The notes under the pieces are model-generated. The model made no database searches and was not told the DNA's origin. It saw only the letters and a program-made list of their open reading frames with translations. Below, piece by piece: positions 1 to 64,000 of a DNA stretch of 64,000 nt; positions within the stretch are counted from its first letter, which is position 1; the number at the start of each line of letters is the position of its first letter. The DNA is from Halostagnicola kamekurae (GTDB taxonomy: Archaea; Halobacteriota; Halobacteria; Halobacteriales; Natrialbaceae), in contig NZ_FOZS01000001.1 of NCBI RefSeq assembly GCF_900116205.1, forward strand, positions 620,001-684,000, written 5' to 3'. The position numbers and the translations under genes were made by a program.

Positions 1-158
1 AGATGGAGATTAGATGACAAACTATATACTTATTGTACTCAGTTCGCAACTGTAGCCTCGAGACTATTCGACTCCTCCCGAGAGTCGACCCGCCGAAGCC
101 GCTCTTTGGGGGGTCCTCGAGCGGGCGTTGTTTTCCGTCTGTGCCGCTCGAGTCGGCG

Positions 159-272
159 TTACCGCTCGATCTCGAGGGGGGAGTCGGTCGCGATCCAGCA
201 GTCGGGGTCGTCTCGGTCGCGCAGTTCGAGCAGTCCGTCGTCACAGACCACGAGTTCGTATCGGTCGTCCAT
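159..272 (-). CDS. small acidic hypothetical protein (37 aa)
   Basis: The reverse strand reads a 37-residue ORF from ATG at 272 to TAA at 159. It starts MDDRYELVVCDDGLLELRD and ends DSPLEIER. The composition (many D/E, few K) fits a haloarchaeal protein. It resembles the short Halobacteria-only proteins with an RDDPDxWI core, but I cannot name the family with certainty. No clear TATA box precedes it. It is divergent from the SRAP gene, about 210 nt away. No function can be inferred. Confidence 0.55.
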   Translation of the reverse strand: MDDRYELVVCDDGLLELRDRDDPDCWIATDSPLEIER

Positions 273-484
273 TGGAATCGTCCGCCGATCCACCGGGATC
301 GAGTATGGTAACGGGGCACCTACCCACGGCTATCGGGACGGTAAGGACCGTGTACCATCGTGGTGCGGGATGAAACTCGAGTGGCGATCGACCGACGGGA
401 GTCGGTGCGAGCGAGCACAGCGGGAGGTTCGACAGTACCCCAATCGATGAAAGGGACTTATCGATGCGTCCCGTAGGAACCGGT

Positions 485-1186
485 ATGTGTGGTCGCTACA
501 CGCTCTTCGTCGATCAGGACGATCTCGAGGATCGGTTCGACGCCCGGTTCGCCGAGCCGTTCGCGCCGCGGTACAACATGGCACCGGGCCAGCGCCTCCC
601 TGTCATCACGAACGAGGAACCGGAGACGATCCGGTCCCTCGAGTGGGGATTGATTCCGTCCTGGGCCGACGACGATAAAGACGGGCTAATCAACGCTCGT
701 GCGGAGACCGTCGACGAGAAACCGAGTTTTCGCGAGGCTTACGAGCAACGCCGTGCGCTGGTGCTCGCCGACGGGTTCTACGAGTGGACCGAGACCGAAG
801 ACGGCGGGAAACAGCCGTATCGAGTCGCGTTCGAAGACGATCGACCGTTCGCGATGGCGGGGCTCTGGGAGCGCTGGGAGCCGGAGACGACCCAGACCGG
901 GCTCGAGTCGTTCGGGGGCGGCGCTGGGAACACCGAGGCCGACGAGGAGGCGGGGCCGCTCGAGACCTTTACGGTCGTCACGACGGAACCGAACGACCTC
1001 GTCGGCGAGTTACACCACCGAATGGCGGCGATTCTCGAGCCGACGGTCGAGCGCGACTGGCTGACGGGTGCGGCGTCGACGGCGGCGCTCGAGCCCCACT
1101 CGGCGGACGAGATGGTCGCCTATCCGGTTTCGACGGCGGTGAACAGTCCGGCGACCGACGAGGCGTCGCTCATCGAACCGGTGTGA
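485..1186 (+). CDS. SRAP-domain protein (HMCES/YedK type), abasic-site DNA-protein crosslinker
   Basis: This family covalently binds abasic sites in single-stranded DNA through the amino group of Cys2, which becomes N-terminal after Met removal. I therefore place the start at 485 (MCGRYTLF), although the frame opens upstream at 464. The catalytic set is visible: Cys2, Asn31 in RYNMAPGQ, Glu100 in ADGFYEW and a His in LHHRM (about 177-178). Length is 233 residues, normal for the family. An insertion rich in E, G and A (about 130-160) sits before the last conserved block. The role is shielding of abasic DNA during replication, by family knowledge. It stands alone upstream of the thermosome gene. 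Confidence 0.93.
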   Translation: MCGRYTLFVDQDDLEDRFDARFAEPFAPRYNMAPGQRLPVITNEEPETIRSLEWGLIPSWADDDKDGLINARAETVDEKPSFREAYEQRRALVLADGFYEWTETEDGGKQPYRVAFEDDRPFAMAGLWERWEPETTQTGLESFGGGAGNTEADEEAGPLETFTVVTTEPNDLVGELHHRMAAILEPTVERDWLTGAASTAALEPHSADEMVAYPVSTAVNSPATDEASLIEPV

Positions 1187-1355
1187 TCGCTCCGATCAAT
1201 AGAATATAAAAGTAGCACGGAACCGACGACGCTCGTTCCTGTGAAGGTACGCTATCATGTGGCATGATTCTCGAGTGAACCGGTCGCAGTGGTGCGATTT
1301 TTGGGCACGACCGCGTCCGCGACCGAGCGACCCCTGTCGACACCGAGAGTGAAGA

Positions 1356-1363
1356 TTTATATA
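1356..1363 (+). promoter_or_regulatory. TATA box of the thermosome gene
   Basis: TTTATATA lies 27 nt before the thermosome ATG, so transcription should start within a few bases of the start codon (leaderless or near-leaderless). A purine-rich GAAGA directly upstream could be the BRE. Assigned from position and sequence only. Confidence 0.75.
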
Positions 1364-1390
1364 GAAGGACAAACATAGAATCAGCTGACT

Positions 1391-3058
1391 ATGAGTCAGC
1401 GAATGCAACAGGGACAGCCGATGATCGTAATGAGCGAGGACTCCCAGCGCGTCAAAGACCAGGACGCGCAGGACTACAACATCAGCGCCGCTCGAGCGGT
1501 CGCCGAGGCCGTTCGCTCGACGCTCGGTCCGAAGGGAATGGACAAGATGCTCGTCGACTCGATGGGATCGGTCACCATCACGAACGACGGCGTCACCATC
1601 CTCAAGGAGATGGACATCGACAACCCGACGGCCGAGATGATCATCGAAGTCGCCGAAACGCAGGAGGACGAAGCCGGCGACGGCACAACGACCGCCGTCG
1701 CGATCGCGGGCGAGCTCCTCAAGAACGCAGAGGACCTGCTCGAGCAGGACATCCACCCGACGGCGATCATCAAAGGGTTCCACATGGCCGCAGAGCAGGC
1801 TCGAGCGGAGGTCGACGATATCGCCGAAGATATCGACCCCAGCGACGAGGAACTCATCCGCAAAACAGCGGAAACCTCGATGACCGGCAAGGGCGCCGAG
1901 GTCAACAAAGAGCACCTCTCGCAGCTCATCGTCGACGCCGTCTCCGGCGTCACCGTGGAAACGAACGACGGCGAGAACGTCGTCGACCTCGAGTTCCTCA
2001 ACATCGAGACCCAGACTGGCCGAGCCGTCGGCGAGTCCGACCTCCTCGAGGGCGGCATCGTCGACAAGGACCCGGTCCACGACAACATGCCGACCGACGC
2101 CGAGGACGCTGATATTCTCCTGCTCAACGAGCCGATCGAAGTCGAGGAGACCGACGTCGACACCGAAGTCTCCGTGACGGATCCGGACCAGCTCCAGAAG
2201 TTCCTCGACCGCGAAGAAGAACAGCTCAAGGAGAAGGTCCAGCAGATCGCCGACCTCGGCGCGGACGTCGTCTTCTGTCAGAAGGGTATCGACGACCTCG
2301 CACAGCACTACCTCGCCAAAGAGGGTATCCTCGCCGTTCGCCGCGCGAAAAAGAGCGACCTCGAGTTCCTCTCGGAAGTCGTCGACGCGGCCGTCGTCTC
2401 GGACCTCGCAAGCGCGAGCACCGAGGACCTCGGCTTCGGCGACGTCACCCGAGACGAGGAAGACGAGCTGTTCTACGTCGAAGGGGAGGACGCCCACGGC
2501 GTCACGCTCCTCCTTCGGGGCTCGACCGACCACGTCGTCGACGAACTCGAGCGCGGCGTCAACGACGCGCTCGACGTCGTCGCACAGACCGTCTCCGACG
2601 GCCGCGTTCTGGCCGGCGGCGGCGCGATCGAGGTCGAACTCGCCTCGCGTCTGCGCGACTACGCTGACTCGGTCTCCGGACGCGAACAGCTCGCCGTCGA
2701 GGCGTTCGCAGACTCCCTCGAGCTCGTCCCGCGCGTGCTTGCGGAGAACGCCGGCCTCGACAGCATCGACACGCTCGTCGACCTCCGTGCGGCCCACGAG
2801 GACGGCGACGTTACGGCCGGCCTGAACGTCTTCTCGGGAGACGTCGAGGACACCTTCGACGCCGGTGTCGTCGAGCCAGCCCACGCGAAAGAACAGGCCG
2901 TGACCTCCGCGAGCGAGGCCGCGAACCTCGTGCTCAAAATCGACGACATCATCTCCGCCGGCGACCTCTCGACCGACAAGGGCGACGACGAGGGTGGCGC
3001 GCCCGGCGGTGCAGGCGGCATGGGCGGCATGGGCGGTGGCATGGGCGGCATGATGTAA
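1391..3058 (+). CDS. thermosome subunit (group II chaperonin, Cpn60)
   Basis: ATP-driven cytosolic chaperonin subunit, 555 residues. The equatorial-domain nucleotide motif GDGTT is at 96-100, LGPKGMDK at 45-52 and TNDG at 64-67. The C-terminus is the typical flexible GGM-rich tail, here of mixed GG and GM repeats ending in MM. Haloarchaea usually carry two or three paralogues (cct/ths), and I cannot tell which one this is. A strong TATA box and short leader fit the high, heat-inducible expression known for these genes. The long open frame on the opposite strand is a composition shadow. Confidence 0.97.
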   Translation: MSQRMQQGQPMIVMSEDSQRVKDQDAQDYNISAARAVAEAVRSTLGPKGMDKMLVDSMGSVTITNDGVTILKEMDIDNPTAEMIIEVAETQEDEAGDGTTTAVAIAGELLKNAEDLLEQDIHPTAIIKGFHMAAEQARAEVDDIAEDIDPSDEELIRKTAETSMTGKGAEVNKEHLSQLIVDAVSGVTVETNDGENVVDLEFLNIETQTGRAVGESDLLEGGIVDKDPVHDNMPTDAEDADILLLNEPIEVEETDVDTEVSVTDPDQLQKFLDREEEQLKEKVQQIADLGADVVFCQKGIDDLAQHYLAKEGILAVRRAKKSDLEFLSEVVDAAVVSDLASASTEDLGFGDVTRDEEDELFYVEGEDAHGVTLLLRGSTDHVVDELERGVNDALDVVAQTVSDGRVLAGGGAIEVELASRLRDYADSVSGREQLAVEAFADSLELVPRVLAENAGLDSIDTLVDLRAAHEDGDVTAGLNVFSGDVEDTFDAGVVEPAHAKEQAVTSASEAANLVLKIDDIISAGDLSTDKGDDEGGAPGGAGGMGGMGGGMGGMM

Positions 3059-3122
3059 ACTCGGCTCGAAGCCACATCAACCCGCCAATCGACCGACAGC
3101 GAACGACCGACCGTTTCGACGA

Positions 3123-3128
3123 TTTTTT
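3123..3128 (+). terminator. T6 tract after the thermosome gene
   Basis: A run of six T occurs 65 nt after the thermosome stop, in otherwise GC-rich DNA. Oligo-T tracts are the usual archaeal intrinsic termination signal. No strong hairpin is needed or seen. Confidence 0.45.
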
Positions 3129-3197
3129 CGAGCGAGCGAATACGGTGACGACCGACCGGTGTGTCGGTTCTTTACTGCTGGACCCCGAACAGAGCGT

Positions 3198-3338
3198 ATG
3201 GCCTATCGAACCACGATCGGCTGGTCGCTCGTTTCCTCGGGACTCGTCACGCTCGTGTTGTTCGTCCTCCCCGGCGATTCACTGTGGTGGGGGATCGGAC
3301 TGCTCGTACTCGGCATACTCGTGTTGTATGTCAGGTGA
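3198..3338 (+). CDS. small two-helix membrane protein (46 aa)
   Basis: An ATG at 3198 opens 46 codons. The product has a hydrophobic stretch at about 10-24 (SLVSSGLVTLVLFVLPG) and a second at about 31-45, joined by a GDSLWW turn, so it should be a two-TM integral membrane protein with a short polar N-terminus. It sits alone between the thermosome gene and the convergent lrp gene. No family is recognised. The hydrophobic pattern and start position support a real gene, but it is short. Confidence 0.6.
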   Translation: MAYRTTIGWSLVSSGLVTLVLFVLPGDSLWWGIGLLVLGILVLYVR

Positions 3339-3474
3339 ACATGACACCTCGAGAGCGGGCCCGAACCCGGACTCGAGAGATCGAGAGACGACGCTCCGGG
3401 CCACACAGGGAAGATGATCGAGAATCGGCCGTGGATGCCTCGAGTCGCGGGAAAATCGCCACGTCGCAGCTAGA

Positions 3475-3939
3475 CTACTCGTCTTCGCGGACCTCGAGTT
3501 CGAACTGTTCGTTCTCCGAGACTGAGTTGAGAACGACGCTCGTGTTCGAGGCTTTGATGTCCGGATCGGTCAGCAGGGCTTTGATCTGCTCGTTCATTCC
3601 GTCGGTGTCGACGAACTTGCCGATGGCGATCACGTCGTAGTCGCCGGTGACCTCGTAGACGCTGGTCATCTGCTTGTGGTCGCGGAGGGTTTCGGTGATG
3701 TCGGGGAGCGCGTTCCCTTCGACTTTGAGCTGGATGACCGCGGTTACGTCGTAGCCGACCGCATCGTAGTCGACGCGGGGGGTATAGCCGTCGATTACGT
3801 CCTGTTCTTCCAGATCCGAGAGGTGATTCGAGACGGTCGTCACGGAGACGTCGAGCTCCTCGGCGAGACTTCGAAGACTCGCCCGGCCGTCGCCGAGCAA
3901 CGCATTCACCAACTTTGCATCGAGATTTTCGTACGTCAT
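3475..3939 (-). CDS. lrp: Lrp/AsnC family transcriptional regulator beside glnA
   Basis: DNA-binding regulator with an N-terminal winged HTH (about 1-55, containing [19 protein letters not shown]) and a C-terminal RAM/ligand-binding domain (about 65-150, with [13 protein letters not shown]). I start it at MTYENLD (3939). Upstream in-frame Met codons exist, but the family begins at this sequence. Length is 154 residues, as expected. It is divergent from glnA and shares a 126-nt intergenic region with it, an arrangement common in haloarchaea, so glnA and lrp itself are likely targets. That regulatory link is inference. Confidence 0.92.
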
Positions 3940-4065
3940 CACATCGACCCACGCACCCATCACATTAGAACTTTACGAATATCCAGTTTCCTCGCAGGAG
4001 GAGAAGATTTGCTCGATACAGTAGGGTTTTAGTAGTAGGGATCCTCGGATAGCACGACGAGAAAG
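3940..4065. promoter_or_regulatory. divergent lrp-glnA control region
   Basis: This 126-nt region is richer in A/T than its flanks and must hold both promoters. TTTTAGTA at 4027-4034 is a weak TATA candidate for glnA. On the opposite strand GATATTCGTAAAG (around 3970-3982) is the candidate for lrp. No clean palindromic Lrp operator is obvious by eye. Confidence 0.5.
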
Positions 4066-5421
4066 ATGACAAGCGGAAACATCACATCTACGGAACAGGA
4101 GGTATTAGACGAGATCGAAGAGAAGGACGTCGACTTCCTTCGACTCCAGTTCACCGACATCCTCGGAACGGTCAAGAACGTCTCCGTTCCGGCCCGACAG
4201 GCCGAGAAAGCGTTCACCGACGGTATTTACTTCGACGGTTCTTCGATCGAAGGCTTCGTTCGAATTCAGGAATCTGACATGCGTCTCGTTCCGGATCCGG
4301 ACACCTTCGCCGTCCTGCCGTGGAGAAACAGCGAAGAGAGCGCGTCCGCGCGGATGATCTGTGACGTGTACAACACGTCGACGGGCGAGCCGTTCGAGGG
4401 CGACCCGCGCTACGTTCTCAAACAGGCCCTAGAGCGCGCATCGGACCTCGGCTATACGGTCAACGCCGCGCCGGAACCGGAGTTCTTCCTGTTCGAAGAG
4501 GACGAAGAAGGTCGCGCGACGACGGACACCAACGACGCCGGCGGCTACTTCGACCTCGCACCGAAAGACCTCGCCAGCGACGTGCGCCGCGACATCATCT
4601 ACGGCCTCGAGGACATGGGCTTCGAGATCGAAGCCAGTCACCACGAAGTCGCAGAGGGTCAACACGAGATCAACTTCGAGTACGAAGACGCCCTCTCGAC
4701 AGCCGATAACGTCGCCACGTTCCGCACCGTCGTTCGCGCGATCGCGGCCGAACACGACCTGCACGCGACCTTCATGCCCAAGCCGATTCCGAAGATCAAC
4801 GGCTCGGGCATGCACACGCACCTCTCGCTTTTCACCGAGGATGGCGAGAACGCGTTCCACGACGGCGACGACGAGTTCGACCTCTCGGAGGAAGCCCACG
4901 CTTTCACCGCCGGGATCTTAGAGCACGCGCCGGCGATCACGGCCATCTCGAACCCCACGGTCAACAGCTACAAGCGTCTGGTCCCGGGCTACGAAGCGCC
5001 AGTTTACATCGCGTGGTCCGACCGCAACCGCTCGGCGCTGATCCGCAAGCCGGCCGCGCGCATCCCGGCGGCCTCGCGTATCGAAGCCCGCTTCCCCGAT
5101 CCGTCGTGTAACCCGTACCTCGCGCTCGCCGCGCTCATCCACGCCGGCCTCGAGGGCATCGAGAAGGGCCTCGAGTGTCCGGACCCGGTTCGCGAGAACA
5201 TCTACGACTTCGACGAAGACAAACGCGAAGAGTACGGCATCGAGACGCTCCCGACGAACCTCGGCGAAGCGGTCGACGCGCTCGAGGAAGACGAGATCAT
5301 TTACAACGCGCTCGGCGACCACATCGCACAGAAGTTCGTCGAGGCCAAGAGTCAGGAGTTCCAGGAGTACCTGGTCGACGTCTCCCAGTGGGAACTCGAC
5401 CGGTACCTCGAGACGTTCTAA
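4066..5421 (+). CDS. glnA: glutamine synthetase, type I
   Basis: Catalyses glutamate + NH3 + ATP to glutamine. The 451-residue product carries the N-terminal beta-grasp domain with the GSI signature FDGSSIEGF (about 54-62) and the catalytic domain with the metal-binding PEPEFFLF (about 140-147), [10 protein letters not shown] (about 245-254) and NRSALIRKP (about 322-330) motifs. The length matches GSI-alpha enzymes, which lack the 25-residue insertion and adenylylation loop of GSI-beta. It is monocistronic and divergent from lrp. Confidence 0.97.
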
Positions 5422-5591
5422 GCCGACGCCGTCGTTTCTGCGCGCCCGCTATTTTCCGCTCTCTTTCTACCGACTCGAGTCACCGCGATTCGAAACGCCG
5501 ACCGTCGAGACAGTACTCGAGGTCGTCCCTCGGAGAAACCTGCGATGCTATTCCCGAAACGCTAACGCGGAGCGAGGAACGCCGACGCGAG

Positions 5592-6863
5592 TTAGGATCG
5601 CCACTCGCCGATGCGATCGCGCAGCCGACCCGGAATCCCGAGCGCCGAGACCCCGGCACCGAAAAGCACCATCAGGACGTAGACGCCGAGCGTCGACGTC
5701 CAGACGGTAAACATCGCGAGGATGGCCCAGATCCCATCGAGGAAGTAAAACGCCGCGATCGCCATCGCCGTTCCGTAGAGCAAGACGACGTACGGTCCCC
5801 AGCCCACGAAGTGGCCGCTCCGGATCCGGCCTCTGACGTATCGTTTGAGTTCCTCCTCGAGCGAATCGCGCTCGACCGTTCGTCGGTCGACGTCGGCTTC
5901 GAAGGACTCGAGGCGATCGCGAAGCCGTTCGATCTCTTCTCTGAGCGCCGCCGGATCGTCGGCTCTGTCCCGCGTCTGGGCGCTCGTGCGGTCGTCCGAT
6001 CGGTCTCCGTCGGCACCCGTAGCGTCGTCGGTCATCGCTTCTGTCGAAACCTGTCGCACGCCGGGACTTTGTAGCTGCCGATCCGTATCACGACCCGCGA
6101 GCACGGCGTTGACGACAGCGCCGAAGACGACGACGATCGAGCCGACGTACAGCCAGACGAGAACTAACAAGACCGCGCCGAGCGCGCCGTAGATAGCGTA
6201 CTCGTCCACGAAGTCCGCGTAGACCGAAAAGATCCGACTCAGCAGAAACCAGCCGACCGAGGCGACGACAGTTCCGGGGATCGCTTCGCGGAGATCGACG
6301 TCGACTCCCGGGAAGACGACGAACATCGGCAAGAACGCGGCGAACAGGCCCGCCAGAACCAGCACGGGACCGATCAACGCGCCACCGACGATCGGGACAA
6401 ACGCGAGGACGATCTCGGCGACCGTGATGCCGATAAGTCCCCCCATAACGGCGGCGCTGACGATTAACACGTCCCAGAACGTATCGACGAGCGACTTCGA
6501 GGACGCGGTACCGTACACCTCTGAGAACGCTCGATCGAGGCCGCGAAAGACCCGACTCGAGCCCCAGAGGAGTCCGAGCGCGCCGACGACGGTCGCGCTC
6601 TGTCGTCCGGTCTCGTCGGTGATCGTCTCCGCGAGGAGCCGCTGTGCGGGTGGCGTGAGCACGTCGTCCGCGGCCGTCGTTACGTATCCCGCGAGCTGTT
6701 GGCCGCCGATCGTCGCCGCCACCCCGAGCGCGAGCAACATCAGCGGGACGAGCGAAACGAACGCGTAGTAGGCAACGCCGGCAGCTAACAGCGTTAACTG
6801 CTCGGTCCGGGCGAGGAAGACGGCGCGCCGTCCCACCTCGAGGAGCCGTCTGTGGTCGATCAC
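5592..6863 (-). CDS. YihY/BrkB family integral membrane protein
   Basis: The predicted start is GTG at 6863 (MIDHRRLLEVGRRAV). The first about 260 residues hold the YihY/virulence-factor-BrkB core of roughly six membrane spans with the family signature AAGVAYYAFVSLVP near residue 27. A hydrophilic, charged stretch follows (about 265-340, with a likely short coiled coil rich in E, R and L) and then two further hydrophobic segments near the C-terminus, giving 423 residues. Bacterial members were once misnamed RNase BN and the true function is unknown. It is convergent with glnA. Confidence 0.9.
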   Translation of the reverse strand: MIDHRRLLEVGRRAVFLARTEQLTLLAAGVAYYAFVSLVPLMLLALGVAATIGGQQLAGYVTTAADDVLTPPAQRLLAETITDETGRQSATVVGALGLLWGSSRVFRGLDRAFSEVYGTASSKSLVDTFWDVLIVSAAVMGGLIGITVAEIVLAFVPIVGGALIGPVLVLAGLFAAFLPMFVVFPGVDVDLREAIPGTVVASVGWFLLSRIFSVYADFVDEYAIYGALGAVLLVLVWLYVGSIVVVFGAVVNAVLAGRDTDRQLQSPGVRQVSTEAMTDDATGADGDRSDDRTSAQTRDRADDPAALREEIERLRDRLESFEADVDRRTVERDSLEEELKRYVRGRIRSGHFVGWGPYVVLLYGTAMAIAAFYFLDGIWAILAMFTVWTSTLGVYVLMVLFGAGVSALGIPGRLRDRIGEWRS

Positions 6864-6964
6864 GCTCTCCTAGTCGCGACCGAGCGGCAAATATCGGAAC
6901 CCCCCGATTCGGTAGACGATCAGGAAGACACACCGTTTTGTGGGTGGCACTCGAGTCGGTCCCC

Positions 6965-7165
6965 ATGAACGACGTTCGGTGTCCGGACTGTGCCGTAACG
7001 ATGGAGGAGACGACGGTTCGATCCAAGGACGGCTTTTCGCTCACCATGAACACAGGCAAGCGAAGCGGCCTGCTGGGGAAACTCGGCGTCGGATCGACGA
7101 CCGGCGTCGACGCCGTCTGCTGTCCGGAGTGTGGACTCGTTCGATTCTACGCCGATCTCGAGTGA
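6965..7165 (+). CDS. small zinc-ribbon protein (66 aa)
   Basis: The product begins MNDVRCPDC and ends with CCPECGLVRFYADLE. Two CxxC knuckles (residues 6-9 and 53-56) form a single zinc ribbon, separated by a basic Gly-rich loop. I chose ATG 6965 because it directly precedes the first knuckle. Such proteins are common in haloarchaea and are usually of unknown function. It is divergent from the BrkB gene and convergent with trm1. Confidence 0.8.
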   Translation: MNDVRCPDCAVTMEETTVRSKDGFSLTMNTGKRSGLLGKLGVGSTTGVDAVCCPECGLVRFYADLE

Positions 7166-7218
7166 GCGAACGGATCGGCCGGAAATCGTCCCGGTCGGCG
7201 TGAGCCACTCTGGACCGA

Positions 7219-8337
7219 CTACTCGCGGAGGTCTGCGGCGGTCGCGTCGAAAATCTCCTCGACGGTCGCGTCGGATTTGAACGTCGTCCCGCCGTAGTGG
7301 GTTCTGGAGGTTCGATGGCCCGCTTCCTTGAGGGCGTCGAGAAAGTCGTCCATCGCGTTCGCGGGAAGCCCCCAGTTCTTACAGAGTTTGTGCTGGTCGT
7401 AGTACGTCGGCACCTCGAGTTCGGCCACGAGCGTCTCGAGTAGCTCTCGGGCCGTCTCCGCGGTCTCGAACTCGCCGGTGAGGTGGCCGCGAACCGACTC
7501 GAGGAACTCCTCGTCCTGAATCGCGCCGAGCCAGACCGGGCCGGCGACGAGGATCCGCTCGCCGCCGCAGTTCGGACAGCGCTCGAGCGGGTCCGCGATA
7601 AGACCTGCTGCCGACTCGCGGTGGAGACAGTCCTCGCAGTGAGAGATGTAACCGAGGTGCTCTATGGCCCCGTCGGCCGCGGACGCTTTGCGGTCGAGCT
7701 CGAGGTACGTTCGAACGTAGTGGCTCGTCGCGTGGGTCAGGATCGGCGTGACGCCGACGTCGAAACGAGCGGCGCTTCGGGCGAGCGCCGAGAGGAGGGT
7801 TCGAACGCCCATCTCGGTGTGATAGTCGGTGTTTCGCGGCACCGAGCCGTACGACCGGATCCCGCTGTTGAGGTGGGCACCACAAAGCGGTGCTGTGTCG
7901 GTCGCGGTGACACAGACGAGGTTGTGACAGTTCGCAAAGGCCGCGTCGGCGAACGGCATCGGCGTCCCGAACGGATCGAGGTCGATCACGTCGAACATCG
8001 ACTCGTGCATCAGGGCGTTCGCGTTCGCCCGCTCGACGGTCGCCTCGCAGTCGTTTCGTTCGAGGTTCTCCCGGGCGAGCGAGACGGCCTCGGAATCGAC
8101 GTCACAGCAGGTGACGTCCCAGCCGTCCGTCGCCGCGCGAACGCCGCGAACCCCGCTTGCAGTCATCGCGTCCAGGTACGTCTCCGCCCGAGGCTCCCGC
8201 TCTCGAAACGCCCGCAGGGCGGCGATCGTCAGGTCGCGGTTCAACTCCTGGCGCGGGTTGTAAAAGACCGACTCCTCGAACCCGTCCGTCTGTTCGCCGG
8301 GAACCTCGAGTTCCGCGGTCCCCTCCGTAACGCGCAT
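7219..8337 (-). CDS. trm1: tRNA (guanine-26-N2)-dimethyltransferase Trm1
   Basis: SAM-dependent dimethylation of G26 in tRNA. From MRVTEGTAELEVPG (8337) the protein is 372 residues. Visible motifs are the Trm1 N-terminal FYNPRQELNRDLT, the SAM loop DAMTASGVRGVR, the catalytic DLDPFGTP and the zinc knuckles CEDC and CPNCGG in the C-terminal domain. The upstream in-frame Met at 8388 would add an unconserved extension, so the shorter start is preferred. Confidence 0.95.
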   Translation of the reverse strand: MRVTEGTAELEVPGEQTDGFEESVFYNPRQELNRDLTIAALRAFREREPRAETYLDAMTASGVRGVRAATDGWDVTCCDVDSEAVSLARENLERNDCEATVERANANALMHESMFDVIDLDPFGTPMPFADAAFANCHNLVCVTATDTAPLCGAHLNSGIRSYGSVPRNTDYHTEMGVRTLLSALARSAARFDVGVTPILTHATSHYVRTYLELDRKASAADGAIEHLGYISHCEDCLHRESAAGLIADPLERCPNCGGERILVAGPVWLGAIQDEEFLESVRGHLTGEFETAETARELLETLVAELEVPTYYDQHKLCKNWGLPANAMDDFLDALKEAGHRTSRTHYGGTTFKSDATVEEIFDATAADLRE

Positions 8338-8425
8338 ACGTCCACTCCGTCGAGCGGGGCGAAAAACGCCGTGGTCTGACTCGAGCAAGTACCGCGTTTC
8401 GTCGGCGGGAACCGGCGACGGGACG

Positions 8426-8872
8426 TTATTTCGAAAAGACGCTGTCTGCCGTCGCCGCGCCGACGACGCTGAAAAGCGAACCGATACTCACGGCTTTGAA
8501 CGTGATCAGCAACGTCTGGACACTCGTTTGGCCGGACTCGAGGAACGTGTCGGGAGCGTCGAACAGGAGCGCAAGCATCGCCACCGATCCGAACGAGACA
8601 CACATCAGCGAGATGAATCGGATCGGGATCCCGGCCAGTTCCTGTTCGATCTCCGGATCTCGAGTGGAGTCGGCTTTGTACAGCGTCGCGTAGCCGATGG
8701 CGAACACGATCGCCGTCGTAGCCAGTCCCTGAGCGAGGCTCATGTTGCTCGCGAGGTCCCACACCTCCTCGGTCACGACGAACGGCCCCGCTAGCAAAAA
8801 CCCGCCGACGATCTGTTGAGCGGAGTCGGCGAGTCGAAATTGGGGTGGCCGGTGCGGTCGCCGTATTCTCAT
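8426..8872 (-). CDS. DUF2391 (TIGR02587-type) integral membrane protein
   Basis: 148 residues with four likely membrane spans (about 19-36, 47-63, 84-101 and 119-140). The N-terminus RRPHRPPQFRLADSAQQIVGGFLLAGPF fits the TIGR02587 putative membrane protein family, of unknown function. The start at ATG 8872 keeps the conserved RLADSAQQ block. It lies upstream of trm1 on the same strand with an 88-nt gap, so co-transcription is possible. Confidence 0.75.
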   Translation of the reverse strand: MRIRRPHRPPQFRLADSAQQIVGGFLLAGPFVVTEEVWDLASNMSLAQGLATTAIVFAIGYATLYKADSTRDPEIEQELAGIPIRFISLMCVSFGSVAMLALLFDAPDTFLESGQTSVQTLLITFKAVSIGSLFSVVGAATADSVFSK

Positions 8873-9017
8873 ACCGACGCTACAGTGTGAGGCGTCAAAT
8901 ATCGACCGACTGGGTCGTCAGGACGGCATCGTCGGTCGTCGGTTGACACACCGACGACCCAACGAACACTGCTGCGACAACCAAACGGATTTTACAGTTC
9001 GGAATAGAGGTTCGGTC

Positions 9018-9374
9018 GTGTCCGATTCGAACTCCGTCGAAGCGTGGGAGGCCCGACTCGAGGAAGCCGGGCGGCTCACGCCGGACATCGTCGAGCAGAT
9101 CACCAGACTGCACGACGACCGCGGGGTCCAGGCCATCGAGGCAGTCGGCGAGGGTCGGGTGAAAGCCTACCAGGATTTCACCATCGTCGTCGGCTACGAC
9201 GACGAGTACATCGTCGAGGAGCGTGGCTGTACGTGCAAAGACAGCGAGTACAACCTCGACGACGACGACCCGACCGATCTGTGCTGGCACGCGCTGGCGG
9301 TCGCCATCGCCAGACGCGTCGGCCACGTCGAGTATCACGATATGTGGTACTCGGACGTGCGGGAACTGCTTTGA
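9018..9374 (+). CDS. SWIM zinc-finger protein next to the orc1/cdc6 gene
   Basis: A GTG at 9018 gives 118 residues (VSDSNSVEAWEARLEEAGRL). The core CTCKDSEYN...LCWHALAVAIARR matches the SWIM pattern CxC-xn-CxH, a zinc-binding module for DNA or protein contacts. It precedes and is convergent with the orc1/cdc6 gene. An upstream ATG in the same frame (8943) lies in an unconserved Cys/His-rich stretch and is less likely. The specific role is unknown. Confidence 0.8.
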   Translation: MSDSNSVEAWEARLEEAGRLTPDIVEQITRLHDDRGVQAIEAVGEGRVKAYQDFTIVVGYDDEYIVEERGCTCKDSEYNLDDDDPTDLCWHALAVAIARRVGHVEYHDMWYSDVRELL

Positions 9375-9413
9375 GGGGACGACTCGGAGCTGGCAGCGTC
9401 CAGCCGATGGAGC

Positions 9414-10613
9414 TCAGTCGGACTCGTTACAGGCCGCGATGATAACCTCGGGGTCGTCGATCAGCCGATTTTCCATGTAGTTGCCCTTCCCCTTGCCGGC
9501 CCACTTGCGCTCTTGCTCGATGATCGAGAGGAACTCGAGTTCCGAGAGGATGTCCCGCACCCGGCGCAGTTTCAGGTGCTCGGACTGATCGCGATCGCAG
9601 AGTCGCTTGTAGAGGTCGTACACCTCGTTGGTCGTCACGGGCGCGTCGTCGCCTTCCTTTTGCTGGGTGAGCAGGGCCATCGCCTCGAGCACCAGCTTCG
9701 CGTGGCTCGGGCTCTTAGAGATGAGTTCGGCCAGCCGGCTGGTCTCCTCGCGCTCGTGGGCCTGATCGACGCAGGACTCGGTAACCCGCTCGAGGTCGTT
9801 CTCCTCGGCGATCTCGCCCGCGAAGCGCAGGATGTCGATCGCCTTGCGCGCGTCGCCGTGTTCGCGGGCCGCGAGTGCGGCGACGCGGGGGACGACGCCG
9901 TCCTCGAGGACGCCCTCGTGGAACGCGTCGGAGCGCGAGTGGAGGATTTCACGGATCTGAGTCGCGTCGTAGGGTGAAAAGACGTACTCGCGCTCGCAGA
10001 GACTGGACTTGATGCGCTCGTCCAGCGAGTCCTTGTACCGGACCTTGTTCGAGATACCGATGACGCCGACCGTGCTCTCGGTGAGCTTGCCGGACTCGAC
10101 GGCCCGGGAGAGCTGCATGAGGATGTCGTCGTCCTCGATCTTGTCGACCTCGTCCAGGATTATCAGCGCGACGTCGTAACGGGTGTCGATGATCTGCCAG
10201 AGCCGACGGTAATACTCGGCGGTGCTCAGCCCCGAGTGGGGGATCGAGATGTCCGTCTCCGCCTGATCATTGAGCTGGTGGCCGGCAGACTGGACGGCCT
10301 GGGTCTCCGTCGACTCCTGGAGGCAGTCGACGTACGCGACGCCGATCGAGACGTCGTTGCCCGTGGCGCGGTCGACCGCCTGGTTCGTGATGAACTTCGA
10401 ACAGAGCGATTTGCCGGTTCCCGTCTTCCCGTAGACGAGGACGTTGTTGGGCGTGTTGCCCCGCGTCGCCGGTTTGATCGCGTTCGCGAGGTTCGTCAAC
10501 TCGTCCTCGCGACCGATGATCCGATCGCCGTCCGGAAGGTGCGACACCTGCAACAGCTCTTTGTTGCGGAAGATCTCGTTTTCGCTCCCGAAGTAATCCG
10601 TCGAGCCCGACAT
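9414..10613 (-). CDS. Orc1/Cdc6 family replication initiator
   Basis: Origin-binding AAA+ ATPase, 399 residues. Walker A GKTGTGKS is at 62-69, Walker B LIILDEVDK at about 147-155, sensor-1 GISNK near 175, and a C-terminal winged helix (about 310-395) ends in YMENRLIDDPEV. The gene reads away from the adjacent repeat-rich origin, which starts about 50 nt upstream of its ATG. Haloarchaea carry many orc/cdc6 paralogues, each usually paired with its own origin repeats, and I cannot give the paralogue number. Confidence 0.95.
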   Translation of the reverse strand: MSGSTDYFGSENEIFRNKELLQVSHLPDGDRIIGREDELTNLANAIKPATRGNTPNNVLVYGKTGTGKSLCSKFITNQAVDRATGNDVSIGVAYVDCLQESTETQAVQSAGHQLNDQAETDISIPHSGLSTAEYYRRLWQIIDTRYDVALIILDEVDKIEDDDILMQLSRAVESGKLTESTVGVIGISNKVRYKDSLDERIKSSLCEREYVFSPYDATQIREILHSRSDAFHEGVLEDGVVPRVAALAAREHGDARKAIDILRFAGEIAEENDLERVTESCVDQAHEREETSRLAELISKSPSHAKLVLEAMALLTQQKEGDDAPVTTNEVYDLYKRLCDRDQSEHLKLRRVRDILSELEFLSIIEQERKWAGKGKGNYMENRLIDDPEVIIAACNESD

Positions 10614-11469
10614 TCGGTTGCTCGAGACATTCGCCGGTTACCCCTTAAGCGTTCGGGACCGCAGTTCCGCTGTATACTCGAGATTCGAAGGGTACGAGAA
10701 CTGAATCGACGCATCTACACCCCTCGGTGCCGCTGTATGGGCTAGAGGGGACCCCGACTTTCCGCTGTATAGGCGAGCTGGGTCGGCGGTCGTCACGAGC
10801 AGATCGCGAGTTACGCCACGGCCCCGCGGCGGGACCCCGGAGTGCCGCTGTATGGTGTACGACCACCCCGGAGTGCCGCTGTATCGGTGCCGATCGACGA
10901 CAGTGTCCCACCCTACGGGCGAATCGGCGGGAGCAGGACGGACACCGTAGTTCCGCTGTATTGGTTGAAAAGAGTTTCTATAGGGAATTAGCGGGCCGTT
11001 TTCCACCCCTTGGTGCCGCTGTATGCGGAGACACACACCCCGCGTTGCCGCTGTATGGATCGGTCGTCCCGTCGACTCGAAACTGAGGTCAATGACGTCT
11101 GAGACGGTGCTGGAAGCCGCGATAGAGCGAAAAACGAGCCAGAACGGCACCTCGAGTCGACTCGAGCGGACAGACGGTCAATTCCAAGTGACCGTCACGA
11201 CGTTCAATTTGCTTACTGGACTATCACGAAAGTCACCTATTTAGGAATGTTGGAACCGGTTCAATTGCTAGATCCTGTTGTAGCGCTATCGAAATTCGTA
11301 TGCAATCCGCTGGCAATCCGTGATAGATCGCTCTCAGGCGTACCGTAGCAACCGACGGTTTTCAGACCTTCTCGAGTGCCTATACAGCGGCAACGCGGGG
11401 TGTGTCCCCGTCCCATTCCGCTGAGATATGCAGTCACAAAACGTCTCGAAACTGCTCCGAGGGAAAACC
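10614..11469. other. replication origin region (oriC-like) upstream of orc1/cdc6
   Basis: This 856-nt gene-free segment holds nine copies of an ORB-like repeat and the most A/T-rich stretches nearby (about 10962-10992 and 11190-11290). Eight repeats face one way at the orc1/cdc6 side and one faces the other way at the far end, flanking the 11190-11290 A/T-rich part, which is the best candidate for the DNA-unwinding element. Inverted ORBs flanking an A/T-rich element next to an orc/cdc6 gene is the established layout of haloarchaeal origins. Activity in this strain is inferred, not shown. Confidence 0.85.
10655..11400 (+). repeat. nine ORB-like repeats, consensus ACCCC-N3-GTKCCGCTGTAT
   Basis: The invariant core CCGCTGTAT occurs on the + strand at 10667-10675, 10730-10738, 10762-10770, 10845-10853, 10876-10884, 10953-10961, 11016-11024 and 11048-11056, and on the - strand at 11382-11390. 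Most copies carry ACCCC 7-9 nt before the core, which read on the other strand is the G-string typical of ORBs. The last direct copy and the inverted copy share CCCCGCGTTGCCGCTGTAT. The core differs from the best-known haloarchaeal ORB, as expected for initiator-specific repeats. Confidence 0.9.
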
Positions 11470-11536
11470 GACTCTTACGTATCCACACAGAGAACCACTA
11501 CACATCCGCGCAGAGGCCCCTATGCGTCCGCGCAGA
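11470..11536 (-). repeat. three-unit tandem repeat that includes the hisH stop codon
   Basis: Reading the hisH strand, three units of 22, 23 and 22 nt begin TCTGCGCGGACGCATAG, TCTGCGCGGATGTGTAG and TCTGTGTGGATACGTAA. The first contains the last codons and TAG stop of hisH. The next two repeat that tail with a TAG and a TAA at the same place. Later units are progressively more diverged. Confidence 0.8.
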
Positions 11537-12182
11537 TCTCAACGAAGTTCCGCAGGATCTGCAGCCCCGTCTCGCCGCTCTTCTCGGGGTGGAACTGCGT
11601 TCCGAAGACGGTGCCGTCCTCGTTGGCGACGATAGAGGCGAACTCCCGTTCGTAGTCGGTCGAGGCGACGGTCGCCTCCGCCGCGTCGGGAACGGCGTAG
11701 TAGGAGTGGACGAAGTAGGCGTACTCCCCGTCGACGCCCTCGACGAGCGGGTGTTCGCGCTCGACGGAGAGTTCGTTCCAGCCCATGTGAGGGACTTTCT
11801 GCCCGTCGTCGAAGCGAACGTTCGTCCCCGGGATCAGGTCCAGCCCTTCGACGGCGGCGTCACCGTCTGTCTCGCCCTCTTCGCTCGAGGTGAGCAGCAT
11901 CTGCATCCCGAGACAGATCCCGAAGAGCGGTTGGCCGCGCTCGGCGACCGCGAGGAGGTCCTCGCGGATCGAATCCGCGTTCTCGACGCCCTCCCGAAAC
12001 GCGCCGACGCCTGGGAGGACGACCCCGTCGGCGGCCTCGAAGGCCTCGGGGTCGTCGGTGATCTCGACGGCTGCGCCCGCGCGTTCCAACCCGCGGGTCA
12101 CGCTTCGGAGGTTCCCGAGCCCGTAGTCGACGACGACCACGGAGGCGAGTTCCTCCTCCGGCGGCGATGGCATCGTGCTCAT
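11520..12182 (-). CDS. hisH: imidazole glycerol phosphate synthase, glutaminase subunit HisH
   Basis: Supplies ammonia from glutamine to HisF in histidine biosynthesis. From MSTMPSPPEEE (12182) the protein is 220 residues. The class-I amidotransferase triad is visible: nucleophile Cys in GICLGMQ and His/Glu in GTQFHPEKS, plus PGVGAF and VPHMGWN. Other his genes are not adjacent, which is usual for haloarchaea. Its 3' end overlaps an unusual tandem repeat that re-copies the stop codon, so the annotated end is the first of several stops. Confidence 0.96.
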   Translation of the reverse strand: MSTMPSPPEEELASVVVVDYGLGNLRSVTRGLERAGAAVEITDDPEAFEAADGVVLPGVGAFREGVENADSIREDLLAVAERGQPLFGICLGMQMLLTSSEEGETDGDAAVEGLDLIPGTNVRFDDGQKVPHMGWNELSVEREHPLVEGVDGEYAYFVHSYYAVPDAAEATVASTDYEREFASIVANEDGTVFGTQFHPEKSGETGLQILRNFVEICADA

Positions 12183-12230
12183 AGTGTCGACTGGGGTTCG
12201 GGACGGCAAGTGCGTTGCCCTTCGAGCAAG

Positions 12231-12300
12231 TCCCACCCGAAAGTTTCCCTCAGAATCCCACCCCGAAAGTCTCGCTCGAGAAGTCTCACCCCGAAAACCG
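12231..12300. repeat. degenerate tandem repeat 3' of the uracil-DNA glycosylase gene
   Basis: Three units of 25-28 nt start TCCCACCCGAAAG, TCCCACCCCGAAAG and TCTCACCCCGAAA. They lie 33 nt beyond the glycosylase stop and before the hisH promoter. The later bases of the units differ, so this is an old or decaying repeat rather than a recent duplication. Confidence 0.7.
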
Positions 12301-12332
12301 GCCGGTCGAGGACGATCCGACCGTTGCCGCTC

Positions 12333-12932
12333 TCAAAACCCGTCAAGTCGCCGCTGGCTGCTGGTACTGCCGTCGGCACCCGCCAGATCCGCGGCCGTCT
12401 CGAGGGCGTCCCTGAACGTCTCCTCCTGGCTGCGGTCGTACAGCGTCGCCGCCGGATGCACCGAGAGGACGACCCGTCGCGGCGAGCCGTCGATCCGGAT
12501 CTCCTCAACGGAGCCCGCCTCGGCGGTGATTCCGACGGAGCGGCCGAGCAGGTGTTCGCTGGGTACCTTCCCGAGCGTGACGAGCACGTCCGGATCCAGC
12601 CGCTCGATTTCGGCCTCGAGGTAGCCCCGACAGTTCTCGAGTTCCGTCTTCGTCGGATCGCGGTTCTCGGGCGGTCGACAGCGAACGCAGTTTGTGATCC
12701 GAACGTCCTCGCGTTCCAGGCCGACGACGAGCAGAGTGTCGTCGAGTACCGACCCGCTCCGTCCGACGAACGGTTCGCCCTGCTCGTCCTCGTTCGCACC
12801 CGGTCCCTCGCCGACGAACAGGATGTCGGCGTCTTCGGGGCCAGTTCCGTTGACGATCTGACTCCGCGAGTCGACCAGTTTCGGACACCGCTCGCAGGCA
12901 GTTACCTCGAGTCCGTCTAGCTCCTCGTCCAT
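12333..12932 (-). CDS. uracil-DNA glycosylase, family 4-like (Fe-S)
   Basis: Removes uracil from DNA. The 199-residue product has the family-4 motif GEGPGANEDEQGEPFVG (41-57), the C-terminal SVHPAA motif, and four cysteines placed for the 4Fe-4S cluster (Cys13, Cys16, Cys85, Cys101). A short R/S-rich tail follows. The ATG at 12932 directly precedes the conserved N-terminal Cys pair. It lies upstream of hisH on the same strand, separated by 150 nt containing a tandem repeat. Confidence 0.93.
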   Translation of the reverse strand: MDEELDGLEVTACERCPKLVDSRSQIVNGTGPEDADILFVGEGPGANEDEQGEPFVGRSGSVLDDTLLVVGLEREDVRITNCVRCRPPENRDPTKTELENCRGYLEAEIERLDPDVLVTLGKVPSEHLLGRSVGITAEAGSVEEIRIDGSPRRVVLSVHPAATLYDRSQEETFRDALETAADLAGADGSTSSQRRLDGF

Positions 12933-13049
12933 GGTCGTCGCTTGGACGCCCCCATACTACGTGTTTCGGGTCGCACATGCCGGCCGATCGCACCCGCTAG
13001 GTCGGAGTCGTTTCACCGCCGCCCGTCCAACTCACCCCGGTGAATTGAT

Positions 13050-13610
13050 TCACGCGGCGTCGAACCGGTATTCGCGGCCCGCACGCGCGGCCGCTCGTGC
13101 CACTCGAATCGGTTCCGGTCGGCCGCCTTCGGGAGTGAACTCGCGAACGATCTCCGCCGCTCGCGAGTGCGAGACACCGACGGCGCGGACGTACACCGTT
13201 TCGTCGTCGACCGACACCAGTCGTCGCGTCGGCAGCGATCGGTACCGCTCGAGTCGCTCTGTAAGTTGGTCGCCGGAAAAAGCGTCACTGAGTGCGTCTT
13301 CGAGGCCGTCGCTCTCCTCGAACGTGACGGCGAGAACGGATCGGTCGGTTGTTCGTGCGATACGTGAGAGGTTGACGATGTTGTACCACGCGGGGGCGAC
13401 GGCACCGAGCAGTACCACCTCGACGTCCGGTCGGTCGATCTTTTCGACGACCGATACGATCGCGTCGGTCGCGTCCATCCCGCCGACGGTACACGTCGAA
13501 AACGCGATCGTCTCGACGACTCGGTCGGCCTGAACGACCGCACCGGCGAGCGTGCTCTGCTCACCAGCGGCTGATTCTGCGATCCCCAACACCCGCGCCC
13601 CGGCTTTCAT
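13050..13610 (-). CDS. DUF99 family protein (endonuclease V-like fold)
   Basis: 186 residues matching the archaeal UPF0215/DUF99 family: N-terminal KAGARVLGIAESA, central DATDAIVSVVEKI and C-terminal GVSHSRAAEIVREF. The family adopts a fold related to endonuclease V, but no activity is established. Its ATG overlaps the TGA of the upstream DUF5786 gene by one base (TGATG), so the two are translationally coupled and co-transcribed. Confidence 0.88.
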   Translation of the reverse strand: MKAGARVLGIAESAAGEQSTLAGAVVQADRVVETIAFSTCTVGGMDATDAIVSVVEKIDRPDVEVVLLGAVAPAWYNIVNLSRIARTTDRSVLAVTFEESDGLEDALSDAFSGDQLTERLERYRSLPTRRLVSVDDETVYVRAVGVSHSRAAEIVREFTPEGGRPEPIRVARAAARAGREYRFDAA

Positions 13611-13792
13611 CAGGCGTCGTCGTCTTCGTCTTTGATCTCCGCGAGGCGGTCGAGTAGTTCGTCGCTCGAGGCGCCGTTTTCGAACTCGAGCGTGCCGTCG
13701 TGGTGGCTCTGTTCGGACTCTACCGCGTCGTCGTCGTCAAAATCTGCGTCAACCTCTTGCTGTTCGGATTCGTCGTAGCTTCCGAATCCCAT
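13610..13792 (-). CDS. DUF5786 family small acidic protein (60 aa)
   Basis: The product starts MGFGSYDESEQQEV and is extremely acidic, ending EIKDEDDDA, a hallmark of the Halobacteria-only DUF5786 family. I chose the start at 13792 because the conserved GFGSYDES block begins there; earlier in-frame Met codons add an unconserved leader. It overlaps the downstream DUF99 gene by one nucleotide. Function unknown. Confidence 0.85.
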   Translation of the reverse strand: MGFGSYDESEQQEVDADFDDDDAVESEQSHHDGTLEFENGASSDELLDRLAEIKDEDDDA

Positions 13793-13871
13793 ACGGTGTT
13801 CCATACGACCCGGGGCATCAAAAGTTTCGTGGGTCATACGACTATCAGCTTTCGGGAAGGTCGACGCCAGT

Positions 13872-13878
13872 ATTATAT
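13872..13878 (+). promoter_or_regulatory. TATA box of the metallo-hydrolase gene
   Basis: ATTATAT lies 24-30 nt before the ATG at 13902, which predicts a leaderless transcript. Confidence 0.6.
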
Positions 13879-13901
13879 CGACGGCTCTCAAGAACTCGCC
13901 T

Positions 13902-14519
13902 ATGGAGGTACATCACGTCACCGAGGACGCCGAAACGTTCACCTGCAACGCCTTTCTCGTTCGTGGCGATCGGACGACACTTGTCGACGCGGGCGCGTGG
14001 GAAGGCGTCGTCGACGCGGTTCGAAGCCACCTCGAGGGCGATTCTCTCGACGATGTCGTCCTGACCCACCAACACGGCGACCACGTCGCGGAACTCGAGG
14101 CCGTCTGCGACGCCTTCGATCCCGAGGTGTACGCCTACGCGGCCCACCCGCTTCGGACGCACGAGATCGACGACGGCGACTCCGTCCGAATCGGCGACGA
14201 GTCCTTCGAGGTCGTCTACACGCCGGGTCACGCCGACGATCACGTCTCCTTCGTCTCCGAGACGACGCTGTTTTCGGGCGACGTGGTCGTCCACGACGAC
14301 GGCGCGTTCGACTACGGGAGCTTCGGCCGAACCGACATGGCCGGCCAATCGCGCGAGCGACTCATCGAGAGCCTCGAGGACCTGCTCGGTCGCCTGCCCG
14401 ACTCCGTCGAACACATGTACGCGGGCCACGGCGGCGTCTTCCACGGCGACGTCACGGACGTGGTCGAGACGGCACTCGAGCGAGCCCAAAAGCGCGAGCC
14501 GAAGTACCCCGACGAGTGA
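13902..14519 (+). CDS. MBL-fold metallo-hydrolase
   Basis: 205 residues with the metallo-beta-lactamase motif THQHGDH (55-61), a second metal ligand in YTPGHADDHV, SGDVVVHDDG and the C-terminal YAGHGG, so a dinuclear zinc site should be intact. The substrate cannot be told; glyoxalase-II-like hydrolase is the nearest general class. It is expressed from its own TATA box and is divergent from the DUF5786-DUF99 pair. Confidence 0.9.
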   Translation: MEVHHVTEDAETFTCNAFLVRGDRTTLVDAGAWEGVVDAVRSHLEGDSLDDVVLTHQHGDHVAELEAVCDAFDPEVYAYAAHPLRTHEIDDGDSVRIGDESFEVVYTPGHADDHVSFVSETTLFSGDVVVHDDGAFDYGSFGRTDMAGQSRERLIESLEDLLGRLPDSVEHMYAGHGGVFHGDVTDVVETALERAQKREPKYPDE

Positions 14520-14606
14520 GCGAGTAACCTCGAGAATCGTCGGTTCCTCGGCAAAACCAGTCGCTCGAGGATCCGTAGATCGAAATCGCGTGAGAAAATT
14601 CGCCGA

Positions 14607-14756
14607 TTATGCCGCGCGCGCTTCTTTGGCTTTCGGGCGGAGCTTCTTGTAACCGCACTTGCGACAGCGGTTCGCCTCTTTCGAGTTGCGAGCGTTACAG
14701 CGCATACAGATCTGTTTCTCGAGCATCCGTTTTTCCGCGGCGTCGAAACTGGCCAT
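14607..14756 (-). CDS. rpl40e: ribosomal protein L40e
   Basis: A 49-residue basic zinc-ribbon protein of the large ribosomal subunit. It starts [15 protein letters not shown] and has CMRC and CRKCGY knuckles, then a Lys/Arg-rich tail ending in ARAA. The start at 14756 matches the normal N-terminus of archaeal L40e. It is convergent with the metallo-hydrolase gene and lies upstream of tsr3's region on the same strand. Confidence 0.95.
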
Positions 14757-14841
14757 GTGGGTGGATTGGCCGGTGGCGCATATAATGGCTGCGGTCCGCA
14801 CTGAGACGTTTCAAGGCGGTCGTCGGGAGCCTCGGGAACTC

Positions 14842-15342
14842 TCACTCGTCGGCCAGATAGTCCTCCTGCACGGCGACGACCTCCCTCGAGTCCGCGCACT
14901 CGGCGTACCGATCCAGCGGCTCCTCGTTGAGCGTCAGGAAGGTCTCGCCCCAGCGGAACGGCTCGAGGAGGTCCGCGGCCGCCTCGCGCTCGCCGAAAAT
15001 ACGGAGTGCGCCAGCGAGCGCTTCGACGGTCGTCAGCTCGAAGGGGCGGCCGTAGTTGACGGGATTTGCGGCGACGAGAAAGGGCAGCGCGCGATGGACG
15101 CCGTTCATCGAGAACGACGCCTCCTCGGCAGACTCCCACGAGCAATCGAGTGCGACGAGCGTCCCGAGTCCGTCGGCGGCGTCCGCGGGCGAGAGCGCCT
15201 GCTCCGCGTGGGGATTGAGGACGATCCCGTAGGGCACCCGTCGCATCGACCGGTGGAGGATCGCCCGGTCGAACTGCTCGAGGCGACGGGCGGTGCACTT
15301 GTCCGGGTCGTCGTCGCCCTCGTAGTAGACGTGACACTCCAC
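14842..15342 (-). CDS. tsr3: Tsr3-type rRNA aminocarboxypropyltransferase (DUF367)
   Basis: Transfers the aminocarboxypropyl group of SAM to a conserved pseudouridine of small-subunit rRNA. The predicted start is GTG at 15342 ([18 protein letters not shown]). Family motifs include [44 protein letters not shown] and [11 protein letters not shown]. Length is 166 residues, normal for archaeal members. It sits just upstream of the L40e gene on the same strand, with 85 nt between, linking two ribosome-related functions. Confidence 0.93.
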
Positions 15343-15474
15343 ACCCGCCGTAGGCGGGGCCGGGAGAAAAACCGTGTGACTCGTCAGTCGGGTCGCCCGA
15401 AGCTGGTGACGATGAACCAGACGAACCCGAGACGCCGACGCTTTTCACCCGCCGGGCCGAACCTCGAGGCGACC

Positions 15475-15804
15475 ATGGACGGAGCCGCCCTCGTGAGACG
15501 GTATTACGACGCGCTCGACGACCACGAGTACGAGACGCTCGCAGGACTGCTAGACCCGACGTTCGTCCAGCAGCGACCGGATCGAACCTTCGAGAGCCGC
15601 GAGGCGTTCGTCGCGTTCATGCGCGAGAAGCGGCCGAATCCCGACACGAGCCACGACCTCGCGGAACTCGTCGTCGACGACGAACGCGGCCGAATCGCCG
15701 CTCGAGGGCGCGTCCTCGAGGGCGAGGCGGAACTGTTCGAGTTCGCGGATTTCTTCGAGCTAGCGGACGACTCGATCTGTCGGCTGGAAACGTACAGCCG
15801 GTAA
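15475..15804 (+). CDS. SnoaL/NTF2-like fold protein
   Basis: 109 residues starting MDGAALVRRYYDALDDHEY, a pattern typical of the NTF2-like superfamily (helix, then YDALDDHEYETLAGLLDPTF). The fold holds ketosteroid isomerases and many proteins without known activity, so no reaction is assigned. I chose ATG 15475 as the conserved beginning. Directly after its stop comes the large palindrome at 15808-15882. Confidence 0.78.
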   Translation: MDGAALVRRYYDALDDHEYETLAGLLDPTFVQQRPDRTFESREAFVAFMREKRPNPDTSHDLAELVVDDERGRIAARGRVLEGEAELFEFADFFELADDSICRLETYSR

Positions 15805-15807
15805 AAC

Positions 15808-15882
15808 CCACGTGCGGTGGCGCGCACTCGAGAGCGGGTCGCGATTCGCGACCCGCTCTCGAGTGCGCGCCACCGCACGTGG
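15808..15882. repeat. perfect 75-nt palindrome (37-nt arms, 1-nt centre)
   Basis: The arms 15808-15844 and 15846-15882 are exact reverse complements around T15845. The arm begins CCACGTGCGGTGGCGCGC and ends GGGTCGCGA. It starts three bases after the stop of the NTF2-like gene. A single arm with one mismatch recurs at 38829-38866, so it belongs to a dispersed repeat. There is no T-tract after it, which argues against a simple terminator. Confidence 0.9.
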
Positions 15883-15951
15883 TTTGAAGGGGGACGCCAG
15901 CCGGTTGGCGCGTAACTATCTGAGCTAACGTGATGAAGAACACCGACCTAT

Positions 15952-16671
15952 TCAGGTGCGTGTCAGGGCCGCCCGATAGTGGTATCCGGTATCGCTCCGT
16001 CTGATGTCAGACACTTCCCAGCCGGTACCGATCGCTGCCTCTCGCAACCGGGCTGGGCTAACCAACCGGAACAGGAGCGCCTCATCCGCGGCCCCTTCGT
16101 ACTCGCAGTGAAAGAGTCGGTAGGCGAGCCCTCGCGTGGGATCGTTTCGATAGCCAAATAGCTCATCCGCGTCTGCGTGTTCGGGATCGTGGAAGTCGAT
16201 AACTGCAGTCGCGTTCGGCTTCGTGATAACGGCGAGATCGCCGAGAAAACGCCTGAGTCCGTGCATCGATCCGGCGAGTTCGACCTGCGTTCCTTTGGCG
16301 TGAACCGACGCGAACTGGTTCCGTTCGAAAGAATCCGGGAGCGCGAACATATCCGCTTGCACCGCGTTCTCGACACCCCGGTCCCGCATCGTTTTGACGA
16401 GGAGGTCGCTGATTTCGATCGCGACCGTCTCAAACTGCTCTTGCCAGTAGAGCGACTCAGCCCCGACTCCTGCACCCATATCGAGAAGCGGCCCGTTGAG
16501 CCAGGAATCGACCCACTGTTGTGCGTCACTCTCGCCGGTCACGGCTCCAAAATAGAACGCTTCGATAGGGTGAACACGAGTTTCAGAGCCATTTCTATCG
16601 ACGAGCGGTTCGTCCCGTTCGCCGAGGTAGTGGTCTCGGATCGCTCGTCCAAATGGATCAGCAGCCACCAT
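15952..16671 (-). CDS. class I SAM-dependent methyltransferase
   Basis: 239 residues. The SAM-binding motif I is LLDMGAGVGAES, followed by an acidic residue in VAIEISDLL, then QADMF, HAKGTQVEL and FHDPEH. The substrate is unknown. I place the start at MVAADPFG (16671) because a strong TATA element (16692-16701) lies about 25 nt upstream, which predicts a leaderless transcript from that ATG; an in-frame ATG at 16683 would be too close to the TATA. Confidence 0.85.
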   Translation of the reverse strand: MVAADPFGRAIRDHYLGERDEPLVDRNGSETRVHPIEAFYFGAVTGESDAQQWVDSWLNGPLLDMGAGVGAESLYWQEQFETVAIEISDLLVKTMRDRGVENAVQADMFALPDSFERNQFASVHAKGTQVELAGSMHGLRRFLGDLAVITKPNATAVIDFHDPEHADADELFGYRNDPTRGLAYRLFHCEYEGAADEALLFRLVSPARLREAAIGTGWEVSDIRRSDTGYHYRAALTRT

Positions 16672-16691
16672 GAGTGCTAGCATCCCTCAAT

Positions 16692-16701
16692 TATAATAAA
16701 C
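16692..16701 (-). promoter_or_regulatory. TATA box of the methyltransferase gene
   Basis: On the reverse strand TTTATTATAA lies 21-30 nt before the ATG at 16671, in a markedly A/T-rich stretch. Confidence 0.65.
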
Positions 16702-16770
16702 CTATAATGATAGTGAGTCTCAGGCAAACACTGGTTTCGAGCAACGAATCGACGAGATATCTTACTGTTA

Positions 16771-17916
16771 TCAGGCCGAGCAGTTGTTCGGCCCCAACTC
16801 GAGTTCGAGGCGATCCTCCGACTCGAGTTCCGCCGCAGTGCCCCGATTGTGATCGATAATCTCCTCGTAGTTCGTGGGCTTTTCGCCGGCGTCGGCCAGT
16901 CGGTCGACGAACGCGGCTTCCTCGAGGTCGAGGACGTCGATCCCGGTTCGGGCCGCCCGAATCGTCGTTTCGATCGGTTCGCCCGGCGAACCGTGGGAGA
17001 ACTCGCCGTTGGCGGTGACGGTGACGTGGCCCGGACAGACCACGACCGATTCGGGTTCGGCGAGCACGGTGCGGTGGAGACTTTCGTAGAGCATCCGCGC
17101 GCCTCGCTCGCCCTCGTCCTCGTTGAACTCGAGTTCCGTCCGGCCCGTCGAGTCGACGTGAAGCGTGTCCGCCGTCAACAGCGCGCGGTCGTCGATCAGA
17201 ATCGAGAGCATCTCGCTCGTGTGGCCCGGCGTCTCGAGTGCCTTCAGGCCGAGGGTACCAACCTCGAGGACTTCGTTTCGCTCGAGCGGCGTGTACTCGA
17301 CCTCGACGCCGCGTTCGGCGACGCGCTCGCCGAGGTAGTACGGGACCTCGAGGCGGTCCGCGAGTTCGCGCCCGCCCGAGACGTGATCGGCGTGGACGTG
17401 CGTATCGATGACCCCGACGATCGAGAGTCCGGCCTCCTCGGCGGCGACCGCGAACTCGTCTGTGTCCGCGGTGGGATCGACGACGACCGCGTCGCCGGTT
17501 TCCGGACAGCCGACGAGATACGACAGACAGCCCTTGGCTCGTCGCTGCACCTGTACGAGCGTCACGGAGTCGCCGGCGGAGATCCGCGCCCGGTCGTAGA
17601 CGCGACTCCAGCCTTTCATCCCGCCCTCGATGGCCGCCACGTCGTACTCGTCGGTGGCAGACTCGAGCTGGGTCGCGAGATTGGCCGACGAGAGCCCCTT
17701 CGCGCAGACGGTGAGGACGCGTTCGGTTCCGTTGACGGTTTCCTCGAGTTCCTCGAGGCGGCCCTCGAGGTCTTCCTCCGGGTCGAACGGAAAGTTGATC
17801 GCGCCGGTGACGTGCCACGACTCGAAGCTCTCTTCGGGTCGCGTATCGAGAAGGGCGTACTCCTCGTCGGCGTCCTGTAGCTCCGCGAGTCGGTCGGCCG
17901 AGAGCGTGGTGACCAT
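16771..17916 (-). CDS. rhodanese-MBL fusion, persulfide dioxygenase-like
   Basis: 381 residues with two domains. An N-terminal rhodanese domain (about 1-108) has the catalytic Cys71 in TVCAKGLSSANL. A C-terminal metallo-beta-lactamase domain of the ETHE1/persulfide dioxygenase type (about 115-345) has THVHADH (172-178), TPGHTSEM and VCPGHVT. Such proteins oxidise or transfer sulfane sulfur; bacterial relatives usually have MBL first and rhodanese second, whereas here the rhodanese comes first. Activity is inferred. Confidence 0.88.
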   Translation of the reverse strand: MVTTLSADRLAELQDADEEYALLDTRPEESFESWHVTGAINFPFDPEEDLEGRLEELEETVNGTERVLTVCAKGLSSANLATQLESATDEYDVAAIEGGMKGWSRVYDRARISAGDSVTLVQVQRRAKGCLSYLVGCPETGDAVVVDPTADTDEFAVAAEEAGLSIVGVIDTHVHADHVSGGRELADRLEVPYYLGERVAERGVEVEYTPLERNEVLEVGTLGLKALETPGHTSEMLSILIDDRALLTADTLHVDSTGRTELEFNEDEGERGARMLYESLHRTVLAEPESVVVCPGHVTVTANGEFSHGSPGEPIETTIRAARTGIDVLDLEEAAFVDRLADAGEKPTNYEEIIDHNRGTAAELESEDRLELELGPNNCSA

Positions 17917-17973
17917 ATACCGTGCTAGGGGCTCGTGACCCTAAAGGCCGCCCGGCGAGTGCAGCCTCTCAGT

Positions 17974-18057
17974 TCGAACGAGAAGACCGGACTCGAACGA
18001 GAAAAACGAAAGCGCGCGTAATCGTCGGAAGCCGAAGCGTGTGATCGTCGGAAGCCG
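17974..18057. repeat. short direct repeats immediately 3' of katG
   Basis: ATCGTCGGAAGCCG occurs at 18021-18034 and 18044-18057 (period 23), the second copy ending three bases before the katG stop codon. TCGAACGAGAA occurs at 17974-17984 and 17993-18003 (period 19). Together they fill most of the gap between katG and the rhodanese gene. Confidence 0.65.
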
Positions 18058-18060
18058 CGA

Positions 18061-20587
<2,527 letters not shown>

Positions 20588-20869
20588 ATGTCCAGTATGT
20601 CGGTCGTCAAATACCTCTCGTCGCTGGCGATGCTCGTCGCCGGTGTCGCCGTCATGGTGTTGCTCGCAACGGTCGTGTTCTTCGTCACGATCTTCGTCGT
20701 CTCGACGGGGTCGGAGCTCGCGAACTACGACCCCAGCGACGATTTCGTCGTCCTCTCTTCGACCCTGATCGTCGTCGCCGTCATCCTGACCGGCGGCTTC
20801 ACGCCGCGACTCTCCGGCGGGACCGACGACGCCGACGGAGACGAGTTCGACGACCGAACGTACAGATAA
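20588..20869 (+). CDS. two-TM hypothetical membrane protein (93 aa)
   Basis: The product starts MSSMSVVKYLSSLAMLVAG, has hydrophobic segments at about 12-38 and 57-73, and ends in an acidic tail rich in D. An ATG at 20600 is an alternative start. The topology suggests a hairpin in the membrane with a charged cytoplasmic tail. No family is recognised. It precedes the aspartoacylase-like gene by about 100 nt. Confidence 0.72.
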   Translation: MSSMSVVKYLSSLAMLVAGVAVMVLLATVVFFVTIFVVSTGSELANYDPSDDFVVLSSTLIVVAVILTGGFTPRLSGGTDDADGDEFDDRTYR

Positions 20870-20974
20870 CTCCGTCCCCAGCGCGCCGAACCGCGCCGAA
20901 TCGCGCGGCAGTTCCGCCCTGAAACGGGCCCGTATACCGAACCAGTAAAGGCGAGCGGCCTCTTCGTCGTGCAC

Positions 20975-21934
20975 ATGACGACGACGCTCGGAACGGCGAG
21001 CGCGGACCCCGGCGAAATCGACACGGGTCGTCTCGAGGTCGGCGAGACTCGAGACGGCAGTCCGTTCGGACTCCCCGTCGCCGTAGTCAACGGCGCGGAC
21101 GCCGGGAAAACGCTGTACCTGCAGGCGGCAAGCGACGGCGACGAGTTGAACGGTGTCGGGGTCCTCACGCGCGTCGTGCCGCGGCTCGATCCCGCCGAGA
21201 TTTCCGGAACGATTCTCATCGTCGGGATCGTCAACTACCACGCGTTTCAGGTCGCCCAACATCGAAACCCGATCGACGACACGAAGATGAACCGCACCTA
21301 TCCCGGTTCGGAGGGCGGGACCTCGAGCGAGCGGATCGCCCGCGCGACCTTCGACGTGGCCAAACGAGCGGACGTTATTCTCGACCTCCATCAGGGATCG
21401 ACCAGCCGGATGATCGACGAGGTCCGCGTCCGCTGTGGCAAGCGCCACCGGCTCCACGATGAGTGTCTCGAGCTCGCGAAGGCCTTCGGCTGTGGCTACG
21501 TGCTCGACCAGAAGGGACCCGACGGACAGCTCGCTCGAGCCGCCCCCGATGAGGGCATTCCGACCGTCGACCCGGAACTCGGCGGCTGTGTCGGCTGGGA
21601 CGAGACGAGCCTCCAGAAGGGAACCGAAGGCGTGTTCAACGTCCTTCGATACTACGACTTTCTCCCCGAGAGCCACGACCTGAACCGACAGATCCGCGCG
21701 AGCAGCTTCGAACAGTACGGCTCGCCCGTCGGCGGCCTCGTCTCGGTCGAGAAGGAACTCGGCCAGCAGGTCCGTGCCGGCGAGACCCTGTTCGAAGTCA
21801 CGACCGTCTTCGGCGAGCCCAAAGCCGAGATCACCGCCGACAGCGACGGCGTGCTCTGGCGAGCGCGTCGACTCCCGCAAGTCGCGACCGGCGAGTACGT
21901 CTGCTCGGTCGGAACCGAGGTCGATTCGTACTGA
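20975..21934 (+). CDS. succinylglutamate desuccinylase/aspartoacylase family protein
   Basis: A zinc carboxypeptidase-fold deacylase, 319 residues from MTTTLGTASA. The zinc-site residues appear in the family pattern: ASDGDELNG near the start, ILDLHQGST in the middle (His ligand) and a C-terminal beta domain beginning EQYGSPVGG. The substrate may be an N-acyl amino acid, but members in archaea are uncharacterised. Its TGA overlaps the thrC ATG (TGATG), so the two genes are coupled. GTG 20969 is an alternative start. Confidence 0.85.
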   Translation: MTTTLGTASADPGEIDTGRLEVGETRDGSPFGLPVAVVNGADAGKTLYLQAASDGDELNGVGVLTRVVPRLDPAEISGTILIVGIVNYHAFQVAQHRNPIDDTKMNRTYPGSEGGTSSERIARATFDVAKRADVILDLHQGSTSRMIDEVRVRCGKRHRLHDECLELAKAFGCGYVLDQKGPDGQLARAAPDEGIPTVDPELGGCVGWDETSLQKGTEGVFNVLRYYDFLPESHDLNRQIRASSFEQYGSPVGGLVSVEKELGQQVRAGETLFEVTTVFGEPKAEITADSDGVLWRARRLPQVATGEYVCSVGTEVDSY

Positions 21935-23106
21935 TGGTCGCCGCTGATCTGTACTGTCCCGACTGCGGGACCGTCTACGAAGCGGGGCCCGGCGAACCGT
22001 GGCGCTGTGCGTGTGGTCACCCGCTCGAGCTCCGCGAGGACCCCTCTCGAGCGGAAGCGGTCGACTTTCCGTCGACGATCGAATCCCCGCCGGCGATGAA
22101 CGCGAACGACGGGCTCTGGACTTTTGCTGACTTACTGCCGGTCGAGAAACGCGTGACTCTACAGGAAGGACTGACGCCGCTGGTCGAGACCGACCGGTGG
22201 AACGCGTCGTTCAAACTCGAGTACGTCTCCCCCACGGGATCGTTCAAGGATCGTGGCGCGACGACGACGCTCTCGAGAGCGGTCGAACTCGGCGTCGACA
22301 CGGTGATCGAGGACTCCTCGGGCAACGCCGGTGCGGCGATCGCAACGTACGCCGCCCGCGCCGGACTGGACGCTGAAATATACGTCCCCGCGGACGTCAA
22401 ACCCGCCAAACGTCGCGCTATCGAACGAGCCGGGGCTCGTGCCGTCGCGATCGAGGGGAGTCGCGAGGACGTAACCGAGGCGTGTCTCGAGGCCGTCGCG
22501 GCGGGGGACGGCTGGTACGCGAGCCACGCCTGGAACCCGGCGTTTTACGCCGGGACGATGACGTTCGCGTTCGAGATCGCCGCCCAGCGGGACTGGGCGG
22601 TGCCGGACGCGGTCGTGCTCCCGGTCGGACACGGAACGCTCTTTCTCGGCGCGTATCGCGGCTTTTCGCGTCTCGTCGAGGCCGGACTCACCGACGAACT
22701 GCCCCGCCTCCTCGGCGTGCAAGCGGTCGGCTCCGCACCCGTCGTTCGCCGACTCGAGGGCGAGACGGGCGTCGACGAGACGAGCGGCGACGGGACGGGC
22801 GACGCTCCCGAGGCCGGGGATCCAACTGAGACGACCGCCACGCTCGCCGACGGCATCCGGATCGCGACACCTGCGCGCGAAGACGAGATTCTCGACGCGA
22901 TCGACGCGACCGACGGCGACGCGATCGCGGTCGGCGACGAGACGCTCGAGACGACGCTCGAGTCGCTGCACACCAGCGGTTTCAACGTGGAGCCGACGAG
23001 CGCGGTCGCGCCCGCGGGACTCGAGCGGTATCGCGAGCAAGGGATGGTCGAACCCGATGACGAGGTCGTCGTCCCGTTGACCGGCAGCGGCCTCAAGTAT
23101 TCGTAG
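21934..23106 (+). CDS. thrC: threonine synthase
   Basis: PLP enzyme converting O-phosphohomoserine to threonine. 390 residues. An N-terminal zinc ribbon (Cys8, Cys11, Cys25, Cys27) precedes the PLP domain with Lys105 in SPTGSFKDRG and the ribose-phosphate loop SSGNAGAA. PLTGSGLK closes the chain. It overlaps the upstream deacylase-like gene by one base. A D/G/T-rich insertion (about 270-305) is the only unusual part. thrB lies elsewhere in this window at 34232. Confidence 0.95.
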   Translation: MVAADLYCPDCGTVYEAGPGEPWRCACGHPLELREDPSRAEAVDFPSTIESPPAMNANDGLWTFADLLPVEKRVTLQEGLTPLVETDRWNASFKLEYVSPTGSFKDRGATTTLSRAVELGVDTVIEDSSGNAGAAIATYAARAGLDAEIYVPADVKPAKRRAIERAGARAVAIEGSREDVTEACLEAVAAGDGWYASHAWNPAFYAGTMTFAFEIAAQRDWAVPDAVVLPVGHGTLFLGAYRGFSRLVEAGLTDELPRLLGVQAVGSAPVVRRLEGETGVDETSGDGTGDAPEAGDPTETTATLADGIRIATPAREDEILDAIDATDGDAIAVGDETLETTLESLHTSGFNVEPTSAVAPAGLERYREQGMVEPDDEVVVPLTGSGLKYS

Positions 23107-23225
23107 CAGAAACGACAGACGGAATATATCTCTGAACTGGCGCGTTCGGCCCCAAACCTGTTAAGCCGCGAACAGTCTGTCTCGGCTCCGATAAATTCAT
23201 ACAAACAGGACAGTAATACCGGATT

Positions 23226-23960
23226 ATGAATCGTCGCAGCCTACTCGCCGGAGCGGCCGTCCTCGGAACGACGAGCGTCGCCGGGTGTCTCGGAACGTTC
23301 GGAATGGCCGAGCACGAGGCGTCGCCCGCGAGCGTCGACGAGAGCGCGCGTCAGGACACCGGCTACGAACAGACCGGCGTCACGGAAGACACCATCGAGC
23401 AATCGGTCGACCTCGCGGTGTTCTCCCAGGAGGTCTCGGTGACGAACTACATCACCGAACACGAAAAGCCGATCACGGTCGGACCGCTCACTATGGACGG
23501 CGGCGGCGGATTCCTCGTCGTGACGACGCCGCAGGCGAGCGTGCTCGGTCAGGAACTCAACCCCGTCAGCGACATGTCGCCGAAAGAACTCATCGAGCGC
23601 GTCGAGGGCAACTACGCGGGGATGGAGAACGTCACGCATCAGGAAGACGGCAGCGTGACGATTCTCGACCAGGAGACGACCCAGTCCAGATTCACCGCCG
23701 AATCGAGCTACAACGGCTCCGACGTCGAGGTGTCCATACACATCAGCGAAGCGGTCGAAACCGAGGAGGATCTCCTGGTTACCGTCGGCGTCTATCCGAA
23801 CGAGCGACGCGACGAGGAAGAGTCCAACATCATCTCGCTCATGGAGTCGGTTACCGAGGCGTCGCCGGAAGACGACGGAAATCAGAACGAATCGAACGAT
23901 GGCGGGAACGAAAACGGGAGCGACGGCGGAGAAAGCGGAAGCGACGGTGGCCTTCTGTAA
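23226..23960 (+). CDS. DUF6517-type secreted lipoprotein
   Basis: 244 residues. A twin-Arg-like start MNRRSLLAG is followed by a hydrophobic stretch and a lipobox SVAGC with Cys21, so it should be exported (probably by Tat) and lipid-anchored. The body (about 60-215) is the haloarchaeal DUF6517 domain of unknown function and the tail is a low-complexity N/G/S/D linker. A/T-rich DNA with TATATC and TAAATTCATA elements lies upstream. Its stop codon region is duplicated (see repeat at 23946-24010). Confidence 0.82.
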   Translation: MNRRSLLAGAAVLGTTSVAGCLGTFGMAEHEASPASVDESARQDTGYEQTGVTEDTIEQSVDLAVFSQEVSVTNYITEHEKPITVGPLTMDGGGGFLVVTTPQASVLGQELNPVSDMSPKELIERVEGNYAGMENVTHQEDGSVTILDQETTQSRFTAESSYNGSDVEVSIHISEAVETEEDLLVTVGVYPNERRDEEESNIISLMESVTEASPEDDGNQNESNDGGNENGSDGGESGSDGGLL

Positions 23961-24010
23961 CCGAGTGCGGTAGACGAGGAACGTGGCGAGAGCGGCCTTT
24001 TGTAACCCTC
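23946..24010 (+). repeat. duplication of the DUF6517 gene end including the stop codon
   Basis: GGCCTTCTGTAACC at 23949-23962 contains the gene's last codons and TAA. GGCCTTTTGTAACC recurs at 23994-24007 with a second TAA exactly 45 nt later, in the same frame, and preceded by GGCGAGAGC (GES again). The 3' end of the gene has therefore been duplicated past its own stop. Confidence 0.75.
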
Positions 24011-24083
24011 GACGACGAACGGCGAGGCTCGCGTTTCGGTCGAACCCGACACCCCTTTACTCGAGCCCTGAATACGGATCGAT

Positions 24084-25883
24084 ATGTTCCTAGCCTTGCG
24101 CGAATCGGTCGAAGACGCCCTCGAGGGGGCGCTCTCGGCCTGCGGGTTCCCGACCGGGGACCTCGGCATCGAAGAGCCGCCCGAAGACGTCGACAGCGTC
24201 CTCGCCTCGAGCGTCGCCTTTCGACTGGCGAGCGAAGCGGGCGCGCCGCCGCCGCAGGTCGCCCAGCAACTGGCCGACGAAATCGACGTCGACGAACTGC
24301 CCTACGTCGATCGGGTCGAAACGCAGGGCCCGTATCTGAACTTCCTTCCGAGCGACGCCTACGTCGAGGCGACCGTCGAGCGGGCGACCGATCCGACCTA
24401 CGGGAATCTCGAGGACCGCGGCGAGTCCGTCGTCGTCGAGCACACGAGCGCGAACCCGACCGGACCGGTCCACGTCGGTCGCGCCCGGAACCCGATAATC
24501 GGCGACGCGGTCTCGAATCTCCTCGAGACGGCCGGCTACGACGTCGAACGCCACTACTACGTCAACGACGCCGGCCGCCAGATGGCCGTCTTCACGTGGG
24601 CATACGAGACCTTCGACGAGGACGACCTCGAGACCGACCCCGAACGCGACCGCATCGAGTACGATCTGGTGCGATACTACCGCAAGGGCAACGCCTACCT
24701 CGAGAGCGCGCCCGAAGCCGAGTTCGAGGCCGCCGAGGCCGAGATCGAGTCGATCATGCAGGGGCTCGAGGCGGGCGAGGAGCAAGCCTACGAGCGCGTG
24801 ACCGAGGTCGTCGATCAGGTGCTCTCGGGGATGAAAACCTGTCTCGCTCGGCTGCCCGCCGAGTTCGACGAGTTCGTCAAGGAGACGCGATTCATGAAAG
24901 ACGGCTCGACCGACGACGTCGTCTCGCGGCTCAAGGAACTCGACGGCGCGGTCTACGAGGACGAGGCCTGGCAACTCGAACTCGACGAGCAGGGCATCGA
25001 CAAGAACCTCGTCTTCCTCCGTTCGGACGGAACCTCGCTGTATCCGACGCGCGATTTAGCCCACCACGAGTGGAAACTCGAGAACTACGACCGGGCGGTC
25101 ACCGTCCTCGGCGAGGATCACAAACTGCAGGCGAGCCAGATTCGGGAGACCCTCGAGTTGCTCGGCACGGATACATCTGATCTCCGACAAGTCCTTTACT
25201 CCTACGTCAACCTCCCCGAGGGGAAGATGTCGACCCGACGCGGGACCGGCGTCGACCTCGACGACCTCCTCGACGAGGCCATCTCGCGCGCACGCGATGA
25301 AGTCGAGTCCCGTCTCGACGACCGTATCCGCGACGACGACTTAGACGAGGACGACATCGAGCGCATCGCCCACCAAGTCGGGATCGGCGCGGTTCGCTAC
25401 GATATCGTCTCGAAGCAACCGACCAAGGCGATCACCTTCGAGTGGGAACAGGCCCTCGACTTCGAAGCCCAGTCGGCTCCCTACGTCCAGTACGTCCACG
25501 CGCGCTGCTGTGGCATCCTGGCCGAAAGCGTCGACGCCGACGACCTCGACGCGGACGACCCCGAGGCAGTCGTCGAGACGCTGTCGGCGAGCGTCGACGC
25601 CGCCGCGCTCGAGACCGACGCGGAACGACACCTCGTCGAGACGATCGCTCGGTTCCCGGCAGTGATCGACGACGCGGCTGACGACCTCCAGCCCCACCAG
25701 GTCGCGACCTACACCCGCGAGTTCGCCGACGCGTTCAACGCGTTCTACCGGGAATGTCCGGTCCTTTCCGATGACGTCGACCCCGAGGTCCGGGAGGCGC
25801 GACTCGCGCTCGTCGCGGCCTCGCGCCACACCGTCGCGAACGCGCTGTCGGTGCTCGGTGTCGCCGCCCCTCGCTCGATGTGA
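24084..25883 (+). CDS. argS: arginyl-tRNA synthetase
   Basis: Class-I synthetase, 599 residues. The N-terminal tRNA-binding Add-1 domain (about 1-105) is followed by the HIGH-type motif HVGR (130-133) in [13 protein letters not shown], the KMSKS-type motif KMSTRRG near 380 and the C-terminal DALR anticodon domain with YVQYVHARC at its start. Length and order are normal. It is probably transcribed together with the DICT gene, which starts 62 nt downstream. Confidence 0.97.
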
Positions 25884-25945
25884 GCGCCGAACGCTCGAGA
25901 GCGAACAGTTATCCCGCGCACAGACAATCTCTCCGAACGACATCC

Positions 25946-26692
25946 GTGAGTCTCAAAGACGTTATCGAAGCGGCTGACCGATCCGAGTTGACCCTCGCCG
26001 TCATCAACCGCGAGGCGCCCCAGCCACTGCAGTCGATGCTCGAAGACCTCGTTACAGATCAGCCGGTTTCGATCGAAGAGCAGGATCGACCCGACGAAGC
26101 GGCGGATATGGTGTATCTCCTCGAAGACGACGCGGTGGTCGCAACGTCGCCGTTACGCGAACTCAGCGAGTCGATCCTTTTCGGCAACTCGGACCTGTAC
26201 ATCACCGGGACTCGCGGCCCACTCGATGTCGATTTGCCCGAAGTGATTGCGGCGCTCGAGAATACCCGTTTTCGGGTCCGCGGATATCCCGACTCGAGCA
26301 AGGAAAAGCTCCTCCTCATTACGATCTCGCGGTACATCGAGGGGCTTTCGCTCGAGCGCGGCGATGGGATCCATCGCGCCTCGTTCCAACGGCTCTCGCG
26401 GATCGATGACGAACGCGGTACTCGAGCGGTCTACCGACGGCTCTCCGAGACGAGCGCGGAGACCCACGTTTACGGTGTCCCCGATCGAGACCCCCAGTTC
26501 GATGTGACGGTACACGGCGGTCAGTCTCGAGAGATCCGCGACTCGTGGTTCGTCGTCTCCGTTCCCGACGAGACGGGAACGCACGCGGCACTCGTTGCGC
26601 TAGAAACGGGCCCGCGAACGTGGGAGGGATTCTGGACGTTCGATCCGGCGACTGTCACCGAACTGGACGCCTACATTCGGCGGGCGCTGTAG
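25946..26692 (+). CDS. DICT sensory-domain protein
   Basis: 248 residues from GTG 25946 (VSLKDVIEAADRSELTLAVIN). The DICT domain, found next to two-component and cyclic-di-nucleotide modules in other organisms, occupies most of the first 150 residues; haloarchaeal versions stand alone. The end carries a W-rich segment TWEGFWTFDP. No DNA-binding or catalytic domain is seen. I prefer the GTG to the upstream ATG at 25880, which overlaps argS and adds an unconserved leader. Confidence 0.78.
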   Translation: MSLKDVIEAADRSELTLAVINREAPQPLQSMLEDLVTDQPVSIEEQDRPDEAADMVYLLEDDAVVATSPLRELSESILFGNSDLYITGTRGPLDVDLPEVIAALENTRFRVRGYPDSSKEKLLLITISRYIEGLSLERGDGIHRASFQRLSRIDDERGTRAVYRRLSETSAETHVYGVPDRDPQFDVTVHGGQSREIRDSWFVVSVPDETGTHAALVALETGPRTWEGFWTFDPATVTELDAYIRRAL

Positions 26693-26803
26693 TGTTGCGA
26701 CGGACCTTCAGCCGAGGGTGGATCCGGGCGAAAGCGGGTTCTATTACCGCGGGACCGATCCACTCTCCGACTCAGAAGACGCCCGCAGAAGTGGCGAAAG
26801 CGT

Positions 26804-27355
26804 CTATGCCGTCGCCATCGCCTTATGGGCGAACTCTTCGGCGGACATGTTGTTGCGGATGTACGCGACCGCCCAGGCGACATCGACGTAGAAGCCCAAC
26901 ACCGTGTCTCCGTCCTTGTTGAGTAGCGTGAATTCGATGCTCTCGATCGATTCTAAGAACGCTTCCGGATCTTCGATGGCTTCCGCGGCGACGATACCGA
27001 GCTCTTCGATGATCGCGTCGAGTTCGTCTCGTTTCGGCGTTTTCTCGAGTTTGGCTTCGACGTCGACGTGGTACCCGTCGCGTTTGACGTGTTCGATCGT
27101 TACCTCGCTGTGTTCGAGGTCGAGTTTGTCCTTGTTGAAGCCGGGGATCTCGTCCGGTCCCTCGTCGTTCGAGTCGTCTTCGCTCGAGTTGTCGTCGTTC
27201 GAGTCGTCACCGTTCGAGTCGTCGGTGCCGTCGTCGAGACTGTTGTCGTCTCCGTCGTCACCGTCGTCGTTCTCGTCACTAGTATTCTCCGAACAACCCG
27301 CGAGCACGGTTGCGAACACGGCGCCACTGCCGAGGAGGATTTTTCTTCGCTCCAT
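26804..27355 (-). CDS. lipoprotein with acidic linker (DUF8159-like)
   Basis: 183 residues starting MERRKILLGSGAVFATVLAGC, so there is a lipobox Cys at residue 21. A D/N/S-rich low-complexity spacer (about 25-72) lifts the C-terminal domain (about 75-183) off the membrane. That domain, with VDVAWAVAYIRNNMSAEEFAHKAM, resembles a Halobacteria-only DUF I believe is DUF8159. Function unknown. A symmetric element lies 45-71 nt upstream of the start. Confidence 0.75.
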   Translation of the reverse strand: MERRKILLGSGAVFATVLAGCSENTSDENDDGDDGDDNSLDDGTDDSNGDDSNDDNSSEDDSNDEGPDEIPGFNKDKLDLEHSEVTIEHVKRDGYHVDVEAKLEKTPKRDELDAIIEELGIVAAEAIEDPEAFLESIESIEFTLLNKDGDTVLGFYVDVAWAVAYIRNNMSAEEFAHKAMATA

Positions 27356-27399
27356 GTGCACCCACTCCAGCCCACCCCTGATTAGTAATCATCTCATTC

Positions 27400-27426
27400 T
27401 TTCCGGAATGGATTGACATCCGGAAA
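27400..27426. promoter_or_regulatory. inverted repeat TTTCCGGA-N11-TCCGGAAA, possible operator
   Basis: Perfect 8-nt half-sites separated by 11 nt (27400-27407 and 27419-27426) occur upstream of the lipoprotein gene. The dyad spacing suits a dimeric HTH protein. No regulator can be named. Confidence 0.4.
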
Positions 27427-27562
27427 TGCGACGGGTATAGGGGCGGTAGGCACCAGTTAGTTCGCTGATAAGGGTCTAACTACCGGGAGCGCGATCAGCG
27501 TGTTCGTTCAGGAAAAACAGTTGTAGCAGTCGGGAGCGGCGAAGTGAAGTGGTCGGCGGCAA

Positions 27563-28411
27563 TCAGGAATCGGGTTCTGCGCTGGGCCCGCCACTCGAGG
27601 GATCGTCGATGGGGGCCGATCCGTCGCCGTCGGGGACTGCCCCGGTAACCGCCGGTCCGCCTCGAGAATCGGTGGCCGAGCCTTCGGTTTCGATCTTCGA
27701 GATGATCTCGGGAAACTCCGACGCAAGCCGCTTGTACGCGACCGCAGCGGGTCGCTGGGCGTCGTAGACGACCAGCGGCGTCCCCGCGTAGACGCTGTCG
27801 CGAACGGCGGGGTCGTCCGGGATCGAGCCGACGAGCGGGAGATCGAGACGCGAGGCGATGTCCTCGGGGGAAACGCTGCTTTCCGTGCGGGTGCGCGTGA
27901 TGATCAATCCGCCGGGCGTTCCCTTCGCGTGGTCGGTCAGCTTGAGGGTCTTTTTCGTGTCGTTGACGGCGGCGGGTTCCGGCGTGGAGACGAGCAAGAC
28001 CGCGTCCGCGAGTCCGAGCGGGAGGACGGTTTCGTGGCTGACGCCCGCACCGACGTCGAGGAAGACGTAGCTAAACTCGTCTCGCAGTTCGTCGACGACG
28101 TCTCGAAGTCCCTCCGGCGACGTTTCGGCGTAGGCCTCGAGTCCGGTGCCGCTGGGGACGGCCACGATGTTGTCCGTCAGCGGGTAGGTCGCCTCCGAGA
28201 CGGAGGCGTTACCGGCGAGGACGTCGTGCAGGGTGGTCGAGTCGGTGCTCAAACTCACGAACCCCGCGAGGTTCGCCATCCCGAGGTCGGCGTCGACGAT
28301 CGCGACCCGCTCGCCCGTCTGTGCCAGCGCGGTTCCGAGGTTCACCGTCGTCGTCGTCTTCCCGACACCGCCTTTTCCACTCCCGATGGCAAATACCGTC
28401 TTGTCGGACAT
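27563..28411 (-). CDS. minD: MinD/ParA-family P-loop ATPase
   Basis: 282 residues from MSDKTVFAIGSGKGGVGKTT. The deviant Walker A GKGGVGKTT (about 11-19) and the switch DADLGMANL are those of MinD-type ATPases, and FLDVGAGVS carries the Walker B region. No amphipathic membrane-targeting helix is evident at the C-terminus, which is instead a G/S/P-rich disordered tail. Haloarchaea encode several MinD homologues that affect polar protein placement and motility rather than FtsZ, so the exact role is open. A TTTAAGG element lies about 35-40 nt upstream. Confidence 0.88.
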   Translation of the reverse strand: MSDKTVFAIGSGKGGVGKTTTTVNLGTALAQTGERVAIVDADLGMANLAGFVSLSTDSTTLHDVLAGNASVSEATYPLTDNIVAVPSGTGLEAYAETSPEGLRDVVDELRDEFSYVFLDVGAGVSHETVLPLGLADAVLLVSTPEPAAVNDTKKTLKLTDHAKGTPGGLIITRTRTESSVSPEDIASRLDLPLVGSIPDDPAVRDSVYAGTPLVVYDAQRPAAVAYKRLASEFPEIISKIETEGSATDSRGGPAVTGAVPDGDGSAPIDDPSSGGPSAEPDS

Positions 28412-28554
28412 ACTGAGTATATCGCCATAGTGTAGCGGGAACACCTTAAATAGTGACATAGATCCGCCCAGACCGGGTCGAAATATACCGAGCAGCGGCG
28501 TTTCGACGTAATCGACACGCGCTATGGTCCGATCTATTCTCATCATCCGATCGA

Positions 28555-28580
28555 GGCCGTCACTCGAGGCAGTCACTCGA
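28555..28580. repeat. 13-nt tandem repeat 3' of the HalOD1 gene
   Basis: GCCGTCACTCGAG and GCAGTCACTCGAG are adjacent at 28555-28567 and 28568-28580, 27 nt beyond the HalOD1 stop. Each contains TGAC on the gene strand, like the stop context. Weak but similar in position to the other 3' repeats. Confidence 0.45.
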
Positions 28581-28606
28581 GCCAAGCGTCGATCGACCAA
28601 CAAGCG

Positions 28607-28828
28607 TCAGGAACGATCAATCCGATAGCACGCCGTGAACACGATTACGTCGCCGTCTTCGAGGTCGGTCGCCACGGGGGCGGTCGTCGGGCCGGCCTCG
28701 ATCGCCTCCAGAAACCACGTCAGCGTCGACGGCTCGAGCTGGTCGACGTGCCGTACGGTCGCGTCCGCGGGGAGTGACTCGACGCGACGGAGCGCCGGTG
28801 ATCGGTCGACGGTTTCGCTGGTAGCCAT
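28607..28828 (-). CDS. HalOD1 output domain protein (73 aa)
   Basis: The single-domain product MATSETVDRSPALRRVESL contains DATVRHVDQLEP and the C-terminal DGDVIVFTACYRI typical of HalOD1, a Halobacteria-only output domain tied to signalling. I use ATG 28828, since the conserved region starts soon after and the upstream ATG at 28843 adds only five residues. Binding partner unknown. A second HalOD1 protein is at 37960. Confidence 0.8.
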   Translation of the reverse strand: MATSETVDRSPALRRVESLPADATVRHVDQLEPSTLTWFLEAIEAGPTTAPVATDLEDGDVIVFTACYRIDRS

Positions 28829-28991
28829 GTGTGTTGGTATCAATTATCATGGTAGAACATAAACGTTTGCCTCGGCACGCGTCTCGAGCGCGGTCGAACC
28901 GTCGCGTTTCTCGTCGAACCTCGAGCGGAGACGGTCGTGTGACTCGTCGGTTTCGAGTACGATGATCAGAAGCCGGTAGCTCGGACCCGCG

Positions 28992-30230
28992 TTACTGCTC
29001 CTGGGCCGGCGCGAGTTTGTCGATGTCGACGGACTGCTCTAAGAGGACGTCCGCCTGGTCTGCGACTTCGCGCTGTTCGCGCATGAGCTGTTTGAACGTG
29101 CTCTGCGGGGAGAGATCGCCGATTAGGACCCCGCCGACGATTTTGCCGTCTTTGAACGCCACCCGCCGCCACTCGGTATCGCTGTAGCGCCGTTCGGCGT
29201 GGTCGTCGCCGAGCGTCGGGTGCCCGAAGGACAGAAACGGGAAGTCAAAGTGCGTGATCGAGTACGACGAGACCCACTGGAACTCCTCGGATCGCTCGTC
29301 TGCAGCCATGTTGGTCGCGGCGACGCGTCCCTGTTCTTTGGCCGACCCCCAGGAGCCGTTCTGGGCCTGCTCGCCGAGCAGGACGTCGTAGAAACGGGTG
29401 ATGTCTCCCGCGGCGTAGACGTCCTCGAGGTTCGTTTCCATGTACTCGTCGACGACGATGCCGTTGTCCATCTCGAGGTCGGTATCGTAGAGGAACTCGG
29501 TGTTGAACGTCAGGCCGATCGCGACGCCGGCGAAGTCACACTCGTAGCGCTCGCCGTTGGGATCGACCGCGGCGGTCACCCGTCCGTCGTCGTCCGTTTC
29601 GAAGCGGTCGACGCCGCTGTCGAACACCGGTTCGACGCCGACATCGCGCATCCCGTTGTGCATAATCTCTGCGCCGTCGGCCGAAAGCGCGTAGCGCCAC
29701 CAGCGGTCGCCGCGCATCAGGTACTTGCCGGAGACGCCCTGTGCACCACAGACCGCCGCGAAGTCGATGCCGAGCAGTCCCGCGCCGACGACGACCGCGT
29801 CGTCCGCGCTCTCCGCGCTCTCTTTGATCTTGCGCGCGTCCTGAAACGTCCAGAAGTGGTGGACTCCGTCCGCGTCGCTGTTCGGAACCGGGAGCTGTGT
29901 CGGTGTCCCGCCCGTCGCGATCAGGAGTTTGTCGTAGGAGATGTTCTCATCCTGGTGGATGTGAACAATCTTCTCGTCGGGGTCGATGGTCGTGACGTGG
30001 GTGTTGAGCGAGAGATCGATGTCCCGTTCGTCGTACCAGTCTTCGTCGTGAATCGAGATGGGAGCCTCCGGTAGCTTCCCCTTCGCGTGTTCTTTGATCA
30101 GAATGCGATTATACAGCGACTCTCCCTCATCGGTGATAACGGTAATGTCGGAGTCCGGGTCTTCCTCCCGGAGGGTCTCAGCGGCCGAACTGCCCGAGAT
30201 TCCGTCACCGATGATCACGTACTCGGTCAT
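28992..30230 (-). CDS. NAD(P)/FAD-dependent oxidoreductase
   Basis: 412 residues. The N-terminal FAD-binding motif is IIGDGISGSSAAETL, the NAD site is VVVGAGLLGID and the second FAD motif is VYAAGDI. The order fits the pyridine nucleotide-disulfide family, close to NirB-type or rubredoxin-reductase-like enzymes. There is no redox-active CxxxxC disulfide, so it is not a classical disulfide reductase. Electron partner unknown. It is divergent from the DUF6149 gene. Confidence 0.88.
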   Translation of the reverse strand: MTEYVIIGDGISGSSAAETLREEDPDSDITVITDEGESLYNRILIKEHAKGKLPEAPISIHDEDWYDERDIDLSLNTHVTTIDPDEKIVHIHQDENISYDKLLIATGGTPTQLPVPNSDADGVHHFWTFQDARKIKESAESADDAVVVGAGLLGIDFAAVCGAQGVSGKYLMRGDRWWRYALSADGAEIMHNGMRDVGVEPVFDSGVDRFETDDDGRVTAAVDPNGERYECDFAGVAIGLTFNTEFLYDTDLEMDNGIVVDEYMETNLEDVYAAGDITRFYDVLLGEQAQNGSWGSAKEQGRVAATNMAADERSEEFQWVSSYSITHFDFPFLSFGHPTLGDDHAERRYSDTEWRRVAFKDGKIVGGVLIGDLSPQSTFKQLMREQREVADQADVLLEQSVDIDKLAPAQEQ

Positions 30231-30350
30231 ATTCGGATCGTTCGTAACGAGGGTTAAAGTGGATTGCTATCTCGGCGATGTTTCCGTGTCCGATCATTCA
30301 CTTTTTGGCGATCCAAACACCTCTTTATCCTCGGGTTCACACGTATCAGT

Positions 30351-31043
30351 ATGAAGATCCGCCAGAACGCTCGTCACTTCGCCTCGAGAAAGGCCCTCGA
30401 GACGCCCGTGGTCCGCTCGGTCGTCAGATCGGGACTCGTTCGGATGCACACGGGAATTTTCACCGGGAAGGCCGACTCCGCCCACGCGGCGGAGCGAAAG
30501 TCGCGACTCGACGCCTTCTTCGACGCCACGATGGACGCGTATCTGGCGGCCTTACAGGACGGGTATTCGGAGGCCGAGGCGCGCGAAATCACTCACATCC
30601 AGTCGAACTTCGACTTCTACAACCACGGCTGGACGGAGATGATGGAGTTTCCCGGCGACGAACTCGAGGACCACTACGACCGCTACGCGGACTTTTTCGA
30701 GACCTGGGGAATCACCATCGACGACCCGCTCGGCGAGTTCGCGCCGCCGAACGGACTGCCGGACGCCCCTTCGACGCCTGAGCGACTCGAGAATCCAGAC
30801 CACCCCCACGCCGAGGGCGGCTTCGCGGACGACGTGTACGTCGAAACGGACGACGGAGACCTTGTCGTCGGCGGACAGGACGAACCCGACGCGGCGGACG
30901 TGGATCTCACGAGTGCGGTCGGCGTCGACGGGACCGGGGCCGACGGAGCGACGACAGATGCCACCGGGGCCGACGAAGCGGTGATGGACGATGCCACCGA
31001 CGAGACGACTTCGGACGACACCGCCGGGAACCGGGACCGGTAA
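30351..31043 (+). CDS. DUF6149 family protein
   Basis: 230 residues starting MKIRQNARHFASRKALETP. The conserved part (about 1-140) is mostly helical with MHTGIFTGKADSAHAAERK and FYNHGWTEMMEFP. The C-terminal 75 residues are a low-complexity D/T/G/A tail that is probably disordered. The family is confined to haloarchaea and has no known function. CTTTAT at about 30323 is the TATA candidate for a leaderless transcript from 30351. Confidence 0.8.
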   Translation: MKIRQNARHFASRKALETPVVRSVVRSGLVRMHTGIFTGKADSAHAAERKSRLDAFFDATMDAYLAALQDGYSEAEAREITHIQSNFDFYNHGWTEMMEFPGDELEDHYDRYADFFETWGITIDDPLGEFAPPNGLPDAPSTPERLENPDHPHAEGGFADDVYVETDDGDLVVGGQDEPDAADVDLTSAVGVDGTGADGATTDATGADEAVMDDATDETTSDDTAGNRDR

Positions 31044-31256
31044 CCCGACCGGCGCGACCGCAGGTATTGGCATCCTACTCGGGACTACGGAACTGCACGC
31101 TCGAGTCCGTTCCGGTGTTGCTCGCTCGAGCCAGTTCGAATCGAGCACCGAACTCCCCGAAGCCATTTCCTTCTCGGGGTTGGGAGCTGATTACTGTCGG
31201 AACCTGTGACGCTAACCCGGCCATAACAATGGTCGCTATTGATATCTTCGCGGTGT

Positions 31257-32504
31257 ATGAACAGGCGTGCGTATCTGGCGATGACGGCGTCCGCGGCAAC
31301 TTCGCTCTGTCTCGCGGGCTGTGCGGGATCGGAACCGCTCGATTCGAGTACCACGGACAGTACCGACGACGGGCACACTGACCGTGAGCGGCCGGTGACC
31401 CCCGCTTCCGGGGTCGTCGAACCCGGTTCCGAGGACGACTTCGAGGACCTCTCGAGGTGGACCGAAGACGCCGGATCGCTCTCGGCCGATCCGGGCCGCG
31501 CGCTCGTCGGGAGCCAGAGCGCACGCCTCACGGTCGGGTCGTCGCAGACGACCGGCCGCCTCTCCAAGACGTTCGACGAACCCGTCGACGTGTCGAACGT
31601 CGTTCCGGGCGTCGCAATTACCGCCGAAACGGTCGTCTCGCCCTGGCTCCGGCTACTCGACGAGAATGGGAACCGTATCGACTACCGGCGAACGGTGACC
31701 GGCGGGCTCCCGTTCATGCGCTATAACTTCGGGATCGACGAACTCGACGAGTCGTTCGACGAGACGGCCGTGACGGAAGTGCACCTTCAGCTCTGGGCGG
31801 AAGCGGGAACCGAGCGAACTGTCTGGTTCGACGACCTTCATTTCGTCCCGCGACCGGACACGGGGAAAGTGATGATCCAGTTCGACGACACGCACGTTAC
31901 CGACCACACCGAGGCGATGCCCTTGCTCTCCGAGTACGGCTACGGGGCGGTGACGTTCGTCAATCCCAATTACGTCGGCAAGGACGTCGGCGGCTACGAG
32001 CGCCTCAGCGAATCACAGCTCGCGGACCTCCACGATGCGGGGTGGTGTCTGAGCAACCACACCGACACGCACGCGGACATGCCGACGCTCGACCGGGACG
32101 CCCAAGAACGGGAGCTTCGCAGGGGGAAGGCCTGGCTCGAGGAGCGAGGCTACGAGGAGGGGGCGAAGTACTTCGCGTACCCCTTCGGGAACTTCGACGC
32201 GACGACGGTCGAACTCGTCGACGAGTACCACGAGATCGGCTACGCCGGTGGGTATCCCGTACAGGGGTACACCTCGAACACCGCACTCGCCTCCCGAATC
32301 AGCGAACCCGACAGGGAACAGGCGGAAGTCGCGTTCGAGCGAACCGCGCGCATGCCGGGGATCACGAGCGTGTTCTACCACGAACTCGAGGGCGAGTTCC
32401 GAACCGACTTCGAGGACATGCTCGAGGTGCTCTACGAGTACGAGTCCGCCGGCGAGATCGACGTGATCCTTCCCCCGGACGTCGAACGGGAGTTCCTCTT
32501 CTGA
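31257..32504 (+). CDS. polysaccharide deacetylase family lipoprotein
   Basis: 415 residues. The start MNRRAYLAMTASAATSLCLAG leads to lipobox Cys22, so the protein is exported and anchored. A carbohydrate-binding-like beta region (about 50-190) precedes the NodB homology domain, where VMIQFDDTH gives the catalytic Asp and NHTDTHADM the H-x3-H metal ligands. Likely N- or O-deacetylation of an envelope polysaccharide, by family. ATG 31257 is preferred to 31239 because it makes a clean signal peptide. A tandem repeat starts at its stop codon. Confidence 0.87.
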   Translation: MNRRAYLAMTASAATSLCLAGCAGSEPLDSSTTDSTDDGHTDRERPVTPASGVVEPGSEDDFEDLSRWTEDAGSLSADPGRALVGSQSARLTVGSSQTTGRLSKTFDEPVDVSNVVPGVAITAETVVSPWLRLLDENGNRIDYRRTVTGGLPFMRYNFGIDELDESFDETAVTEVHLQLWAEAGTERTVWFDDLHFVPRPDTGKVMIQFDDTHVTDHTEAMPLLSEYGYGAVTFVNPNYVGKDVGGYERLSESQLADLHDAGWCLSNHTDTHADMPTLDRDAQERELRRGKAWLEERGYEEGAKYFAYPFGNFDATTVELVDEYHEIGYAGGYPVQGYTSNTALASRISEPDREQAEVAFERTARMPGITSVFYHELEGEFRTDFEDMLEVLYEYESAGEIDVILPPDVEREFLF

Positions 32505-32593
32505 AGCGGGAAGCGAGTATCTAAACGAGAACCTAGCATCCAAAACGGGAGTGGAACGGCGATCCGAATCGGGAAGCGGGCATCCGGAATCGG
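32499..32593 (+). repeat. degenerate tandem repeat beginning at the deacetylase stop codon
   Basis: Five units of about 19-24 nt begin CTGAAGCGGGAAGCGAG, CTAAACGAGAACCTAGC, CCAAAACGGGAGTGGAA, CCGAATCGGGAAGCGGG and CCGGAATCGG. The TGA of the gene lies in the first unit, and a TAA stands at the same place in the second. Confidence 0.7.
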
Positions 32594-32676
32594 CGGCGTG
32601 CGAACCGGCCGGTTGCTCGCGTTTCCAAGGGGCTAAGTGCGCCGGGCGACGCGGTATTGGTACTCACTACCGTCCC

Positions 32677-33963
32677 ATGGCTCTGAACGCGAACGACCGA
32701 TCCATCGCGACCTTCACGATGGCCGCCCACGCGCTTGTCCACTGGTTCGAGACGTCGATCCCGATCTTTCTCGTGGTCTGGCTCGCCGAGTTCGACGTCA
32801 GCGTCGCGCTGGTCGGATTCGTCGTCGCGCTCGGGTACGCCCCGTTCGGCATCGGCGCGCTGCCGGGCGGGATTCTCGCGGACAGGTACGGTCCGAAGCG
32901 GCTGATTCTCTGTTGTTTGCTCGGCATGAGCCTCTCGTTCGTCGCCCTCGCCGGGGCGTCGGTCGTCGATTCGATCTACGCGATCGCGATCGGCCTGGTC
33001 CTGTGGGGGGCCACTGCGAGCGTCTACCACCCCGCCGGACTGGCGCTCATCAGCACCGGCGTCGACGACCGCGGAACCGTCTTCGCCTGGCACGGCATCG
33101 CCGGCAACGTCGGCATTGCGCTCGGGCCGTTCGTCGCCGCCACGCTGCTTATCGTCCTCGAGTGGCACGTCGTCGCCGCGCTGCTGGCCGTTCCTGGGCT
33201 CGTCGCCACGCTGTACGGTCTGCGGGCGACCTTCGATCCGGTCGCCGCCGTCGCGGACGACGTCGACGCCGGCCCCGACGACGCCCTCTCGCTCCCGGAA
33301 CTGGTCTCGAGTACGCGCACGCTCTTTGCCAGTGCGTTCGCGATCATCTTCGTCATCGTCGCCTTCGAAGGGCTGTACTACCGCGGGATGCTCACGTATT
33401 TGCCCGAGATCCTCGACGGTCTGGGGGCGATCCAGGGCATCGAGATCGCGCCGGCGCTCGAGCGCTACGACATCGATCCGGCGTTTTACATCTACGTCGG
33501 CCTGCTGGTGGTCGGGATGGGCGGCCAGTACGTCGCGGGCAAACTCGTCGACCGCGTCGCGCCGGCCCGCGGGCTGGCGGCCAGTTTCGCGATTCTGACC
33601 GCGCTCGCGCTCGCGTTCGTCCCGGTGACGGGGATGGGATTGGTTCCGATCGTCGCCCTCTGTGGCGTGTTCGGGTTCTTCCTCTTTGCGATCCAGCCGT
33701 TCTACCAGAACGCGGTCGCCGTCTACACGGGCGCCGATAGCCGCGGTCTCTCCTACGGCTACACCTACCTCGGCGAGTTCGGCATCGGCGCGGCGAGCAT
33801 CGCGGTCGGCGGCTTCGTCCTCGGCATCTCCCAGACCTGGTTCTTCGCGACGATCGCCGCGTTTTCGATCCTCGGGGCGGTACTCTCGTCCGCGCTGCTT
33901 TTCGGTCTCGACCGGCTCTATACCGGCGAATCGGCGGCTGCCGGTCAGGCGACGGACGACTGA
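32677..33963 (+). CDS. MFS transporter
   Basis: 428 residues, about twelve membrane spans. The loop 2-3 signature GILADRYGPKRL is clear, and NVGIALGPFVAATLL lies in the fifth span. A D/A-rich central loop (about 190-205) separates the halves. Substrate unknown. The start at MALNANDRS (32677) is conserved in type; the frame is open further upstream, but that stretch overlaps the tandem repeat after the deacetylase gene. Confidence 0.9.
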   Translation: MALNANDRSIATFTMAAHALVHWFETSIPIFLVVWLAEFDVSVALVGFVVALGYAPFGIGALPGGILADRYGPKRLILCCLLGMSLSFVALAGASVVDSIYAIAIGLVLWGATASVYHPAGLALISTGVDDRGTVFAWHGIAGNVGIALGPFVAATLLIVLEWHVVAALLAVPGLVATLYGLRATFDPVAAVADDVDAGPDDALSLPELVSSTRTLFASAFAIIFVIVAFEGLYYRGMLTYLPEILDGLGAIQGIEIAPALERYDIDPAFYIYVGLLVVGMGGQYVAGKLVDRVAPARGLAASFAILTALALAFVPVTGMGLVPIVALCGVFGFFLFAIQPFYQNAVAVYTGADSRGLSYGYTYLGEFGIGAASIAVGGFVLGISQTWFFATIAAFSILGAVLSSALLFGLDRLYTGESAAAGQATDD

Positions 33964-33983
33964 GTTCGAAGGGCCTCGAGAGC

Positions 33984-34118
33984 GGGTGTGTCGGATCGCA
34001 ATGGGCGCGTCGACCCGGGGGCGAGTATATGCGTCAACCCGCGATGATCGGGTGCGTCGAATCGCAGTGATCGGATGTGTTGACCCGCGGGAAGCGGATG
34101 CGTCGGCAAGCGCAGAGC
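33984..34118. repeat. six-unit 22-23 bp degenerate tandem repeat 3' of the MFS gene
   Basis: Units begin GGGTGTGTCGGATCGCA, CGCGTCGACCCGGGG, TATGCGTCAACCCGCGATG, GGGTGCGTCGAATCGCAGTG, GGATGTGTTGACCCGCGGG and GGATGCGTCGGCAAGCGCAG. The block starts 21 nt after the MFS stop and ends about 110 nt before thrB. No coding potential is apparent. Confidence 0.85.
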
Positions 34119-34231
34119 AGGTATCCCGATCCGCCGACGCGGTTCGCCTCGAACGCACCGAGTGGCTCCCCTCTCGATGTCGGCGGTCTTCGTTCGCTAC
34201 CTTTTTGCCTGCACTCTCGGAATAAATCGAC

Positions 34232-35113
34232 ATGCTCACCGTGCGGGCACCTGCGACGAGCGCGAACCTCGGGAGTGGCTTCGATGTCTTCGGCGTCGCG
34301 CTCGAGACGCCCGCCGACGTCGTTCGCGTCGAGCGGGCGCGAGAAACCACGATTTCGGTGACGGGCGCCGGCAGCGAGTTCATCCCCGAGGATCCAGCCG
34401 AAAACACCGTTGGTGCGGTCGCGAAGGCCCTCGACGCGCCGGCCCGCATCGAGATCGACAAGGGGGTCCGCCCGGCGTCGGGACTCGGATCCTCGGCCTC
34501 GAGCGCCGCTGCGGCGGCCGTCGCGTTGAACGAACTCTACGACCGCGGCCACTCGCGCGAGGAACTCGTCCCGGTCGCCGCCGAGGGCGAGGCGCTGGTT
34601 TCGGGCGAAGCCCACTCGGACAACGTCGCCCCCTCGCTGCTCGGCGGCTTTACCATCGTGACCGACCACGGCGTCACACAGGTCGACACGTCGGTCCCGC
34701 TGGTCGCCTGCCTCCCGGAAACCGTCGTCTCGACTCGAGACGCCCGCGGAGTCGTCCCCGACGAGGCCGCCCTCGAGGACGTCGTCTCGTCGGTCGGCAA
34801 CGCGGCCACGCTCGCGGTCGGGATGACCCGCAACGACCCCGAACTCGTCGGTCGCGGGATGGACGACGACATCGTCACCCCCCAGCGAACCGCCCTCATC
34901 GACGGCTACGACGACGTCCGCGAGGCCGCCATCGAGGCGGGCGCGACCGGCGTCACCGTCAGCGGTGCCGGGCCGGGGATCCTCGCCGTCTGCGAGGGCT
35001 CGAGTCGGCGGGCCGTCGCCGGGGCGATGATCGACGCGTTCGACGACAACGACATCGAAAGCCGGGCCTACCAGACGCGAGTCGGTTCGGGCGCGACGCT
35101 GTACCGCGATTGA
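34232..35113 (+). CDS. thrB: homoserine kinase
   Basis: GHMP-family kinase making O-phosphohomoserine for ThrC. 293 residues. It shows RAPATSANLGSGFD at the N-terminus, the ATP loop RPASGLGSSASSAAA (about 84-98) and the C-terminal VTVSGAGPGILA. Start, length and motifs are normal. It has its own promoter region, which is partly occupied by the tandem repeat after the MFS gene. Confidence 0.96.
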   Translation: MLTVRAPATSANLGSGFDVFGVALETPADVVRVERARETTISVTGAGSEFIPEDPAENTVGAVAKALDAPARIEIDKGVRPASGLGSSASSAAAAAVALNELYDRGHSREELVPVAAEGEALVSGEAHSDNVAPSLLGGFTIVTDHGVTQVDTSVPLVACLPETVVSTRDARGVVPDEAALEDVVSSVGNAATLAVGMTRNDPELVGRGMDDDIVTPQRTALIDGYDDVREAAIEAGATGVTVSGAGPGILAVCEGSSRRAVAGAMIDAFDDNDIESRAYQTRVGSGATLYRD

Positions 35114-35514
35114 TCGATTGCGACCGGGTTCGCCGGGACGGACGCGAATCGCCGCCTTTCTCGCCGTGATCTCGCTCGCAGCTTCGGACTCGCGTTCGTT
35201 CTCGTCGAGGTCTCGGTTTCGACGCCGTTTTTCCTCCTCGGAAGCGCAGCCGCGGTCGCGTTCGAACAGGTGGCGACTCGAGACCCCGAAACGGTGCGAG
35301 ACGACTGGGAACGATCTGGAGTTGCGGGTCCGCAAGACTTCGAGGCGGAGCGGCGAAGCCGCAGAGTCCGTCCGGCGTCGCTCGCCGCGGCGTTCGGTAT
35401 CGCCGGATCGGCGCAGTCCTCGTCCCCTCGAGCGTGCTCTCGGCCGGTATCGGGGCACTGGTGGCATCTCTGCTCGCTCTCCTACTCGCGAGTATCGGTC
35501 GAAATACGGCCTGA
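35114..35514 (+). pseudogene. frameshifted remnant of a small membrane protein gene
   Basis: Directly after the thrB stop, one frame reads LARSFGLAFVLVEVSVSTPF, FLLGSAAAVAFEQVATRDPE and so on, with a clear hydrophobic segment but no start codon. From about 35380 another frame reads RYRRIGAVLVPSSVLSAGIG then ALVASLLALLLASIGRNTA and a TGA at 35512, again hydrophobic. Together they look like one two-TM protein split by at least one frameshift and missing its start. I do not recognise the family. A sequencing error is the alternative. Confidence 0.5.
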
Positions 35515-35599
35515 AAACGAGCGTTCGTCTCAGCAACTCCGGGGTGACTCGAGCGCCCGCCAGCGCCGATAGTGGTGCTGACCCACTCGAGCGATTCGC

Positions 35600-36508
35600 T
35601 TAGACGCCTCGACCCTGCAACTGCTCCTCGTCGGGAAGGTCGACGTTCGCGTCGCCTTTCATGCTCTTGCCGAGGTTCTTCGAGATCTCGGCGAGCGTCT
35701 CGGGATCGTCCCAGTTGTTCGTGGCCTCGACGATCGCTTCGGCCATCTCCGACGGGTTCTCCGCGCCGAAGATCCCGCTGCCGACGAAGATGCCGTCGCA
35801 CTCGTGGTGCATCATGAGCGCGGCGTCGGCGGGCGTCGCGATGCCGCCCGCGGCGAAGTTGACGACCGGAAGTCGCCCCATCTCGGCGGTCTCGTGGACG
35901 AGTTCAGCGGGCGCTTCGATCTCTCGAGCGTAGGCCTCTCGCTCCTCGTGGGACATCCCCTCGAGCGTTCGGATCTCGCCTTTGATCGTCCGCTGGTGGT
36001 AGACCGCCTGGTTGACGTCGCCGGTACCGGCCTCGCCTTTGGTCCGGATCATCGCCGCGCCCTCGTCGATCCGGCGGAGGGCCTCGCCGAGGTCGCGCGC
36101 GCCGCAGACGAAGGGCGCGGTAAAGTCGCGCTTGTCGATGTGGTAGTCGTTGTCCGCCGGGGTGAGCACCTCGCTCTCGTCGATCATGTCGACGCCGACG
36201 GTCTCGAGAATTTGGGCTTCCTTCGTGTGTCCGATTCGAGATTTCCCCATGACGGGGATCGAGACTTCTTCGACGATTTCCTCGACGTCGGCCGGGTCCG
36301 CCATCCGGGCGACGCCCCCGCGTTTTCGGATGTCCGCGGGGACTGCCTCGAGCGACATCACGGCGACGGCACCGGCGTCTTCGGCGATCCGGGCCTGTTC
36401 GGGGTTGACGACGTCCATGATGACGCCGCCTTTTTGCATCTGGGCGAACCCGCGCTTGACGAGGTCCGTCCCGCGTCGCAGCTCCTCGAGATCGGTCGTC
36501 TCGGTCAT
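35600..36508 (-). CDS. pdxS: pyridoxal 5'-phosphate synthase, lyase subunit PdxS
   Basis: Synthesises PLP from ribose 5-phosphate, glyceraldehyde 3-phosphate and ammonia from PdxT. 302 residues. Typical blocks are [25 protein letters not shown] (catalytic Lys), [16 protein letters not shown] and [15 protein letters not shown]. Length and ends are normal. pdxT is not in the window. It is convergent with the thrB remnant. Confidence 0.97.
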
Positions 36509-36684
36509 GTCGAGGCGTTCGAACGCGCTGTACTTACGCGTGTCCTTTGTTCGTTCGACTCGAGGGGCCGTAGCGGCTGCGGTACCAGTCGGTGATGTGG
36601 CGACAATTACGTACGTTGTTCGTCGTCTTTACTCATCCAGTGAAACGATCCGGGTGAACGAGGATTGAGACCGGTTGCTCGGGA

Positions 36685-37044
36685 CTACAGTGTCATCGGC
36701 GTTTCGAGCGAGGGATCGGCATCAAGGATCGTAGACAGGGTCGGCTGCACCTGATCGAATTGCTCGGTCGGTTCCACGAGTTGGCGCTCCGAATCATAGG
36801 TTATGAGTCCGTCCGCAGCCAACTTCGGGAGGTGGACATGGTATAACGAAAGGCGAATCTCTGCTAATACGTCCGTAGACGCCTCTGTAATTGGTGTCTG
36901 ATGATTGTACTTGAGTACGACCTTCGTGAGGTCATTGACCGTCAACGACCGCTGTTCTTCTGCGAGCGTCCCCAGGACGATCCGACGGTGCTGGTGTTGA
37001 CACAGGTCGAGTGCCGAGTCGAAGGCGCTCGAGTCCCCATTCAT
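36685..37044 (-). CDS. DUF7344 family protein (winged-helix-like regulator)
   Basis: 119 residues from MNGDSSAFDSALDLCQ. The pattern HRRIVLGTLAEE, then LYHVHLPKLAADGLITYD, is the DUF7344 winged-helix-like domain common in haloarchaea, thought to bind DNA. Two more members are at 39690 and 43739. ATG 37044 is preferred to 37071 as the start. Target genes unknown. Confidence 0.8.
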   Translation of the reverse strand: MNGDSSAFDSALDLCQHQHRRIVLGTLAEEQRSLTVNDLTKVVLKYNHQTPITEASTDVLAEIRLSLYHVHLPKLAADGLITYDSERQLVEPTEQFDQVQPTLSTILDADPSLETPMTL

Positions 37045-37120
37045 TGGACGACTGTAGACGACTGACGGCAATCACGCTGGCTTTTTCATACACAAACTGT
37101 TTTTAACATTCCGATCGGGA

Positions 37121-37771
37121 TCAGACTGTAAGAGCTGAGAGCGTACTCCCGAGAACGTGCTTGATCCCCCCTCGGAGGCGGGAGCCGACGGCCTGCTGTG
37201 AGATGCCGAGTTCCTCGCCGAGGTCTTCCAACGTGACCTCGCGGGGGGACTCGAAGTACCCGCGCTCGTGGGCAAGCACCAGCGCCTCTTGCTGGGTGTC
37301 AGTGAGGACGGCTTCGGCCGCCGTCTCAACCGGCGTTAATGCGTGCAACTCCGTCAACGTGATCGGGATGTCCAACTCTCGACAGCGCCGTTGAAAGGCG
37401 GCGATGTCACTTCGCTCATCACCGCGGATCTCGAACGTCCACTGGCGATTTGTCCCGGTGGCCTCAATCAATGGAACCTCTGTTTCCCCCAGTATGGTCA
37501 GCACGTCGTCGTAGTCCAGCGCCCACTCAACGCGTAACAGGTACTCGTCCTCAACAGAGTCCACGAGTCGAATATCCTTCACACCCGGGTGCTCGTTGAA
37601 CACGCTCTCGATGTCGTTGACCTCGGTTCCCCGCACCCAAAAGTAGGGGATCACCACGTCCTGTGCGGGGATAAGTCGCTCCAACTCGACCGTCACGTCC
37701 GGCAGTTGGTGGAACACCGTCCCCAAGGGGAACTGGTCAGACGGAACCGTGAACGTCGCCTCAGTAGCCAT
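37121..37771 (-). CDS. bacterio-opsin-activator-type HTH regulator (HTH_10)
   Basis: 216 residues from MATEATFTVPSDQFPLG. The N-terminal two thirds is the Bat-type GAF/HTH-associated sensor-like domain, and the C-terminus has the HTH_10 helix-turn-helix TLEDLGEELGISQQAVGSRL. The start follows from homologous architecture and from the paralogue at 62354. It is convergent with nothing and follows the DUF7344 gene on the same strand. Signal and targets unknown. Confidence 0.87.
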   Translation of the reverse strand: MATEATFTVPSDQFPLGTVFHQLPDVTVELERLIPAQDVVIPYFWVRGTEVNDIESVFNEHPGVKDIRLVDSVEDEYLLRVEWALDYDDVLTILGETEVPLIEATGTNRQWTFEIRGDERSDIAAFQRRCRELDIPITLTELHALTPVETAAEAVLTDTQQEALVLAHERGYFESPREVTLEDLGEELGISQQAVGSRLRGGIKHVLGSTLSALTV

Positions 37772-37959
37772 ACCCGAACCGACGCGTTCGATTGGGAAAG
37801 GGGTGATGTCGTACACTCTCCGCTGAACTGTTCGAAGTGCTGATCTGACCGACACGTCTGTCTTCTGTACCTGTCGCAGATTCACTCGCAACTCGAGTAC
37901 TCCGTTCGTCTTCTGAAACCGACACCCAGCGTAACGCCTGCGGCTGCGGATTCGAGCGC

Positions 37960-38298
37960 CTACTCGAGCAAATCTTCCTCGACCCGACAGCCACAGGGGT
38001 AGGCTGTGTGATACGCCGGAACGAGTTGCACGACGGCGGCAACCGGCAGGCCACACTTGGGGCACTCGGGCTGAGAGGACGGTGGGTCGTCGGTCACCCA
38101 GACGCCGTGGTTCGTCGCAACGAGCGAGACGCCGCGCACCTCGAGGCGGACTTCGACCGAATCGCCGCCGGTCTCGAGCAGTCGGGCGAGCGCTTCGGGG
38201 TCGAACTCTCTGCCGAGCTGGTAGGCGTCTCGAGGAATGCCCTGCTTCTCGAGGGTGCGGACGATGTCCACGACCAGATCGTCGGTCGAGACGGTCAT
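37960..38298 (-). CDS. HalOD1 domain protein with C-terminal zinc ribbon
   Basis: 112 residues. The N-terminal MTVSTDDLVVDIVRTLEKQG to about residue 70 is a HalOD1-like output domain. The end carries CPKCGLP and YPCGC, two knuckles of a zinc ribbon. The combination suggests a small regulatory adaptor. The gene has no obvious TATA and a 188-nt gap separates it from the HTH_10 gene. Confidence 0.72.
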   Translation of the reverse strand: MTVSTDDLVVDIVRTLEKQGIPRDAYQLGREFDPEALARLLETGGDSVEVRLEVRGVSLVATNHGVWVTDDPPSSQPECPKCGLPVAAVVQLVPAYHTAYPCGCRVEEDLLE

Positions 38299-38412
38299 CG
38301 CTCGCGCCTCCTCTCGAGTGCGTGTTCCGCGTTCGAGGATGCGTTCGTCGTGGGTCGTGGTGCGTGCGCAGCAAGTGGCGGTACTTGGGTTCGATTCGTC
38401 TGTCGGACGGGA

Positions 38413-38418
38413 TGTTTA
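38413..38418 (+). promoter_or_regulatory. TATA-like element before the 44-aa ORF
   Basis: GATGTTTAAGC places TTTAAG 25-30 nt before the ATG at 38443, the spacing expected for a leaderless haloarchaeal transcript. Confidence 0.4.
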
Positions 38419-38442
38419 AGCCCGCGGAGAAGATATCCAATC

Positions 38443-38577
38443 ATGGCAACCGATCCTCTAACGGGTTGGAAGCCACGTCTCGGGTGCTGTACTCACCCGG
38501 GGCATTTCAATACGTATGCCCCCTTGCCGTGGAGTGTATGGCTTCCGTTTGCTGCAACGTCCTGTAGTGTCATATAA
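38443..38577 (+). CDS. possible Cys/His-containing microprotein (44 aa)
   Basis: The ORF starts MATDPLTGWKPRLGCCTHPG and ends FAATSCSVI. A CC-x2-G-H cluster could bind metal and the end has a run of W, L, F and A residues. A TATA-like element at the right distance supports expression. It has no acidic bias and no recognisable family, so it may not be a gene. Confidence 0.35.
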   Translation: MATDPLTGWKPRLGCCTHPGHFNTYAPLPWSVWLPFAATSCSVI

Positions 38578-38828
38578 CTACTGTTTCAGAGGAGGAATAA
38601 TGTCGTCTCGCGGCTTCGGTACTCGAGTTGTACGATAAGGGCCGTTGCTGTATTCTTGAACACTACTACTGCTGGCAACTATGATTTCCACACCGCTCAC
38701 GGGTCACTCCGTTCCCCGTTCACATTTCGAGATCCGAACGGAGTGAGGATCTCGCACTCCCCAACCGATTCGCTCGTTCGCACACTCACTCGCTCATCCC
38801 TCGCACAGCTTTCGCTCGCGGGTCGCGG

Positions 38829-38866
38829 TTCGCGACCCGCTCTCGAGCGCGCGCCACCGCACGTGG
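38829..38866 (+). repeat. second copy of the palindrome arm
   Basis: This 38-nt stretch matches the right half of the 15808-15882 palindrome with a single substitution (TGCG to CGCG). The left arm is missing here; only a short hairpin GGGTCGCGG/TTCGCGACCC precedes it. The shared flank CACGTGG...TTTG indicates a common ancestral element. Confidence 0.8.
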
Positions 38867-38966
38867 CTTTGCTGGTAGCCGGTAGTCCCTAAAATCGCCC
38901 GGGCTGGGAAAGTGAAACGACCCGCGACCGCTATCGTTTTGGGGGTGCCACCCATCGCGTCGGACG

Positions 38967-39671
38967 ATGACAGCGACGAGTCGGTTGCCCGACCGAACCT
39001 CACTGCCGACGTATTTCGCGCCGGTTCCAAAGGTTCTCGAGGATCTCGGACTGCGACTGGCGTGGGTCGTCGTCGCGATCAACCTGCTGGGGACCGCGTT
39101 CGGCTTCTGGTACTACAGCGGGCAGTTCGCCGAGACCGCGGCGATCATGTGGCCGTGGGTGCCGGACAGCCCGCTGGCGACGCTGTTTATCGCGCTGGCG
39201 ATCGCCTGCTGGAAGCTCGGGCGCGAACAGGCCTGGCTCACCGCGCTCGCGTTCGTCGGAAACATCGTCCTCGGGCTGTGGACCCCGTTCACCCTGCTGG
39301 TCTTCGCCGACGCGTACGCGGGGCTGCACTGGGCGATGTACAACTTCCTGTTCTGGAGCCACCTCGCGATGGTCGTTCAGGCGCTCGTTCTCTATCGCAT
39401 CACCGACTTTCCGCTTTACGCCGTCGCCGTCGCGGCCATCTGGTACGGCAGCAATCTCGTCGTCGATTACTTCGTCCCGATCGTCGGCGACCCACACCAC
39501 ACGACGATTCCGGTCGCTCGAGACACCGCGATGTTCCTCGAGGCCGACGCGCTGGGAGTCATCGCCGCCGGCGAAGTGACGTTCACGTTCGCCGCCGTTT
39601 TCCTCGCGCTGGCGATCCGGATCAAGCTGTGTGAACTGGGCCGGCTCGAGCGCGGGCGAACCGAATCCTGA
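38967..39671 (+). CDS. DUF1405 family membrane protein
   Basis: 234 residues with about six membrane segments, beginning MTATSRLPDRTSLPTYFAPV. Blocks such as NLLGTAFGFWYY, ADAYAGLHWAMYNFLFW and WYGSNLVVDYF fit the DUF1405 family, found in haloarchaea and Bacillus; no function is known. It is convergent with a DUF7344 gene. Confidence 0.85.
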   Translation: MTATSRLPDRTSLPTYFAPVPKVLEDLGLRLAWVVVAINLLGTAFGFWYYSGQFAETAAIMWPWVPDSPLATLFIALAIACWKLGREQAWLTALAFVGNIVLGLWTPFTLLVFADAYAGLHWAMYNFLFWSHLAMVVQALVLYRITDFPLYAVAVAAIWYGSNLVVDYFVPIVGDPHHTTIPVARDTAMFLEADALGVIAAGEVTFTFAAVFLALAIRIKLCELGRLERGRTES

Positions 39672-39689
39672 GCGCTCGAGAACGGCTGC

Positions 39690-40058
39690 TCACTCGCGGG
39701 AGTGGACGAGGTCGTCGGTCTCGGCCAACTCGAGGTAAGGGTCAAGCCGATCGCAGGCGGGTAGTCGCTCGACTCGTTCGGTGACCGGATCGTACGAGAC
39801 GACCTTCGCTTCGACCAGTTTCGGCAGGTGGATGTGGTGCAGTCCCGTGCTGATGCGCTCGCGGTCGTCCGGACGGTGGGTGCCCTCGCGGTGGGCGATC
39901 CCGTCGGCGAGTTCCTCGATCGACACCGCCCCGACTCGCCGGGAGAGAAAATACAGCGCGTGGCGTCTCCGTCGGTCGAGCAACAGGTCGAAGATTGTGT
40001 TCGGCGGGAGGGACCCGTCGCCGCTTCCTTGCTCGGCGTTCGTGGTATCTGAGTTCAT
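39690..40058 (-). CDS. DUF7344 family protein
   Basis: 122 residues. An acidic Gly/Ser leader is followed by RRRRHALYFLSRRVGA and LHHIHLPKLVEAKVVSYDPV, the winged-helix-like DUF7344 core. TATA-like GTATAGC lies only about 10 nt upstream of the ATG, so the transcript would probably start elsewhere. It is one of three paralogues in this part of the window. Confidence 0.82.
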   Translation of the reverse strand: MNSDTTNAEQGSGDGSLPPNTIFDLLLDRRRRHALYFLSRRVGAVSIEELADGIAHREGTHRPDDRERISTGLHHIHLPKLVEAKVVSYDPVTERVERLPACDRLDPYLELAETDDLVHSRE

Positions 40059-40276
40059 GGCTTGCTATACTCGGCTTACGCGGCGGCTTGCGAGGAGGTA
40101 TCTCGAACCGACTTCAGCTGAGCACAGTACTCGATTGGGAGACGATTCTATAACCTTTTCCCAACCCCCATCGCTCCCTGAAAGTAAGCCCTGCGTACTC
40201 GTCCCTTCTCTCCTCGAGACTATCGGAGCACGCTTACTCGGCTGATTCCCACCGTCTCAGCGTTCGTCGCCGTCTC

Positions 40277-40477
40277 TCAGTCTTCTTCGTCGCTCGCCGC
40301 CGACCGGCGCTCGATCCGGACGGTCCAGTCGGGGACGGAAGACGGTTCGGAGACGAACACCCACTGTCGCTCGATGGGGACGCCGCTCGCGAACGCCTCG
40401 AGGACGAGCGACTCGAGGTTCCGCTCGAATTCGGTAATCGCCTCCGCAGTGTCTTCGTCGTAGTAATTTGCTGCCAT
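40277..40477 (-). CDS. small acidic hypothetical protein (66 aa)
   Basis: The product MAANYYDEDTAEAITEFERN has a helical acidic N-terminus and VPDWTVRIERR near the end. I start at 40477; a Met at 40507 is in frame but adds a poorly supported leader. A TTTATATTCTC element lies about 55 nt upstream. Family not recognised. Confidence 0.65.
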   Translation of the reverse strand: MAANYYDEDTAEAITEFERNLESLVLEAFASGVPIERQWVFVSEPSSVPDWTVRIERRSAASDEED

Positions 40478-40643
40478 AGCACCATCGGTGTACGACGGAT
40501 CGTACACTTCGCTATTCTAGCTAGCCCGAGAATATAAACTCGCCGTCAGGAACGGCTGATAGACGGCGTCGCTGACGGATCGGGGAACGCGGTCTTCTCC
40601 ATGCGCAGTTACGACAGAAACGTCGGGTTCGGCTTCGGGGAGC

Positions 40644-43391
40644 CTACTCGTCGTGGTCGACGATGATGACCGCCGATTCGGTCTCGAGCATCTCGCCGTC
40701 GCCCGAGTAGGTTCGCTCGAGCGAGACGTCGAACAACTCGTCCTCGAGTTCTTCGCCGGCGACGCGCAAGACGCCCGCATCGTCGTCGATCTCGTACTCG
40801 CCACTTTCGATCCCCGCGTCGATGTCGCCGACCTTCGAGCCGTATTTCGGCCCGAGCGTCGAGTAATCCAGATCGATCGAGGCGATCTCAGTCGTGATCT
40901 CCGGTTGCTCGTCGAGCACCTCGAGGTCGGCGACGTGCATCACGTCCCGGACCGCGTTCTCGAAGCCGGAAATCGACCCGTAGACGGCGACGGCCTCGAG
41001 CTCCTCGTTGAGCGGCAGCTGGCGCTCGCTCTTGTAGCGTCTGAGCGCCGAGATGACCTCAGTGGCCGTCTCGCCGGCCGCGAGGTCGGCGTCGTACCCG
41101 CGCGGTTCGGGCCAGTCTCGCCGGTGGATGCTCTCGAGGTCGTCGCCAGCGGTGGATCCCGCGTCGCCAGAATCCGACCCTGCGTCAGCGTCCCCAGCCG
41201 CGTCGCCCGCGTAGATCGCCTGCCAGATCTCCTCGGTGACGTGGGGGAGGATCGGTGCCCACAGCTCGAGGAAGGTCCGGTGGGCCGTTCGCAGCGCGTA
41301 CTGGGTCGATGGGTTGTCCTCCCGGGTCTTCGCGATCTCGAGGTAGTCGTCACAGAAGGTGTTCCAGAAGAACGTCCGCAGGCGGTCGCGGGCTTTGGCG
41401 AACTCGTACTCCTCGAGATAGTCGGTGAGGTCGACGATTGCGTCGTCTAACTCCGCGAGCAGCCACCGGTCGATCGCCTCGAGTTCGGCCGGTTCGTCGG
41501 GCTCGCGCGGCGCGAGCGTGTCGACGAGCTTCGAGGCGTTCCAGAGCTTCCGGAGGAGCTTCTCGCCCGCCCGGAGGTCTTTCTCTTGGTAGGGAAAGTC
41601 GTCGCCGACGGCGGCGTTTGCCGCCCAAAAGCGGATGGCGTCGACGGGGTACTCCGCGAGCACGTCGTCGGGATCGACGACGTTGCCGCGGGACTTGGAC
41701 ATCTTCTCGCGGTTCTCGTCTAACACGTGGCCGTTGATCAGCGTCGCGTCGAAGGGCACTTCGCCGGTGTGCTCGTAGCACTTGACGATTGTGTGGAACA
41801 GCCAGAAGGAGATGATGTCGTGGCCCTGCGGGCGCAGATCGAACGGGTAGAGTTCGGGGTTGTCCATCTCGAAGGACTCGCTGTCTTCGTCCCAGTCCCA
41901 GCCCGCGTTGATCAGGGGCGTGAGCGAGGAGGTCGCCCACGTGTCGAAGACGTCCTCTTCGGGTTCGAACGCGTCGTTGCCACACTCGGGACAGCTGTCG
42001 ACCGGCGGCTCGTCCGAGAGCGGATCGACGGGTAAATCGGCCTTCTCGGCGATGATCGCGTGGTCGCAGTCCGTACAGTACCAGACAGGGAACGGGATCC
42101 CCGAGTCGCGCTGGCGGGAGATCAGCCAGTCCCACTCGAGGCCCTCGATCCAGTGGCGATAGCGGGTGAACATCTTCTCGGGATACCACTCCATCGCCTC
42201 GCCGGCCTCGAGGTACTCGTCTGCGTGGTCTAGGATCTCGACGTACCACTGCTTGGAGACGCGGTACTCGACGGGGGTGTCACAGCGCTCGTGGACGCCG
42301 ACGTCGTGGACGATCTCGCGCCGGTCGCGGAGGTATCCCGCGTCGTCGAGGTCCTCGACGATGGCCTCTCGAGCCTCCTCGGTGGACAGGCCCTCGTAGT
42401 CGCCTGCGAGGTCGGTCATCGTCGCGGTCTCGTCGATCGCGACCCGCAGCGGCAAGTCGTGGGCCTGGTACCACTCGATGTCGTTCTGGTCGCCGAAGGT
42501 ACAACACATCACGACGCCGCTGCCCTTCTCCATGTCGACGCGGTCGTCTTCGATGATCGGAACCTCGTGGCCGAACAGCGGAACGCGCGCCGTCTCGCCG
42601 ACGAGGTCCCGATTGTCCTCGTCGTCGGGGTGGACGAACACCGAGACGCAGGCCGGGAGGAGTTCGGGTCGAGTCGTCGAGATGACGAACTCCTCGCGCG
42701 GTGGGTTCTCCCCGGTGAGTTCGAACCCGATGTCGTTGAAGTGCGCGTGGCGCTCGTCGTCTTCGGTCTCGACCTGCGAGATGGCGGTCTCGCACTCGGG
42801 ACACCAGATCGCGGGCGCTTTCTTGCGGTACTCGCGGCCCTTCTCGTAGAGGTCGATAAAGGAGAGTTGCGAGATGCGCTGGACGCGTGGCTCGATCGTC
42901 TTGTAGGTGTGATTCCAGTCGATCGAACAGCCGAGCGACTGCATCTGCTCGGTGAACTCCGCCTCGTACTTCTGGCAGACTTCCCGGCAGCGTTCCTGAA
43001 ACTCCCGGCGCTCGAAGTCCTGGTGTCGGATGTCCAGATCGGCTTCGGTCAGGCGCTCGCTCGCGATGCCGTTGTCGTCGTACCCGAACGGGAACAGCAC
43101 CTCGCCGTCGTACATCCGTCGGAAGCGGGCGGCGAAGTCCTGCAGCGTCGAGCCGTAGAGGTGGCCCATGTGCAGGCTCCCCGACACCGTCGGCGGCGGG
43201 GTGTCGATGGCGTAGACGGTGTTCGGATCGCGCTTCGGATCGCCGTCGTAGGCGTAGACGTCCTCGTCGACCCACTGGCGTTGCCAGCGCGATTCGACCG
43301 CTTCCGGCTCGTACCCGCCCTCGAGGTCCGGCTCTTCGAACGAGCGTTCGCCGTCCGCGCCGGACTCGGAGTTTGGGGTCTCCGCGCTCAT
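40644..43391 (-). CDS. valS: valyl-tRNA synthetase
   Basis: Class-I synthetase with editing domain, about 915 residues from MSAETPNSESGADGERS. The HIGH motif is HMGH in SGSLHMGHLYGS, the KMSKS motif is KMSKSRGNVVDP, and the CP1 editing domain carries TTRPELLPAC. A zinc-type Cys set (CTDC, CPEC) sits near the middle. A disordered E/D-rich leader precedes the conserved WQRQWVDEDVY. The frame is open another 99 codons upstream, but nothing conserved lies there. Confidence 0.95.
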   Translation of the reverse strand: MSAETPNSESGADGERSFEEPDLEGGYEPEAVESRWQRQWVDEDVYAYDGDPKRDPNTVYAIDTPPPTVSGSLHMGHLYGSTLQDFAARFRRMYDGEVLFPFGYDDNGIASERLTEADLDIRHQDFERREFQERCREVCQKYEAEFTEQMQSLGCSIDWNHTYKTIEPRVQRISQLSFIDLYEKGREYRKKAPAIWCPECETAISQVETEDDERHAHFNDIGFELTGENPPREEFVISTTRPELLPACVSVFVHPDDEDNRDLVGETARVPLFGHEVPIIEDDRVDMEKGSGVVMCCTFGDQNDIEWYQAHDLPLRVAIDETATMTDLAGDYEGLSTEEAREAIVEDLDDAGYLRDRREIVHDVGVHERCDTPVEYRVSKQWYVEILDHADEYLEAGEAMEWYPEKMFTRYRHWIEGLEWDWLISRQRDSGIPFPVWYCTDCDHAIIAEKADLPVDPLSDEPPVDSCPECGNDAFEPEEDVFDTWATSSLTPLINAGWDWDEDSESFEMDNPELYPFDLRPQGHDIISFWLFHTIVKCYEHTGEVPFDATLINGHVLDENREKMSKSRGNVVDPDDVLAEYPVDAIRFWAANAAVGDDFPYQEKDLRAGEKLLRKLWNASKLVDTLAPREPDEPAELEAIDRWLLAELDDAIVDLTDYLEEYEFAKARDRLRTFFWNTFCDDYLEIAKTREDNPSTQYALRTAHRTFLELWAPILPHVTEEIWQAIYAGDAAGDADAGSDSGDAGSTAGDDLESIHRRDWPEPRGYDADLAAGETATEVISALRRYKSERQLPLNEELEAVAVYGSISGFENAVRDVMHVADLEVLDEQPEITTEIASIDLDYSTLGPKYGSKVGDIDAGIESGEYEIDDDAGVLRVAGEELEDELFDVSLERTYSGDGEMLETESAVIIVDHDE

Positions 43392-43738
43392 GCTCTCACC
43401 GCCCGCGTCGGGCGTCGTCGATGCTGTCGGTGGCGCTGTCGTCGAAATCGCAGTCGGTGTTCGAACATCGGTAATACCAGTCGTTACTCGCCTGAATCCA
43501 GTCGCGAACAATACATCCGTCGAAACGGGGTAGAGAGGTGGGCCTAGGACGGCCCTACGAAAACGGCCGCCGGCGGATCGGTGACCCCTCGACGGGTCCT
43601 GCAGGCGGTATCGGCCATACGCGATACGTCTGGGTCCGACCGAGTTATGTGTTTCGCGTCCGATTCCCGCCGGAATCGATCCCCCCACTCAGCGATTAGG
43701 GGCAACTATTGTATAGGAGATAGCCATAAGTAATTCGT
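43392..43738. other. 347-nt intergenic region between valS and a DUF7344 gene
   Basis: I see no gene. It must hold the divergent promoters. ATTGTATAGG near 43708 is the TATA candidate for the DUF7344 gene. The valS promoter is not obvious. Confidence 0.45.
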
Positions 43739-44089
43739 ATGCCTTCCACCGACGGCCAGTCGATCAGTCGGGAAACAGCCTACAGCATCCTTTCGAAATC
43801 CCGGCGACGACGACTCCTCGCACTGCTTTTCGAACGCGAAGAGGGATCGCTCGAGACGTTCGGCCGAAAAATCGCGGCCAAAGAGTGCGACGAACCGCCG
43901 AGTACCGTTCCGGAGGGGATCTACACTCGGGTCGTGACGGCACTGGTCCACTGTCACATCCCGCGTCTCGTCGACCACGGGCTGGTCGAGTACGACCGGG
44001 AGACGCGAACGGTATCGCTCGAGGCGGCGGCTCGGGACCGGTTCCCGTTTCGGCTCACGCAGGGGCAGTTTTTTCCCCCGGCGAACTGA
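43739..44089 (+). CDS. DUF7344 family protein
   Basis: 116 residues with RRRRLLALLFERE and VHCHIPRLVDHGLVEYDRET, the DUF7344 core. It is divergent from valS and convergent with the DUF6293 gene, ending nine bases before that gene's stop. Like its paralogues it is probably a small DNA-binding regulator. Confidence 0.8.
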   Translation: MPSTDGQSISRETAYSILSKSRRRRLLALLFEREEGSLETFGRKIAAKECDEPPSTVPEGIYTRVVTALVHCHIPRLVDHGLVEYDRETRTVSLEAAARDRFPFRLTQGQFFPPAN

Positions 44090-44098
44090 CGGGATCGA

Positions 44099-45040
44099 TC
44101 ACTCTGAGAGCACGTCGTTGGAGTGGGATCGAACCCACAGTTCGCCGATCCGCGATAAGCGCGTCCGGTAGGACTTGCCGTGTTCTTCGCGCTCGATGTA
44201 TCCCTTCCCGCCCGGGCCGAGTCGGTCGACGTTGTAGATGACCTTCGAGCGAAAGCTGTCGGTGTACTCCTCGTTTAGCTCTCGAGCCAGCGCCTCGGCC
44301 AGTTCCGAGACGGAGTCGAACTCGCCGTCCTCGCCGAGTTTGTAGAGGATGAACTCCTCGAAGGGCTTGACGTTCGAAAACGACGCCACCGGGAGTTCGA
44401 CGATGTGCGAGCCGTCGATCTCTTTCGCACCGATCGTCGTCCCCCGCTCGTCGAACTCCGCGAGCAGGTCGCGAGCGCTCTCGAGTCGTTCCTCGATCCG
44501 GTCGTCGTCGACCGCCGACGGGGACCGTCCCGCGTCGGTTCGGCGGGTGTCGTCGGCTTCCTCGAGGAGTTCCTCGAGCAGCGTCGCCTGCCGGCGCAGC
44601 TCCTCGGCGAGTTCGGTCTCGAGGTACTTCTCGGGGGCCGTATAGTAGGTGTGGATCTGCTCGCGTTCCTCCTGGCGCTCGACCATCAGCGAGTGGGCCG
44701 CGTTCGCGAACGCGAAGCTCACGGTCCGGGGCATCGCGGCGATATTGACCCAGACCTCGTTTCCGCAGTCGAGCTCGTTCGTTATCAGGTCGTAGGCCTG
44801 CTCGAACGCCGCGTCGTAGTCGTAGACGTTCTCGAGGACGAACCGATCGGTGCTCGCGCCGAGCAAATTCTCGAAATCCGCCTCGAGCTTGCTAGAGAGG
44901 TGTCTCGAGTACTCTACGTTGGCCTCGCTGCCGACCGCCCCCTCGAGGAGGACGACCCGGTCGACGTCGATCTGATCGCGGACCAGCGGCGCGATCAGCC
45001 GGTCGTAGTCGAACCCGACCGGGACGATGTGCGTTTGCAT
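44099..45040 (-). CDS. DUF6293 (HFX_2341) family regulator
   Basis: 313 residues. The N-terminal domain (about 1-150; MQTHIVPVGFDYDRL, ELDCGNEVWVNIAAMP) has a Rossmann-like pattern close to CARF-type ligand-binding domains, and the C-terminus (about 225-313) is a winged HTH with ELAEALARELNEEY and an arginine-rich end. This is the HFX_2341 family of haloarchaeal transcriptional regulators. No CRISPR locus is nearby, so a CRISPR role is not implied. Confidence 0.8.
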   Translation of the reverse strand: MQTHIVPVGFDYDRLIAPLVRDQIDVDRVVLLEGAVGSEANVEYSRHLSSKLEADFENLLGASTDRFVLENVYDYDAAFEQAYDLITNELDCGNEVWVNIAAMPRTVSFAFANAAHSLMVERQEEREQIHTYYTAPEKYLETELAEELRRQATLLEELLEEADDTRRTDAGRSPSAVDDDRIEERLESARDLLAEFDERGTTIGAKEIDGSHIVELPVASFSNVKPFEEFILYKLGEDGEFDSVSELAEALARELNEEYTDSFRSKVIYNVDRLGPGGKGYIEREEHGKSYRTRLSRIGELWVRSHSNDVLSE

Positions 45041-45548
45041 ACGCTATACTTCGTCGGCGGCGTTAAGAATCCCCGGAGGTTCCGTCGGCGACGGTGTGAA
45101 CCATCGGGGCTCGAGCGGTCGCCGTCGCGGGGGAAGACGATGCACGCCGGCTCAACCTTGCGTGAAAAGCGGGTATCAGCTCACCGTCGCGAAAAAAGCG
45201 GGTACCGCTCCACCGTCGCAAGAAAAGCTGGTACCGGCCCCACCGATAGCTCGAGTCGGCCGCTCGAGCGCCGGACGCGAGAACGTCTTCGACGCTGAAC
45301 TGTCTTGCATCCACGTATTTTCATTGGGGAGGAAACGATTCCGTCGATTTCCAGGCGACGGGAATCGACTCGTGACTGATTGAAACGGCCGCCGAACTTC
45401 CGCTGATGGCTCTACCACGCGTCCCGCCGGCACGCCGCTTGAGGGGAGTGTCACTGCGGCCGGGTTCGGCCGCGCGTTGTGCCGCGTTCGAACCCGCGCT
45501 TGCGAACGGGCGGGCCCTCGTCACCGAGTTCCCGTACGGGTGGTCGCG
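45041..45548. other. 508-nt intergenic region before cydA
   Basis: No gene is supported. It contains the tandem repeat at 45161-45243 and GC-rich DNA after it. The only A/T-rich element near cydA is CGTATTTTCATTGG around 45317-45330, a weak promoter candidate. Confidence 0.45.
45161..45243. repeat. three-unit 24-30 bp tandem repeat
   Basis: Units start CGTGAAAAGCGGGTATCAG, CGTCGCGAAAAAAGCGGGTA and CGTCGCAAGAAAAGCTGGTA, and each ends CAC. They lie between the DUF6293 start and cydA, so unlike most repeats here they are not next to a stop codon. Confidence 0.75.
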
Positions 45549-46958
45549 ATGATCGATCCCGTCCTGGCGAGTCGCCTGCAGTTCGCCGTCGCGATCACGA
45601 TCCACATCCTCTTTGCCGCGCTGTCGATCGGCCTCGGGCCGTACCTGGTGTATTTCACCGTCCAGGAGGTCCGGACCGGAGAGGAGCGCTACCGAAAGCT
45701 CAGGGAGTTCTGGACCAACGTCTTCGCCGTCGGCTTCGTGATGGGGACGGTGACCGGCATCCCGATGGGCTTTCTGTTCGGCACCAACTTCTCTGCGTTC
45801 TCGACGGTCGCGGGGGAGCTCATCGGCGGCCCGCTCTCGTTCGAGGCCAAGATGGCCTTTTTCCTCGAGGCGATCTTCCTCGGAATCCTGCTGTTCGGCC
45901 GCGAGCGGGTCTCCGGCTGGTTCTACGCGCTCTCGTCGTTTTTCGTCGCCCTCGGCGCGTGGCTCTCGGCCTTCTGGATCCTCGTCGTCAACTCGTGGAT
46001 GCAGACGCCGCGAGGGTACGAACTCGCCAGTCACGACGGCACCGAAATCGTTCAGATGACCGACCCGCTCGCCGCGTTTTTCAATCCGCGATTCCCGTGG
46101 ATGTTCGTCCACATGCAGAACGCGGCGATCATCTCGGTCACGCTGCTGGTCGCCGGCGTCGCCGCGTACTTCCTCTGGCAGAACCGCGACTCGGAGGCCT
46201 GGCAGACGGCGTTTCGAGTCGCGATCGTGGTCCTGATACTCACCTCGGTCTTTCAGGTCGTTCAGGGCGATATGTACGGCGAGCACGTCGCCGAGACCCA
46301 GCCACAGAAGTTCGCCGCGATGGAAGCCCAGTACGAAACCGAACGCGGCGCCGACTTGCATCTCATCGCGGTCCCGACGACGCTCGATGGGTTCACCGAT
46401 CCGCGGGCCGACAACCTCTACAAGGTAAGCATCCCGCACCTCGCGTCGTTCCTCGCCAGCGGGGGTGATCCGGGGGCGGAGGTGACCGGGCTGAACGACA
46501 TCGAGTACGAGTCGCCGCCGGTCGCGATCGTCTTCTGGTCGTTCAGACTCATGGTCGGGCTCGGGTTCTGGTTCGTCGGCCTCGGCGTCTGGGGGGCGTA
46601 CAACCGACTCCGGGGCAAACTGACCGAGAGCCCGCGATACCTCCTCGCGATGATGCTCTCGGCACCGCTCGGGTTCGTCGCGCTCGTCACCGGCTGGTAC
46701 GTCACCGAGATCGGTCGCCAGCCGTGGATCATCCAGGGCGTGCTCCGGACGAGCGACGGCGTCACGCCCGCGCTGAACGGGCTCGAGGCGACGCTCTCGC
46801 TCGTCGGCGTCACCGTCGGCTACCTCGTCTTGCTCGCGCTCTTCCTGTACATCGGTCGAGGGATCGTCGCGTCGGAACGCGAGGACGTCCTCGAGCGATC
46901 CGGTCCGACCGACGAGCCGGATCGCCCCGATCCGACGGAGGTGACCGCGGATGACTGA
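45549..46958 (+). CDS. cydA: cytochrome bd-type quinol oxidase subunit I
   Basis: 469 residues, about nine membrane spans. His19 (AVAITIHILFAAL) is placed for the b595 ligand, HMQNAAI holds the His ligand of b558, and GRQPW marks the quinol Q-loop. It is a terminal oxidase with high oxygen affinity or, in some archaea, an alternative oxidase. It overlaps cydB by 8 nt, so translation is coupled. No cydX-like microprotein is visible. Confidence 0.95.
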   Translation: MIDPVLASRLQFAVAITIHILFAALSIGLGPYLVYFTVQEVRTGEERYRKLREFWTNVFAVGFVMGTVTGIPMGFLFGTNFSAFSTVAGELIGGPLSFEAKMAFFLEAIFLGILLFGRERVSGWFYALSSFFVALGAWLSAFWILVVNSWMQTPRGYELASHDGTEIVQMTDPLAAFFNPRFPWMFVHMQNAAIISVTLLVAGVAAYFLWQNRDSEAWQTAFRVAIVVLILTSVFQVVQGDMYGEHVAETQPQKFAAMEAQYETERGADLHLIAVPTTLDGFTDPRADNLYKVSIPHLASFLASGGDPGAEVTGLNDIEYESPPVAIVFWSFRLMVGLGFWFVGLGVWGAYNRLRGKLTESPRYLLAMMLSAPLGFVALVTGWYVTEIGRQPWIIQGVLRTSDGVTPALNGLEATLSLVGVTVGYLVLLALFLYIGRGIVASEREDVLERSGPTDEPDRPDPTEVTADD

Positions 46959-47925
46959 GCCAGTTTCGACCCCCGCCTACGCCGTCGCGTGGCTCCCGGA
47001 GGCGTGGTTCTGGCTGCTGTTCGGCGTCCTCGCGATCTACGTCGTCCTCGACGGGTTCGACTTCGGCGTCGGGCTCATCTATGGAACTCGAGAGAGCGAA
47101 CGCGAGCGCGAGACCCTCCACGCCGCCTTCGGGCCGATCTGGAAGGCCAACGAGGTCTGGCTCGTCCTGTTCGTGACGGTCCTGTTCGCGGCGTTCCCGA
47201 GCGTCTACGCGAACCTCCTCTCGCGTCACTACCTGCTGATCTTCCTCCTGCTCTTGGGGGTGATCCTGCGGGGGATCGGCGTCAAACTTCGCGAGGAGCG
47301 CGAGGGCGACCGCTGGAAACGCTACTGCGATTACGCGTTCGTGGCGGGCAGCGTCGTCTCGCCGGTCGTCCTCGGCGCGTTCGTCGTCCAGTGGGTGTTC
47401 GGCGCGATCCCGCTCGCCGTCGCGGTCGCCGGCGGCGTCACCCTCCTCGGACTCTGTTTCGTCCTCGGCGCGACGTTCCTCGCGGTCAAAACGACCGATC
47501 CGCTCCGGGCGGAGATGGTGACCTACGCGACCAGTTCCACGCCGGTCTACGCCCTCTGGTTCGCCGCCACCGGAGGCGTCCTGTACGCCATTGGAAGCGC
47601 CGCCCTCGAGGTGGTCGCTCTCGCCGCGGCGGCCACCGCGGTCTGTTCGCTCGGGGTCGTCGCCGGCGCTCGACTGGACGCCGACCGCGGCGCGTTCGGA
47701 TCGGCGGCCGGGCTGGCGGTCGTCTTCGTCGGCTTTCTCGCCGTGCAGTTGTACCCGATGATCGACCCCGCGGCGGACCTCTCGATCGCCGACGCGGTCG
47801 TCGCCCCGATGACGCTTCACATCACGACGATCATGGCGGCGATCTTCCTCCCCATCGTGGGGGCGGGATTCGTCGTACTCTACTCGGTGTTCGAAGGCGT
47901 CGCCGATCCGGAAGACGGCTACTGA
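46951..47925 (+). CDS. cydB: cytochrome bd-type quinol oxidase subunit II
   Basis: 324 residues, about eight membrane spans, with the typical N-terminal WFWLLFGVLAIYVVLDGFDF and W-K-x-N-E-V-W in GPIWKANEVWL. It begins inside the end of cydA. The gene's stop begins a tandem repeat that runs into the convergent symporter gene region. Confidence 0.95.
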   Translation: MTEPVSTPAYAVAWLPEAWFWLLFGVLAIYVVLDGFDFGVGLIYGTRESERERETLHAAFGPIWKANEVWLVLFVTVLFAAFPSVYANLLSRHYLLIFLLLLGVILRGIGVKLREEREGDRWKRYCDYAFVAGSVVSPVVLGAFVVQWVFGAIPLAVAVAGGVTLLGLCFVLGATFLAVKTTDPLRAEMVTYATSSTPVYALWFAATGGVLYAIGSAALEVVALAAAATAVCSLGVVAGARLDADRGAFGSAAGLAVVFVGFLAVQLYPMIDPAADLSIADAVVAPMTLHITTIMAAIFLPIVGAGFVVLYSVFEGVADPEDGY

Positions 47926-47926
47926 C

Positions 47927-48026
47927 CTCGAGCGGATTCTTCTGGATTGGCTCGAGCGGTTTCGGTTCTGAATCGACTTCAGCAGTTTCGATTCTGGATC
48001 ATCTCTCTGCGGGTGCTTCTGAGTCA
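47927..48026. repeat. degenerate tandem repeat between cydB and the symporter gene
   Basis: About four units of 24-26 nt start CTCGAGCGGATTC, CTCGAGCGGTTTC, ACTTCAGCAGTTTC and CTCTCTGCGGGTG, with TTCTGGATT, TTCTGAATC, TTCTGGATC and TTCTGAGTC in the middle of successive units. The cydB stop TACTGACC stands where those TCTGRRT blocks recur. Confidence 0.7.
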
Positions 48027-48049
48027 ACTCGAGTTCTCCAACCGGCCGA

Positions 48050-49525
48050 TCAGTCGTCGCTCGAGATGTCGAAGTATCGTGATCGGCGGTCCGCGACGGT
48101 CGAGGCGGTCGCCCACGAGACGGCGACGGTGAGCGCGGCCCCGAGGAGCATGCCGACGACGCCGGCCGTCCACCCCGCGTAGCTCCCGGGCAGCGGTGGG
48201 ACGAACAGACTCGAGAGGTAAAACGCCTGACTCCCGGCGATACCCGCGATGAGGCCGGATCTGGTCGTCCCGCGCCAGTAGAGAGCCAGTATCACCGGCA
48301 ACGCGAGTTGCGCGAATCCGCCGAAGGCCGCATCCCCGAGTTCGAACAGCGTCGCGGGGTTGTAGAGGCTCGCGAGGAAGGTCGCGACGGCGAAGCAGAC
48401 GACGCCCGCGCGGGCGATCAGGTCCTCGCGTCGATCCGAGAGGTCGGCCTCGACAAACGGCCGGTAGAGGTCTCGCGTGAAATAGGACGAGCCCGAAAGC
48501 AACATCGAGTCTGAGGATGACATCATCGCCGCCATCGCGCCGGCGACGACGACCGCGGCGAACCAGACCGGCGTGTACTCGTTCAGGACGACCGGGAGGA
48601 TGTTCCCGCTCTCGCCCATCTCGAGGCCGAGTCCCCGCGCCCAGACGCCGAGCAGGAACGACGGGACGAAAAGCAGGACACAGAGGATCGGCCAGAGCGC
48701 GAACGAGCGTTTGACGACCCGTTTGGACCCCGCGACGAAAAACCGCTGGTTCACCTGCGGGAACATCGCGACGCCGAAGCCGATCGTAATCGCCGTCGAG
48801 AGCATCCACTGTGGCGTGTAGTTGGCGCTGCCGAGCGCGAGGAACTCCGCCGTCGCCGGCGAGTCGCCGAGCGTTCCGGTCGCCGCCTCGAGGCCGCCGA
48901 CGGCGACGAGCACCCACGCGAACGCGAGCCAGGTCGTTACGAGCATGAACGCACCCTGGAGCGTGTCGGTCCAGGCGACGCCGCGAAAGCCCGCGACGAC
49001 GACGTAGCAGATCATAAACACCGTGAGCAGTCCGGCACCCATCGCGTAGGATACCGCGCCGTCGGTCAGCGCCTCGAGGGCCGTCCCAGCGCCGACCTGC
49101 TGGAGCATGACGTACGGAAAGAGCCAGACGAGGCTGATTCCGGCGACGAGTCCGCGGAGGCCGCTCGAGGCGAACCGGTCGCCGAGCATCTCCCCGAGCG
49201 TGACGTAGTCGTAGCGCTGGCCCAGCAGCCACTGTTTGTAGCCGACGACGTACCAGAGGACGGCGAAGATGATTCCGTCCATGAGTCCCATCACGAGGAT
49301 CCACTCCGGGCCCCACGCGTAGGCCATGTTCGGCCCCGCGAAGAAGGTGAACGCAGAGAGCAGCGTCGCGAAGGTCGTAAACAGGAGGACGACGGTCCCG
49401 ACGGTTCGACTCGCCAGGTAGAAGTCCTCGGCGGTCCGGTCGGTCAGTCGATACGCGAGGAGACCGATCGCCAGCGCGAGCAGCAGGTAGCCGACGATGA
49501 TACCCAGTTGGATCGCGAGGCTCAC
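48050..49525 (-). CDS. sodium:solute symporter (SSS) family transporter
   Basis: 491 residues, about thirteen membrane spans, from GTG 49525 (MSLAIQLGIIVGYLL). The SSS signature region GVAMFPQVNQRFF and the sodium-site SSSDSMLLSGSSYFTRDLYRP are visible. Substrate unknown. The GTG overlaps the TGA of the DUF3311 gene by four bases (GTGA), so the two are coupled, which is the normal pairing for this transporter group. Confidence 0.92.
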   Translation of the reverse strand: MSLAIQLGIIVGYLLLALAIGLLAYRLTDRTAEDFYLASRTVGTVVLLFTTFATLLSAFTFFAGPNMAYAWGPEWILVMGLMDGIIFAVLWYVVGYKQWLLGQRYDYVTLGEMLGDRFASSGLRGLVAGISLVWLFPYVMLQQVGAGTALEALTDGAVSYAMGAGLLTVFMICYVVVAGFRGVAWTDTLQGAFMLVTTWLAFAWVLVAVGGLEAATGTLGDSPATAEFLALGSANYTPQWMLSTAITIGFGVAMFPQVNQRFFVAGSKRVVKRSFALWPILCVLLFVPSFLLGVWARGLGLEMGESGNILPVVLNEYTPVWFAAVVVAGAMAAMMSSSDSMLLSGSSYFTRDLYRPFVEADLSDRREDLIARAGVVCFAVATFLASLYNPATLFELGDAAFGGFAQLALPVILALYWRGTTRSGLIAGIAGSQAFYLSSLFVPPLPGSYAGWTAGVVGMLLGAALTVAVSWATASTVADRRSRYFDISSDD

Positions 49526-49743
49526 GGGACATCACCCACGTCGGCTTCGATTCCGATCCCCCACGCGCGCTTCGTGAAGACCCAGAAGACGACCGCGGTG
49601 AGGATCATCCACCCGACGTGCCACCAGAGCCAGATCGGAAGCCCGGCGACGACGGTCTCGTTCCCCCAGAGGAACCACGGTACCGAGAAGACGGCGAGGC
49701 CCACCCCGACGACTCCCCACCCGACGAGTTCGATGCGACTCAT
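49522..49743 (-). CDS. DUF3311 small membrane protein, symporter partner
   Basis: 73 residues from MSRIELVGWGVVG with two hydrophobic segments (about 6-23 and 40-57), and WFLWGN between them. DUF3311 proteins precede SSS symporters in many prokaryotes and may be a subunit or assembly factor. A four-base overlap links it to the symporter gene. Confidence 0.85.
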   Translation of the reverse strand: MSRIELVGWGVVGVGLAVFSVPWFLWGNETVVAGLPIWLWWHVGWMILTAVVFWVFTKRAWGIGIEADVGDVP

Positions 49744-49921
49744 TAGCACACTCTCGAGCCCCCGCGTTGGTAATAGTTTCTATTCGATACCGCAGGTCGA
49801 AGAGATATTTTCACACAATCCGAGGAGGCGGTCCAGTCGTGCGATTTTCGAAGGTGAAATCCCTATTTCAGGTAGGAAAAGGAGTATAACTGTTGGCGAG
49901 AGAACCCTATCTGAGACCACG

Positions 49922-50842
49922 ATGGCCCGACTGTTCCCCCTGCGATCCGACGCTCAATCCGCCGGGGACGAACCGCGGGTCGTCGACCTCGAGGACGAGG
50001 ACGCCGACGCAGTCTTCGGCGCGCTCTCTTCTTCGACCGCCCGCGAGATCTACTCGAGGCTGGCCGAGGAACCCGGCACCCCGAGCGACGTCGCGGAGGC
50101 GGTCGACTCCTCGATCCAGAACGTCCGCTACCATCTGGAAAAGCTCGAGGACGCGGGCCTCGTCGAGGTCGTCGACACCTGGTACTCCTCCCGGGGCAAC
50201 GAGATGAGCGTCTACGCGACTGCCGACGGGCCGCTGATCGTCACGAGCGACGAGTCGACCGCCTCGAAGGTTCGGACCGCCCTCTCGCGGTTTCTCGGCG
50301 GAGTTGGCGCGCTCGCGGCCGGAAGCCTGCTCGTCCAGTACGGCCTCCAGCGGTACGCGACGCCGGGGATCGGAGCCGACGCGGGAGCCGCGGGGGGAAG
50401 CGACGGCAGTTCCGGCGGCGACGCCGGGGGCTCCGGCGGGGACGTCGAAACGATGGACGATCGGTCGGGCGACGACAGCTCCTCGAGCGATGGCGGAACG
50501 ACGAGCGACGATTCGACGGCCGACGGCGGAGACGGCGGCGAAATCGGAGCCACACAACACGACGGCTCCAACGGAAGCGACGACACAGGCGGCGAGACTG
50601 GCTCCGCATCCGGCGATGGGAGCGATACCGTCGGCACCGCCGACCACACGGGCGGTGGCCCCGGTACGGGCGAACACGAGGTCGCCGACGACGGGGGCAT
50701 CCTCGGTGACGTATTCGGCGACAATGTGGCCGAAACCGTCGACGCGGTGTTCTCGAGCGTACCGCCGGGATTGCTCTTTTTCCTGGGCGGACTGTCAGTG
50801 CTGATCTGCGTGACGGTCTACTGGTACTGGCGGTCCTACTGA
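49922..50842 (+). CDS. membrane-anchored winged-helix regulator with long Gly/Ser/Asp linker
   Basis: 306 residues. A winged helix (about 28-95: STAREIYSRLAEEPGTPSDV, SSIQNVRYHLEKLEDAGLV) resembles ArsR-type HTH domains. A hydrophobic stretch (about 120-138) is followed by 140 residues of G/S/D/T-rich low complexity and a C-terminal membrane span (about 283-303). The DNA-binding part would be cytoplasmic and the linker external if both spans cross. TATA-like AGTATAAC is upstream (about 49882-49889). Targets unknown. Confidence 0.85.
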   Translation: MARLFPLRSDAQSAGDEPRVVDLEDEDADAVFGALSSSTAREIYSRLAEEPGTPSDVAEAVDSSIQNVRYHLEKLEDAGLVEVVDTWYSSRGNEMSVYATADGPLIVTSDESTASKVRTALSRFLGGVGALAAGSLLVQYGLQRYATPGIGADAGAAGGSDGSSGGDAGGSGGDVETMDDRSGDDSSSSDGGTTSDDSTADGGDGGEIGATQHDGSNGSDDTGGETGSASGDGSDTVGTADHTGGGPGTGEHEVADDGGILGDVFGDNVAETVDAVFSSVPPGLLFFLGGLSVLICVTVYWYWRSY

Positions 50843-51022
50843 TCGACGCGTCGACCGCTGGCAACCGAGCGCCGTCGGAATCACAACCGCGTGATAGAAC
50901 CGGACGAACGGAGTCGAACGCCGCCGGGAATCGAGGTCAACAAGTATTTGCCGTCGTCGGACGTACGTTCGGGTAACGAGTCTCCGAGCCTCTGAACGCG
51001 TCTCTCGCGGGGCGGATCTCCA

Positions 51023-52453
51023 ATGGAAGACACGTCGAAATATCTCATCCACGCCGACGTCACGGCCGAAGGGGTCGTCGAGCGAAGCGACGTCGTCGGG
51101 GCCGTCTTCGGCCAGACCGAAGGGCTCCTCGGCGACGAACTCGATCTGCGCGACCTCAAACAATCCCAGAAGGTCGGTCGAATCGACGTCGAAATCGCAA
51201 GCACCAACGGCCAGTCACACGGCACGCTGACGATCGCGACCAGTCTCGACAAGGTCGAAACCGCGACCCTCGCGGCGTCGCTCGAGACGATCACCCGCAT
51301 CGGCCCGTGTCGTGCTACGCTCGAGATCACCGGGATCGAAGACGTCCGGGCGGCCAAACGCAAGGAAGTCGTCGACCGGGCGAAAGAGCTCTTGCGGACC
51401 GGATTCGACGACTCCGTGATGACCTCCGAGGAGATCCTCACGGAGGTCCGCCAGAACGTCCGCATCGAGGACATCGCCGAATTCGAGGGGCTGCCAGCGG
51501 GTCCTCGAGTGCAAGATAGCGACGCGATCATCGTCGTCGAAGGCCGGTCCGACGTGCTCACGCTGCTGAAATACGGTGTCAAGAACGCGATCGCCGTCGA
51601 GGGAACGAACGTCCCCGAGGCGGTCGCGGAACTCACCACCCACCGAACTGTAACCGCCTTCCTCGACGGAGACCGCGGCGGCGACCTCATCCTCGAGGAA
51701 CTGGCGCAGGTCGGCGAGGTCGACTACGTCACCTTCGCGCCCGCGAATAAATCGGTCGAAGACTTAGACCACCACCAACTGTTCGCCGCGTTGCGCAACA
51801 AGGTCCCCTACGAGACCATCTCCGAACTGAACGAACCCCAGGAGGCCGTCGCCGCGACCGACGGGAGCGCGAAACCCGCACCGCCGGTTCCGAGCCGAAC
51901 CGAGACGGAACCGCTCGAGGGCGACGACCAGCAGACGACAGAAAGAGGGCGAGCCGAAACCAGCGCCCGTCCCGACGGCCTCGACGCAGAGGATGCCGCG
52001 GGATCGAGCGCGCCGCCGGACGGCGTCGCCGAATCGCCGACACCCGCGAACACGACCGGGGATGAGGCCGACGTGAAAACCGCCGCGACGACGACCGAGT
52101 CGGCGACGAGCGAACTGACCGAGAGCGCATGTGACGGGGAGAGAACCGTCTACGAGCACGCCAACGAGGTCGTTCGCGAGCGAAGCGGTACCGTTCGCCT
52201 CATCGACGCGGACGGAGACGCACTCGAGACGGCCCCTGCAGACGACGCCTACGAAACTCTCGAGGGAAGCGAGGACGAACCGACCGCGGTCGTGCTCGAC
52301 GCGGTGCTCGAGCAGCGACTGCTGGATCTGGCGACCGACCGCGGCGTCGAGCGGATTATCGCTCGAGCGCTCGGCGAGTTCACGAAGCGACCGACCGCGG
52401 TTCGCATTCACGCCATCGACGAGGTGGCAGAGAAACCGCCGGATCGGGCGTAA
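51023..52453 (+). CDS. dnaG: archaeal DnaG-type primase
   Basis: 476 residues. The TOPRIM core has EGRSD (173-177) and DGDRGG (215-220). Archaeal DnaG associates with the exosome and can make short RNA primers in vitro; both are family knowledge. A C-terminal domain (about 380-470) follows a long acidic, Thr/Ala-rich spacer of about 100 residues that is longer than in methanogen homologues and fits a halophile. The start MEDTSKYLIHADV is the family N-terminus. Confidence 0.96.
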   Translation: MEDTSKYLIHADVTAEGVVERSDVVGAVFGQTEGLLGDELDLRDLKQSQKVGRIDVEIASTNGQSHGTLTIATSLDKVETATLAASLETITRIGPCRATLEITGIEDVRAAKRKEVVDRAKELLRTGFDDSVMTSEEILTEVRQNVRIEDIAEFEGLPAGPRVQDSDAIIVVEGRSDVLTLLKYGVKNAIAVEGTNVPEAVAELTTHRTVTAFLDGDRGGDLILEELAQVGEVDYVTFAPANKSVEDLDHHQLFAALRNKVPYETISELNEPQEAVAATDGSAKPAPPVPSRTETEPLEGDDQQTTERGRAETSARPDGLDAEDAAGSSAPPDGVAESPTPANTTGDEADVKTAATTTESATSELTESACDGERTVYEHANEVVRERSGTVRLIDADGDALETAPADDAYETLEGSEDEPTAVVLDAVLEQRLLDLATDRGVERIIARALGEFTKRPTAVRIHAIDEVAEKPPDRA

Positions 52454-52653
52454 TCGCAGGGAAATAGCTCCTGATCGAGCGTGGCCGACGGCGAACAGAG
52501 CGAGAGCGGAAACGCTCACCGAACGGACGCATCCTCAATTTTCACGATTTCGAGTCGGCGGTCCCGCTCGCTCGAGGGAGCCGATCGGTGAACGACGACT
52601 GCAAAGCCGTTTGCTGCGTAATCCCGCACGACAGCAACTTCGGCCGCTCGAGA

Positions 52654-53979
52654 TCAGGCGAGCGCCGCCATCGACAACACGATCAACGCGCAGAAAATCG
52701 CTCCACTGAGTGTCGCGAGGAAGTTCACGCCCTGGTTGCCGAGTCTCGTCCCCTCGAGAGTCGCCCCCAGGACGCTGTCGACGAGCATCCCGACGAAGCC
52801 GGCAGCGGCGATGATCGCCGCGCCGACCGCGCCCACTTCGGTGAAAAAGCCGAACGAAAGCGCCGCGACGATCGCCGAGCCGACGAAGCCGGCGAGGGTC
52901 CCCTGCCAGGTCACGCCGCCGTCGGTTCCGGGGTCGACCGGCTCGAGCGTCGTGATCAAAAGCGGCTCGTCGAAGACGCTCCCGACCTCGCTCGAGAGCG
53001 TGTCGCTCATCGCGGCGGCGACCGATCCCGCGAAGGCGAACAGAAACAGTTCGGACTCGGCGGGGACTATCTCGGCGGAGCTGGCAGCGTAGCCCAGCAC
53101 GGCGGCGAGGCCGACTGCGGAGTTGCCGAGCACGTTTCCGCTGCCACGAGCGCCGGCGTTGTCCTCGGCGACGCCGCGACTCTCCTTCTCGTCGTATCGA
53201 AACTTCGTCGAGAGCCCGCCGATGCCGAAAAAGGAGATGAGGACGACGAACCAGCCGTACCCGCCGAGGACGATGGTCAACAGGCCGAGCAAGACGCCGG
53301 TCAGCATCCCGGCGATCGAGGCCGTATCGAGCGCGTAGGAGACGTAGCCGAGCGCGATCGTCACCGCGAGGGCGGCGAGGATCTCGACCGGCCCGATCGC
53401 CGTCTCGAGTTCGGCGAGCAACCAGAGCAACAGGCCGACCGACAGCATGATAACCGGATCGTCGTACAGCAGGAGAACGTCCCGCAGTAGCGCCGCGAGG
53501 AGAACGCCGCTGGCGGCCAGAAAGAGGACCGCCGGGAGCGCGGACTCGAGCGAGTCGCCGGTGATCGAGATCGTCGCGATCTGGCCGGCGACTCCGGCGA
53601 CGGCACCCCCGACACAGAACGCGGCGACGGAGCGGACCCCCTGGTCGAAGCGACGGCGAGCGAGTCGCTCCGCGAGGTTGCCGTAGCCGACCAGCACCAC
53701 CGTCCCGACGAGCACGGAGACGGGCATCGAGAACGCCGTGGTGAAAAACCCGAGGATGCCGGCGCCGAAGACGAAGGCGATGACGCCGTAGAGGCGGCCG
53801 TCTTCGTAGTCGTCCGGATACGCCAGGAGGTCGAAGAGTCGACCCTCGGTGACGACGAGCGCGCCCAGAATCACCACCGAACCGAGTATGAGCCCGATCT
53901 CCGGCCCGAAGAGCGGAAGGACGAGCGACAGCGTCGAGAGCACTGCGAATGCGCCGGCTCGCCAGACGGGTGCTGTCAC
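52654..53979 (-). CDS. DUF92 family membrane protein
   Basis: 441 residues with about eleven membrane spans. The DUF92 family includes plant VTE6, a phytyl-phosphate kinase, so a polyprenyl-phosphate kinase role is a possible inference here. The conserved GSVAAAMSDTLSSEVGSVF and GTLAGFVGSAIVA lie in the C-terminal half. It neighbours the two cis-prenyltransferase genes, which suits lipid-carrier metabolism. Haloarchaeal members carry an extra N-terminal membrane part, as here. Confidence 0.82.
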   Translation of the reverse strand: MTAPVWRAGAFAVLSTLSLVLPLFGPEIGLILGSVVILGALVVTEGRLFDLLAYPDDYEDGRLYGVIAFVFGAGILGFFTTAFSMPVSVLVGTVVLVGYGNLAERLARRRFDQGVRSVAAFCVGGAVAGVAGQIATISITGDSLESALPAVLFLAASGVLLAALLRDVLLLYDDPVIMLSVGLLLWLLAELETAIGPVEILAALAVTIALGYVSYALDTASIAGMLTGVLLGLLTIVLGGYGWFVVLISFFGIGGLSTKFRYDEKESRGVAEDNAGARGSGNVLGNSAVGLAAVLGYAASSAEIVPAESELFLFAFAGSVAAAMSDTLSSEVGSVFDEPLLITTLEPVDPGTDGGVTWQGTLAGFVGSAIVAALSFGFFTEVGAVGAAIIAAAGFVGMLVDSVLGATLEGTRLGNQGVNFLATLSGAIFCALIVLSMAALA

Positions 53980-54145
53980 GATAGCAGATCCTTTCTGTGG
54001 GGTTTACTTTAAGGTTCCCGAACCGACGTAGGCGGTGAAATAAACCGATAGAGGGCGGTTCCAGTCCGATTTCTTCGCGGACGTTTCGAGCAGGGACAGG
54101 GAATCACGACGGAATCTGAACGTCCTCGAGTGGCGCTCGAGCTAC

Positions 54146-54406
54146 TCACCGCGAAAGACGTCCCAAGACGTACCGTCGAAGGGGTGACGGAACGGCCCCC
54201 TCGGCTACGATGTAGAGCCCGAGACCGACCATCGCCACCGCGGCGGATGATCCGAGCAGGGCGAGAACGCCGGAAACGTGGTCCTGCGTGAACGCAGATA
54301 TCGTTCCGATGCCCAGATAAAACCCGAGTGGGACGGCCAGAAGCAAGATCGCGAGCGTGATACCCGATCGGATCACCGACTCGACGACGACATCGGAGCT
54401 ACCCAT
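54146..54406 (-). CDS. small membrane protein (86 aa)
   Basis: 86 residues with hydrophobic segments at about 13-34 and 43-67, starting MGSSDVVVESVIRSG and ending in a basic RRYVLGRLSR. It is probably a two- or three-span membrane protein. Unnamed family. It sits between the DUF92 and UppS-like genes on the opposite strand to the latter. Confidence 0.62.
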   Translation of the reverse strand: MGSSDVVVESVIRSGITLAILLLAVPLGFYLGIGTISAFTQDHVSGVLALLGSSAAVAMVGLGLYIVAEGAVPSPLRRYVLGRLSR

Positions 54407-54554
54407 ATCGATACTCGAGTGTCATTCGAGATAATAGTTGCGACCAGTTCGGGAACCGGTCACGGTAGCGCCGAAGTCACCGCCACCGTGCGGGGACGAA
54501 TCGGTTCGTGAGCGAACCCGAAACCGGTATGCATCTCGCGGGAAAGGTCTAGCT

Positions 54555-55160
54555 GTGGGACTGTACGAGCGATACCTGACACACCGGATCGGTCGCTACG
54601 ACGCCGACGGTCCCGACCACGTCGCGCTCGTCATCACGGAACGCGACCTCTTAGAGGAGGACGCCTACGAGACGCTCTCTGCGTTCTTCGAGTGGGCGTT
54701 CGAGTACGCGAACCGCGTGACCGTCTACGTCAGCGTCCTCGACGCCGCGGCGGTGCCGACGCTTCGCAACGACCTCGAGACGATCGAAACGCCTCGAGAG
54801 AGCGCGGTTCGCGGGCCGGACGACCGAATTCCCGCGGACGCGCCGATCCAGATCGGCATCGGCCTCGGCGGCAAACACGAGTTTACGAGCGCTGTCCAAA
54901 CGCTTGCGACTGGCGTCGACGAGGGCGAACTCGAGCCCGAAGATATCGACGACGAATCAGTCGAAGAGCACCTGATCTTCCCCTCCGAACCCGACCTCGT
55001 CATCAAGACCGGCGCCGAGCGGCTCTCGGATTTCATGATCTGGCAGTCGGTCTACTCGGAACTGTACTTCACCGACGTCAACTGGCGCGATTTCAGACGG
55101 CGAGACTTCCTCCGGGCGGTCCGCGAGTTCCGTAACCGCTCCCGCCGGTTCGGCGAGTAG
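54555..55160 (+). CDS. UppS-like cis-prenyltransferase homologue lacking the catalytic aspartate
   Basis: 201 residues from GTG 54555 (VGLYERYLTHRIGRYD). The C-terminal half keeps the cis-prenyltransferase region V, KTGAERLSDF and WQSVYSELYFTDVNWRDF (about 151-180). The N-terminal region I, normally DGNRR with the catalytic Asp, reads HVALVITERDLL (22-33), so the Asp and phosphate-binding residues are missing. It is also about 110 residues shorter than the neighbouring UppS. It may be a non-catalytic partner subunit like eukaryotic NgBR/Nus1; this is inference. Confidence 0.82.
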   Translation: MGLYERYLTHRIGRYDADGPDHVALVITERDLLEEDAYETLSAFFEWAFEYANRVTVYVSVLDAAAVPTLRNDLETIETPRESAVRGPDDRIPADAPIQIGIGLGGKHEFTSAVQTLATGVDEGELEPEDIDDESVEEHLIFPSEPDLVIKTGAERLSDFMIWQSVYSELYFTDVNWRDFRRRDFLRAVREFRNRSRRFGE

Positions 55161-55182
55161 GATTCGGCGTCCGCAAGCGCCG

Positions 55183-55416
55183 TTATTTATCCGAAGAGCG
55201 ATCGATGCGCTCGAGGTCGACGTACGACCGAAACGTCAGGACGACGCCGATGGAAAGCGACGCGAAGAACCCGCCGATCAGGGCGAAATCGGCCGGTCGG
55301 TACTGATCGGCGGCGTCGCTCGGGTGCTGTAAGACACCGGTGACCAGAAGGTATCCCAGTCCGATGACGCCGAGCAGGGTCGCCGCGAGCCCGATCGCGA
55401 AGAGTCGCCGATCCAT
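55183..55416 (-). CDS. two-TM small membrane protein (77 aa)
   Basis: 77 residues from MDRRLFAIGLAATLLGVIG. Hydrophobic segments at about 6-27 and 46-63 flank a polar HPSDAADQYRP loop. The start at 55416 precedes the first segment directly; the frame is open further upstream without conserved features. It lies between the two prenyltransferase genes, upstream of which (same strand) is uppS, so it may be co-transcribed with uppS. Confidence 0.65.
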   Translation of the reverse strand: MDRRLFAIGLAATLLGVIGLGYLLVTGVLQHPSDAADQYRPADFALIGGFFASLSIGVVLTFRSYVDLERIDRSSDK

Positions 55417-55550
55417 CCTGTCCGGTCGTTTCGCGTGTTGGCGATTCAACGTTTCGATCGGTAACCGGCGCCGGCTCCCGACGCTTCGGACTCGCATCGA
55501 TTCGGGCCGCCGTCGTTGGATCTAGTCCGCGGCCGGTCCACCAACTCGAG

Positions 55551-56489
55551 TCAGTCCGCCGCCTGTCCGCCGGCCTCGAGCCCCTCTGTCTCCTCGTCTT
55601 CGTCGGGCCGTTCGCCGGTGGGAAGCGAGTCGCGGAACCGATCGACGATCGACTTCGCCTCCGAGAGTTCGGGCTCGCTGACGGCACCGAGCAGCGCGAG
55701 GGCGCGGCGAGCGCGGGTGCGACGCCAGGAGGCCTCGCGGTGCTCGTAGGTGCGGATCCCGCGGAGGAAGTCGGGTTTGGAGAACTCCGGCCAGTAGGGC
55801 GTACAGAAAAAGACCGCGGCCTCATTGCCGTTGGCGTGCCATGGCAGGAAGTTCGAGGTCCGCTCGTCGCCGCCCGTTCTGATGATCAGGTCGACGTCTC
55901 TGACTGTCCGATCGTAGAGGCGCGATTCGATCGTTTCGACGTCGATCTCCTCGGGTGCGATGTCGCCTTCGTCGACGTCTCGAGCGACGCTTCGGGCGGC
56001 ACTGAGCAGTTCCGTGCGCCCGCCGTAGGCGAGCGCGATGTTGAGGACGAACCGATCGTGGCCGCGGGTTCGCTGCTCTGCGTACTCGACTGCGTCCTGT
56101 ACGCGCTCGGGAAGTCGCTCGACGTCGCCGAGGACGCGGATGCACACCTCGTTGTCGTGAACGCGGTCAGCGTCGGCGAACTCGTGGAGTTTCTCACGGA
56201 GGAGGTCGAACAGCTCCTCGTTTTCCTCGTCCGGTCGATCGAAGTTCTCCGTCGAGAAGGTATAGAGGGTCAGTTCCTCGACGCCGACGTCCTGACACCA
56301 CTCGAGGACGCGCTCGGTCGTTTTCGCGCCGGCGCGGTGGCCGTCGGGTGCGTCGTCGCCGTGCTGGCGCGCGTAGCGCCGGTTTCCGTCCTGAATCACG
56401 GCGACGTGGGTGGGAGCGCCGGAGATTTCCCTCGAGAGGAGTTGCTCGTAGGCCCGGTCGACGCGTCGGCGAAGCCACCGCTTCATCAC
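55551..56489 (-). CDS. uppS: cis-prenyltransferase (undecaprenyl diphosphate synthase family)
   Basis: 312 residues. Elongates an allylic diphosphate with isopentenyl diphosphate to make the lipid carrier for glycosylation. The catalytic Asp is in VAVIQDGNRRYA, FSTENFDRP marks region III and RTGGDERTSNFLPW region V. A C-terminal extension of about 50 acidic residues is disordered. Archaeal enzymes of this kind make dolichol-type carriers. The start is MMKRW at 56489 or the adjacent Met. Confidence 0.95.
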   Translation of the reverse strand: MMKRWLRRRVDRAYEQLLSREISGAPTHVAVIQDGNRRYARQHGDDAPDGHRAGAKTTERVLEWCQDVGVEELTLYTFSTENFDRPDEENEELFDLLREKLHEFADADRVHDNEVCIRVLGDVERLPERVQDAVEYAEQRTRGHDRFVLNIALAYGGRTELLSAARSVARDVDEGDIAPEEIDVETIESRLYDRTVRDVDLIIRTGGDERTSNFLPWHANGNEAAVFFCTPYWPEFSKPDFLRGIRTYEHREASWRRTRARRALALLGAVSEPELSEAKSIVDRFRDSLPTGERPDEDEETEGLEAGGQAAD

Positions 56490-56569
56490 CTTTTGTGAGG
56501 GGGCCGGACACTATGTGTCTTGTGTGGTAGTCGGAACCAATGATACGTGTGATAACTGTTTTATACCGA

Positions 56570-56577
56570 GCGAGTAA
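56570..56577 (+). promoter_or_regulatory. TATA element upstream of the DUF5778 gene
   Basis: TTTTATACC sits about 55-63 nt before the ATG at 56633, so this transcript would have a leader of about 30 nt. The A/T content around it is clearly raised. Confidence 0.5.
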
Positions 56578-56632
56578 CCCCCCGATCCTCGAACCGTGAC
56601 GGCTATGAGTCCGCGGGGGTTCGTCTCCGCCA

Positions 56633-57037
56633 ATGACAGACGCGATCGACGACGACCTCTACCAGCGGACGAAGGCGCTGCTCGAGCCGGGCGACATCGA
56701 TCTCAACGCGACCGTCGTCCACACCGACTACGAGGGGCAGGAAGACGTGAAGATGATGCAGGCGACGATCGACGTCGGCGACGTCATCGCCGAACACGCG
56801 GGCTACGACCCGAAAGACTGCTTCGTCTACTCCGGCAACGACGACACCGACTTTTCCTCGAACCAGCATCAGGGGCTGACCCTGGACGGCGAGGAGTTCG
56901 TCTGGGAGTGCCAGCAACTGCTTCGAAACGGCAGCTTCGACATCGTCATCTACTACGAAGCGAGCGCGGACCACGAGGCGATTCTGTCGGACGTTCGCGA
57001 CCTCGGATTCGACGTGACCGGCGTCGAAGGCGAGTGA
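56633..57037 (+). CDS. DUF5778 family protein
   Basis: 134 residues starting MTDAIDDDLYQRTKALLEPG, which matches the Halobacteria-only DUF5778 family over its full length, including HTDYEGQEDVKMMQAT and the C-terminal FDVTGVEGE. No known function. It is divergent from uppS. Confidence 0.85.
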   Translation: MTDAIDDDLYQRTKALLEPGDIDLNATVVHTDYEGQEDVKMMQATIDVGDVIAEHAGYDPKDCFVYSGNDDTDFSSNQHQGLTLDGEEFVWECQQLLRNGSFDIVIYYEASADHEAILSDVRDLGFDVTGVEGE

Positions 57038-57093
57038 ATTCGGGTAGCAATTTTGGCGATTACATTTAATTCTTAGTAGATGATGGGTTTGGC

Positions 57094-57413
57094 TGCTGAA
57101 TACGGGGTTTAGTCAGCAACTTGCAGATAGCGTGCTGAGTAGTGAGTTACCGATAGGCCCAAAGCCACATAATACCAATTAGAACGTAGCACAGTCCAAA
57201 ACCTGCAAAAAGTAAATTATCGCTCAAGACGCCGATCCCTACTTGAATAAGACCACCGACAATCATCAACGGGAGCAGCTTCTGGGCGCGCCCTTGTTGC
57301 ACATACTGTCATCAATCTATAGGTATATGATTCGTTTGATCTCCGTGTTTTCCACTCCGAGCTACCGCCAGATGGCGATTAACCAGTGACCGACTTGCGT
57401 CCGCTATTCAGCA
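57094..57413. mobile_element. possible IS/MITE-like scar bounded by inverted TGCTGAATA
   Basis: TGCTGAATA at 57094-57102 is matched by its complement TATTCAGCA at 57405-57413, with partial extension of similarity outward (GCT-GCTGAATAC versus GCTGTGCTGAATAG). The 320-nt segment between has lower GC than the flanks and carries a small membrane-protein ORF. No target duplication or transposase is seen, so this is tentative. Confidence 0.35.
57147..57302 (-). CDS. small two-TM membrane protein (51 aa) in the low-GC island
   Basis: GTG at 57302 is the only start, since an in-frame TGA stands three codons upstream. The product is VQQGRAQKLLPLMIVGGLIQ, then a polar turn LSDNLLFAG, then a second hydrophobic segment ending WLWAYR. 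TATATG at 57324-57329, read in reverse, lies 22-28 nt upstream, as for a leaderless gene. Unnamed family; likely acquired with the island. Confidence 0.6.
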   Translation of the reverse strand: MQQGRAQKLLPLMIVGGLIQVGIGVLSDNLLFAGFGLCYVLIGIMWLWAYR

Positions 57414-57416
57414 CAG

Positions 57417-57452
57417 CTGTTGAAACCAATCACCAGCCGAGGGTTTCAACAG
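57417..57452. repeat. hairpin with 11-nt arms CTGTTGAAACC/GGTTTCAACAG
   Basis: The arms at 57417-57427 and 57442-57452 are perfect complements around a 14-nt loop. It lies just outside the inverted 9-mers and 72 nt before the siroheme decarboxylase gene, so it could be an IS end, an attenuator or an operator. Confidence 0.6.
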
Positions 57453-57523
57453 AACCATTTGGGTGGCAATCATTCACGTACAGTGCCGATTGGCTTATGT
57501 GACGCGACTCCTGACGAACCGAT

Positions 57524-58696
57524 ATGAACGCGGTTTCGAGCGTCGATCTGTCGGAGCACGAGCGGGCGGTCGTCAACGCCTTTCAGGGCGGATTTCCGGT
57601 CACCGAACGGCCGTTCGAACCCGCCGCGTCCGCCATGCGTGATCGCGGCGTCGAGACGACCGGCGAGTCGGTGCTCGAGACGATTCGCGACCTCGACGAG
57701 CGGGGCGTCCTTTCGCGGTTCGGGCCGCTGGTCAACGCACAGGAGATCGGCGGAGCGGCGACGCTGGTCGCCATGCACGCCCCCGAAGAGCGATTCGACG
57801 AGGTCGTCGAGGCCGTCAACGACCGCCGCGAGGTCGCGCACAACTACGAGCGCGAACACCCGCATCTGAACGTCTGGTTCGTCGTCAGCGTGGCAGAGCG
57901 CGAGGCGCGACGCGCCTCGGAACGGGCGAACGGCGAAGCCGTGAGCAGTCGCGTCGAGGAGGTGCTCGCGGAGATCGAAGCCGAGACCGGACAGGAGACC
58001 TACAACCTCCCGAAACGACAGGAGTTCCGCGTCGAGGCGAAGTTCTACGTTGACGGGCCGTTCGGGACGAGTGTCGGCGACGAAACCGACCGAACCGCTC
58101 CCGAAGCGGCCAGCGGAACCCGCGGGATCGACTGCTCCGGCCTCGGTCCCGACGTGTCCCCGAGCGGTAGGGATACGCTCACGCCGGCAGAACGCGACCT
58201 GATCCTCGAGGTCCAGGGCGGTCTTCCGCTGACGCCGACGCCGTACGCCGACGTCGCGGAAACGATCGGGAAAGAGACCTCGTGGGTGCTCGAGACGATA
58301 CGGCGATTCGTCCTCGAGGGGAAGATCCGTCGGGTCGGCGTGGTTCCGAACCACTACGCGCTGGGGTATACAGAAAACGGGATGACCGTCTGGAACGTGC
58401 CCGACGACCTCGTCTCGACTGTTGGTCCCGAAGTGGCCAGTCTCCCGTTCGTCACGCACTGTTACGAACGCCCGCGCCACGAGGGCGTCTGGCCGTACAA
58501 CTTCTTCGCGATGACACACGGCCGGAGCGAGGCGGAGAGCGAGCGTCGGATCGAGCAGGTCAGGGAGACGATGGCCGAACACTGGGACGTCGAAGACGAC
58601 GACTGGGACACGCTGTTCTCGACTGAGATCCTCAAGAAGACCGGCATTCGGCTGGCCGAACGAGCCGATGCGAACACGACCCAGGACGCCAACTGA
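57524..58696 (+). CDS. ahbAB: fused siroheme decarboxylase AhbA-AhbB
   Basis: 390 residues with two Lrp-like siroheme decarboxylase halves. The first (about 8-180) begins DLSEHERAVVNAFQGGFPV, the second (about 220-380) begins LTPAERDLILEVQGGLPLTP. Each half also has the H-x-Y-E-R element (AHNYER, THCYER). AhbA and AhbB normally form a heterodimer that converts siroheme to didecarboxysiroheme in the alternative heme pathway; here they are one chain. It heads an operon with the precorrin-2 dehydrogenase gene 3 nt downstream and hemA. Confidence 0.9.
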   Translation: MNAVSSVDLSEHERAVVNAFQGGFPVTERPFEPAASAMRDRGVETTGESVLETIRDLDERGVLSRFGPLVNAQEIGGAATLVAMHAPEERFDEVVEAVNDRREVAHNYEREHPHLNVWFVVSVAEREARRASERANGEAVSSRVEEVLAEIEAETGQETYNLPKRQEFRVEAKFYVDGPFGTSVGDETDRTAPEAASGTRGIDCSGLGPDVSPSGRDTLTPAERDLILEVQGGLPLTPTPYADVAETIGKETSWVLETIRRFVLEGKIRRVGVVPNHYALGYTENGMTVWNVPDDLVSTVGPEVASLPFVTHCYERPRHEGVWPYNFFAMTHGRSEAESERRIEQVRETMAEHWDVEDDDWDTLFSTEILKKTGIRLAERADANTTQDAN

Positions 58697-58699
58697 GAG

Positions 58700-59392
58700 A
58701 TGATTCCACTGCTACACGACTTCACGGACGTTCCGGTCCTCGTCTTCGGCGGTGGCCGTGTGGGGGCGCGGAAGGCCCGTCGATTCGCCCGGGAAGCGGA
58801 CGTGACCGTCGTGAGTCCCGAATTCGCGGACGAACCGTTCGCTCCGGACGAAGCCGACGATGCCGAGTCTACGGCCGGAAACGTCGACTTCGTCCGCGCC
58901 GAACCGGATTCCGACGCGGTCGCGGAGTGGATCGACCGTCTCGAGCCGGCGCTGGTCGTCGCCGCGACCGACGACGAGACGGTCAACGAGGCGGCCGTCG
59001 AAACGGCCCGCGAGAGGGGGATTCTCGTCAACCGGGCGGATCGAGCCGGCGAGCGCGATCCCGGGAGCGTCGTCGTACCAGCGACGGTCCGGGACGAACA
59101 GGTCGTCGTCTCGATCTCGACCGGCGCCACCGCACCGGCGCTGAGCAAGCATCTCCGACGGGAACTCGAGGACACGCTCGAGGGCGCAAGCGAGATGGCA
59201 ACGGTGCTCGCGGCGGTTCGAACGGAGCTCAAACGTCGGGGAGTTCCTGCGAATCGGCGGCGAACCATCGTCTCCGACGTCGTCTCCGATTCCGCGACTT
59301 GGACAGCTTTACGTACTGGCAATTCGAACACTAGCCAAGTGATCGAGGACGTGCTGGACGATGAACGTTCGAGAGGGGGTGATCCGCGGTGA
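58700..59392 (+). CDS. precorrin-2 dehydrogenase (SirC/Met8/CysG N-domain family)
   Basis: 230 residues. The Rossmann motif VLVFGGGRVGARKARRF (about 13-29) and VVAATDDETVNEAA, with STGATAPALSKHLR in the dimerisation region, fit the NAD-dependent dehydrogenase of siroheme synthesis, with possible ferrochelatase activity as in Met8. It starts 3 nt after ahbAB and overlaps hemA by four bases, so its place in the tetrapyrrole operon is firm. A disordered, basic tail ends the chain. Confidence 0.9.
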   Translation: MIPLLHDFTDVPVLVFGGGRVGARKARRFAREADVTVVSPEFADEPFAPDEADDAESTAGNVDFVRAEPDSDAVAEWIDRLEPALVVAATDDETVNEAAVETARERGILVNRADRAGERDPGSVVVPATVRDEQVVVSISTGATAPALSKHLRRELEDTLEGASEMATVLAAVRTELKRRGVPANRRRTIVSDVVSDSATWTALRTGNSNTSQVIEDVLDDERSRGGDPR

Positions 59393-60723
59393 ATTCGGCT
59401 GGCGTCGTCACCGGCGCGCGGATCACCCACGAGAGCGGGACCGTCGACGACCTGGCGGCCGCGAGTCCCGAGAGCCAGCGGCGTAGCGTCGCCGACTTCC
59501 TCTCGGTTCCCGAGGTCGAGGAGGCGCTGGTCCTGTCGACGTGCAACCGCGTCGAGGCCTACGTCGTCACGACCGACAGCGCGGTCGGACGGGCGGCGAT
59601 CGGCGAGTTCTTCGACGGGACCGACGACGACGCGCTCGTCTGGTCGGACCACGACGAGAGCCTGAAACACCTGCTTCGCGTCGCCTGCGGGCTCGAGTCG
59701 GTCGTCCTCGGCGAGGACCAGATAATCGGGCAGGTCCGACGCGCCTACGAAGACGCTCGAACCGCCGGCGGGATCGGATCGCTGCTCGAGATGGCCGTGA
59801 CGAAGGCGATCCACGTCGGCGAGCGCGCGCGGACGGAGACGAAGATCAACGAGGGGGTCGTCTCGCTTGGCTCGGCGGCGGCCAGGCTCGCGACCAGCGA
59901 GCGCTCGCTCGAGGGGGCGACCGGACTCGTCGTCGGCGCCGGCGAGATGGGGCGACTCGCCGCCCGAAACCTCGCGGAGACGGGCGTCTCGGAACTCGTC
60001 GTCGCGAACAGGACGGTGTCACACGCGACGCACCTGATCGAGGAACTCGACGTGGACGGACGCGCCGTCTCGCTCCAGTCGCTCGAGACGGTCGCCGAGC
60101 GCGCGACCGTCATCGTGACCGCGACAGGGAGCGACGAACCGCTGCTCGATCGACGCCACTTCGGCGATAGCGATCAGGTCGTCGTCGACCTCGGACAGCC
60201 GCGCGACGTCGACCCCTCCGTGGCCGGATTAGAGCCGGTGACGGTCTTCGATCTGGACGACCTCGAGACGGTCACCCAGCGAACCCAGGGCAAGCGTGCC
60301 GAGGCGGCCGCGGCGGTCGAAACGATGATCGAACGCGAGTTCGACCACCTCCAGAGTCAGTACAAACGAGCGCGGGCCGACGACGTCATCGGGACGATGT
60401 ACGAATCCGCAGAACGGATCAAAGCGCGGGAACTCGAGACCGCCGTCTCCCGGCTCGAGGACGCAAAGGGCGGCGAACTCACCGACGAACAGCGCGACAT
60501 CGTCGAATCGATGGCCGACTCGCTCGTGAGCCAGCTCCTGGCGCCGCCGACCAAGAGCCTTCGAGAAGCCGCCCAAGAGGACGACTGGCGGACGATCAAC
60601 ACCGCACTCCAGCTATTTGATCCGGACTTTGGCTCCCGCGATGACGGTGGCGAGCACGGAGAGCGCCCCCAGTCGCTGTTCGGCGCTGCGTCCGGTCCGA
60701 TCGGCGCGACCGACGACGACTGA
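59389..60723 (+). CDS. hemA: glutamyl-tRNA reductase
   Basis: First committed enzyme of tetrapyrrole synthesis, making glutamate-1-semialdehyde from Glu-tRNA. 444 residues from GTG 59389 (overlap GTGA). Active-site Cys52 lies in LVLSTCNRVEAY, the NADPH domain carries VVGAGEMGRLAARNL, and a C-terminal dimerisation helix is followed by a poorly conserved tail. Normal length for archaea. It is last in the operon with ahbAB and the dehydrogenase gene. Confidence 0.97.
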   Translation: MNSAGVVTGARITHESGTVDDLAAASPESQRRSVADFLSVPEVEEALVLSTCNRVEAYVVTTDSAVGRAAIGEFFDGTDDDALVWSDHDESLKHLLRVACGLESVVLGEDQIIGQVRRAYEDARTAGGIGSLLEMAVTKAIHVGERARTETKINEGVVSLGSAAARLATSERSLEGATGLVVGAGEMGRLAARNLAETGVSELVVANRTVSHATHLIEELDVDGRAVSLQSLETVAERATVIVTATGSDEPLLDRRHFGDSDQVVVDLGQPRDVDPSVAGLEPVTVFDLDDLETVTQRTQGKRAEAAAAVETMIEREFDHLQSQYKRARADDVIGTMYESAERIKARELETAVSRLEDAKGGELTDEQRDIVESMADSLVSQLLAPPTKSLREAAQEDDWRTINTALQLFDPDFGSRDDGGEHGERPQSLFGAASGPIGATDDD

Positions 60724-60780
60724 CCTGCGGCTGTCTCGAGCGGCACAATCGTTATTTTTCTGGCTCTCGTTCGATCGCCC

Positions 60781-61062
60781 ATGGCCGACCTCTTATCCGA
60801 CGACGAGATCAGCGACCAGTTGCCCGAAGAGTGGGACCGCGATGGCGACGAAATCGTCCGCGTCTACGAGTTCGACGACTATCTCGACGGCGTCAACGCC
60901 GCCCAGATGGTCGGCGAAATCGCCGAGTCGCAGTTTCACCACCCCGAGATCATCATCCGGTACGAGGAACTCGAGGTTCGACTCACGAGCCACGAGGAGG
61001 GTGGAATTACGGATGCGGACATCGAGATGGCCGAACTGATCGAATCCGAACAGTCCGCCTGA
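60781..61062 (+). CDS. pterin-4-alpha-carbinolamine dehydratase
   Basis: 93 residues with the family core SQFHHPEI and VRLTSHEEGGITDADIE. It recycles pterin cofactor after aromatic hydroxylation in eukaryotes; in haloarchaea the pathway partner is unknown. The start at MADLLSDDEISDQL is normal. It is separated from hemA by 57 nt and may share its transcript. Confidence 0.93.
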   Translation: MADLLSDDEISDQLPEEWDRDGDEIVRVYEFDDYLDGVNAAQMVGEIAESQFHHPEIIIRYEELEVRLTSHEEGGITDADIEMAELIESEQSA

Positions 61063-61102
61063 ACCGGGGGAAAACCGTTTCGACCCGGACCGAGGCCCAC
61101 AG

Positions 61103-61477
61103 ATGGAGGCTCAGTACGTCTTCGGCGTTCGCGTTCGCCTCGAGCCGGACCGCACAGATGTCTCCGTCGACCCGGCGACAGTCGAGACGACGATATCTGT
61201 CGCGGCCGCCGAACCGGGGACCGACGGCTGGCGCTTCTTTCGCGACGTCCTCTGGCACGGCGAACTCGCAGACCGCGAGTACGGTCGCCGGCTGGCCGCA
61301 GACTGGCTCGAGCACGCGGCCGAAATCGACGCCGTGGACTTTCGTGAGCTTCGGACCGACGAGGCGTACCTCGAGGCGCTCCGGACCGAAATCGAGGGCG
61401 ACCTCGAGGTGTTCAACGCCGACAGCGCCCGCGAGGCCCTCTCGAAGTACCTCGGCTCGAGCGTTCGAGTCGAATGA
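61103..61477 (+). CDS. LWR-salt family protein
   Basis: 124 residues. The start MEAQYVFGVRVRLEPD and the motif DVLWHGELADREYGRRLA place it in the haloarchaeal LWR-salt family, where the name comes from an LWR triplet; here that triplet is LWH. Unknown function. It follows the pterin dehydratase with 40 nt between. A tandem repeat begins at its stop codon. Confidence 0.85.
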   Translation: MEAQYVFGVRVRLEPDRTDVSVDPATVETTISVAAAEPGTDGWRFFRDVLWHGELADREYGRRLAADWLEHAAEIDAVDFRELRTDEAYLEALRTEIEGDLEVFNADSAREALSKYLGSSVRVE

Positions 61478-61585
61478 GACGAACGGCAGGGCCGAGTGGG
61501 AAGCGCGACTGGTCCGAGTGAGGAGAAATCGGCTCGAGTGGACGGATCACCCAGATCTGGCGAGGCGAATCTGAACCGCCGGTCG
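61466..61585 (+). repeat. degenerate tandem repeat beginning at the LWR-salt stop codon
   Basis: Units begin CGAGTCGAATGAGACG (61466, containing the TGA), CGAGTGGGAAGCG (61493), CGAGTGAGGAGAAA (61515), CGAGTGGACGGAT (61535) and CGAGGCGAATCTGAA (61561), with spacing of 20-27 nt. Confidence 0.6.
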
Positions 61586-61661
61586 TCGACCTGTCGGTCC
61601 TCCGGACCGGTTCGTGCGGGCGACACACTCTTGGTCGAGAGTCTCGTAAAACACCGTCCGA

Positions 61662-62291
61662 ATGGTCTCCGAGTACGACTTCTGGCTGCTCGATCTCGAC
61701 GGCACGCTGGTCGACGTCGAGTGGTCCTACACCCGCGAGGTGTTCGACCGCGTGGGCGAGCGAATCGACTACGAGTTCACGGACGCGCAAGCGGACATCG
61801 TCTGGAGCGGGCTGACCGGCTCTCGAGACCGGCAACTGCGCGAGTGGGGGATCGACCCGACGACGTTCTGGGAGGCGTTTCACGACGAGGAGGACCCGCT
61901 CGTCCGGGCCGAACAGACCTACCTTCACGAAGACGCCGAGTTCGTCGGCGACCTCGATGAGCCGGTGGGGCTGGTTACCCACTGCCAGGAGTTTCTGGCC
62001 GAGCCGGTGTTGGCGAACGTCGACATCGCCGACTGGTTCGATACGATCCTCTGTTGTACCGAACAGACGGGCTGGAAACCCGACCCGACGCCTGTCGAAC
62101 AGGTAATGGCGGATCTCGAGGTCGCGAAAAACGGGCACAAGGGCGTCCTCGCGGGCGACGGCGCGAACGACGTGGGTGCGGCCTGGAACGCCGGACTCGA
62201 CGCGATCCACGTCGAACGCGTCGGCCACGACCGACGCGGTCGGTGCGTGCTGGGCGATTACCGCGTCGAATCGTTCGACGAACTGTTTTAG
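61662..62291 (+). CDS. HAD superfamily hydrolase
   Basis: 209 residues. Motif I is DLDGTLVD with the nucleophile and acid Asp pair near residue 11-13, motif II is the Thr of LVTHCQ, the Lys is in TGWKPDPTP, and motif IV is AGDGANDVGAA. It is therefore an intact phosphatase-type HAD enzyme of the phosphoglycolate phosphatase-like group; the substrate is unknown. It is convergent with the HTH_10 gene. Confidence 0.9.
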   Translation: MVSEYDFWLLDLDGTLVDVEWSYTREVFDRVGERIDYEFTDAQADIVWSGLTGSRDRQLREWGIDPTTFWEAFHDEEDPLVRAEQTYLHEDAEFVGDLDEPVGLVTHCQEFLAEPVLANVDIADWFDTILCCTEQTGWKPDPTPVEQVMADLEVAKNGHKGVLAGDGANDVGAAWNAGLDAIHVERVGHDRRGRCVLGDYRVESFDELF

Positions 62292-62353
62292 CGCGGGGAC
62301 TGTTACTGCTAGGAATTTGAGACGGTTGATCGCCTTTTGACGAGAACAACGAG

Positions 62354-63010
62354 CTACTGGTTCGAGGTCGGCGGTTCGCCCGGGGGTCGAAGTTCCTCGT
62401 TGACCAGCGTCTCGTAGGCGCGGCGCAACCGTTCGGACAGCGCCTGATGTGAGATGTCGAGCGTTTCGGCGAGTTCCTCCATCGAAATCTGGCGCGGAAT
62501 CTCGAAGTACCCCTCCTCGAGGGCCGCCTCCAGGGCTTCCTGCTGCTCGGGGGTAAGCCTCGTGTCGCGGGTCGTCTCCGCGGTCACGTCGGTCACCCGC
62601 CGAAGGTCGGCGGTGATATCCTCCTCGAGAAGCCGATCCCTGATCGTCCAGAGGTCGTCTCTGTCCCTGACGCGGACTCGCGCCTGCCACCAGCCGTCGA
62701 CCCCCCAGACGGCCAACAGCGAGCAGGTCCCCTCGAGAAGTTCGTCGGACAGCAGCGGTGTCGTTCCCGCGAACCGGACGTCGTAGAGGAGCCGGTCGCC
62801 CGCCGTGACGAGATGCTCGTAGCCCTCGACCGCCGGATCGGTTTCGAAGGCCTCGCGAACGGTTTCGGGATCGGCTCCGATGACCCACAGACAGGGCCGG
62901 TTCTGGGAAACCGACGACTCGAGCTCGAAGCGAATATCCGGCACCTGTTCGAACGTGGTTGCGAGCATCGTCTCCGTCGCGGGGAAACGGAACTCGGCAA
63001 TCGTCGACAT
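62354..63010 (-). CDS. bacterio-opsin-activator-type HTH regulator (HTH_10)
   Basis: 218 residues from MSTIAEFRFPATETML. The N-terminal domain is the bacterioopsin-activator GAF/HTH-associated domain, and the C-terminus carries HTH_10, with SMEELAETLDISHQALSERL. It is a paralogue of the gene at 37121 and shares EGYFEIPRQIS/RGYFESPREVT. The frame is open 40 codons upstream without conserved content. Targets unknown. Confidence 0.87.
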   Translation of the reverse strand: MSTIAEFRFPATETMLATTFEQVPDIRFELESSVSQNRPCLWVIGADPETVREAFETDPAVEGYEHLVTAGDRLLYDVRFAGTTPLLSDELLEGTCSLLAVWGVDGWWQARVRVRDRDDLWTIRDRLLEEDITADLRRVTDVTAETTRDTRLTPEQQEALEAALEEGYFEIPRQISMEELAETLDISHQALSERLRRAYETLVNEELRPPGEPPTSNQ

Positions 63011-63138
63011 CACTACTGGTACAGCAGTGAGCGATAAAACTCCTATTCCGCTCAAATAGAGGGTCTCTCGAGCGTGTTTTCGGTCATATCGTGAAAAACC
63101 AGTTACGGCGATTGTTCGTCGCTGGGGCACGTTCGAGT

Positions 63139-63205
63139 CGCCATCGTCTGCGAACCGCCGTCTCTGTGAATCGTTACCGGTTGCAAATCGCCATCTCTGC
63201 GAATC
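63139..63205. repeat. three copies of CGCCRTCTCTGYGAA-type sequence 3' of the MoeA gene
   Basis: CGCCATCGTCTGCGAA, CGCCGTCTCTGTGAA and CGCCATCTCTGCGAA occur with spacing of about 17 and 34 nt. The block ends about 20 nt beyond the stop of the MoeA-type gene. Confidence 0.6.
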
Positions 63206-63225
63206 GTCTCTACCTTCGGCTCGTC

Positions 63226-64000
63226 TCAGTCCGCGAGCCGGTCGGCGAGTTCACGTACGCCCGGTTTCTCGAGTCGGTCGGGATTCCCCAGCACGCGGAC
63301 GGGTTGCTCGCCGAGGGAGACGAATCCCAGATCGAGTCGGTCGGCTGTCTCGCGGAGACCGACGGCGGCGTCGGCCGACCCGTCGACGATTCGTCGTGCC
63401 GGACTCTCGTGGGCGCGGAGCCCGAGGCCGAAACCGTCGATCGACTCGGTCAGGTCCGCCCGCGAGGCGTCGCGCTCGTCGGCTAACTCGTCGATCTCGC
63501 GCTCGAGGCTCGTTCGAAGCCCCGAGTCGGGCGTGCGGTTGACGAAGCGGTGATCGCCCTCGACGAGATCGACAATCCCCTCTACCTCTCGCGGATTTCC
63601 TGGCGGGACGATCAGCCCCCACTCGCGGGTGTAGCGGCCGAGTTCGGTCGCGTCGACATCGCGCTCGAGCGGTCCGGCGGCGACGACGAAATCCGGGATG
63701 CCGTCTCGAAGGCGTCTGAGCCCCGGTCGGGTGCCGACCGAGAGGTATCGGGGGTGCTCGAGGCCGTCGAGCAACCGATTGAGCGTCGGGTCGCCCTCGC
63801 CGACGCCCAGAAGTGTTGGGGGGCGCACGTCCGGCGAAAAGAGTTTCACCTCGACGCGTTCGCCCGCCTCGAGGTAGTCAGTCTCCGCCGAGATCTCGAC
63901 CACGCCGTCGGCCTCGGAGAGGCTCGTCGTCGCGCCGCTTCCCTTATCGACGGGATAGACGAGCCGCTCGCCGTCGCCGTCGGTCGTGATGCCGATGGGC
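63226..64000 (-). CDS. molybdopterin biosynthesis MoeA-type protein with C-terminal binding domain (partial)
   Basis: The gene runs off the window; 258 residues of its end are visible. The first part, with ITTDGDGERLVYPVDKGSGA and TSLSEADGVVEI, is the end of a MoeA domain, which inserts molybdenum into molybdopterin. The remaining about 190 residues (SVGTRPGLRRL, LVEGDHRFVNRTPDSGLRTS) form a periplasmic-binding-like substrate-binding domain of the kind seen in MoeA-PBP fusions. It may sense or bind molybdate, by inference. Confidence 0.87.
   Translation of the reverse strand, partial: PIGITTDGDGERLVYPVDKGSGATTSLSEADGVVEISAETDYLEAGERVEVKLFSPDVRPPTLLGVGEGDPTLNRLLDGLEHPRYLSVGTRPGLRRLRDGIPDFVVAAGPLERDVDATELGRYTREWGLIVPPGNPREVEGIVDLVEGDHRFVNRTPDSGLRTSLEREIDELADERDASRADLTESIDGFGLGLRAHESPARRIVDGSADAAVGLRETADRLDLGFVSLGEQPVRVLGNPDRLEKPGVRELADRLAD

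Follow-up and report, generated by a model that had tools for sequence, protein, structure and literature searches.

Two genes of the cis-prenyltransferase family at the locus

The window analysed (a 64,000-nucleotide stretch of the Halostagnicola kamekurae contig NZ_FOZS01000001.1, positions 620,001 to 684,000) contains two genes that match the cis-prenyltransferase (cPT) family PF01255 and encode proteins of 201 and 312 amino acids, hereafter named the short and the large protein. These genes, their motifs and a neighbouring gene were located as follows.

52654-53979, minus strand: DUF92 membrane protein (PF01940, 198.8 bits), divergent to the short gene
54555-55160, plus strand: short, putatively non-catalytic cPT-like subunit (201 aa, GTG start), matching the C-terminal half of the PF01255 profile
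54630-54653, plus strand: VITERDLL (residues 26-33 of the short protein), which in the alignment replaces the catalytic DGN.R loop
55002-55076, plus strand: region V, IKTGAERLSDFMIWQSVYSELYFTD (residues 150-174 of the short protein), near-invariant across the order
55146-55154, plus strand: C-terminal RxG motif, R198-F199-G200 of the short protein, one residue from its end (alignment)
55551-56489, minus strand: putative catalytic cPT subunit (312 aa, GTG start), PF01255 at 236.5 bits
55554-55721, minus strand: C-terminal extension of the large protein (residues 257-312), comprising in the AlphaFold2 model the end of a long helix, a second helix and a low-confidence acidic tail
55722-55730, minus strand: SWR (residues 254-256 of the large protein), aligned where homodimeric cPTs carry RxG
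56376-56390, minus strand: catalytic loop DGNRR (residues 34-38 of the large protein), invariant in alignment A2

Against the PF01255 profile (219 positions, curated Pfam cut-off of 27 bits), the large protein scored 236.5 bits over positions 1-216, and the short protein 92.8 bits over positions 117-219. The two proteins shared 37% identity over ~100 residues (E = 9e-19) and orthologues of the short protein were clear throughout the order (Halobacteriales) and the phylum (Halobacteriota), so their likeness is not due to chance. The nearest named relatives of the source organism were Halostagnicola species, whose short proteins showed 97% and 91% identity to this one. Both open reading frames, the DGNRR loop of the large protein and the VITERDLL segment that takes the place of the catalytic Asp loop in the short one were found as described in the initial annotation. 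According to that annotation the short protein kept only region V; region V was indeed retained, but so were a GGK.EF segment and the RxG motif, the sequence ending in RSRRFGE. The large protein lacks RxG and has a C-terminal extension of ~55 residues in its stead. No transmembrane stretch was detected in the short protein (the maximum of the 19-residue hydropathy profile was 1.01, and no window exceeded 1.6). The two genes are convergent and do not form an operon, with an ORF for a 104-aa membrane protein lying between them. A profile search of the source genome revealed no third PF01255 gene, and this pair is therefore its sole set of cPTs.

Co-occurrence and residue conservation across the phylum

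Of the 61 genomes formed by the source genome and 60 relatives, 60 carried a full-length PF01255 match (about positions 1-216 of the 219-position profile) together with a short one (~115-219), the single exception being a genome of 53% completeness. At the level of the phylum, PF01255 was found in 293 of 296 genomes, with exactly two copies in ~270 of them (counted from the table). Three genomes of family f24 (G067, G076 and G085, 86-91% complete) gave no PF01255 match, and hence both subunits are missing from them. Within the order, 48 of 59 short/large pairs lay within 10 kb and all 48 were convergent; among 40 genomes of other families, 15 pairs lay within this distance, 13 of them convergent. 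By chance, a pair within 10 kb would be expected in less than 1% of cases per genome.

The recurrent gene order in 80 named haloarchaeal loci was dnaG - DUF92 - short - large - DUF5778 - hemA. The large gene was scored near the short gene in 79 of these loci, although a few of the 79 matches are cross-similarity to the short gene itself, betrayed by their plus strand. DUF92 was found there in 76 of the 80, which bears out, as a neighbourhood, the link with the cPT pair that had been proposed initially. A DUF92/uppS link was already published in 2015 (PMC5898192), where a kinase step in isoprenoid metabolism was suggested, and the DUF92 protein probably belongs to the same pathway as the cPT pair. 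The intervening 104-aa membrane ORF (55183-55497, minus strand) is lineage-specific, occurring in only 8 of the 80 loci, and was for this reason not accepted as a third component. Between DUF92 and the short gene lies an 86-aa hydrophobic ORF (54146-54406, minus strand), which was present in only 2 of the 80.

For the residue counts, 79 short and 81 large proteins, drawn from the order and from other families of the phylum, were aligned with E. coli UppS, whose numbering is used here. Of the reference sequences, those of NgBR, Nus1 and DHDDS were verified against PDB chains. In this alignment the complete RxG motif (R242 and G244 both) was present in 78 of 79 short proteins and in none of the 81 large ones, whereas the full set of D26, N28, R30, N74 and R77 was found in every one of the 81 large proteins and in none of the 79 short ones. 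The positions of D26, N28 and R30 are mostly occupied by T, R and L in the short proteins, all 79 of which lack DGN, and the RxG tail is among the most conserved parts of this family (R in 78/79, G in 79/79). R-[FY]-G-x forms the C-terminus of all 52 short orthologues from the order, none of which contains DGN or DGH. Neither the short nor the large proteins combine the catalytic residues with a C-terminal RxG in one chain, as homodimeric UppS does. Because RxG lies on the short side and the five catalytic residues on the large side of these 160 proteins, each half is devoid of what the other half carries. This complementarity of the RxG motif is the decisive feature, and it was absent from the initial annotation. 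At the sequence level, the complementary loss and the lack of any other cPT in the genome support the division into a catalytic and a non-catalytic subunit of the DHDDS/NgBR type that the annotation had put forward. E213 was tried as a second complementary residue and dropped, since glutamate is present in 79/79 short and 76/81 large proteins.

Loss of the catalytic loop might also be read as the sign of a decaying, functionless duplicate. This origin of the short gene is extremely improbable, given that the gene is phylum-wide, its frame intact and its region V and tail almost invariant, and the pseudogene reading was rejected on this conservation.

Some divergent copies were also observed. 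The short subunit matched PF01255 weakly (39 and 33 bits) in L086 (genome G044) and in G059:C38:4372-4653 (order family f9), and in the G044 copy the ITERDLL segment is gone and region V altered, with the RRYGR end retained. L065 (G039:C1:478925-479599) is a third, very divergent haloarchaeal cPT with a DGHRR loop, no RxG, the tail LRRNEGR and a long branch in the tree.

Predicted structures and comparison with known enzymes

AlphaFold2 monomer models were obtained for both proteins (mean pLDDT 83). The model of the short protein shows one short helix where that of the large protein has the prenyl-tunnel helices, and with the tunnel-lining helices absent the short protein is unlikely to hold a prenyl chain. 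Its tail is flexible in the model (pLDDT 45). In the large model, the C-terminal helices (H238-269 and H272-284) were predicted with moderate confidence, and the last ~12 residues had a pLDDT of about 40. The eight best PDB matches of the large model were human DHDDS chains, aligned over 300 columns that include the C-terminal helices and ranking ahead of all bacterial UppS, a result that favours the DHDDS/NgBR-type reading, as do the Methanosarcina orthologues of both genes described below. NgBR was not among the top 50 Foldseek matches of the short model, the best of which were general cPTs with an rmsd of 5-6 Å, and the profile of the short family ranked E. coli UppS and DHDDS above NgBR.

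In cPT dimers the RxG motif reaches over the interface into the other subunit, where it takes part in the binding of Mg2+ and of the substrate phosphates (PMC8131916; PMC7573591). The tail of NgBR completes the DHDDS active site structurally, and the C-terminal region of DHDDS mediates the pairing of heterodimers (PMC7573591). Like DHDDS and yeast Rer2, the catalytic subunit of the archaeal pair lacks RxG and carries extra C-terminal helices; like NgBR, the non-catalytic one lacks the Asp loop and ends in RxG plus one residue, the human NgBR terminus being RLGK in the PDB chains. These likenesses support, as judged from sequence, that the haloarchaeal pair functions in the DHDDS/NgBR manner. 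The short protein differs from NgBR in having no N-terminal transmembrane domain, and the eukaryotic products are longer. As the membrane anchor is absent and shared descent is at most suggested by the tree (see below), the short protein was not classified as an NgBR. The large protein has the fold and the catalytic residues of homodimeric E. coli UppS, and RxG and region V are what the short protein shares with it; the bacterial enzyme unites both sets of features in one chain.

A precedent within the same phylum was provided by Methanosarcina. According to PMC8131916, which cites Emi et al. (2019), M. mazei MM_0618 and MM_1083, the two cPTs of this species besides MM_0014, were reported to form a heteromeric enzyme with C45-50 products, probably destined for a sugar carrier lipid. 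No report on the Archaeoglobus heteromer mentioned in the initial annotation was found in the literature search; M. mazei was the precedent found and is probably the one meant. The Methanosarcina genome G310 contains an orthologue of the short protein, an orthologue of the large protein and a third cPT near-identical to a solved MM_0014-like chain. The tree, and elimination within G310, identify MM_0618 and MM_1083 as probable orthologues of the short/large pair, and by this orthology the haloarchaeal pair would be a member of a known archaeal heteromeric kind. The genes are about 0.6 Mb apart in G310, whereas in haloarchaea they are mostly convergent neighbours. No biochemical work on the haloarchaeal pair was found in the searchable literature.

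The large protein might alternatively be a self-sufficient homodimeric polyprenyl synthase devoid of RxG, with the short protein acting as a separate regulator or in another role. MM_0014 is an active homodimer without RxG (PMC8131916). DHDDS alone is weakly active, with a kcat ~500-fold lower. Since both work in the absence of RxG, the large protein may have some activity of its own. Self-sufficiency is nevertheless unlikely, because throughout the phylum RxG is strictly partitioned, lost from the large protein and kept in the short one, because the genes occur together and stay neighbours, and because the homodimeric MM_0014 type is in Methanosarcina a third, different cPT. The MM_0014/MA1831-type enzymes belong to the same family and share the lack of RxG with the large protein, but they are homodimers, have a TLGG tail, make shorter products and fall on a separate branch of the tree.

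Formation of a complex would not by itself mean that the tail completes the active site, as the short subunit could serve only to stabilise the enzyme, place it at the membrane or control chain length. Yeast Nus1, which has Asn in place of the RxG arginine in an enzyme that still works (PMC7573591), would fit such a role. This role alone is very unlikely for the archaeal short protein, in which the arginine and glycine of the tail are highly conserved (78/79 and 79/79) at an NgBR-like position and no transmembrane stretch is present.

The explanation that we hold to be highly probable, on the basis of the sequences, the obligate co-occurrence and conserved convergent neighbourhood of the genes, the models, the Methanosarcina orthologues and the analogy with DHDDS/NgBR, is that both gene products are subunits of a single heteromeric cPT, with the RxG tail of the short subunit completing the active site of the large one. 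The 312-aa subunit, having lost its own RxG tail, would bind the allylic diphosphate and isopentenyl diphosphate and hold the catalytic residues and the prenyl tunnel. The 201-aa subunit, stripped of its catalytic loop and tunnel helices but retaining the C-terminal half of the domain with the RxG tail, would extend this tail across the dimer interface into the active site of its partner, as NgBR does for DHDDS. The predicted product is a C45-60 polyprenyl diphosphate, which would give rise to a dolichyl-phosphate sugar carrier, and heterodimers may pair through the C-terminal helices of the catalytic subunit. The physical complex, activity and product length of the haloarchaeal pair are inferred. 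Counting against this explanation are the convergent orientation of the genes, which are therefore not co-transcribed, and the fold and profile searches, which did not place NgBR closest to the short protein.

Evolutionary origin and significance

In the phylogenetic tree, the short and large proteins formed two groups, each with the Methanosarcina copies inside it, at moderate support (90/66 and 90/51). This topology is consistent with a single duplication before the phylum radiated. NgBR and Nus1 were placed on the short side (92/90) and DHDDS and Rer2 on the large side (92/78), all with long branches, which suggests common descent of the archaeal and eukaryotic pairs. A separate eukaryotic duplication was not rejected in the tree of the Halobacteriota and eukaryotic copies (AU test, p = 0.176). 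An origin of the eukaryotic DHDDS/NgBR split from an archaeal heteromer, with one ancient duplication giving rise to a short/NgBR line and a large/DHDDS line, is offered as a tentative and somewhat doubtful proposal.

Family models name both proteins undecaprenyl/polyprenyl diphosphate synthase. This label masks the likely incompleteness of each protein as an enzyme on its own, and assaying the large protein without its partner would be misleading. The heteromeric split, previously reported in one methanogen, very probably extends, to judge from the orthologues, across nearly the whole archaeal phylum. A pair of this breadth would make genetically tractable haloarchaea models for the DHDDS/NgBR mechanism (the RxG tail and the asymmetry of the dimer) without a membrane anchor. 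The origin of the eukaryotic heteromer is testable given Asgard and other archaeal copies and, if archaeal inheritance is true, the Halobacteriota pair would be the sister of a human disease enzyme.
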